Below, one piece after another: positions 1 through 33,362 of a stretch of 33,362 nucleotides of DNA; within the stretch, counting starts at the first letter, position 1; each line of letters begins with the position of its first letter. The stretch is from Phycisphaeraceae bacterium (GTDB lineage: Bacteria; Planctomycetota; Phycisphaerae; Phycisphaerales; Zrk34), in the NCBI GenBank assembly GCA_028282685.1, contig JANQHK010000022.1, forward strand, positions 1-33,362. The letters are read 5' to 3'. The position numbers and the translations under genes are program-made. Under the pieces are notes generated by a model, which saw nothing but the letters and a program-made list of their open reading frames with translations, made no database searches and was not told where the DNA came from.

Positions 1-273
1 TTCCTGTGGTGGTGCGGCCTCGGTCTTGCCGTTGCCGGACGGCTCGAGAGTCAGCAGGATTTGTCCGACTTGCACGGAATCGCCCTGGCTGACTTTGACC
101 TCGGCGACGGTACCCGCCGTATCGCAAGGCACTTCCATCACCGCCTTGTCGGTTTCCACTTCGACCACCGGTTGCTCGGCTTCGACCGCATCGCCAACCG
201 CCACCATCACGTTCACCACCTCGGCGCTGTCAATGTTTTCACCGAGATCGGGTAGTTTGAAATCGATTGCCAT
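1..273 (-). CDS. aceF: Pyruvate dehydrogenase E2 (dihydrolipoamide acetyltransferase), N-terminal part
   Basis: The gene runs off the left edge, leaving the first 91 residues. They form a complete biotinyl/lipoyl domain. It opens MAIDFKLPDLGENIDSAEVV and carries the lipoylation motif ETDKAVMEVP with K43 as the lipoyl-bearing lysine. A Gly/Ala/Pro-rich linker begins near residue 80 (PSGNGKTEAAPPQE). E2 forms the core of the pyruvate dehydrogenase complex and transfers acetyl groups from E1 to CoA. The start is supported by AAGGAAAT about 6 bases upstream. The gene lies 59 bases after aceE on the same strand, the usual aceE-aceF order. How many lipoyl domains follow, and whether the catalytic domain is intact, cannot be seen here. 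Confidence 0.93.
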   Translation of the reverse strand, partial: MAIDFKLPDLGENIDSAEVVNVMVAVGDAVEAEQPVVEVETDKAVMEVPCDTAGTVAEVKVSQGDSVQVGQILLTLEPSGNGKTEAAPPQE

Positions 274-332
274 ATTGCGATTTCCTTTATGCGATCCGGG
301 GTTTCGCGTTGCTCAACCCACGGCTTTACTGC

Positions 333-3002
333 TTATACATACCACGGATTGACCTTCTCCGGGTCGATCTTCAGGTCGCGCATGGCCTGGGCGAGTTCGG
401 CGACTTCCACTGCCCCTTCATCGGCCAGCGCCTTCAGTGCCGCCAGGGCGATGTAGCGCTCGTCGACCTCGAAGAAGTCGCGCAGCGCCTCGCGGGACTC
501 GCTGCGTCCGAAGCCATCGGTCCCCAGCGAAACCAAACGGTTGGGTATGTACCGCGCCAGTTGATCGGGCAGGGTCTTCAGGTAATCGGAGGCGGCAATG
601 ACCGGGCCGTCCACATCGCCGAGGCATTGGGCGGCGTAGGCCTGGCGCGGCGGGGATTGCGGATGCAGCATGTTCCAGCGCTCGCTGTCCACGGCGTCCC
701 GGTAGAGCTGCTTGTAACTGGTGACCGACCACACGTCTGCATGGACGTTGTACTTCTTGGCCAGCAGCTGCTGCGCCAGCAGGGCGTGGTTGAGAATCGA
801 TCCGCTGCCCAGCAGTTGCACGCGCTTCCTGGCGCGCGGTTTTTCCGCCTGTCGCAGTTTGTACATGCCCTTGAGGATGCCTTCCTCGGCCCCATCGGAC
901 ATGGCCGGCTGAACGTAGTTTTCGTTGCCGACGGTCAGGTAGTAGAAGATGTCTTCGCCGTCGACATACATGCGACGAATGCCATCGCGGATGATCACGG
1001 CGATTTCATACGCGTACGCCGGGTCGTAACAGAGCAGGTTCGGCAGGGCCAGCGAGAGCACGTGGGAATGGCCGTCTTCGTGTTGCAGGCCTTCGCCGTT
1101 GAGTGTGGTGCGACCGGCGGTGCCGCCGATCAGGAACCCGCGGCAGCGCATGTCTCCGGCGGCCCAGATCAGATCGCCCACGCGCAGGTGGCCGAACATG
1201 GAGTAGTAGATGTAGAAGGGGATGGTGTTGACGTCGAGGTTGGCGTAGGCCGTGCCCGCCGCGATGAAATCGCTCATCGCGCCGGCTTCGTTGATCCCTT
1301 CCTCGAGGATCTGTCCGTCCGTCGCTTCCTTGTAGTACATCAACTGGTCGGCATCGACCGGTTCGTAAAGCTGGCCGACGTGGCTGTAGATCCCGCACTG
1401 GCGGAACAGCGCCTCCATGCCGAACGTCCGCGCCTCGTCGGGCACGATCGGTACGATCAGCTTGCCGAGGTTTTTGTCTTTCAGCAGCTTGGTGAGCACG
1501 CGCACGAAGGCCATCGTCGTCGATACCGCGCGCTCCCCGGTTCCCTGGTGGAACTCATCCCACAGGTTATCTTCCGGCAGATCGATCGACACCGGATGGT
1601 ACGTTCGGCTGGGCACGTAACCGCCGAGTTGTCGACGGCGGTCTTGCAGGTACTGCATCTCCGGGCTGTCATCGGGCGGACGGTAAAACGGCGCCTCGGC
1701 CACCTGGTCGTCGGAGATGGGAATGTTGAAACGATCGCGGAATTGCAGCAGTTCCTCGTCGTTGAGTTTCTTCTGCTGGTGCGTGATGTTCTTGCCTTCC
1801 CCGGCTTCGCCGAGGCCGTAGCCCTTGATCGTGCGTGCCAGGATGACGCTCGGCTGTCCCTGGGTTTCCGTGGCCGCCTTGTAAGCCGCGTAGACTTTCT
1901 GCGGATCGTGTCCGCCGAGGTTCATCTTCCAGAGCTGATCGTCGGACAGGTGCCGCACCATCGACGCCAGCGTCGGATCAACGCCCCAGAAGTTTTCGCG
2001 GATGTACGCACCGCCTTCCACGGCGTACTTCTGGTATTCGCCATCCACCACTTCACTCATCCGCCGCGCCAGTCGGCCCTCGGTATCGTTGGCCAACAAA
2101 TCGTTCCAGTCGCTGCCCCAAAGCACCTTGATCGCGTTCCATCCGGCGCCACGGAAGATCGCTTCCAGTTCCTGCACGATGCTGCCGTTGCCGCGGACCG
2201 GCCCGTCCAGCCGTTGCAGGTTGCAGTTGATCACGAAGATCAGGTTGTCCAGCTTTTCCCGGCTGGCCAGGGTGATTGCGCCCAGTGTTTCCGGCTCGTC
2301 GCATTCGCCGTCGCCCAGAAACGCCCAGACCTTCGAGCCGGCGTACGGACGCAGACCGCGATCGGAAAGGTAGCGCACGTAACGGGCCAGGTAGATCGAC
2401 ATGATCGGTCCCAGCCCCATGCTCACCGTGGGAAACTGCCAGAAGTCCGGCATCAGCCACGGGTGCGGATAACTGCTCAACCCGGGCTTGGGCTGCAACT
2501 CCCGGCGGAAGTTTCTCAGGTGGTCTTCATTGAGTCGGCCTTCCATGAAGGCGCGGGCGTACATGCCGGGGCTGGCGTGGCCTTGGAAAAAGATCAGGTC
2601 TCCGCCGCAGGCGTGGTCCCGGCCGCGGAAGAAATGGTTGTAGCCCACTTCGTACAGCGATGCCGCGGAGGCATAAGTTGAAATGTGTCCGCCCACGCCC
2701 GAGCCGTCGCGCTGGGCCCGGACCACCATCGCCATGGCATTCCATCGGATGATGCTCTTGATCCGCCGTTCGATTTCCCGGTCGCCGGGGTAGGGCGGCT
2801 GGCGATCCAACGGGATCGTGTTGATGTAAGGGGTACGGCTGGTCACCGGCAGCGCCACGCCCTGACGCTGGGCGTGAATCTGCAATTCGGTCAGCAGCGA
2901 CCGCGCCCGATCGCGCCCCCGCAGGTAAACCACGTCTTCCAGCGAATCCAGCCAATCCCGCGTTTCCTGCGCCTCGATGGGGTGTCCGTTGTCGTCGGTC
3001 AT
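333..3002 (-). CDS. aceE: Pyruvate dehydrogenase E1 component, homodimeric type
   Basis: The 889-residue product matches the length of the homodimeric AceE family (about 890). It decarboxylates pyruvate with thiamine diphosphate and acetylates the lipoyl group of E2. Near the N-terminus are the family segments TPYINTIP (57-64) and GDREIERRIKSIIRWNAMAM (73-92). The ThDP/Mg motif GDGECDEPE is at 230-238, followed by the Asn-containing INCNLQRLDGPVRGNGS. Later segments such as GRTTLNGEGLQHEDGHS are also typical. No truncation or frameshift is visible. E2 follows directly downstream. A long antisense open frame covers most of this gene, but it is a codon-bias shadow. Confidence 0.97.
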   Translation of the reverse strand: MTDDNGHPIEAQETRDWLDSLEDVVYLRGRDRARSLLTELQIHAQRQGVALPVTSRTPYINTIPLDRQPPYPGDREIERRIKSIIRWNAMAMVVRAQRDGSGVGGHISTYASAASLYEVGYNHFFRGRDHACGGDLIFFQGHASPGMYARAFMEGRLNEDHLRNFRRELQPKPGLSSYPHPWLMPDFWQFPTVSMGLGPIMSIYLARYVRYLSDRGLRPYAGSKVWAFLGDGECDEPETLGAITLASREKLDNLIFVINCNLQRLDGPVRGNGSIVQELEAIFRGAGWNAIKVLWGSDWNDLLANDTEGRLARRMSEVVDGEYQKYAVEGGAYIRENFWGVDPTLASMVRHLSDDQLWKMNLGGHDPQKVYAAYKAATETQGQPSVILARTIKGYGLGEAGEGKNITHQQKKLNDEELLQFRDRFNIPISDDQVAEAPFYRPPDDSPEMQYLQDRRRQLGGYVPSRTYHPVSIDLPEDNLWDEFHQGTGERAVSTTMAFVRVLTKLLKDKNLGKLIVPIVPDEARTFGMEALFRQCGIYSHVGQLYEPVDADQLMYYKEATDGQILEEGINEAGAMSDFIAAGTAYANLDVNTIPFYIYYSMFGHLRVGDLIWAAGDMRCRGFLIGGTAGRTTLNGEGLQHEDGHSHVLSLALPNLLCYDPAYAYEIAVIIRDGIRRMYVDGEDIFYYLTVGNENYVQPAMSDGAEEGILKGMYKLRQAEKPRARKRVQLLGSGSILNHALLAQQLLAKKYNVHADVWSVTSYKQLYRDAVDSERWNMLHPQSPPRQAYAAQCLGDVDGPVIAASDYLKTLPDQLARYIPNRLVSLGTDGFGRSESREALRDFFEVDERYIALAALKALADEGAVEVAELAQAMRDLKIDPEKVNPWYV

Positions 3003-3206
3003 GAAAGTCCGATTCCCTTATCGGCCAACAGCCGGGTGAATTTGCTATCCGGATTATCGGTAAACGTCGATTGTAACCTGCGGACAAAACCGCGTCGCCG
3101 CAAATCCCGCCTGAAGGAGGTTCCCGTCACTTCAATGGTAGGTAAGGGCCGATTCGGCTTCAAATGATATCTAGCGGTCCAGTTTGTCGGCCGGTAGCAT
3201 GAGCGC
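3003..3206. promoter_or_regulatory. Divergent intergenic region between aceE and apbE
   Basis: This 204-base gap separates divergently transcribed aceE and apbE, so it should hold promoters for both. On the minus strand TACAAT (plus-strand positions 3070-3075) lies about 68 bases upstream of the aceE start. A GCGACG hexamer sits 17 bases further upstream as a poor -35 candidate. On the plus strand TGATATCTA (3165-3173) resembles an extended -10, about 34 bases before the apbE start, with no good -35. No convincing operator palindrome was seen. Promoter assignments are pattern matches only. Confidence 0.4.
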
Positions 3207-4223
3207 ATGCGTCTGGCTGTCCTTATTGCAATCTTCATCGCCATCATGGTCGGCGCGGTTTGGTTCGTCCGGCAGATCAGCAGGACCGTTGTCTATGAAT
3301 CGCGCCCTGTCGGCGTGATGGGCACAACCTGCCGGATCGCCGCCGTGGGCAACCGGGGCGCGTTGCACGAAGCATGCGTTCTGGCCGAGAGAGAGCTCCG
3401 CCGCATCGAAGCATTGATGAGCACGTGGATCGACGATTCGGAATTATCAAAGTTTAATCGATCGGACAAAGGCGGCCTGCTGGATGGGGATCTATGCAAG
3501 GTGATCCAGTTCGCAGAGAAGATGTATAAACAAAGTGATGGTGCTTTTGACATCACTGCCAAACCGATTTTTGATTTGTGGAAGCAGTCGGCTGAGCGCG
3601 GCCGGACGCCCGGTACTCAACAAATCGAGCAGGCGCGGTCCGCATCTAACTGGGACCTGCTCACATTGAGTGGAACCGATCGTAATTTTGCATCGAAACT
3701 GAAAAACACGGTCTGTGTTGAAGTGGCTGGATTGGCAAAGGGCTATAGTGTCGACTGGGCATTACGCGAAACGCGGACTGAACATATTGCCGGCGCGCTG
3801 GTGGAGGTGGGCGGTGACATCGCCTGCTTCGGCAGGCAGAACGATGGTTCGCCGTGGCGTGTGAAGGTGAAAAATCCGTTCGGCGAAGGCACGGTGATGA
3901 CGCTGGAACTGCCCGAAGGCGGGGCGGTCTGCACCAGCGGCAACTACGCCCGGTACTACGAGATTGCCGGCAAGCGCTACAGCCGGATCATCGATCCGCG
4001 CACCGGTTGGCCGACCGCGGCCGCAGCCGGCGTGACCGTGATTGCACCGGATTGCATGACCGCCGACGCCTGGGCCACCGCCCTCAGCGTGCTCGGCCCG
4101 GCAGGGTTGGAAAAAATCAATGCCATTAAGGAAATCGATGCCATGCTGATCACCGGCGATGCGGAGGATCGCCAATACCATTATTCGGAAGGATTTAAGC
4201 GGTATATCGCGGAAGAGCGTTAA
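3207..4223 (+). CDS. apbE: FAD:protein FMN transferase (ApbE family), membrane anchored
   Basis: 338 residues, the usual size for ApbE. These enzymes move FMN from FAD onto a Thr/Ser of target proteins such as Na+-NQR or RNF subunits, outside the cytoplasmic membrane. An uncleaved N-terminal hydrophobic anchor covers about residues 3-20, with no lipobox cysteine. Family landmarks are DITAKPIFDLW (115-125), VAGLAKGYSVD (173-183), the flavin-site VGGD (201-204), RIIDPRTGWP (260-269) and the Mg-binding TADAWATALSVLG (285-297). The gene stands alone between divergent aceE and the propeller genes, and no flavinylated partner gene is in the window, so its substrate is unknown. Confidence 0.93.
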   Translation: MRLAVLIAIFIAIMVGAVWFVRQISRTVVYESRPVGVMGTTCRIAAVGNRGALHEACVLAERELRRIEALMSTWIDDSELSKFNRSDKGGLLDGDLCKVIQFAEKMYKQSDGAFDITAKPIFDLWKQSAERGRTPGTQQIEQARSASNWDLLTLSGTDRNFASKLKNTVCVEVAGLAKGYSVDWALRETRTEHIAGALVEVGGDIACFGRQNDGSPWRVKVKNPFGEGTVMTLELPEGGAVCTSGNYARYYEIAGKRYSRIIDPRTGWPTAAAAGVTVIAPDCMTADAWATALSVLGPAGLEKINAIKEIDAMLITGDAEDRQYHYSEGFKRYIAEER

Positions 4224-4281
4224 CCCGCCCTGAAGGGTTGGGGCCTGGGTGGATACCATGCGACTTTCGTCCCGGCGCGGA

Positions 4282-4287
4282 TACAAT
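4282..4287 (+). promoter_or_regulatory. Candidate -10 element (TACAAT) before the first propeller gene
   Basis: TACAAT lies 40 bases upstream of the start codon at 4328, with GCGACT 16 bases upstream of it as a weak -35. AAGGAA (about 4315-4320) supplies a ribosome binding site. The same hexamer recurs upstream of aceE, the ABC module, the tRNA and greA. This is a pattern match without experimental support. Confidence 0.4.
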
Positions 4288-4327
4288 GTCCCGTCACGGA
4301 TAACCCGGCCTGACAAGGAATATCACG

Positions 4328-5539
4328 ATGCGTACCCATGTGTTGATAACAATCGGTCTGGGAATGGTTCTGGCTGCGGCGGCGCAGGCGGCGGACTGGC
4401 CGCAGTGGCGCGGGCCCGATCGCACCGGCGTCTCGCAGGAGACCGACTGGAACAAGGACTGGTCCGGCCGCCCCAGGCAGCTTTGGAAGAAGAACGTCGG
4501 CGTGGGCGCTTCCACCGTTTCCGTAGTTGATGGACGGCTCTACACCATGGGCAACGTCAAAGACACCGATGTGGTCTGGTGTCTGGATGCACGCAGCGGT
4601 AAGGAACTGTGGAAGCACGCCTATGCGTGCAAGCTGGATAAACGTCAGTTTGAAGGAGGCACCGCTTCCACACCCACCGTGAGCGGGGGGAAGGTGTACA
4701 CGCTTTCGCACGAAGGTCACCTGTTCTGCCTCGATGCCGTCAAGGGCAAAGTGCTCTGGTCGAAGCACCTGGTGAAGGACTTCGGCGGCAAGCGTCCTCA
4801 GTGGGGCTATGCATGTTCGCCCCTGATCGTGGACCAGAAGTTGATTGTCGACGCCGGTTCAAAGAGCAAAGGCACCACGCTGGCGCTGAACAAGGACACC
4901 GGCGCGTTGATCTGGGGCTCAAGCAACCGGGATGACGCTGCCTACGCCTCGCACATCACCCTGCAATACAAGGGCAGGCCGGCGGTGGTCGGCATGAGCG
5001 CCAAGCACGTTAACATTCTCGATCTGAAAAACGGCAGGGAACTGGCGCGGTTGTCCTGGGAGACCAGTTACGATGTCAACGCGTCCACGCCGATTCTCGT
5101 GGACGATAAGCACTTGTTTGTTTCGTCGGGCTATTCGACCGGCGGTGGGTTGGTTGACATGTCCGGCTCTGCGCTGAGAAAAGTCTGGCATTCGCGCGAC
5201 ATGAAGAGCAAATTCAATACCGCCGTGCTGCACGAAGGGCACCTGTACGGCGTGGACAATTACGATCTAACCTGCCTGCGCGTCAAAGACGGTAAAACCA
5301 TGTGGACCGTCAAGCGGAAGATCGGACAGGGCAATGTGCTGCTGGCCGACGGCCACCTGATTGTGCTCGCGGAGCATGGCGAGGTGATGGTGGCTCCGGC
5401 GAGCCCGAAAGAATTCAAGCCCATCTCCCGGGCGCAGGTGGTCCGGCGTAAGGCGTGGGTGGTGCCGGTGCTCGCGAACGGCGTGATCTACTGCCGCAAC
5501 AACAACGGCGACCTCGTGGCGCTCGACGTTTCCAGGTAA
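4328..5539 (+). CDS. Secreted PQQ-like beta-propeller repeat protein (403 aa)
   Basis: A Sec signal peptide (about residues 1-21, ending AAAAQAA) precedes WPQWRGPDRTGVS, the hallmark opening of planctomycete PQQ-type propeller proteins. Repeating blade motifs of the form L-D-x-x-x-G-x-x-x-W follow, for example LDARSGKELWK and LDAVKGKVLWSK. They predict a WD40/PQQ-type propeller filling the whole mature protein. No catalytic dehydrogenase motifs or cytochrome domain are visible, so PQQ binding and enzyme activity cannot be assumed. Many such proteins are of unknown role and some act as scaffolds like BamB. It is first in a row of three propeller genes, with 182 bases to the next. The start is fixed by the AAGGAA ribosome binding site. 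Confidence 0.85.
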   Translation: MRTHVLITIGLGMVLAAAAQAADWPQWRGPDRTGVSQETDWNKDWSGRPRQLWKKNVGVGASTVSVVDGRLYTMGNVKDTDVVWCLDARSGKELWKHAYACKLDKRQFEGGTASTPTVSGGKVYTLSHEGHLFCLDAVKGKVLWSKHLVKDFGGKRPQWGYACSPLIVDQKLIVDAGSKSKGTTLALNKDTGALIWGSSNRDDAAYASHITLQYKGRPAVVGMSAKHVNILDLKNGRELARLSWETSYDVNASTPILVDDKHLFVSSGYSTGGGLVDMSGSALRKVWHSRDMKSKFNTAVLHEGHLYGVDNYDLTCLRVKDGKTMWTVKRKIGQGNVLLADGHLIVLAEHGEVMVAPASPKEFKPISRAQVVRRKAWVVPVLANGVIYCRNNNGDLVALDVSR

Positions 5540-5736
5540 ACCCGCCAGCCGACTGTTCATGTGTTCGATGGTTTGGTCATCGGGCAGCTAAGCGGATTTA
5601 AGGGTCGTTTAGTCGGCATTCATTTTCGCCGTCGCGGTTTGCCCTTGCGCCTCTGGCGGTCAACAATTCACCGTTGTCCGGACCTGATGGCGGGCGTTTC
5701 GTGTCCATCCACCATGGCTGAATGGGAAGCATATTC

Positions 5737-8127
5737 ATGTCGCATCGCTTGTGCACAGTGTTAGGTCTGGTCGTGCTCGCCGCCACATTTTCTCCCGCCG
5801 TATTGGCGAAGGGGGAGCCGGCGGTGCGCCCGGGATGGACGGAATGGCGCGGCCCACAGCAGAACGGCTCCAGCCGAGAGAACCATCTGCCCGGCACGTG
5901 GGAGCCCGGAGGCGTGAATCACCTCTGGTCGTTCGATATGCACGGGCGAGGCACGGCCGTCACCCACGGCGATCGCGTGTATGCATGGGGCTATTACGGT
6001 GAAAAGACCGATCTGGTCGAAGCGTTGGTCTGCCTGGAAGTGCGTACGGGTAAGAAAATCTGGGAGCATCGTTTTGGCGACTTCATTTCCGACATCATCT
6101 ACAACCGCTATGCGATCGGCGCCCCGGCGGTGGATGCGGTGACCGGAAACATCTACCTGATGACCAGCCCGGGCCTGGCCATGTGCTTCGATCGCGACGG
6201 CAAGCTGCTCTGGCGGCACTCGATGATGGAAGCGTTCGGACGACTCACGTTTCCCAACGGGCGCACCGGCGCGCCGGTTCTCGATAACGAGTTCGTGATC
6301 TTCCGCGGCATCACCAGCAACTGGGGCAAGCAGGGCCCGGCGCGCGATCGTTTCTATGCCTTCGAGAAAAGTACGGGCAAGCTGGTCTGGGCTTCCACGC
6401 CCGGCGTCGGCCCGCCGTTTCTCAAGGACAGCTCGTTCAGCACGCCCGTCTTTGAAACACGCAAGGGGCTGCGGCTGTTTTACGCCGGAACCGGTTGCGG
6501 AAACGTTGTCTGCGTCAATGCCCGGACCGGCGTGGCGATGTGGCGATACCAGTTCGCCCTGGGCGGGGTGAACAGTTCCCCGGTGATCCACGGCGACAAA
6601 CTGATCGTTCCGCACGGAAAGGAAAATGTCGACGACACCGGCCGGGGCCGAATGGTCGCCATCGATCTCGACCGCGCGCTGAAGCATACGTTCACATCGC
6701 AGTCCTTGAGAAAGCATCCTTACGCGACGCCGACCGTTCTGGACAAAAGCTTTGAACTCTGGCGCAACGATGACATCAGCATGTTCACCAGTTCGCCGAC
6801 GCTGCATGGCAAGCGTGTCTACCAGTTGACCGCCACGGGCGACCTGTTCGCCGTGGATGTGAACACCGGAAAAACGATCTGGAAGAAAAAGCTCGGCAAC
6901 AGCACGTTGCACGCCTCTTCGCTGGCCGCGGACGACAAACTCTACGTGCCGATGTGGGACGATGGCTTGTACATCATCGAAGATACCGGCGACGAAGCGA
7001 AGGTGCTTTATCACGTTGAACCGGACAAGCTGGGCAAATGCATCGGTTCGCCAAGTGTGTGGGACGGTCGCGTTTACCTGCATACCACGGAAAAGCTGCA
7101 TTGCTTCGGCAAGCCGGGCGATGTCGGCTCGGCCCTCTCGGGATTGGGCAAGGGCCTGCTCGAAGGCGGACGGACCATCGTGGAGACGGCCGGCGACGCG
7201 GTGCAGACCGTCCGTCCGACCGGCGATGTGGATGCCTTGCAGGTGGTGCCGGCGGAGGTGTTGCTGCGACCGGGGGAAACGATGGATTTGAGCGTGCGGG
7301 AAATCGACGATCAGGGCCGCCGCGTGCGCCAGCGGGATGGCAACGCCTATTCGTGGGTGCGCTGGATACCGCCCACGGCGAAGGTGAAAGTGGAACTCGA
7401 TGCGGAAGTGAAGGGTGGGGATTTGACCGCGTCGAAAGCGGCGACATATTCCGCCGGTGCGTTCCGGGCGACGCGCGATGATACTGCCGCCGGGACGATG
7501 CGCGGCCGAATCCTGCCCGATCCTCCCTTCCGCGAAGACTTTAATCGGTTCGTGCTGGATCAGACCGATTCGACCGACTCGGCCGGGTTTGCCTATCCGC
7601 CGCTGCCTTGGATCGGGGCTCGGCTGAAGTGGCAGGTGCGCGAGGTCGACGGCGAAAAGGTGCTGGCCAAGACGCTCGATCGCGTGCTGTTTCAGCGTTC
7701 GATGGTGTTTCTCGGGCATCCCGATCAATCGCGTTACACAATTTCCGCGGATTTGATGACCGATGGCAACCGCCGACTGTCGTCTGTCATCGGGTTGATC
7801 AACCAGCGTTACCTGGTGGCGCTGGATGCCAACTGGGGCCACGTCGAGGTCACCAGCAACCACGAGCGCCTGAAGGTGTCGAAATCGATCGACATCAAGC
7901 CGAAGACGTGGTACCGGCTGAAGACGCGCGTGGATGTGAACGCCGACGGTTCGGGTGTGGTGCGGGGCAAGGTCTGGCCGCGCTCCGAAGACGAGCCGGC
8001 AACGTGGACCATTGAAGTTCCCGTCGAGCGGGCGCACCGTCAGGGCTCGCCGGGCCTGTATGGTTTCAGTCCGCAGAGTAAGTTCCGTGTGTATATCGAT
8101 AACGTATCGGTTATTCCAAACGGATGA
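5737..8127 (+). CDS. Secreted PQQ-like propeller protein with C-terminal jelly-roll domain (796 aa)
   Basis: The start at 5737 is preferred over an in-frame ATG at 5722 because GGGAAG (5724-5729) lies 7 bases before it and it leaves a clean signal peptide (MSHRLCTVLGLVVLA..). The mature protein opens with GWTEWRGPQQNGSS. Blade motifs (LEVRTGKKIWEH, VDVNTGKTIWKKK) run to about residue 480. A segment near 500-590 (VVPAEVLLRPGETMDLSV) resembles a bacterial Ig-like domain. The last 190 residues, from about 600, look like a concanavalin-type jelly roll, with FREDFNRF near their start and a terminal YIDNVSVI. A related C-terminal module makes up most of the 239-residue protein at 27623-28342. Function is unknown; the architecture suggests extracytoplasmic binding. 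Confidence 0.85.
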   Translation: MSHRLCTVLGLVVLAATFSPAVLAKGEPAVRPGWTEWRGPQQNGSSRENHLPGTWEPGGVNHLWSFDMHGRGTAVTHGDRVYAWGYYGEKTDLVEALVCLEVRTGKKIWEHRFGDFISDIIYNRYAIGAPAVDAVTGNIYLMTSPGLAMCFDRDGKLLWRHSMMEAFGRLTFPNGRTGAPVLDNEFVIFRGITSNWGKQGPARDRFYAFEKSTGKLVWASTPGVGPPFLKDSSFSTPVFETRKGLRLFYAGTGCGNVVCVNARTGVAMWRYQFALGGVNSSPVIHGDKLIVPHGKENVDDTGRGRMVAIDLDRALKHTFTSQSLRKHPYATPTVLDKSFELWRNDDISMFTSSPTLHGKRVYQLTATGDLFAVDVNTGKTIWKKKLGNSTLHASSLAADDKLYVPMWDDGLYIIEDTGDEAKVLYHVEPDKLGKCIGSPSVWDGRVYLHTTEKLHCFGKPGDVGSALSGLGKGLLEGGRTIVETAGDAVQTVRPTGDVDALQVVPAEVLLRPGETMDLSVREIDDQGRRVRQRDGNAYSWVRWIPPTAKVKVELDAEVKGGDLTASKAATYSAGAFRATRDDTAAGTMRGRILPDPPFREDFNRFVLDQTDSTDSAGFAYPPLPWIGARLKWQVREVDGEKVLAKTLDRVLFQRSMVFLGHPDQSRYTISADLMTDGNRRLSSVIGLINQRYLVALDANWGHVEVTSNHERLKVSKSIDIKPKTWYRLKTRVDVNADGSGVVRGKVWPRSEDEPATWTIEVPVERAHRQGSPGLYGFSPQSKFRVYIDNVSVIPNG

Positions 8128-8164
8128 ATTGACGACCTTACTGCGCATACAGAGAGCCGGAATT

Positions 8165-9844
8165 ATGCAAACGAACCAAATCCGAAATTCGAAACCCGAA
8201 ACCCGAATGAATGCTCCAATGGCTCAAATCCGAAGAATTGCTGCTTTGGATTTGGGATTTCTTTCGTCATTCGGACTTCGTCATTCGGGTTTCCGCCGCC
8301 GTACTCAGGGCCATTGGTGTCGGTGCGTCATTGCGTTGTTCTCAGTCTTCCTCCCGGCACTACCAGCGGTCGCGGCGGATTGGCCGACGTGGGGCCGCGG
8401 ACCGTCGCGCAACATGACGGCGCCGCGGGCCGAGCAGTTACCCACCGATTTCAATCCCGGCGCCATCGGTGAAAACGAAGTCATCGACCCTGCTACCACG
8501 AAGCACGTGAAGTGGACGGCGAAGCTCGGTTCGCAGAGTTACGGCAACACCGTAGTGGCCGGGGGCCGCGTGTACGTCGGCACCAACAACGCCTGGCCGC
8601 GCGACAGCAAATACCAAGGCGACCGCGCCACGCTCTATTGCTTCGATGAGAAGACGGGCGAGTTCATCTGGCAACTGGTGGTTCCCAAGTTGGGCGCGGG
8701 CAAGGTCAGCGACTGGGAATACCTGGGCATCTGCTCCAGCCCCGCCGTGGAGGGCGATCGCCTCTATTTGGTGACCAACCGATGCGAGATCGTCTGCCTG
8801 GATACCCGGGGCATGGCCGACGGCAACCAGGGCGTCACCGACGAACCGCAGTACACGGCCGGTCCCGGCAAGCCGCCCATCCCGCAAGGTCCGACCGATG
8901 CCGATGTGATCTGGCGCTACGACATGCGCGATGAACTGGGCGTCTTCCCGCACAACATCGCCTCGAACAGCCCGCTGGTGGTCGGCGATTATGTTTACGT
9001 CGCCACGTCCAACGGCGTCGACTGGTCGCATACCAACATCCCCAACCCGCGCAGTCCCGCACTGATTGCCCTGGATAAGAAAACGGGCGAACTGGCGGGC
9101 GAGGAAATGTCCGACATCTCCAAGCGCATGCTGCACTGCAATTGGGCGAGCCCGGCTTATACCGAGGAAGGCGGCGCCAAGCAGATCGTCTGGGGCGGTG
9201 GGGACGGCTGGTGCTACGGATTCGCCGCCAAGCCCGTCGTGGACGAAGACGGCTACGGTGAGTTGAAGGAATTATGGCGCTTCGACTGCAATCCGCCGCG
9301 CTATCGCACCGGCAAGGATGGCAAGCCGATCAAGTACGCCACGCCCGACGGGCCCAGCGAGTGCATCGGCACGCCGATCATTTACAACGGCAAGGCCTAC
9401 ATCGCCATCGGGCAGGATCCGGAGCACGGCGAGGGCGTCGGCAGCTTTTCCTGCATCGATATCTCCAAGCGCGGCGACATCACGCAGACCGGCAAGGTCT
9501 GGCAGTACACTGGCATCGACCGTTCGATCAGCACCGCCGGTGCCGCCGATGGGCTGGTGTACATCGCCGATTACGCCGGCGTGGTGCACTGCCTCGATGC
9601 CGAGAACGGCACGCTTTACTGGAAGCACGACACCGGCAGCCACATCTGGGGCTCCACGCTCCTGGCCGACGGCAAGGTGTACCTCGGCAACGAAGACAAG
9701 CAGATCGTGATCCTGGCGCACGGCAAAGAGAAGAAGATCATCAACGTGGTGGATTTCGGTTCGCAGGTCTATTCCACACCGATCGTCGCCAACGGCGTGA
9801 TGTATATCTCCACACAAACCCACCTCTACGCGATTCAACCGTGA
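8165..9844 (+). CDS. Secreted PQQ-like propeller protein with repeat-derived N-terminus (559 aa)
   Basis: The propeller part begins at DWPTWGRGPSRN and carries blade motifs such as LDAENGTLYWKHD near the end. It is preceded by a hydrophobic stretch ending LPALPAVAA that looks like a signal peptide core. The only in-frame ATGs close upstream (8165, 8207, 8219) put 35-55 extra residues before that core, encoded by an inverted repeat. ATG 8165 is chosen because AGAGAG (8151-8156) gives a ribosome binding site at good spacing and the gap to the previous gene is 37 bases. ATG 8219 is the main alternative (541 aa). The stop overlaps the next gene by 4 bases. The exact N-terminus is uncertain; the propeller assignment is not. 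Confidence 0.8.
   Translation: MQTNQIRNSKPETRMNAPMAQIRRIAALDLGFLSSFGLRHSGFRRRTQGHWCRCVIALFSVFLPALPAVAADWPTWGRGPSRNMTAPRAEQLPTDFNPGAIGENEVIDPATTKHVKWTAKLGSQSYGNTVVAGGRVYVGTNNAWPRDSKYQGDRATLYCFDEKTGEFIWQLVVPKLGAGKVSDWEYLGICSSPAVEGDRLYLVTNRCEIVCLDTRGMADGNQGVTDEPQYTAGPGKPPIPQGPTDADVIWRYDMRDELGVFPHNIASNSPLVVGDYVYVATSNGVDWSHTNIPNPRSPALIALDKKTGELAGEEMSDISKRMLHCNWASPAYTEEGGAKQIVWGGGDGWCYGFAAKPVVDEDGYGELKELWRFDCNPPRYRTGKDGKPIKYATPDGPSECIGTPIIYNGKAYIAIGQDPEHGEGVGSFSCIDISKRGDITQTGKVWQYTGIDRSISTAGAADGLVYIADYAGVVHCLDAENGTLYWKHDTGSHIWGSTLLADGKVYLGNEDKQIVILAHGKEKKIINVVDFGSQVYSTPIVANGVMYISTQTHLYAIQP
8177..8293. repeat. Interspersed inverted repeat inside the 5' end of a propeller gene
   Basis: GAAACCCGAATGA at 8198-8210 and TCATTCGGGTTTC at 8281-8293 are perfect 13-base inverted arms. 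They are flanked by tandem variants (AAATCCGAAATTCGAAACCCG on the left, CGTCATTCGG twice on the right). From memory, repeats of the AATCCGAA/GACGAA type are scattered between genes in planctomycete genomes. Here the element is fully open in the frame of the downstream gene. Confidence 0.8.
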
Positions 9845-10083
9845 AAGCACCTGTGATTATTGGTGTCGCGGCGGTTGTGCTGGGCATCCTGCACCAGGAC
9901 TTCTGGTGGTGGGAGGATACGTCGCTGGTGTTCGGCTTCCTGCCGGTGGGTTTGGCCTACCATGCGGGATTCTCGGTGGCGGCGGCGTTGCTCTGGGCGG
10001 CGGCGGTGAAGTTCGCCTGGCCGAGGCGACTGGAAGAATGGGCCGATGAATCCGGCGAAGGGCGGGGAGGCGAGAACGCATGA
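9841..10083 (+). CDS. DUF3311 small membrane protein
   Basis: 80 residues starting at GTG, which overlaps the preceding stop (GTGA). The stop in turn overlaps the next start (ATGA at 10080), so it is translationally coupled on both sides. Two transmembrane helices are evident (about 4-18 and 28-55). The segment FGFLPVGLAYHAGFSVAAALLW matches the conserved P-x-G-L-x-Y-H core of DUF3311, and HQDFWWWED fits the short loop before it. DUF3311 genes typically sit just upstream of sodium:solute symporter genes, exactly as here, so it is likely an accessory subunit of the symporter. The charged tail (EEWADESGEGRGGENA) is probably cytoplasmic. Confidence 0.85.
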   Translation: MKAPVIIGVAAVVLGILHQDFWWWEDTSLVFGFLPVGLAYHAGFSVAAALLWAAAVKFAWPRRLEEWADESGEGRGGENA

Positions 10084-11648
10084 GCTTTCCCCTGGCTGCA
10101 ACCGATGTCTCGTCGACACCACTCTGGGTGATCGCAGGTTACCTGGCGATGTTGGTGGCGTTGGGGGCGCTGGCGGGTCGATTCTTTCGCGGGACCAGCA
10201 AAGATTACTTCGTCGCCTCGCGCTCCATCGGGCCGTTCCTGTTGCTCATGAGCGTGTTCGGCACCACGATGACCGGCTTCGCGCTCGTCGGCTCCACCGC
10301 CAAGAGTTTCGAGCAGGGCATCGGCGTGTACGGACTGATGGCGTCGTGGTCCGGACTGGTCCACTCGGCGGTGTTTTTCCTGGTCGGCATCAAACTCTGG
10401 GCCGTCGGCAAGCGGTACGGCTACGTTACGCAGGTGCAATACTTCCGTGCTCGCTTCGACTCGCCGATGCTGGGCTACCTGCTGTTTCCGATTCTGGTTG
10501 CGCTGGTGATCCCGTACCTGCTGGTGGGCATCATCGCCGCGTGCAAAACACTGCAACCCGTCACGGCGGGCATGTTCCCGCAAACTTTCGCTTCGACGAA
10601 CGGCGCCGTGCCGCCCTGGCTGACCGGACTGGTGGTCTGCGGCGTGGTGCTCAGTTATGTCTTCTTCGGCGGCGTGCGATCCGCGGCCTGGGCCAATACG
10701 TTCCAGACCCTGGTCTTCATGGGCACGGGCGTCATCGCCTTCGTGATGATCTCCCGCGCGCTGGGCGGTGTTGGTGAAGCGGGGCGTATGGTTCTCGAAC
10801 ATGCCCCCGAGCACGCGGCGCGCGAAGGTTTGATCGGAAAGACGCAATTCCTCAGTTACGTGTTCATCCCGCTTTCGGTCGGCATGTTCCCGCACCTGTT
10901 TCAACACTGGTTGACGGCACGCAAAGCCAAAACGTTCCGGTTGACCGTGGTGGCGCATCCGCTGTTCATTGCGATCGTCTGGGTGCCCTGCATTCTGATC
11001 GGCATGTGGGCGGCGGGATTGGCGGCGGCGGGGGAAATGAACGTGCCCAACGCCAACGCCGCGCTGGGCCGCATGGTCAGCGTCCTGGTCCACAACGACC
11101 TGCTGACCGGCCTGCTCACCGCGGGCATTCTCGCCGCCATCATGAGTTCGCTTGATTCGCAGTTCGTCTGCCTGGGCACGATGTTCACCAACGACATGGT
11201 TCTGCATATCGCCGGTGAAAAACGATTCACCGATCGCCAGTTGATCTGGCTGGCGCGCGGGTTCGTGGTGGGGATCGTGGCGCTGGCGTACGGCTTGTCG
11301 ATGGCGCTGCTGAAAGTAAACGTGTTCGACCTGGGCGTGTGGTGTTTCAGCGGCTTTGCGTCTTTGTTCCCGCTGGTCTTCGCCGCCGTGTATTGGAAGC
11401 GGGCCACGCGTGCCGGGGCATTCGCTTGTGTGTTGGTGACGGCGGCGGTCTGGGGCGTTTTCTTCTACCGGGATATCATCGTCGGGGCCGGCGGCGATCA
11501 GGAATACCTCGTGCTGGGCATGATGCCGGTGGCGTTCATCTTCGCCGCGTCGGCCGGATCGCTGGTGTTGATTTCGTTGATGACCCGGCCGCTGTCCGAT
11601 GCGGTGATAAACAAGTTCTTCATGAACGCGGGGAGCCAATCCGAATGA
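10080..11648 (+). CDS. Sodium:solute symporter family protein
   Basis: 522 residues with about 13 hydrophobic helices, the size and layout of the SSS family (PutP/PanF type). Conserved features include the early FFRGTSKDYFVASRSIGPF segment, GTTMTGFALVGS in TM2, a helix with YVFFGGVRSAAWANTFQ, and MSSLDSQFVCLGTMFTNDM around TM8-9 with the Ser/Asp residues common near the sodium site. The substrate cannot be read from sequence; acids, amino acids and vitamins are all transported by the family. It is coupled to DUF3311 upstream and to the adenylating enzyme downstream (ATGA at 11645), so a carboxylic acid substrate is plausible but inferred. Confidence 0.92.
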   Translation: MSFPLAATDVSSTPLWVIAGYLAMLVALGALAGRFFRGTSKDYFVASRSIGPFLLLMSVFGTTMTGFALVGSTAKSFEQGIGVYGLMASWSGLVHSAVFFLVGIKLWAVGKRYGYVTQVQYFRARFDSPMLGYLLFPILVALVIPYLLVGIIAACKTLQPVTAGMFPQTFASTNGAVPPWLTGLVVCGVVLSYVFFGGVRSAAWANTFQTLVFMGTGVIAFVMISRALGGVGEAGRMVLEHAPEHAAREGLIGKTQFLSYVFIPLSVGMFPHLFQHWLTARKAKTFRLTVVAHPLFIAIVWVPCILIGMWAAGLAAAGEMNVPNANAALGRMVSVLVHNDLLTGLLTAGILAAIMSSLDSQFVCLGTMFTNDMVLHIAGEKRFTDRQLIWLARGFVVGIVALAYGLSMALLKVNVFDLGVWCFSGFASLFPLVFAAVYWKRATRAGAFACVLVTAAVWGVFFYRDIIVGAGGDQEYLVLGMMPVAFIFAASAGSLVLISLMTRPLSDAVINKFFMNAGSQSE

Positions 11649-12730
11649 CAGCAGCAGGATCAAATGCCGAGCGCATCACCGAAGCGCAAGCCGCGCTGGA
11701 CGAACACGTCCGCCGCACGGTGGCGCATCACTTTTCACCCGAATCGGGTTGTCCGTTCTGGCTGGACTGGGCCGATCGGGCCGGGTGGAATCCGCGTCGG
11801 GAAATCCAAAGCTACGCCGACCTGATGAAGTTCCCGCACTTTGAAGACACATGGATGCGCGACTTGCCGCACGAGGTCTGGGTTCCCGCGCGCTACCGCG
11901 ACCGACCGTTCCATATCTTCGAAACCGGCGGCACCACCGGTCTGCCCAAGCAGCGCATCAGTTGGGAAGACCACCGCACCGATTACACCGAGTTCTCCCA
12001 CCATCTGTCCGATGACGATTTCCCGCGCGGCGGAAACTGGTTGATGCTCGGCCCGACCGGTCCGCGACGACTGCGCCTGGCCATCGAACATCTGGCCAAC
12101 GTGCGCGGCGGATCGTGCTACCACATCGATCTCGATCCGCGCTGGGTCAAGCGTTTGCTCGCCGACGGACAAGCCGACCAGGCCCGCCGATACGCCGATC
12201 ACGTGATCGATCAGGCGGTGGCGATCCTCAAACACCGCGATGTAAGCTGTCTGTTTGCCACGCCGCGCCTGCTGGAAGGGATGGGCGATCGGATCAACCT
12301 GCCCAACGCCGGAATCCGCGGCGTGTTCTGCGGCGGCACGTCCATGACGCCCCAGGTCATTCGCTTCCTCTGCGAAGAGGTCCTCGAAAACCGCGCCCGG
12401 CTCGTGCCCACCTACGGCAACACACTCATGGGTTTGGCCATCGGCGAGCCGGTCGATGCGGAGCACGGGTACGAACTGATCTACCACGCCCCTCAGCCGC
12501 GCGCCGTATTGCGCGTAGTCGATCCGGACCAAACCGATCGCACCGTGGACTACGGGCAATGGGGCCGCGTGGAACTGACCACGCTCACCGAAGAGTTCTT
12601 CATGCCGCGCTTTCTGGAGCGGGATGAAGCCCTGCGCTGCCCGCCGCATGAACGGTATCCGTGGGATGGCGTGGGCAACGTGCGCCCGTTCCAATCGCAG
12701 ACCAAACAGACGATCGAAGGTGTGTATTAA
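11645..12730 (+). CDS. ANL-type adenylating enzyme, LuxE-like size
   Basis: The start ATG at 11645 overlaps the symporter stop by 4 bases; the frame is open further upstream inside the symporter gene but that part is not coding. The 361-residue product has the ATP-binding P-loop HIFETGGTTGLPK (90-102) of adenylate-forming enzymes. VFCGGTSMTPQV, near the middle, fits the following nucleotide-binding stretch. It is shorter than typical CoA ligases (430-550) and lacks an obvious C-terminal GRxDDxIxIxG lysine domain. In size it resembles LuxE acyl-protein synthetases or other N-domain-only ANL proteins. It probably activates a carboxylic acid for the reductase encoded 45 bases downstream. Substrate unknown. 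Confidence 0.75.
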   Translation: MTAAGSNAERITEAQAALDEHVRRTVAHHFSPESGCPFWLDWADRAGWNPRREIQSYADLMKFPHFEDTWMRDLPHEVWVPARYRDRPFHIFETGGTTGLPKQRISWEDHRTDYTEFSHHLSDDDFPRGGNWLMLGPTGPRRLRLAIEHLANVRGGSCYHIDLDPRWVKRLLADGQADQARRYADHVIDQAVAILKHRDVSCLFATPRLLEGMGDRINLPNAGIRGVFCGGTSMTPQVIRFLCEEVLENRARLVPTYGNTLMGLAIGEPVDAEHGYELIYHAPQPRAVLRVVDPDQTDRTVDYGQWGRVELTTLTEEFFMPRFLERDEALRCPPHERYPWDGVGNVRPFQSQTKQTIEGVY

Positions 12731-12775
12731 TGAAGCTGTCCGCGTTCAGCCGTCAGCGATCAGCGTGATAAGAAC
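12731..12775. repeat. Short CAGC-containing repeat in a gene gap
   Basis: The 45-base gap contains TCAGCCGTCAGCGATCAGCG, a run of degenerate (N)TCAGC(N) units. Such units recur as interspersed low-complexity tracts in some bacterial genomes. No promoter or strong ribosome binding site was recognised in the gap. Confidence 0.35.
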
Positions 12776-14212
12776 ATGAAACCGCCGCACATTCCCATTC
12801 TGCGTTTCGGTCGGCGATACGAATCGCTGGATACCGCTACGCTGATGGATCGTCACGGCGAGCCGGTGGCCGAGTTGAGCGTGGCCAATCCCGGCCTGAT
12901 CCGGCGCGACGGACATCGTGCCGAAAACGCCCGCCACGCCTTGGGTGAATTGTCTTGCGAACAGTTGGAGGAGATTTGCAAGCGCGCCGGCGAGTTGTTC
13001 ATGAACGCCGCGCTCCCGTTGGGCATCGGATCGGCCGAACAGGGACCGGAGGATTACATCCGGCAGTTGTCGGCAACGACCGGCCTGCCCCGCACGCTGG
13101 TCCGCGCCAACATGGCTAAGGTGCATAGCGTGCTCGACGGCATGGCCGGGGTTCTCAACGGCCTGACGCGCGGGCTTGATCTGTCCGTCCTCGATACCGG
13201 CTACGGCCGGCAGGCCGGGGCGCCGGTCAGTTACTGCCCGACCACCGAAGCGCTGGGCGTGGTGCTGCCGAGCAATTCACCGGGCGTGAACTCGATCTGG
13301 ATTCCCGCGATCGCATTGAAGATTCCCGTCATGCTCAAGCCCGGTCGCGAAGAGCCCTGGACGCCGTTGCGTCTCATCGCTGCGTTTATCGAAGCCGGTT
13401 GCCCCGCCGAGGCATTCGGCTTCTACCCCACCACGCACGAAGGTTCGCAGACCGTCATGGAATCCTGCGGGCGGGCGATCATCTTCGGCGATGAAAAGAC
13501 CGTCGCACGTTATGCCGGCGACCCTTCGGTCGAAGTGCACGGGCCCGGCTGGTCGAAGTTGATCCTCGGCGACGACCGGGCCGAGCACTGGGAACAACAT
13601 CTCGACGTGATGGCGCAATCGATCGCGGCCAACGGCGGACGCAGTTGCATCAACGCCTCATGCATTCTCACGCCGGCGCACGGCCGGGCACTGGCCGAGG
13701 CGTTGGCCGAGAAACTCGCCGCCATCGTGCCCCGCAACGTGGACGATCCCGAGGCGCAATTGGCCGGCTTCGCCAATCCGCATGTGGCGCATTGGATCGA
13801 CCAGGCCCTCGATGAGGGTTTGCAAACTCCCGGAGCCGAAGACCTCACTGCCGCGCGCCGCACCGGGCCGCGCTGCGTGGAATTCGCCGGTTCAACCTAC
13901 CTGTGTCCGACGCTGGTTCATTGCCAGTCGTTCGATCACCCGCTGGCCGGTCGCGAGTTCCTGTTTCCTTACGCTTCGGTGGTCGAGATGCCCACCGCCG
14001 AGATGCTTCAGGCCATCGGCCCGACTCTGGTCGCCAGCGCGATCACCGAAGACCCGGCTTTCATCAACGAACTTCTGTCCTGCCGCAAAATCGATCGGCT
14101 GAACATCGGCCCGCTTCCGACTTGTGTAGTCCGATGGGATCAGCCGCACGAGGGAAACCTGTTCGAGTTTCTTTATCACCGCCGGGCGATCCAGATGGCG
14201 GACGCGGGATGA
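12776..14212 (+). CDS. Aldehyde dehydrogenase superfamily / LuxC-like acyl reductase
   Basis: 478 residues. The cofactor-binding segment is VVLPSNSPGVNSIWIPAIAL (162-181), KPG at 188-190 is the usual NAD(P)-binding lysine, and the nucleophile is C291 in NGGRSCINAS. The Glu-containing base motif of hydrolytic aldehyde dehydrogenases (ELGG-type) is absent; the corresponding region reads VHGPGWSK (254-261). That is expected of enzymes reducing acyl thioesters or adenylates to aldehydes, such as LuxC. Length agrees with LuxC (about 480). Preceded by an adenylating enzyme and overlapping an alcohol dehydrogenase gene, it most likely performs acid-to-aldehyde reduction. Direction and substrate are inferred. 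Confidence 0.8.
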   Translation: MKPPHIPILRFGRRYESLDTATLMDRHGEPVAELSVANPGLIRRDGHRAENARHALGELSCEQLEEICKRAGELFMNAALPLGIGSAEQGPEDYIRQLSATTGLPRTLVRANMAKVHSVLDGMAGVLNGLTRGLDLSVLDTGYGRQAGAPVSYCPTTEALGVVLPSNSPGVNSIWIPAIALKIPVMLKPGREEPWTPLRLIAAFIEAGCPAEAFGFYPTTHEGSQTVMESCGRAIIFGDEKTVARYAGDPSVEVHGPGWSKLILGDDRAEHWEQHLDVMAQSIAANGGRSCINASCILTPAHGRALAEALAEKLAAIVPRNVDDPEAQLAGFANPHVAHWIDQALDEGLQTPGAEDLTAARRTGPRCVEFAGSTYLCPTLVHCQSFDHPLAGREFLFPYASVVEMPTAEMLQAIGPTLVASAITEDPAFINELLSCRKIDRLNIGPLPTCVVRWDQPHEGNLFEFLYHRRAIQMADAG

Positions 14213-15363
14213 CTCAATCGATAAGAAGTATGCCTGTCGCGTCGATTCAATCTGAAATCATCACCGGGCCCGGGTGCCTCGCATCGCTGGGCGAGTTGGT
14301 GCGTCGATATGCCGACGGTCCGGTGTTGATCGTCACCGATCGGCACATCATCGAGGCCGGCCACTTCCGCCGCGCCACCGATTCCCTCGATCGCGCCGGC
14401 GTGGCATGGTCGGTCTTCGATCGGGCGATCGAGAATCCCACCACCGAATGCGTACAACTCTGCACCGAGGCGGCCGAAGCGTGCCGGCCGGGGTTGCTCA
14501 TCGGCCTGGGCGGCGGCAGCGCCATCGATACCGCCAAGGGATGCAATTTCCTTTTCACCCATGGCGGCTCCATGCACGATTACGTGGGCTACGACAAGGC
14601 GACCCGGCCCATGTTCCCGCTGATCGCCGTGCCCACCACCGCCGGAACCGGCAGCGAAGTCCAGTCGTATGCACTGATCAGCGATGTCCGGACGGGGCGC
14701 AAGATGGCCTGCGGCGCCAGGTCGGCCATGCCCGTCGCCGCCGTACTCGATCCGCAGCTCACGCTCACCCAACCGCGCGATATCGCGGCGCAGAGCGGCA
14801 TCGATGCCCTGGCCCACGCGATCGAATCGGCGGTTTGTACGCGGCGCAACGATGAATCGTACCGCTACAGCCGCTCCGCACTGCGACTGCTGGTTCCGCA
14901 TTTGCATGCGGTGTTGGAAAACGGCGAGGATATCCATGCCCGTGCGTCTGTGCAGTTGGGTGCCGCTTATGCCGGCATGGCCATCGAACGCTCGATGCTC
15001 GGTGCGGCGCATGCCCTGGCCAATCCGCTGACCGCGCGGCACGGCATCGCGCACGGCCGGGCGGTGGGGCGTATGCTGCCGCCGGTCATGCGTTTCAATG
15101 CCGAACTCACCGACACCCGCGCAGTTTATAACGACCTGGCCAAAGCGGTGGGCTTGAACGATTGGACGGCGCTGGTCGAACGCGTCGAGCAACTGCTCGC
15201 CCTGGTCGGTTTCGATTGCGGGCTAAACGAGTGGGGTGTTTCGGAGCATGAGATCACTCGCTTGGCCGAGGATGCCGCGGGGCAATGGACCGGCCGGTTC
15301 AATCCGCGCCCGGTGGATGCGGCACTGCTGGAGCAGTTGTATCGCCAGGCGTATCGTGGATAA
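14209..15363 (+). CDS. Iron-containing (group III) alcohol dehydrogenase
   Basis: 384 residues with start ATG 14209 overlapping the preceding stop (ATGA). The NAD(P)-binding GLGGGSAIDTAKG (99-111) and VPTTAGTGSEV (141-151) are classic. The metal ligands are all present: D199 and H203 in GIDALAHAIES, H268 in GAAHALANP and H282 in GIAHG. The family reduces aldehydes to alcohols, or the reverse, in the cytoplasm. Coupled to the reductase upstream, it probably takes the aldehyde to a primary alcohol. The only oddity is that the family is more often seen with CoA-acylating aldehyde dehydrogenases of fermentation, whereas here it lies in a biosynthesis-like cluster. Confidence 0.93.
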   Translation: MTQSIRSMPVASIQSEIITGPGCLASLGELVRRYADGPVLIVTDRHIIEAGHFRRATDSLDRAGVAWSVFDRAIENPTTECVQLCTEAAEACRPGLLIGLGGGSAIDTAKGCNFLFTHGGSMHDYVGYDKATRPMFPLIAVPTTAGTGSEVQSYALISDVRTGRKMACGARSAMPVAAVLDPQLTLTQPRDIAAQSGIDALAHAIESAVCTRRNDESYRYSRSALRLLVPHLHAVLENGEDIHARASVQLGAAYAGMAIERSMLGAAHALANPLTARHGIAHGRAVGRMLPPVMRFNAELTDTRAVYNDLAKAVGLNDWTALVERVEQLLALVGFDCGLNEWGVSEHEITRLAEDAAGQWTGRFNPRPVDAALLEQLYRQAYRG

Positions 15364-15431
15364 GCAGGTCGGCTTTAACGGCTGTTTTTCCAGTGGTTTA
15401 TTGAGATTCTCATCCCTACACTTTTCTTGAG

Positions 15432-16634
15432 ATGATCGACATGGCGGGAAAATTCTCAACGGTGGCGCTGACGGTGATGATGATGGCGGCTTTGGCAATC
15501 ACATCCTGCGACCGGACTGACGTTCCGCAGATGTCCACCCGGCCCGCGGGGTCCGATTGGACGATCCACCGCGGTGATCGCGCGCTGATCGGTCGTGCGG
15601 ATGGCCGCGTTGGTGATGCGCTGCGCCTGGTGTGGCGTTACGCAGTCGGCGCCGAGGTCATGTCATCGCCCGTGGCGGCGGACGGCTTGGTGTACTTCGG
15701 CGATGTCGCCGGGCAGGTGCATGCCGTTCGACTCGACGATGGCTCCCGGGCGTGGATCCATCCCCCCAAGCCCTCGGCCGATGCACCGCGATTCAATGCC
15801 CCGCCGTTGGTGCATGACGGCACGGTCTACATCGGCGATACCGATGGCCGATTGATCGCGCTCGATGCCGCAACCGGGCAGCGCCGGTGGGTCTATCCCA
15901 CCGCCGACAAGATCGTCGGCTCGGCCAATGCCTTTGTCGGCCCGGATGGAAAGCCGCGCCTGGTCGTCGGCAGCCACGATGAATACCTGCATTGCATTGA
16001 TGCCACGAACGGTCGGCGTCTTTGGCGCAGCCGCAGCGGCAGCTTCATCAATGCCACGGCCGCCATCGCCGACGGCCGCGCCGTTTACGGGGGGTGCGAT
16101 GGGATGATCTGGGTGGTCGATCTGGACGACGGCAGCGCCGTGAACAAGATCGAAGTCGGTGAGCCGATCATCGCCGCCGTGGCGGTGGATGATGGCGTGG
16201 CCTACGTCGGCAATCACGCCGGCGCCTTCATCGCCGCCGATCTGAAATCCAACCATATCAAATGGCAATACACCCAAAGCCGCGAATCGTATCACGGCGC
16301 TCCGGTCCTGGCCGATGGATTGGCGCTTATCGGCGGGCGCGACAAGCGCGTGCATGCCGTTCACACGGATTCCGGTCAGTCCGCATGGACTTTCGCCGCG
16401 CGCGACAGCGTGGACAGTTCACCGCTGATTGTCGGCGATCGCGTGGTGGTCGGCAGCGATGACGGACGCGTCTACTTGCTTCGCCTGTCCGATGGCGCGG
16501 CGCTGTGGAATTATGAAATCGGTTCGCCGATCCGCACCGATCCCGCGTACGCGGGTGGCATGGTCATCGTGGCGTCGGAAGACGGCACGGTCATGGCCTT
16601 TGCTCCTGCCGGGGAAGGGGGCGATGCGCGATGA
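15432..16634 (+). CDS. PQQ-like propeller lipoprotein (BamB-like fold)
   Basis: 400 residues. A lipoprotein signal peptide ends in AITSC, placing the lipid on C26. The mature chain consists of propeller blades with repeated D/G-G-x-V-Y-x-G and LDxxxGxxxW patterns: YVFGD-type YFGDVAGQVHAV, VYIGDTDGRLIALDAATGQRRW, VVVGSDDGRVYLLRLSDGAALW. It resembles BamB in fold, but the WPxWRGP opening of the three earlier propeller proteins is missing. ATG 15441 is an alternative start with similar support. It overlaps the radical SAM gene by 4 bases, so it belongs to that operon. It may be a periplasmic sensor, scaffold or binding protein for the product; the role is unknown. Confidence 0.83.
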   Translation: MIDMAGKFSTVALTVMMMAALAITSCDRTDVPQMSTRPAGSDWTIHRGDRALIGRADGRVGDALRLVWRYAVGAEVMSSPVAADGLVYFGDVAGQVHAVRLDDGSRAWIHPPKPSADAPRFNAPPLVHDGTVYIGDTDGRLIALDAATGQRRWVYPTADKIVGSANAFVGPDGKPRLVVGSHDEYLHCIDATNGRRLWRSRSGSFINATAAIADGRAVYGGCDGMIWVVDLDDGSAVNKIEVGEPIIAAVAVDDGVAYVGNHAGAFIAADLKSNHIKWQYTQSRESYHGAPVLADGLALIGGRDKRVHAVHTDSGQSAWTFAARDSVDSSPLIVGDRVVVGSDDGRVYLLRLSDGAALWNYEIGSPIRTDPAYAGGMVIVASEDGTVMAFAPAGEGGDAR

Positions 16635-17968
16635 GTCGCAACGCCACGCCGTTACCGCAACTGGAACAGGACCGCCCGACGACCGGCGGGGGGTACTTCG
16701 TTTCCAACTACCCGCCGTTTTCGTTCTGGTCGGCCGAGCAAAATTCCGCTGCGTTGCAGGCATTGCAGCAACCGCCCCAACCCGGCACGCCGCTGGGTCT
16801 TTACGTGCACATTCCCTTCTGCCGCAAGCGCTGCCATTTTTGCTACTTCAAGGTATACACCGACAAAAATGCCGCGGCGATTACGCGCTACCTTGATGCG
16901 GTGATTGCCGAGGCGCGGCGCTACGCCGCATCGCCTTTTGCCGGCGGGCGGCCGCTCAAGTACGTTTACTTCGGCGGGGGAACGCCCAGCTACCTTTCGC
17001 CCCGGCAACTGCAATACCTGTTCGACGGCTTGAAGCAGGCGTTCGACTGGAGCGCCGTCGAGGAAGTGACCTTTGAAGCCGAGCCGGGCACGCTGACGGA
17101 GAAGAAAACGGCCACGATTCGCGCTATGGGCGTGACGCGTCTGAGTCTCGGCGTGGAAAATTTCGATCCGCATATCCTCAAGATCAACAACCGCGCCCAC
17201 GACGCCGGCGCCATCGACAGCGCCTACGGTTGGGCACGCAAGGCCGGCTATCCGCAGATCAACATCGACCTCATCGCCGGCATGCTCGAAGAGACCGATG
17301 CCAACTGGCATCACAACCTGGAGCGCACGCTGGAACTGGCGCCCGATTGCGTCACCATCTACCAGATGGAAATCCCTTTCAACACGACGATCTACCGCGA
17401 GATGGTCGAAAGCGGCCAAACCACTGCGCCCGTGGCCGATTGGCCGGCCAAGCGCCGCTGGGTGGGCGAAGCGTTTACGGCTTTCGAAAAGGCGGGTTAC
17501 GCCGTGAGCAGTGCATACACCGTGGTGCGCGATCCTCAGCGCGTGCGCTTCGTGTATCGCGATGCGCTCTGGGCCGGGGCCGATATGGCGGCGTTAGGCG
17601 TGTCGAGCTTCGGCTATCTGTCGGGCGTGCAATACCAGAACGACAAGGATTTCGACAGTTACATCGAGCGGGTGGAGCGGGGTGAACTGCCGCTGCGCCG
17701 CGCGCTGGCAATGAGCGATGAGGAACGGCTGGTCAGACGGTTTATCCTGCCGCTGAAAACGGGGCGCGTGGAGCGCGAGCCGATCCGTCGGGATTTCGGC
17801 ATCGATCCGGTCGATCGTTTTGCCCAGCCGGTGCAGGCCCTGGCCGAGCGGGACCTGTTGCACGTTACGGACGACGCCGTGGTGCTGAGCCGCGATGCGC
17901 TGTTGCGCGTCGATGAATTGTTGCCTGCGTTTTTTCTCCCCGTACACCGGGAAACACCATCACATTGA
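16631..17968 (+). CDS. HemN/HemW-like radical SAM enzyme
   Basis: 445 residues. The [4Fe-4S] motif is C64-x3-C68-x2-C71 within HIPFCRKRCHFCYFKV; the SAM-binding GGGTPS is at 115-120. The HemN C-terminal domain is present (from about ERGELPLRRALAMSDEER). It lacks the CxC extension of true HemN (the residues after C71 are YFK), so it is closer to HemW or the class C radical SAM methylases. No other heme gene is nearby, and its neighbours encode a chorismate-lyase-like and a halogenase-like protein. A tailoring role such as C-methylation is more likely than heme synthesis, but that is inference. An N-terminal 50-residue extension precedes the core. Confidence 0.87.
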   Translation: MSRNATPLPQLEQDRPTTGGGYFVSNYPPFSFWSAEQNSAALQALQQPPQPGTPLGLYVHIPFCRKRCHFCYFKVYTDKNAAAITRYLDAVIAEARRYAASPFAGGRPLKYVYFGGGTPSYLSPRQLQYLFDGLKQAFDWSAVEEVTFEAEPGTLTEKKTATIRAMGVTRLSLGVENFDPHILKINNRAHDAGAIDSAYGWARKAGYPQINIDLIAGMLEETDANWHHNLERTLELAPDCVTIYQMEIPFNTTIYREMVESGQTTAPVADWPAKRRWVGEAFTAFEKAGYAVSSAYTVVRDPQRVRFVYRDALWAGADMAALGVSSFGYLSGVQYQNDKDFDSYIERVERGELPLRRALAMSDEERLVRRFILPLKTGRVEREPIRRDFGIDPVDRFAQPVQALAERDLLHVTDDAVVLSRDALLRVDELLPAFFLPVHRETPSH

Positions 17969-17976
17969 GATTTCCG

Positions 17977-18531
17977 ATGAGCCAGCCCTCCACACAACGT
18001 CACCTGCTCTATCCGCTGGACATCTTCTATGCGCTGGAAGACCAACCCACTCCGCGCGCCGAGGAGGTGTCGGTCGATGACCTGCCGCAGGGCGCGCGCG
18101 CATTGCTCGATCACGACCGCGACATGACCGGCACGCTCGAGCAACACTACAACGCCACTCTGCGTCTGCAAGTGCTGAACAGCCATCGCCGGCGCACGGC
18201 GTTTCTGCGCAAGGTCCTGCTGACGCCGAGCGAAGCCAATCAGCCGGTTGAGTTCGGCGCGATTGCGATTCATCTGCGTTACTTCGATCTCGAACCGCAG
18301 CAGGTCATCTTGGAATGCCGCAAGCCGCTCGGCGCCATTCTGCGCGAATACGAGGTGGAATACAGCAGCAAGGTCAGCGGCTTCGTGCGCGTGGACAAGG
18401 CCCCGGACATCCGCAAATCGCTGCGGATCAAGAGCGACGAGCCGCTGTTTGGCCGGCGCAACGTGCTGCACAACGTCTCGGGCGAAGTGATGGCCGAGGT
18501 GCTGGAGCTGTTGCCGCCGGATAAGAAATAG
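17977..18531 (+). CDS. Chorismate-lyase-like protein (PF01947/UbiC-type fold)
   Basis: 184 residues from ATG 17977; a TTG at 17965 overlapping the previous stop is an alternative start. The sequence reads like the chorismate pyruvate-lyase group of Mycobacterium Rv2949c. It has LLDHDRDMTGTLEQHY (43-58), the basic RRRTAFLRKVLL (71-82), VEFGAIAIHL (91-100), a central RKPLGAILREY (115-125), and a final strand pair GRRNVLHNVSGEVMAEVLEL with an acid (E174) where UbiC keeps its catalytic Glu. Such enzymes split chorismate into 4-hydroxybenzoate and pyruvate. I recognise the fold pattern from memory and cannot run a profile search. If correct, it supplies the aromatic starter for the cluster. It is followed 22 bases later by the halogenase-like gene. 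Confidence 0.65.
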   Translation: MSQPSTQRHLLYPLDIFYALEDQPTPRAEEVSVDDLPQGARALLDHDRDMTGTLEQHYNATLRLQVLNSHRRRTAFLRKVLLTPSEANQPVEFGAIAIHLRYFDLEPQQVILECRKPLGAILREYEVEYSSKVSGFVRVDKAPDIRKSLRIKSDEPLFGRRNVLHNVSGEVMAEVLELLPPDKK

Positions 18532-18553
18532 ATAATGAGAATGGGTGCTGGCC

Positions 18554-19819
18554 ATGAGTGAAGTGCATGCATGCGATGCGGTGGTGGTGGGGGCCGGACC
18601 GGCGGGATCGACCGCCGCCGCGCTGCTGGCGCGCGCCGGGCACGATGTCGCTCTGCTGGAGCGCGAGGCGTTTCCCAGATACCACGTCGGCGAATCGCTC
18701 ATGCCCTGTTGCTATTTCACACTCGAACGGCTGGGCCTGATCGACCGCATCAAGCAGGCCGGATATCCCGAAAAACATTCCGTGCAGTTCGTCACCACGG
18801 ACGGGCGCGTCTCGGCGCCGTTCTACTTTTTTCAGCACGTCGATCACGATTCGGCGCGCACCTGGCAGGTGCCGCGCGATCAATTCGATCGGATGCTGAT
18901 GGAAACGGCCGCCGAATCCGGAGCGCGGGTCTTCCAGCAGACTTCCGCGAAAGAGCTGCTGATGGACGGCGAACGGTATACCGGGGTGCGCGCATCCGGT
19001 TCCAATGGAAACACGATCGAGTTCCACGCGCCGTTGACCATCGACGCCAGCGGCCGCGACGGATTCGCCATCAATCGGCTCGATTGGCGGCGGCGCGATC
19101 CGAAGCTCAGCAAAATCTCGCTCTGGACCTACTTCCGCGGCGCGGTGCGCGATCCGGGGCTCGACGCCGGGGCGACCACCGTGGCCTACCTGCCCGATCG
19201 CGGCTGGTTCTGGTACATCCCCATGCCGCATGATGTGGTGAGTGTCGGCATCGTTGCCGAGCGCGACTACCTCTATCGTGACGGCACGAAAGATCCGGGC
19301 AAAATCTTCTGCCGCGAAATCGGCATGAACCCGTGGATCAAGGACCACCTGGCCTCGTCGCAACAGTTCGGTCGGTACTATGTCACCGGCGATTACAGCT
19401 ACCGTGCGGCACATTGTGCGGCCGATGGTCTGGTGTTGGCCGGGGACGCCTTGACGTTCCTCGATCCGGTATTTTCTTCGGGCGTGTTTCTGGCGCTCAA
19501 GAGCGGAGAGCTGGCCGCCGATGTCGCCGATGCGGCACTGCGCGCCGGCGATGTGTCCGCCGAGCGTTTTGAGAACTACGGGCGGGAAGTCTTCCGTGGC
19601 GTGGAGGCAATGCGCAAGCTCGTCTATGCTTTCTACGATACGTCGTTCAGCTTCGGTAAACTGATCCGCGCCCATCCGGACGTCCGCGGCGACCTGACCG
19701 ACTGCCTCATCGGACGCCTGTTCAACGATTTCGGCAAACTCTTTGAAGCGGTGGGACAATTCGCCGAGTTGCCGCAGCCGTTGGACTACGGCCGGCCCCG
19801 GCTGACGCAAACGACCTGA
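18554..19819 (+). CDS. Flavin-dependent halogenase-like FAD enzyme
   Basis: 421 residues from ATG 18554 (an in-frame GTG at 18545 is less likely). The FAD-binding GAGPAGS is at 13-19 and FPRYHVGESLMP at 40-51. K74 in GYPEKHSVQF lies where phenol- and pyrrole-type halogenases keep their catalytic lysine. W218-F-W-Y-I-P223 is an exact WxWxIP halogenase motif. The second FAD motif is LAGDA (295-299), and F302-L-D-P-V-F-S-S-G310 fits the FxxPxxSxG halogenase motif. All key marks of flavin-dependent halogenases are therefore present. Related oxidoreductases, including geranylgeranyl reductases, share the GxGxxG and GD motifs but normally not WxWxIP. A reductase partner for FADH2 is not encoded nearby. 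Actual halogenation is unproven. Confidence 0.72.
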   Translation: MSEVHACDAVVVGAGPAGSTAAALLARAGHDVALLEREAFPRYHVGESLMPCCYFTLERLGLIDRIKQAGYPEKHSVQFVTTDGRVSAPFYFFQHVDHDSARTWQVPRDQFDRMLMETAAESGARVFQQTSAKELLMDGERYTGVRASGSNGNTIEFHAPLTIDASGRDGFAINRLDWRRRDPKLSKISLWTYFRGAVRDPGLDAGATTVAYLPDRGWFWYIPMPHDVVSVGIVAERDYLYRDGTKDPGKIFCREIGMNPWIKDHLASSQQFGRYYVTGDYSYRAAHCAADGLVLAGDALTFLDPVFSSGVFLALKSGELAADVADAALRAGDVSAERFENYGREVFRGVEAMRKLVYAFYDTSFSFGKLIRAHPDVRGDLTDCLIGRLFNDFGKLFEAVGQFAELPQPLDYGRPRLTQTT

Positions 19820-19833
19820 CACGCGGGAGTGGT

Positions 19834-21168
19834 ATGCGAATCTGCCAACTGACCCCGGGCACCGGAAGCTGGTACTGCGGCTCGTGCATGCGCGACAACG
19901 TGCTGATCCGGGCACTGCGCGCCGAGGGACACGAGGCCGTCATGGGCCAGCTTTATCTGCCCGCGAAGGTGGAGGGCGAGCACGCCGAGTATCCCGATAC
20001 CGTTTTCTTTGGCGGGTTGAATGTTTACCTGCGTCACAAATCGCTGCTGTTTCGTAAAGCGCCGCGCTGGGTGGGACGCTGGCTCGATGCGCCGCCGCTG
20101 CTGCGCTGGCTCAGTCGTCGCTCTGGCATGACCCACGCCAAGGACCTGGGCTCGATGACGGTGGCGATGCTTCAGGCGGTGCGCGGCCGCCAGGCCGAGG
20201 AGCTGGATCGCCTGTTGATGTGGATGCGCTCGGTCGGGCGGTGCGATGTGGTCTGCCTGTCCAATGCGCTGTTGATGGGGCTGGTCCGCCCGATCCGCGA
20301 GGCCTTGAAGGCGCCGGTGGTTGTGTTCTGCCAGGGCGAGGATGGCTTCGTCGATTCGCTGGTCCAGCCGTATCGCTCGCAGGCCTGGGAACTGATGGCC
20401 AACCAGTCGCGCCATGCCGATGCACTCGTGGCGGTCAGCCGATACTACGGCGAGCAGATGCGCATGCATCTGCGTCTTCCCGAGGGGCGTATGCACGTTG
20501 CGCACAACGGCATCGAAACCGCGGACCTGGCGCCGCCCGAGACACCGCCCGCCATGCCGACGCTCGGCTATCTGGCGCGCATGAACCGCGCCAAAGGTCT
20601 GGATACGCTGGTCGATGCGTACATCGAACTGTACCGCTCGGGTCGCTCGCAGAACGCGCAGTTGTGTGTGGTGGGAGCGCAGACCGAGAACGATCCGAAA
20701 TTCGTCGCCGGTCTGCAACGGCGTTTGCAGGAAGCCGGCTGCGGCGATCGGGCCGAGTTCCATCCCAACGTCAGCCGCGAAGAAAAAGTCCGCCTGTTGC
20801 GGGGCATGTCGGTGCTTAGTGTCCCGGCCCCGAACGAGTCGTTCGGGCTCTACCTGCTGGAGGCCATGGCCTGCGGCGTGCCGGTGGTGCAGCCCGAGAC
20901 GGCTTCGTTTCCCGAATTGATCCAAGCCACGGGCGGGGGCCTGCTCTGCAAGCCGAACGATCCATCCGACCTGGCGGCCAAACTGGCCGAGTTACTGGTG
21001 GATGGGGATCGACGCTCTGCGTTGGGCCGCGCCGGGCGTCGGGCCGTGCTGGAAAACTTCACCGATGGACATATGGCCCGCCGGGTGATCGGGGTTCTTC
21101 GTCACGTTGTCGAGCAGGCCGGCCTCACTCAACCGCCCACCCAACCAACGGTACAATCATCGGCATGA
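19834..21168 (+). CDS. GT4-family glycosyltransferase
   Basis: 444 residues of GT-B fold. The N-terminal domain opens MRICQLTPGTGSWYCGSCM. The linker and C-terminal domain contain TLGYLARMNRAKGLDTLV and a nucleotide-sugar site PNESFGLYLLEAMACGVPVVQPETASFPEL with the family E-x7-E spacing. It should transfer a sugar from an activated donor with retention of configuration, in the cytoplasm. GGGAG lies 6 bases upstream of the start. The last 15 residues (LTQPPTQPTVQSSA) are low complexity and look like non-coding DNA that became coding; they contain a TACAAT hexamer at 21152. The acceptor may be the aromatic product of the cluster. Confidence 0.85.
   Translation: MRICQLTPGTGSWYCGSCMRDNVLIRALRAEGHEAVMGQLYLPAKVEGEHAEYPDTVFFGGLNVYLRHKSLLFRKAPRWVGRWLDAPPLLRWLSRRSGMTHAKDLGSMTVAMLQAVRGRQAEELDRLLMWMRSVGRCDVVCLSNALLMGLVRPIREALKAPVVVFCQGEDGFVDSLVQPYRSQAWELMANQSRHADALVAVSRYYGEQMRMHLRLPEGRMHVAHNGIETADLAPPETPPAMPTLGYLARMNRAKGLDTLVDAYIELYRSGRSQNAQLCVVGAQTENDPKFVAGLQRRLQEAGCGDRAEFHPNVSREEKVRLLRGMSVLSVPAPNESFGLYLLEAMACGVPVVQPETASFPELIQATGGGLLCKPNDPSDLAAKLAELLVDGDRRSALGRAGRRAVLENFTDGHMARRVIGVLRHVVEQAGLTQPPTQPTVQSSA
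21152..21157 (+). promoter_or_regulatory. Possible internal -10 (TACAAT) 7 bases before the thioesterase start
   Basis: TACAAT followed by 7 bases and then the ATG at 21165 places a predicted transcription start at or next to the start codon. It lies inside the low-complexity tail of the glycosyltransferase gene. There is no clear -35, so it is weak by itself. Confidence 0.25.
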
Positions 21169-21617
21169 CACACCACGCATCCATCCGCCGGCGCGTTCAT
21201 TTCGTCGAAACCGATGCCGCCGGCATCGTTCACTACTCCAACTTCTTCCGCTTCATGGAAGAGGCGGAAATCGCATTCTGGAAATCGATCAAGGTGCCGG
21301 TTCACCAGGGCGGGGATTGCGGCACACTGGCCTGGCCGCGCGTCGAAGCGAGCTGCCAGTACCTGCACCCGCTGGCGTTCGATGATGAGTTTGAAGTTCG
21401 GCTGCGCGTGGCCGAGAGGGCCGCGAAGACGCTGACCTTCACGTTCCACATCGTCAAGTATGGCGATGCCGACGAGCGGATCGTGGCGCGCGGACGCATT
21501 GTCTGCGTGTGTGTGTCGATCGATCCTCAGAACAACGAAATGAAATCGATCCCGATCCCCCCGGAGATCGAAGCACGAATCGCGGCGGTGGCCAACTCAC
21601 AGGAGTCACCCGAATGA
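21165..21617 (+). CDS. Acyl-CoA thioesterase, 4HBT/YbgC hot-dog family
   Basis: 150 residues, the standard size of single hot-dog thioesterases. VETDAAGIVHYSNFFRFMEEAE (14-35) is the family active-site motif, with D17 in the place of the catalytic aspartate of 4-hydroxybenzoyl-CoA thioesterase and YbgC. The central strand pattern LHPLAFDDEFEVRLRV is also typical. It hydrolyses acyl- or aroyl-CoA or carrier thioesters in the cytoplasm. The start overlaps the upstream stop and the stop overlaps the next start (ATGA at 21614). Close to a PaaK-like ligase, it could release the activated aromatic acid or correct misloaded thioesters. Substrate inferred from context only. Confidence 0.88.
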   Translation: MTHHASIRRRVHFVETDAAGIVHYSNFFRFMEEAEIAFWKSIKVPVHQGGDCGTLAWPRVEASCQYLHPLAFDDEFEVRLRVAERAAKTLTFTFHIVKYGDADERIVARGRIVCVCVSIDPQNNEMKSIPIPPEIEARIAAVANSQESPE

Positions 21618-22129
21618 TGACACCAAACACCTTGGCCAGCGCCACCCAGGGCGCCTGGCTGGTCTTTGCGTTGATGACCGTGGCGCAGTGGGGGCTGTAC
21701 GGCATCCTGCTGCACGCCGGCGTGATGGGATTCGATCCCAAGACCGATCCCACCGCGCGCTACAAGGCATTTCTCTTCGTCGGACTGGCGTATTTTGTCA
21801 CGGCGGTGCTGGCGCCGCTGGTCGTGTTACTGATCAAGGGCGCCTCGTGGGATTTTCTGTCGAACGGGCGCGCGGTGACATGGTCGCTGCTGGCGGGGAT
21901 CGTCGGGGCCGGCGGAGCGTTCTGCGTGTTGCTGGCCTTTGCCGCGAGCGGTCGACCGGCTGTGGTGATGTCGATCATCTTCGCCGGCGCGCCGATTATC
22001 AACGCCGTCGTCGCCATGATCCTCCATCCGCCGAGGGGCGGCTTGGCCGCGGCGCCCTGGCCGTTTTATCTGGGAATACTTCTCGCCGCCGCGGGCGGAT
22101 GTCTGGTGTCCCTTTACAAACCCGGTTAA
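21614..22129 (+). CDS. Five-helix EamA/DMT-like membrane protein
   Basis: 171 residues. Five hydrophobic helices are visible: about 13-35, 53-76, 91-114, 117-138 and 148-167. VGAGGAFCVLLAFAASGRPAVVMSII near helices 3-4 is typical of EamA domains, in which a Gly-rich helix is followed by polar turns. EamA transporters usually have two such repeats (10 helices); this is a single half, like 5-TM members of the drug/metabolite superfamily that act as dimers. The start is an ATG overlapping the thioesterase stop. It could export or import a small metabolite. Direction and substrate unknown. Confidence 0.75.
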   Translation: MMTPNTLASATQGAWLVFALMTVAQWGLYGILLHAGVMGFDPKTDPTARYKAFLFVGLAYFVTAVLAPLVVLLIKGASWDFLSNGRAVTWSLLAGIVGAGGAFCVLLAFAASGRPAVVMSIIFAGAPIINAVVAMILHPPRGGLAAAPWPFYLGILLAAAGGCLVSLYKPG

Positions 22130-22141
22130 TCTCATCGCATC

Positions 22142-23440
22142 ATGAGTTCCATCGAATCGAAATCCGCGCTCGATCGCTCGGCTATCGACGAAGGGCAACT
22201 GGCCAAGCTGAAAAAACTGCTGGCGTCGCTGACGTCCAATCGTTTCTACCTGCCGATCCTCAAGCAGGCCGGCGTGGATGAATCCATCGCTTCACTGGGC
22301 GATTTTTTTACGCGCATGCCGCTGACCACCAAGGAGCAGGTGACCCGGGACCAACTCTGCAACCCGCCCTACGGAACGAACCTCACCCATCCGCTCGAAC
22401 ACTACACGCGCTTCTGGCAGACGTCCGGCTCGACCGCCAAACCGATGCGCTGGCTCGATGATGAAGCGGGGTGGTCGTGGATGCTCGACGGTTGGGATGC
22501 GATATACGACGCTTGCGGTGTGGAGCCGGGCGATCGTCTGTTCTTTGCGTTTTCTTTCGGGCCGTTCCTCGGGTTCTGGACGGCCTACGCCGCGGCGGCG
22601 CGGCGGGGGTGCCTGTGCATCCCCGGTGGGGGCATGACCACCGCCGGGCGTCTGCAGTGCATCACCGAAAACGCCATCACCGTCTTGTTCTGCACGCCGA
22701 CCTATGCGATTCGTCTGGGTGAATCGGCCCCGCAGCACTACATCAATCTGAAGCGCAAGAGCAAGGTGCGCATGCTGATCGTCGCCGGTGAACCCGGCGG
22801 CTCGATTCCTTCCACGCGCCAGGCCATCGAGCAACTCTGGCCTCGCGCCACCGTCTTTGATCATCACGGCATGACGGAGGTGGGCCCGATCTCCTGGCAG
22901 CAGCCCAACGCCCCCGGCAACCTGGTTGTCAACGAAGCCGAGTTCATTGCCGAGATCATCGACCCGCACACCGGAGAAAAGCTCCCCCCCGGCCAGCGCG
23001 GCGAACTGGTGCTGACCAATCTCGGTCGGCCCGCATCGCCTCTGCTCCGCTACCGCACCGGCGATCTCGCCCTGGCCGACGAATCGCCGGATCCCGACAC
23101 CGGTTACCTCGTTTTACGCGGCGGGATACTCGGTCGCGCCGATGACATGATTCATATCCGCGGCGTCAACGTCTATCCCTCCGCCGTGGAACAGGTGATC
23201 CGGTCTTACCCCGGCGTGGGTGAGTTCCGCGCCACGATCACCGTGCAGCGTGGCATGGATGAAATGACCATCCAACTCGAACCCGCCGCCGACTGCAAAG
23301 ACCCACAACAACTGGCCCGCGATATCGCGGATGGTTTACGCACCTGTCTGACGCTGCGCATCCCCGTGGAAATTGTCGAGAAGGGTTCCCTGCCGCGTTT
23401 TGATTTCAAGAGCCGCCGCTGGGTGCGCGTGGAGGGGTGA
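22142..23440 (+). CDS. Phenylacetate-CoA ligase-like (PaaK family) adenylating enzyme
   Basis: 432 residues, the size of PaaK-type aryl-CoA ligases. The ATP P-loop is QTSGSTAKP (93-101). HGMTEVGP (242-249) is the adenine-binding motif, RYRTGD is at 303-308, and GRADDMIHIRGVNVYPSAVE (331-350) is the hinge with the C-terminal domain. A terminal basic RFDFKSRRW carries a lysine that may act in catalysis. Unlike the 361-residue enzyme at 11645 it has the full C-terminal domain and should make CoA thioesters (or load a carrier). It starts 12 bases after the EamA-like gene. A benzoate- or phenylacetate-like substrate is probable given the family and the chorismate-lyase-like neighbour. Confidence 0.87.
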   Translation: MSSIESKSALDRSAIDEGQLAKLKKLLASLTSNRFYLPILKQAGVDESIASLGDFFTRMPLTTKEQVTRDQLCNPPYGTNLTHPLEHYTRFWQTSGSTAKPMRWLDDEAGWSWMLDGWDAIYDACGVEPGDRLFFAFSFGPFLGFWTAYAAAARRGCLCIPGGGMTTAGRLQCITENAITVLFCTPTYAIRLGESAPQHYINLKRKSKVRMLIVAGEPGGSIPSTRQAIEQLWPRATVFDHHGMTEVGPISWQQPNAPGNLVVNEAEFIAEIIDPHTGEKLPPGQRGELVLTNLGRPASPLLRYRTGDLALADESPDPDTGYLVLRGGILGRADDMIHIRGVNVYPSAVEQVIRSYPGVGEFRATITVQRGMDEMTIQLEPAADCKDPQQLARDIADGLRTCLTLRIPVEIVEKGSLPRFDFKSRRWVRVEG

Positions 23441-23517
23441 TTCAGTTGATCGGTTAATCAGTGAATCCGTTGATCCGTATGGAATAAGCCGGGAGCGAAG
23501 CGGAACGCAGCCCAGGG

Positions 23518-23523
23518 TACAAT
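23518..23523 (+). promoter_or_regulatory. Candidate -10 (TACAAT) for the ABC transporter module
   Basis: TACAAT lies in the 143-base gap between the ligase and ABC genes. A transcript starting about 23530 would carry the four tandem 8-base repeats in its leader and begin just past an in-frame ATG at 23527, which favours 23584 as the ABC start. No good -35 was seen. Confidence 0.35.
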
Positions 23524-23547
23524 CGTATGTATTCCGATATTCCGGTT

Positions 23548-23579
23548 AACCAATCAACCAATCAACCAGTTAACCAATC
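23548..23579 (+). repeat. Four tandem 8-base units upstream of the ABC gene
   Basis: AACCAATC occurs at 23548-23555, 23556-23563 and 23572-23579, with a variant AACCAGTT at 23564-23571. They end 4 bases before the ABC start codon. They are also open in the ABC frame, giving NQSTNQPVNQS if translation started at 23527. Such runs can vary in copy number by slippage. The leading GGTTAACC (23544-23551) is itself a palindrome. Confidence 0.75.
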
Positions 23580-23583
23580 AGCC

Positions 23584-24276
23584 ATGCTCCTGGAACTGTG
23601 CGACATCACGAAGCGTTACGAGTCGGTCGGTGGGGCGGACGCCCCGGCCGTATTGAGCGGCTTGCATCTGCAAGTCGAGCGCGGCCGGTCCGTGGCCATC
23701 GTCGGACCCAGCGGATCGGGCAAGACGACCCTGCTCAACCTGATCGGTTCGCTGGATCGGCCCACGTCCGGACGTGTTCTCTTCGACGGCCATGATCTCA
23801 CCGAGTTTGATGAAAAGCAGCTCGCCGAGTTGCGCAACAAGCGCATCGGATTTGTCTTTCAGCTGCATCACCTGCTGCCCCAATGCACCGTGCTGGAAAA
23901 CGTGCTGCTGCCGGTGCTGGCCTGTGCCGATGCCGATCGCTCCGCCGCGGAGAAACGCGTCAATCAACTGATCGAGCGCGTCGGCTTAACCGACCGCATC
24001 CACCACCGCCCCGATCAGCTATCCGGAGGACAGCGCCAACGCGTGGCCGTGGTCCGCGCGCTGATCAATCAGCCCGATCTGATTCTCGCCGACGAACCCA
24101 CCGGCGCGCTCGATCACGCCAACGCCGAGAACCTGATTGATCTGTTGATCGAGTTGCAGCGCGAATTGGGCACGGCCCTGGTGGTGGTCACGCATGCCAC
24201 GGCGCTCGTGGCCCGGTTCGATATGAAGTACACCCTCGTCGACGGTCGGCTTCGCGAAGGAATGGCTCCCGCATGA
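23584..24276 (+). CDS. ABC transporter ATP-binding protein (LolD/MacB type)
   Basis: 230 residues from ATG 23584; an in-frame ATG at 23527 would add a repeat-encoded tail of 19 residues absent from the family. Walker A is GPSGSGKT (41-48), the Q-loop is Q93 in FVFQLHHLLPQ, the signature is LSGGQRQR (146-153) and Walker B is LILADEPTGALD (167-178). The F-Q-x-x-x-L-L-P segment and small size are those of LolD/MacB-type ATPases, which work with FtsX-like permeases. The stop overlaps the permease start by 4 bases. It powers mechanotransmission-type export or lipoprotein and peptide handling; the substrate is unknown. Confidence 0.93.
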   Translation: MLLELCDITKRYESVGGADAPAVLSGLHLQVERGRSVAIVGPSGSGKTTLLNLIGSLDRPTSGRVLFDGHDLTEFDEKQLAELRNKRIGFVFQLHHLLPQCTVLENVLLPVLACADADRSAAEKRVNQLIERVGLTDRIHHRPDQLSGGQRQRVAVVRALINQPDLILADEPTGALDHANAENLIDLLIELQRELGTALVVVTHATALVARFDMKYTLVDGRLREGMAPA

Positions 24277-27200
24277 ACCGCTGGACGATCATACGGCGCA
24301 GCGTCTGGTACTACCGGCGGACGCATCTGGGGGTGATCGCCGGGGCCGCGCTCGCCGCCGCCGTACTCACCGGCGCACTGATTGTCGGGGACTGCCTGCG
24401 CCACACACTACACTGGATGGCCACCGCCCGGTTGGGGGATGTGCAGCAAGCTCTGGTTACCGAACATCCCACACTCGATACCAACCTGCTAAACAACTTT
24501 GTGCGCACCACCAACATGCCTGCCGCGGGTGTGCTGCAATACCGCGGTGTCGCCCGTAAACAAGGAGCATCGCAGCAGGACTTCGGTGTCCAGGTGAATG
24601 GGGTGGATGCGGATTTCTGGCGCGTCGGCGGGGTGGACGACCAACTGGCGGGCATGGAGGATGGTGTCGCCATCAATACGCACCTGGCGCGCAAGCTCGA
24701 TCTGGCCGTGGGCGATGTGTTGATCCTGCGGCTGCCCAAGGCCTCGGCGCTATCGATGGACATGCCCATCGGGTCCGTTGCTGATGACAGCACGGTGTTC
24801 AATGCGCCGGTGCGGCGCATAATCGGCGACCGCAACTTCGGGCGTTTTTCGTTGTTTGCCAGCCAGGTTTCCGCATCCAATGTGTTCCTGCCCCGAAGGG
24901 AACTGCTCGAATATACCGATGCCCGATGGATCGCTTCCCAGCCCAAACCGTCCGGGGCCGAGCCGTTCAATCTGATGCTGGTTGGCCGAAATCCCCACCG
25001 TCGACTCACCGCGCAGCAAGCCCAGGAAAAACTGGCCTACCCGTTGGTCATGCCCAGGCATCTGGGTTATCACCAGGAATCGTTTGCGGACGGGACCGGT
25101 TGGCGGTTGTCGACCGAGCGCGTGTTTTTCGATGCGCCGATGGTGGAGCTTTTGCATGACCGTGTTCCGCCGCACGATGTTGTCTTCAGTTACCTGGCCA
25201 ACGAAATGCGCATCGGCGACCGCGCAGCGCCTTACTCGATGGCCTGCGGATACGGGCGCTCCGATCGCCCGATCTTCCCGGCAGTCAACGATGAACTGGG
25301 ATCCGATGAGATCGTACTCAATCGCTGGTTGGCCGACGATCTGCGGGCAAAGATCGGCGACAAGCTGACGATGACTTACTACGTCGTTGGCGCCGGTCGA
25401 AAACTCACCGAGCAATCGCACACGTTTTCCGTCGTTGGCTTCCTGCCGATGTCCGGCATCGGCGCCGACAAAACACTCATGCCCTCTTTCCCCGGCATCA
25501 CCGACAGCGATGACATCAACGACTGGAACCCCGGCTTCGCCATCGACCTGTCGAAAATCCGTGAGAAAGATGAAAAGTACTGGGACGATTACCGCGGCGC
25601 GCCCAAGGCCTTCGTTAACCTGAAAACCGCGCAGAAACTCTGGGGCAACCGCTGGGGCAACGTCACCCAGGTGCGTTTTGCACGGCAGGACAGCCAGGCG
25701 ATCGTCCGGGCATTGCACGAGGATTTGAAGCCGGGCCGGTTCGGCATGACCTTCCGCCCCGTGCATGACCAGGCCCTGCGCGCTGCGTCGCAGGGACAGG
25801 ATTTCACCGGCCTGTTTCTCGGACTGAGCATGTTTCTGATCGCCGCGGCGATCCTGCTCACCGGCCTGCTCTTCGTGTTTGGTATCGAACAGCGCGCCGG
25901 ACAGATCGGCACCATGCTGGCGCTCGGCTTCACGCCCCGCCGCATTGCTGCAATGCTGATCGGTGAGAGTTTTCTGCTTGCGCTGGTCGGCACGGTCATT
26001 GGCGTCGGTCTCGCTGTCGGTTATGCATGGGGTGTACTGGCCCTGCTCGGTGGGGTCTGGCGCGGCGCTGTGAGCACGGCGGACCTGATGCTGATCGTTC
26101 GGCCGAGCACGTTGCTGAGCGGCGCAGTCAGTTCCGTATTGGTTTCTCTGCTCGCCATGGCCTGGACCTTGCGCAGGCAACTGCGTCGCACGCCTCGCCA
26201 GTTGCTGGGGGGCTTGTCGCGGTTTGCTGTCCTTTCCACTCGGAAATGGAAATCGTGGATCGGGGCCGGTGCAAGCATCCTGCTTGCGATCACATTCATG
26301 CTGTTGAAAGCTGACGCACCAACACAGGAACAACTCATCTTTGCCTTTTTTTCCGGTGTGTTGGTGCTTTGGGCCGCGATCTTGGTGACCTCGGCGTTAT
26401 TTGATCAATGGTCGGGCAAGTCCGCAGCCGTGGTCATGGACCTGCGCGCGCTGGGCCGACGCAACTGCGTGCGGCGTAAGGGGAGAAGCATGGCAGTGGT
26501 CGCGTTGCTGGGTTGCGGGCTGTTCATGGTCATTGCCGTTACCGCCAACACCAAGACCCCTCCGACCAATCCGGACCAGCGTTCCTCCCCGACAGGCGGC
26601 TTCGAGCTCTACGCCGAGTCGGCCCTGCCGATCTATCACGATCTGAACGCGGACGATGGACGCAAAGAATTCGCCCTGGATGCCCAGGTCATGCGGGAGG
26701 TGAACATCATTCCGCTGCGCGTGCGCGCCGGTGACGATGCCAGTTGTCTTAATCTCAACCGCCCCCAGCAGCCGCGTCTCGTTGGTGTCCCGGCCCAGAC
26801 CCTGGCCATACTGCAACCCTTCACCCTTTCCGCGCCCCGGATGAATCTGCCCCAGGATCAGTGGTGGGATCATCGACTGACCAAATCCATCGATGGTTCG
26901 GTGCCCGCCTTCGTCGACGCCGGCACGGCTCAATGGATCCTCAAAAAGAAAATCGGCGATACGATTGATTACACCGACGAGCGCGGCCGAACGTTCCAGG
27001 TCAAGCTCGTCGGCTTTCTCAATGACACGATTCTTCAGGGATCGCTGATGATTTCCGAGCGACATTTCATCGAGCGTTATCCGGATCTCGGCGGATACCG
27101 CGCGTTTTTGATCGATGCCCCCGCAGCACGCACCGAACAAGTCCGGGCCCACCTTGCCGAGCGACTTTCAGACGTCGGCTTCGATATCACCGCCACGCCT

Positions 27201-27614
27201 CAGCGCCTGGCTGAGTTCAACGCCGTGCAGAATACTTACTTGGCCATCTTCGCGGCGCTGGGCGGCCTGGGCATGGCCCTGGGCAGCATCGGGCTGGGTA
27301 TCGTGGCCGCACGCAACATCCTCGAACGCCGCGGGGAGCTGGCGCTGATGCGCGCTGTGGGATTTGAATCGTCCGCCGTGCGTCGCATGCTCAACGCCGA
27401 GCACGATCTGCTGCTGGCGCTGGGCGTGGGCGCGGGCATGATTGCCGCCGCTGTTGCCATTGCCCCGACACTGCTTTCTCCCGACGCTCCGACGCCCTAT
27501 GCTGTGATGTTCGCCATCCTTGGGATCGTGCTCTGCAGCGGCGCGCTGTGGGTGCGGCTCGCCGGGCGGTGGGCGTTGAAAGGATCGCTGTTGAACGCAT
27601 TACGACAGGAGTAA
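24273..27614 (+). CDS. Large FtsX-type ABC permease (1113 aa)
   Basis: One N-terminal helix (about 16-38) is followed by a periplasmic domain of about 470 residues. A first FtsX core of three helices is near 515-640, containing RAGQIGTMLALGFTPRRIAAMLIGESFLL. Three further helices follow, then a second periplasmic stretch, and a second FtsX core at about 985-1105 with ERRGELALMRAVGFESSAVRRML. This tandem layout of two FtsX cores is seen in large LolC/MacB-like permeases. At 1113 residues it is much longer than MacB (about 650) or LolC (about 400), because both extracytoplasmic domains are large. It partners the ATPase upstream and a possible lipoprotein downstream. Transport substrate unknown. 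Confidence 0.88.
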   Translation: MNRWTIIRRSVWYYRRTHLGVIAGAALAAAVLTGALIVGDCLRHTLHWMATARLGDVQQALVTEHPTLDTNLLNNFVRTTNMPAAGVLQYRGVARKQGASQQDFGVQVNGVDADFWRVGGVDDQLAGMEDGVAINTHLARKLDLAVGDVLILRLPKASALSMDMPIGSVADDSTVFNAPVRRIIGDRNFGRFSLFASQVSASNVFLPRRELLEYTDARWIASQPKPSGAEPFNLMLVGRNPHRRLTAQQAQEKLAYPLVMPRHLGYHQESFADGTGWRLSTERVFFDAPMVELLHDRVPPHDVVFSYLANEMRIGDRAAPYSMACGYGRSDRPIFPAVNDELGSDEIVLNRWLADDLRAKIGDKLTMTYYVVGAGRKLTEQSHTFSVVGFLPMSGIGADKTLMPSFPGITDSDDINDWNPGFAIDLSKIREKDEKYWDDYRGAPKAFVNLKTAQKLWGNRWGNVTQVRFARQDSQAIVRALHEDLKPGRFGMTFRPVHDQALRAASQGQDFTGLFLGLSMFLIAAAILLTGLLFVFGIEQRAGQIGTMLALGFTPRRIAAMLIGESFLLALVGTVIGVGLAVGYAWGVLALLGGVWRGAVSTADLMLIVRPSTLLSGAVSSVLVSLLAMAWTLRRQLRRTPRQLLGGLSRFAVLSTRKWKSWIGAGASILLAITFMLLKADAPTQEQLIFAFFSGVLVLWAAILVTSALFDQWSGKSAAVVMDLRALGRRNCVRRKGRSMAVVALLGCGLFMVIAVTANTKTPPTNPDQRSSPTGGFELYAESALPIYHDLNADDGRKEFALDAQVMREVNIIPLRVRAGDDASCLNLNRPQQPRLVGVPAQTLAILQPFTLSAPRMNLPQDQWWDHRLTKSIDGSVPAFVDAGTAQWILKKKIGDTIDYTDERGRTFQVKLVGFLNDTILQGSLMISERHFIERYPDLGGYRAFLIDAPAARTEQVRAHLAERLSDVGFDITATPQRLAEFNAVQNTYLAIFAALGGLGMALGSIGLGIVAARNILERRGELALMRAVGFESSAVRRMLNAEHDLLLALGVGAGMIAAAVAIAPTLLSPDAPTPYAVMFAILGIVLCSGALWVRLAGRWALKGSLLNALRQE

Positions 27615-27622
27615 CCCACACC

Positions 27623-28342
27623 ATGCTTCGTCTGTACGGTCTCGTTGGAATCGTTGTGATGATTGTCGGGCCGCTCGGCTGCGATGATTGTCAGCAGTGC
27701 GCTGCGCCCCCGGAAGACCAGCCCGTTCAATCTTCTGCTGAGAAGACCGAACCGCCCAAGGTGCTTTACGAACAGGATTTTGAATCGGTGAAAGTCGGCG
27801 AAGTACCCGAAGATATGATTGTGCTCGACGGGGAATTTACCGTGCGGGAGTTTGAAGGTAACAAGGTGTTGGAATTGCCGGGTCAGCCGCTCGATGCCTT
27901 TGCCGTATTGTTCGGCCCGTATGCGTTGGATAACGTCGAGTTGACCGCGCGGGTATACACCGAGCACAATCGCCGTCGCTATCCGCGATTCGGCATCGGA
28001 CTGGGCGCAGCGGGCGGCGTGAAGCTGCGCATCGATGCCGCGGCCGACCTCCTCACCCTCTACGACGATGACCTGCCCCTGACCAGCGTCGCTTACACCT
28101 GGCCCGCCGGCCAATGGCTCCGCCTGAAGATGCGCCTCACGCGCCTCGACGACAACAAGTGGCTCTACCGGGGCAAGGCCTGGCCTGCCGCTGAGACCGA
28201 GCCGACCGACTGGATGATCCACCACGAAACCGACGTCGAGCCGATCGAAGGCGAGGCCTCGGTCTGGGGCACCCCTTACGCCGACCGACCGATCCGTTTC
28301 GACGATCTGCGATTTGTCGAACTGCCCTCAAATAGCGAATAG
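27623..28342 (+). CDS. Putative lipoprotein with jelly-roll domain (239 aa)
   Basis: Start ATG 27623 has AGGAG about 12 bases upstream and follows the permease by 8 bases. A hydrophobic N-terminus ends PLGC (C20), an acceptable but not canonical lipobox, and a charged low-complexity linker follows (CDDCQQCAAPPEDQP). The rest (about 50-235) is a beta-rich domain starting LYEQDFESVKVG and ending IRFDDLRFVEL, like a LamG/DUF1080-type jelly roll. It shares a pattern with the C-terminus of the 796-residue propeller protein: WLRLKMRLTRLDDN..YRGKAWP against WYRLKTRVDVNADGS..RGKVWP. It may be the periplasmic partner of the ABC system. No catalytic residues were recognised. Confidence 0.72.
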   Translation: MLRLYGLVGIVVMIVGPLGCDDCQQCAAPPEDQPVQSSAEKTEPPKVLYEQDFESVKVGEVPEDMIVLDGEFTVREFEGNKVLELPGQPLDAFAVLFGPYALDNVELTARVYTEHNRRRYPRFGIGLGAAGGVKLRIDAAADLLTLYDDDLPLTSVAYTWPAGQWLRLKMRLTRLDDNKWLYRGKAWPAAETEPTDWMIHHETDVEPIEGEASVWGTPYADRPIRFDDLRFVELPSNSE

Positions 28343-28385
28343 CCGGAACACCGCGTCGCGCTGGCCGATACGATTGGCTAGCCGT

Positions 28386-28391
28386 TACAAT
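28386..28391 (+). promoter_or_regulatory. Candidate -10 (TACAAT) for tRNA-Thr
   Basis: TACAAT ends 9 bases before the mature tRNA 5' end, so a start 6-8 bases downstream gives a leader of 1-3 bases, the usual tRNA promoter geometry. The upstream -35 is weak. Confidence 0.45.
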
Positions 28392-28400
28392 AGCGTGGTC

Positions 28401-28474
28401 GCCACCGTAGCTCAGCTGGTCAGAGCAGCGGTTTTGTAAACCGCAGGTCGTCGGTTCGAATCCGACCGGTGGCT
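28401..28474 (+). tRNA. tRNA-Thr (anticodon UGU)
   Basis: A complete cloverleaf can be drawn. The acceptor stem is GCCACCG (28401-28407) with CGGTGGC (28467-28473) and discriminator T28474. The D arm contains AGCTCAGCTGGTCAGAGC. The anticodon stem GCGGT/ACCGC holds the loop TTTGTAA, giving anticodon TGT for ACA codons. The T arm is GTCGG-TTCGAAT-CCGAC (28450-28466). The 3' CCA is not encoded. A TTTTT run follows at 28474-28478. It separates the long plus-strand operon from convergent minus-strand genes. Confidence 0.97.
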
Positions 28475-28505
28475 TTTTCATTTCCGGTAGGTGTGGCTGG
28501 GGGTT

Positions 28506-30359
28506 TTACGAAGCGGAGACGGTCAGGGGCGTTACCACGGGGTGATGAGCGGCGGTAGGTTCGCGCGCGGGGATGGGATCGTGACCGGCGCGGCCGCCAT
28601 CGACACTGCGCATCGGGATTGCGCTGGTGGGTGTTTCGCTCAGGCGTTCAACTTTTCCGAATCGCAATCGCACGGCCCAATGCAACGTGCGGCGGATCGT
28701 CTGCGTCAGACCCGCCATGCCGATGATCTGCATTCCCGCCGGCTTGAGCGCCAGCTTGCTCTTGCGGCGCACCAGTGCCGCGATGAATCCGATCGGATTG
28801 TAGAAATACGCGTAACCGGCGATCAACGTGAGTTGCTTGCGCCACGGCTTGGCATGTTTCGAGGCGACCACGTAGTTCCCATCGTACATGTGCGGTGCGA
28901 CGCGCCGGTTGCCGACTTGCTTGTAGACCTGGCCCGATTCAAATGTCTGCTCGTAGAGTTTCGATCCCGCCGAGGGCGTGACCATCAACACCTGCAAGGA
29001 AACCGCTCCCGCCCGGCGCAACAGACGGATCTGGTTCAGCAGGCCGTAATGGCTGGTGCGCGTGACCAGCGGTTGTGTGTCGTGGTGCATCATCATCGGC
29101 ATGGGACAGATGCCCGCATCGCACAACCGCTCAAACGCTTCCTGCGTCTTGTCGACGCTCTGACCTTTCTTGACCAGCGTGCCCGTCATGTCTTCCACGC
29201 CCAGCCACAGCGCCCGACACCCGGCCTCGCGGATCAGCGGCAGGTGATCCTTCAGTTTCAGCGTGTCGTGCACGGTGACCTCGGTGTACCAGCGCGCCTT
29301 CTTGCGCAGCGGTGTGCCATTGATCTGAGTGTTGGCCAGGGTGTTGACGATTTCCAACGTGCGATCGTGATCGTTGAAGAAGTTGTCATCGGCCCCAAAG
29401 AAATAGCGCAGGCCGTAGGATTGGTTGAGTCGGCCCATCTCCTCGGCGATGCGCTGCGGGCTTTTCAATCGATGTTGACGCTGGTTGTAACCGGGGATCG
29501 GGCAGTATTGACAGGCGAACTTGCAGCCGAACGTCATGACGATCGAACTGATCGGGCTGAGCTTGCGGATGCGGTCTGTGGGGACAGGTTGGGAGCCGAG
29601 TGTGGGGCGGCGGCTGGGCGGTTCGAGCATGGCGTAACCGGGCACGGGATCGGGCAACTCATCCAGATCGCCGACCAGTTGCTGGATGCCGGTGTCGACC
29701 AGTTCCTCAGCCACGCCCTCGCGGCTTCCGCGCGCGTACATCAGGCCGGGGATGGCATCGAGCGCCCCGCGATCGCGCGCCCGGAAAAACGCCGCCCGCA
29801 TCGATTCGCCCTCGGCCCGCTCGTTCAGGATCGCTTCGAGCAGACTGAGCGTGACGTACTCTTCGCCGGTCACAGCCACATCGGCGCCGGCCGGTTGACC
29901 GGAATCGGTATTGAAGACCGTCCACGGTTCGTAGACGCAGTTCGGTCCCCCGGCGATCACGAGCGGCCGGTGCGCTGCGTCGATGCGCTGGGCATCGCGC
30001 ATCAACTTCATGCTCTGCTCGTAGTGCAGACCCATACTGGAGACCATGAACAGATCGGGCACGCGGCCGTCGAGTTGCATCAGCGACGGACGGAAACGCT
30101 TGTTCCACTGCTGTAGGACGATGCGCGTCTTGCCGAAGCCGCAGTCGGCCAGAGCCGATCCGATCGCGCGGACTCCCGCGGGGATCATGCGCGTATCGGC
30201 GAAGATGAACGGCAGCATACGCGTGCGATGGTCGAACGCGCAGGCGATGACGGTCGCCAGGTCGTGTCGATCGGCGATACGTCGCAGGCGACCGCGCAAG
30301 TCAATCAGCGCACCGGGTTTGAGCAGTTCATTACCGCGGGCTCGGCGGGGCAGTTCCAT
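28506..30359 (-). CDS. B12-binding-like radical SAM protein (617 aa)
   Basis: The N-terminal 180 residues look like a cobalamin-binding Rossmann domain: VRAIGSALADCGFGKTRIVL, then PDLFMVSSMGL, PLVIAGGPNCVYEPW and a GEEYVTLSLLEA segment. The DxHxxG cobalamin-ligand motif was not found, so B12 may be bound base-on or not at all. The radical SAM core has C279-x3-C283-x2-C286 in TFGCKFACQYCPIPGY, and GADDNFF matches the typical F-x-D-D-x-F strand. The C-terminal 150 residues contain FYNPIGFIAALVRR, as in many planctomycete lipid or small-molecule radical SAM enzymes. The reaction is unknown. It faces the plus-strand cluster across the tRNA, so membership of the same pathway is only possible. Confidence 0.83.
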   Translation of the reverse strand: MELPRRARGNELLKPGALIDLRGRLRRIADRHDLATVIACAFDHRTRMLPFIFADTRMIPAGVRAIGSALADCGFGKTRIVLQQWNKRFRPSLMQLDGRVPDLFMVSSMGLHYEQSMKLMRDAQRIDAAHRPLVIAGGPNCVYEPWTVFNTDSGQPAGADVAVTGEEYVTLSLLEAILNERAEGESMRAAFFRARDRGALDAIPGLMYARGSREGVAEELVDTGIQQLVGDLDELPDPVPGYAMLEPPSRRPTLGSQPVPTDRIRKLSPISSIVMTFGCKFACQYCPIPGYNQRQHRLKSPQRIAEEMGRLNQSYGLRYFFGADDNFFNDHDRTLEIVNTLANTQINGTPLRKKARWYTEVTVHDTLKLKDHLPLIREAGCRALWLGVEDMTGTLVKKGQSVDKTQEAFERLCDAGICPMPMMMHHDTQPLVTRTSHYGLLNQIRLLRRAGAVSLQVLMVTPSAGSKLYEQTFESGQVYKQVGNRRVAPHMYDGNYVVASKHAKPWRKQLTLIAGYAYFYNPIGFIAALVRRKSKLALKPAGMQIIGMAGLTQTIRRTLHWAVRLRFGKVERLSETPTSAIPMRSVDGGRAGHDPIPAREPTAAHHPVVTPLTVSAS

Positions 30360-30554
30360 GAGATGAGGATACCCGTCTCGACGTGGACCAACAAGAAGAA
30401 TTACCTATCGGATGGTCCGGATTCATTCGCCACCGAGGTCGCAGAGGACTGCGGAGGGGGATAGCGAAATCGAAGATGAAATATTTTTCTCTGTGTAGTT
30501 TCCGCAATCGATTAGAATCTGTTCTCGACAAAGTGTAGTGAGCCGATTCATCCA
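30360..30554. other. Gap between two minus-strand genes
   Basis: 195 bases without a gene. The stretch 30427-30465 (CACCGAGG..CGCAGAGGACTGCGGAGGG) and TTTTTCTCTGTG near 30484 look like arms of a decayed interspersed palindrome. On the minus strand TATCCT (plus 30366-30371) sits 6 bases from the radical SAM start codon, with TTGTTG 17 bases further upstream. This is a weak promoter candidate that would make that mRNA leaderless. Confidence 0.3.
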
Positions 30555-32072
30555 TTAACCAACATCTTCCCATCCCAGCGAACGTTCCACGGCTTTGGCC
30601 CATCCGATGCACAGCCGTTTGCGCGTGGCATCTTCCATCGCGGGCCGCCAGGTGTGATCGGGCGGATTGAGCGCGGCCAATTCATCCGTGCTCGACCAGA
30701 ATCCGACGGCCAGTCCGGCGGCGTATGCGGCGCCCAGCGCGGTGGTTTCGGTGATGCGGGGACGCACCACGGGCAGATCGAGCACGTCGGCCTGAAACTG
30801 CATGAGCAGGGCGTTGGCGGTCATACCGCCGTCCACGCGCAGCTGCGGCGGGGATTGGCCGCAATCGGCGCGCATGGCCAACACCACATCGCGCGTCTGA
30901 TAGGCGGTGGCTTCGAGGGCGGCGCGCGCGATGTGCGCTTTGTTGGCGTATCGCGTCAGCCCCGCAATCACGCCCCGCGCATCGGCGCGCCAGTGTGGAG
31001 CGAACAGGCCGCTGAACGCCGGGACGATGTACACGCCGCCGTTGTCATGCACGGTGCCGGCCAGGGCTTCAACTTCCGCGGACGAACCGATCAGACCCAG
31101 GTTGTCGCGCAGCCATTGAACCAGCGCGCCAGTGATGGCAATCGAACCTTCCAGCGCATAGGCGGGCGGTCGATCGGCGAATTGATAAGCGACGGTACTG
31201 AGCAGACCGGCGCGCGACTGCACGGGCGTTTCGCCGGTGTGTTGGAGGAGGAAGCAGCCGGTGCCGTAGGTGTTTTTGATTTGTCCGGGCTCGAAGCAGG
31301 CCTGCCCGACCAGGGCGGCTTGTTGATCGCCGAGAATACCGGTGATGGGAAGTTCGGCTTCAAAAGGTCCGTTCGGCGTGGTCGTTCCGTACGACGCCGG
31401 CTCACTGGACGGATGGATTGCTGGCAGGGCGTCGCGCGGCACGCCGATCGTGCCGCACAGATCATGGTCCCATTGCAGCGTGTGCAGGTTCATCAGCATG
31501 GTGCGACAGGCGTTGGTGGGATCGGTCACATGGACGCCGCGTTGCGCGCCGCCGGTCAGTTTGTAGACCAGCCAGGCGTCGATGGTGCCGAGCATGAGAT
31601 GACCGCGCTCGGCCGCGTCGAAAACGGCGCGGTGGTTTTCAATCAGCCAGCGCATCTTCGGGCCGGAAAAGTAGGTCGCAATGGGCAGGCCGGTCTGCTC
31701 TCGAAAACGGTTCGGTCCTGCTTCGGCCGCCAGCGCATCGCAGAGCGATTGCGTGCGCGTGTCCTGCCAGACGATGGCGTGATGCAGGGGCTTGCCGGTG
31801 CGGCGGTCCCAGGCGACGACCGTCTCGCGCTGGTTGGTGATGCCGACCGCAACGATCTCCCCGGGCCTGACGGACGATTCGACGATCGCCTGCTCGATCA
31901 CGCGGCAGGTCGCCAGGTGGATTTCCTCGGCATCGTGTTCGACCCACCCCGGCCGGGGATAAATCTGCTGATGCTCGCGTTGTGCGGCGGCGGCGATATG
32001 CGCCCGCTCATCCAGCAACAGGCAGCGCGTGCTGGTGGTGCCTTGGTCGATCGCGGCGATGTAACGCGGCAT
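30555..32072 (-). CDS. glpK: Glycerol kinase
   Basis: 505 residues, the normal length for GlpK (about 500). [14 protein letters not shown] (8-21) is the FGGY phosphate-binding start. Other family signatures are [39 protein letters not shown] and [17 protein letters not shown]. It phosphorylates glycerol to glycerol-3-phosphate with ATP in the cytoplasm. No glycerol facilitator or glpD is nearby, so it stands alone. The start codon is only 6 bases from a perfect TATAAT, suggesting a leaderless transcript. No Shine-Dalgarno sequence is present upstream (CCCTCC). Confidence 0.97.
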
Positions 32073-32078
32073 GGAGGG

Positions 32079-32105
32079 ATTATATCATCCGAAGGGACGG
32101 TTCAA
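32079..32105 (-). promoter_or_regulatory. glpK promoter, extended -10 TGATATAAT
   Basis: On the minus strand the extended -10 TGATATAAT (TATAAT at plus positions 32079-32084) is perfect. TTGAAC (32100-32105) lies 15 bases upstream as a short-spaced -35. Exactly 6 bases (CCCTCC) separate TATAAT from the ATG at 32072, so the expected start, 7 bases after the hexamer, is the A of ATG. Confidence 0.7.
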
Positions 32106-32205
32106 GAACCAATTTTCGATGGCAAAGTAAGGTGCAAGGTGCAATCATCAAGTCATCCAACACATCGCTCCGGGACTCGATCGTTGGTTCTTCATTTGCC
32201 ACTGA

Positions 32206-32547
32206 TTATTGATCCTTGGCTTGTTTACTGCGACGTCGCCGGCGATCTTTCTGTTTCTTTCTTTTCGCCGCCTGTGCTTCGGCTTTGGGATTTCCGCCTT
32301 CGATCCGGTCGCAGAGCAGGCGACGGGCAAGGAAGCGGTTGGTCGACTGGCTGCGCTCGCGCGCGGCGCGGACCACGGCGCCGGTCGGCTTGTGCGTCAG
32401 GACGACGCAGATGCTGGTCTTGTTGATTTTCTGTCCGCCCGGCCCGTCGCCCCGGACAAATTGTTCGTCGAGATCGGATTCGGCAATGCCCAGGCGCTGC
32501 ATGCGCTCGAGCAGTTGCTTCTCCTTGGCGGCTGAGACATTGAACAT
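32206..32547 (-). CDS. Small GGQ release-factor-like ribosome rescue protein
   Basis: 113 residues. The peptidyl-hydrolysis motif GDGPGGQKINK (33-43, GGQ at 37-39) and VRAARERSQSTNRFLARRLL belong to domain 3 of class I release factors. The stop-codon-reading domain is missing, and a strongly basic tail follows (KAEAQAAKRKKQKDRRRRRSK). This is the layout of ArfB/YaeJ-type and C12orf65-like factors, which hydrolyse peptidyl-tRNA on stalled ribosomes by threading the tail into the empty mRNA channel. The start ATG at 32547 has no clear ribosome binding site. It lies between greA and glpK on the same strand. The true ortholog group was not determined. Confidence 0.86.
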   Translation of the reverse strand: MFNVSAAKEKQLLERMQRLGIAESDLDEQFVRGDGPGGQKINKTSICVVLTHKPTGAVVRAARERSQSTNRFLARRLLCDRIEGGNPKAEAQAAKRKKQKDRRRRRSKQAKDQ

Positions 32548-32554
32548 AGCTGGG

Positions 32555-32693
32555 AAGGCACGAAGGCAGGAAGAAACACCAACCGTTCTATTTTTTGACA
32601 GGATGAACTGGATCGACCGGATTGATTCGTATGCGTTTCCTGAATTGACCCATTTAATCCTGTTTATCCTGTCAAAATTTTCCTTCGTGCCTT
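32555..32693. repeat. Nested imperfect palindrome in the greA downstream gap
   Basis: Two pairs of inverted arms are nested. AAGGCACGAAGG (32555-32566) pairs with CCTTCGTGCCTT (32682-32693). Inside it, TTTTGACAGGAT (32593-32604) pairs with ATCCTGTCAAAA (32666-32677). From memory, repeats containing GACAGGAT...ATCCTGTC are common interspersed elements in planctomycete and related genomes. It fills the gap between greA and the release-factor-like gene (both minus) and may act as a terminator hairpin. Confidence 0.85.
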
Positions 32694-32706
32694 TGTGGTT
32701 TTTCTG

Positions 32707-33171
32707 TTACATGATCTCCAGGATCGTAAAGCGCTTGGTGCCGCGCGGCATGTCGACCTTGATCGTCTCGCCGACGCGTGCTTTCATCAGGGCTTCGCCC
32801 ATGGGCGAGCCGGCCGTCACTTCGATCACATCAAGATCGAAATTGCCCGAGGCCTCGCCGACCAGACGGTACATGTCCTCGTCGTCGTTACCTTCGTCGC
32901 GCAGTTTGACGGTGGCGCCGAGGAAGACGATGTCATCGGGAATCGCTTCGTTGTCCACGGTTTTGGCGCTTTTCAGGCGTTCCTCGATGCGTCGGATTTC
33001 GGCCTCCTGCAATCCCTGCTCCTCGCGTGCGGCGTGGTATTCGGCGTTCTCCGACAAGTCGCCCAGCTCGCGCGCCTCGGCAATGCGCTTGGAGATGATC
33101 GGCCGATTGACGATCAGCTCGTCAAGGCGTTTTTGAAGTGTCTCGCGTTCTTCGTTGGTAATAAATTCCAT
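32707..33171 (-). CDS. greA: Transcription elongation factor GreA
   Basis: 154 residues from ATG 33171; the frame is open to 33204 but the extra 11 residues are not family-like. The N-terminal coiled coil starts ERETLQKRLDELIVNRPIISK and carries EARELGDLSENAEYHAAREEQG, the GreA signature with the acidic DLSENAEY tip that stimulates RNA polymerase cleavage of backtracked transcripts. The C-terminal FKBP-like domain has GDDED..YRLVGEAS and SPMGEALM-KARVGET. Normal length. The gap downstream holds the nested palindrome. A TACAAT lies about 60 bases upstream on the same strand. Confidence 0.97.
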   Translation of the reverse strand: MEFITNEERETLQKRLDELIVNRPIISKRIAEARELGDLSENAEYHAAREEQGLQEAEIRRIEERLKSAKTVDNEAIPDDIVFLGATVKLRDEGNDDEDMYRLVGEASGNFDLDVIEVTAGSPMGEALMKARVGETIKVDMPRGTKRFTILEIM

Positions 33172-33187
33172 GCAGTATCCTTGTCTC

Positions 33188-33362
33188 TCAGGGGCGAACG
33201 TCATCTGGGGGGTGGTTGGCCTGTGCAGCCATTGTAGTGTTTTGACGGCGTGCGGACCATGTCGCCGCCGCTTCGATCAGCCAACCGACGACTCCCACTG
33301 CCGCCGCGACCGTCGCCTGCAGGATCAAAGGCGAGGGACCCAGGGTCGTATGAAGACGGGTG
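33188..33362 (-). CDS. C-terminal end of an unidentified protein with a membrane segment (partial)
   Basis: Read leftward from the edge, one frame stays open for 57 residues to a TGA at 33190-33188, only 16 bases before the greA start codon. It has a hydrophobic stretch (LILQATVAAAVGVVGWLIE) followed by a basic and polar tail (SARRQNTTMAAQANHPPDD). That resembles the last transmembrane helix of a membrane protein. Another frame is also open in this short stretch, so the call is tentative. The TACAAT hexamer at 33236-33231 would lie inside this coding tail. Confidence 0.4.
   Translation of the reverse strand, partial: TRLHTTLGPSPLILQATVAAAVGVVGWLIEAAATWSARRQNTTMAAQANHPPDDVRP

Follow-up and report, generated by a model that had tools for sequence, protein, structure and literature searches.

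A gene-less palindromic element with heptad arms, probably read in frame at the 5' end of a planctomycete gene for a secreted beta-propeller protein

Rickettsia palindromic elements (RPE) are palindromic repeats found in frame in unrelated protein genes, metabolic genes among them, and according to one account they are thought to be compatible with the host protein (PMC10969869). The intervening sequence (IVS) of Coxiella burnetii, as one report describes it, carries an S23p open reading frame whose flanks are complementary and pair into a stem, with tandem heptamers (GACAGAT) just upstream of the ORF whose number varies among strains (PMC4990558). The same report calls this IVS a selfish element, and states that the origin and function of the IVS and of the S23p/IVP protein have been unclear for more than 25 years (PMC4990558). 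REP elements are described as interspersed palindromes, mostly intergenic and sometimes in genes, that are known from planctomycetes and verrucomicrobia (PMC3733652). In the titles and abstract openings of the open-licence literature we found no description of dispersed heptad-armed PF05635 elements or of gene-less copies of them.

We identified a palindromic element at the 5' end of a gene for a secreted protein in the window, the whole stretch of 33,362 nt that was analyzed. The features of the region are listed below; L286 is a locus in the same genome with a full-length relative of the element.

5722..8127, + strand: upstream gene, encoding another PQQ_2 beta-propeller protein; it lies upstream in relatives too
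8152..8156, + strand: GAGAG, a weak Shine-Dalgarno-like match before ATG 8165 (duplex energy -5.7)
8165..9844, + strand: reading frame of the secreted beta-propeller (PQQ_2/BamB-like) protein, with ATG 8165 as the favored start
8174..8293, + strand: palindromic heptad element, 120 nt, equal to codons 4-43 from ATG 8165 and in frame (homology to both L286 flanks; fold)
8174..8236, + strand: left half, the 7-mers ATCCGAA ATTCGAA ACCCGAA ACCCGAA followed by a non-repetitive inner part (L286 left arm, local score 32.5)
8198..8210, + strand: left copy of a 13-bp perfect inverted repeat (repeat search)
8219..8221, + strand: ATG matching the start codon of the L286 four-helix-bundle gene (window CCAATGGCTCAAATCCGAAGA, L286 CCAATGTCGCAAACCCAAAGA), in frame with ATG 8165
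8250..8293, + strand: right half, reverse-complement 7-mers (L286 right arm, local score 24)
8281..8293, + strand: right copy of the 13-bp perfect inverted repeat (repeat search)
8294..8377, + strand: host part of the signal peptide (RRRTQGHWCRCVIALFSVFLPALPAVAA), ending at the mature-protein motif DWP (ortholog alignment)

Read from ATG 8165, the gene would consist of three host codons, 40 element codons, the remainder of the signal peptide, and the mature protein from about residue 72. The frame has been open since an in-frame stop at 7937. Its protein matches PF13360 (PQQ_2) in a profile search, and the NCBIfam scan gave no match above cut-off. The motif DWP begins at 8378, and the mature protein is intact over its full length, with about 60% identity to its orthologs and without a stop or frameshift. 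At the position equivalent to GAGAG 8152..8156 the ortholog L014 has AGAGAGCC, then ATG, a context that the two genes share. Genes for an ApbE-family protein, three PQQ_2 beta-propeller proteins and a sodium:solute symporter are clustered at window 3207-11648. A tRNA-Thr (TGT) lies at window 28401-28474; at gathering thresholds, Rfam models identified only tRNA in the window, and no rRNA.

The 13-nt arms at 8198-8210 and 8281-8293 are 100% complementary and are spaced by 70 nt. The fold of 8179-8293 has an energy of -42.3 kcal/mol. The 200 dinucleotide shuffles gave -26.7 +/- 3.2 (z -4.85), and none of them folded as well. A first-pass annotation had described an inverted repeat with 13-base arms within 8165-8340, and both the perfect arm pair and the fold bear this out. 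It had also called the repeat interspersed, which agrees with the 39 matches of CGAANNNCGAANNNCGAA in the 2.94-Mb genome, compared with 2 for the reversed control. The extent has been refined by homology to 8174-8293, exactly 120 nt; the ends of the heptad element copies differ by several bases, as seen both among the copies of this genome and in the PF05635 alignments. GC content is about 0.40-0.47 across most of the element, compared with 0.62 for the whole window.

Four-unit heptad arrays of the CGAA type occur in 13 of the 41 genomes searched, and those of the CCAA type in 12. The arrays of G003 and G001 form converging pairs that are mostly intergenic and have unrelated loops. The G003 loci L242-L256 are palindromes of about 100 nt, with near-identical heptad arms and unrelated loops of about 30 nt.

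We examined 15 heptad sites in the window's own genome (G000), namely the window and 14 sites in L077-L089; this tally leaves out C8, C40 and C92, where two chance units lie in ordinary-looking coding sequence. Whether the same element occurs in frame elsewhere in the genome had been proposed as a check in the first-pass annotation, and it does. At five of the 15 sites the array is in frame inside a conserved coding region, that of the window gene or of the genes for aconitase, UbiD, NAD synthetase and IspF. The heptad peptide of aconitase (PEARSPKPE) lies where the alignment to a solved relative is poor and variable, that of UbiD falls within a 19-residue gap of E. coli UbiD, and that of the glutamine-dependent NAD synthetase is beside a 10-residue insertion relative to 5kha. 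IspF has the N-terminus MRKSEIRNPKSEIRIGHGFDLHR, and its homology starts directly after the heptad peptide, which makes it the closest parallel to the window gene. Two further sites, C67:23492 and C48:38644, form the C-terminal ends of genes; one of these genes is presumably XseB-like, and the other lies upstream of what we take to be an RnfB-like gene (both names are drawn from sequence). One site flanks a PF05635 gene (C152), and the other seven are intergenic, at contig ends or unplaced. Both G000:C62:1-39 and G000:C117:7518-7556, at contig ends, consist of the same TGACGAA array, which suggests that the assembly breaks at heptad repeats. Many of the relatives' genomes are draft assemblies, and contigs can break at such repeats.

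At the C152 site (L286/L086) two heptad arms enclose an ORF of 138 aa that matches PF05635 with 53.2 bits (cut-off 33.8). The genome has five PF05635 ("23S rRNA IVP") places, none of them in contig C25. The full-length element spans L086:1360-1842; its neighbors are presumably a LolC/FtsX-like permease gene and a LolD-like ATPase gene.

For each PF05635 locus we compared the two 200-nt flanks for an ungapped inverted repeat, using a 99% null threshold. The sample consisted of 50 loci and then 27 new ones, which are the part of all matches with a locus extracted; L339 and L343 entered with short left flanks. Arms above the threshold were found at 38 of the 50 loci and at 22 of the 27 more from across the phylum (60/77 in total), and 17 of the 77 have no significant arms. 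Controls shifted by 900 nt gave 0/99 and 0/51 (0/150), and swapped flanks gave 3/300 and 0/162 (3/462). At 41 of the 60 positive loci the best arm period is 7 nt, and at another 15 it is 8 nt (56/60); a best period of 7 or 8 nt was obtained for 51 of 308 random segment pairs. Similarity of the arms correlates with similarity of the proteins between genomes (rho 0.235; 59 loci and 1654 pairs, with L339, at a contig edge, left out), and none of 2000 permutations was as high. The effect is modest because recognizable arms are common only to close protein pairs: an arm score of at least 16 is reached by 12% of the pairs with a protein similarity of at least 0.5, and by none below 0.35.

Window 8174-8236 aligns to the left flank of L286, and this match covers the non-repetitive inner part and the start codon as well; 8250-8293 aligns to the right flank. 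The match to the L286 flanks has a z of 12.1, compared with at most 0.3 for the other four PF05635 loci of the genome. We compared 26 hand-picked palindromes with PF05635 flanks (five from G000, the window included, 15 from G003, five from G001 and one from G006). The other four G000 palindromes also match L286 best, and all 15 from G003 match L288 best, the single locus of the same type in that genome. The G006 palindrome, which lies upstream of the ortholog, best matches L314 of the same genome. The G001 palindromes are less clean, as four of the five favor L291 or tie and one favors L290. The window element has no four-helix-bundle gene, of which about six first codons remain. Judged from the alignments, 8174-8293 looks like the arm, first codons and arm of a four-helix-bundle element from which the gene body would have been deleted. 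It has periodic arms and homology beyond the 7-mers, as a non-autonomous derivative of a heptad-armed PF05635 element would; it is not an autonomous element of this type.

Eleven clear orthologs of the window gene, with 57-64% identity, were identified in the 41 genomes, and the 80 loci of a further survey, in named genomes, overlap them (L093, for example, is L013). An anchor on the DW of the mature protein was available for 76 of the 80, and in 71 of the 76 an in-frame ATG precedes DW by 15-45 codons. The remaining loci are four with no DW anchor and five that are anchored and have no ATG at 15-45 codons (L099, L125, L127, L131 and L164). Among relatives that lack a heptad palindrome, the ATG may overlap slightly with the upstream gene, as in L011, or follow its stop by up to about 50 nt (L014). 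Three of the eleven orthologs (L013, L019 and L021) have a heptad palindrome of different sequence between the upstream stop and the ATG, which suggests that elements have entered this intergenic spot more than once, mostly in the leader. For heptad palindromes at this locus, the leader position is commoner than the in-frame position.

Two other orthologs, L016 (G032) and L020 (G020), have a GC-rich interspersed repeat of another kind, in frame after the conserved ATG (L016:1384-1500; L020 on the reverse strand). This ATG has a strong Shine-Dalgarno-like GGAGAAG and lies 53 codons before DWP in both; a later GTG could serve as the start in L020 but not in L016. The repeat has 41 matches in G020 and 32 in G032. 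No purifying selection on the extended N-terminus was found in the comparison of L016 with L020 (21, 17 and 17 changes at codon positions 1, 2 and 3). The two genes are an independent parallel to the window element. Copies of the GC-rich repeat in opposite orientation flank Y1 transposase (PF01797) genes (G020:C6, G032:C152 and G016:C6). This suggests a REP/RAYT repeat, and so another system occupying the position of the window element. In the ortholog at L126:2400-2560 (Verrucomicrobia OFTM167), degenerate TTCACTG-type repeats encode the hydrophobic signal-peptide core, YCSLITVHFLLFHCSLCF; this may be a third independent case.

The probable explanation for the window gene is that a gene-less copy of a heptad-armed PF05635 element inserted in frame behind an old start, ATG 8165, and is read as coding sequence. 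In-frame ATGs occur at 8165, 8207 and 8219, and in-frame TTGs inside the element at 8246 and 8252; the only candidates between 8294 and DWP are ATT 8330 (16 codons before it) and TTG 8336 (14 codons before it). The first-pass annotation had held that start codons occur only within or before the repeat. This holds in that no ATG, GTG or TTG lies in frame at 8294-8335, between the element and the signal-peptide core, although the two TTGs inside the element had been omitted. It had offered two readings, in which the repeat is either exapted as coding sequence or part of the leader of a gene with a non-ATG start. We favor the first, coding use, on several grounds. No later ATG, GTG or TTG leaves a complete signal peptide. 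ATG 8165 has the best anti-Shine-Dalgarno energy (-5.7) of the ATG and TTG candidates within or before the element (the others range from -0.2 to -1.8), although this value is moderate against the background (median -2.9, 5% quantile -7.4), and it sits 37 nt past the stop of the upstream gene, as in element-free orthologs. The 71 codons from 8165 to DWP become 31 once the 40 element codons are removed, which is within the range of the 71 orthologs. Finally, the same repeat is found in frame elsewhere in the genome. The benefit implied by the word exapted did not hold up, as no test supported one. Initiation would probably be at 8165 rather than at 8207, 8219, 8246 or 8252. The predicted mRNA structure was of no help as an argument for this start, as the codon at 8165 is itself buried (unpaired probability 0.03).

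It is doubtful that translation starts inside the element, either at ATG 8219, as a remnant of the four-helix-bundle gene, or at TTG 8246 or 8252, so that only part of the element is coding. In the alignment the ATG coincides with the parent gene's start codon, and the TTGs lie 44 and 42 codons before DWP, near the range of the orthologs. However, the Shine-Dalgarno energies at 8219, 8246 and 8252 are very weak (-0.2, -1.8 and -1.3), and all three codons are buried in the predicted stem (unpaired probability at most 0.02). A start at any of them would still make the element coding sequence.

We consider it improbable that the whole element lies in an untranslated leader, with the start after it at ATT 8330 or at TTG 8336, which would truncate the signal peptide. 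The palindromes of L013, L019 and L021 do occupy this position, and the duplex energies before 8330 and 8336 (both -5.3) are close to that of 8165. However, so short a remainder before DWP loses the basic n-region RRRTQGHWCRC, and an ATG at 15-45 codons is present in 71 of the 76 anchored orthologs. ATT start codons are very rare.

There is similarly little to recommend a damaged gene, whose mRNA would be cleaved by RNase III at the hairpin, with the start split from the body and the frame open only by chance. The Coxiella intervening sequence is reported to be excised by RNase III (PMC4990558), and two of the three forward frames of the element are open, so that the open frame alone is weak evidence. 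However, the mature protein shows no sign of decay, and the frame is preserved across this repeat in five genes of the genome.

Finally, it is very improbable that the repeat is a REP-type palindrome moved by RAYT (Y1) transposases and not a four-helix-bundle element: PF01797 genes occur in 30 of the 41 genomes, this one included, and in G020, G032 and G016 they are flanked by the GC-rich repeat described above, but none of the four PF01797 places of this genome is within 6 kb of a heptad site (the nearest is C117:423-716, compared with 7518), and the gene between the heptad arms that align to the window element is instead a PF05635 gene, so we rejected RAYT mobilization of the heptad elements.

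If a gene-less copy did insert in frame behind ATG 8165, as the comparison with orthologs of about 60% identity suggests, the non-autonomous, internally deleted element would have entered three codons behind the start. The gene would stay open, as the 120-nt insert has no stops in the frame used, and the product would gain about 40 residues (NQIRNSKPETRMNAPMAQIRRIAALDLGFLSSFGLRHSGF) ahead of the signal-peptide core. The resulting signal peptide with its long n-region presumably works, and the extension would be removed together with it. An open frame and removal with the signal peptide may be why the insertion is tolerated, and tolerance would be enough, with no benefit to the host required. 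The element may move using the four-helix-bundle protein or a partner of that protein; to our knowledge, the protein has no known recombinase activity.

It is possible, and we suggest it tentatively, that PF05635 proteins are the specificity factors of minimal selfish elements found throughout the phylum. Each subfamily would recognize its own 7- or 8-nt unit in inverted arms, gene-less copies would spread in trans, and stop-free copies would be translated in signal peptides and housekeeping enzymes. The general architecture outside rRNA, with a gene between inverted 7- or 8-mer arms, arms that track the protein subfamily, and gene-less copies, poses a testable question of protein-DNA or protein-RNA recognition. 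The window gene would also add a bacterial phylum to the few cases of palindromic selfish DNA in frame in conserved proteins, and gene callers may mis-set the N-termini of planctomycete proteins at such repeats. An element-free allele of the locus would run from ATG 8165 into CGCCGCCGT.

The short tandemly repeated repetitive sequences (STRR) of cyanobacteria are dispersed short tandem 7-mers, whereas the heptads described here are arranged as inverted arms and show a link to PF05635 genes. Like a MITE, as that class is characterized in PMC10969869, the window element is small and repeated, has inverted arms, and is apparently an internal-deletion derivative of a gene-bearing element. However, no transposase was found, and the only gene of its parent encodes the four-helix-bundle protein. 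It resembles REP elements, as far as these have been outlined above, in being an interspersed palindrome whose copies can lie in frame inside conserved coding regions. However, it is about 120 nt long with arms of 7-nt period, compared with 20-40 nt for REP, and no Y1 transposase gene adjoins the heptad sites in its own genome, the nearest being more than 6 kb away. Compared by description only, the window element works like an RPE, being palindromic and in frame in unrelated genes, and we do not claim it as a member. It comes from another phylum, its arms are tandem 7-mers, and it has a full-length relative with a four-helix-bundle gene. The intervening sequences of 23S rRNA differ in location, since neither the window element, at the 5' end of its host gene, nor its full-length relative is in a 23S rRNA gene; both are found in or between genes for proteins, and the window copy is gene-less. 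However, the full-length relative, with its PF05635-type gene between complementary flanks, is closest in anatomy to these intervening sequences.
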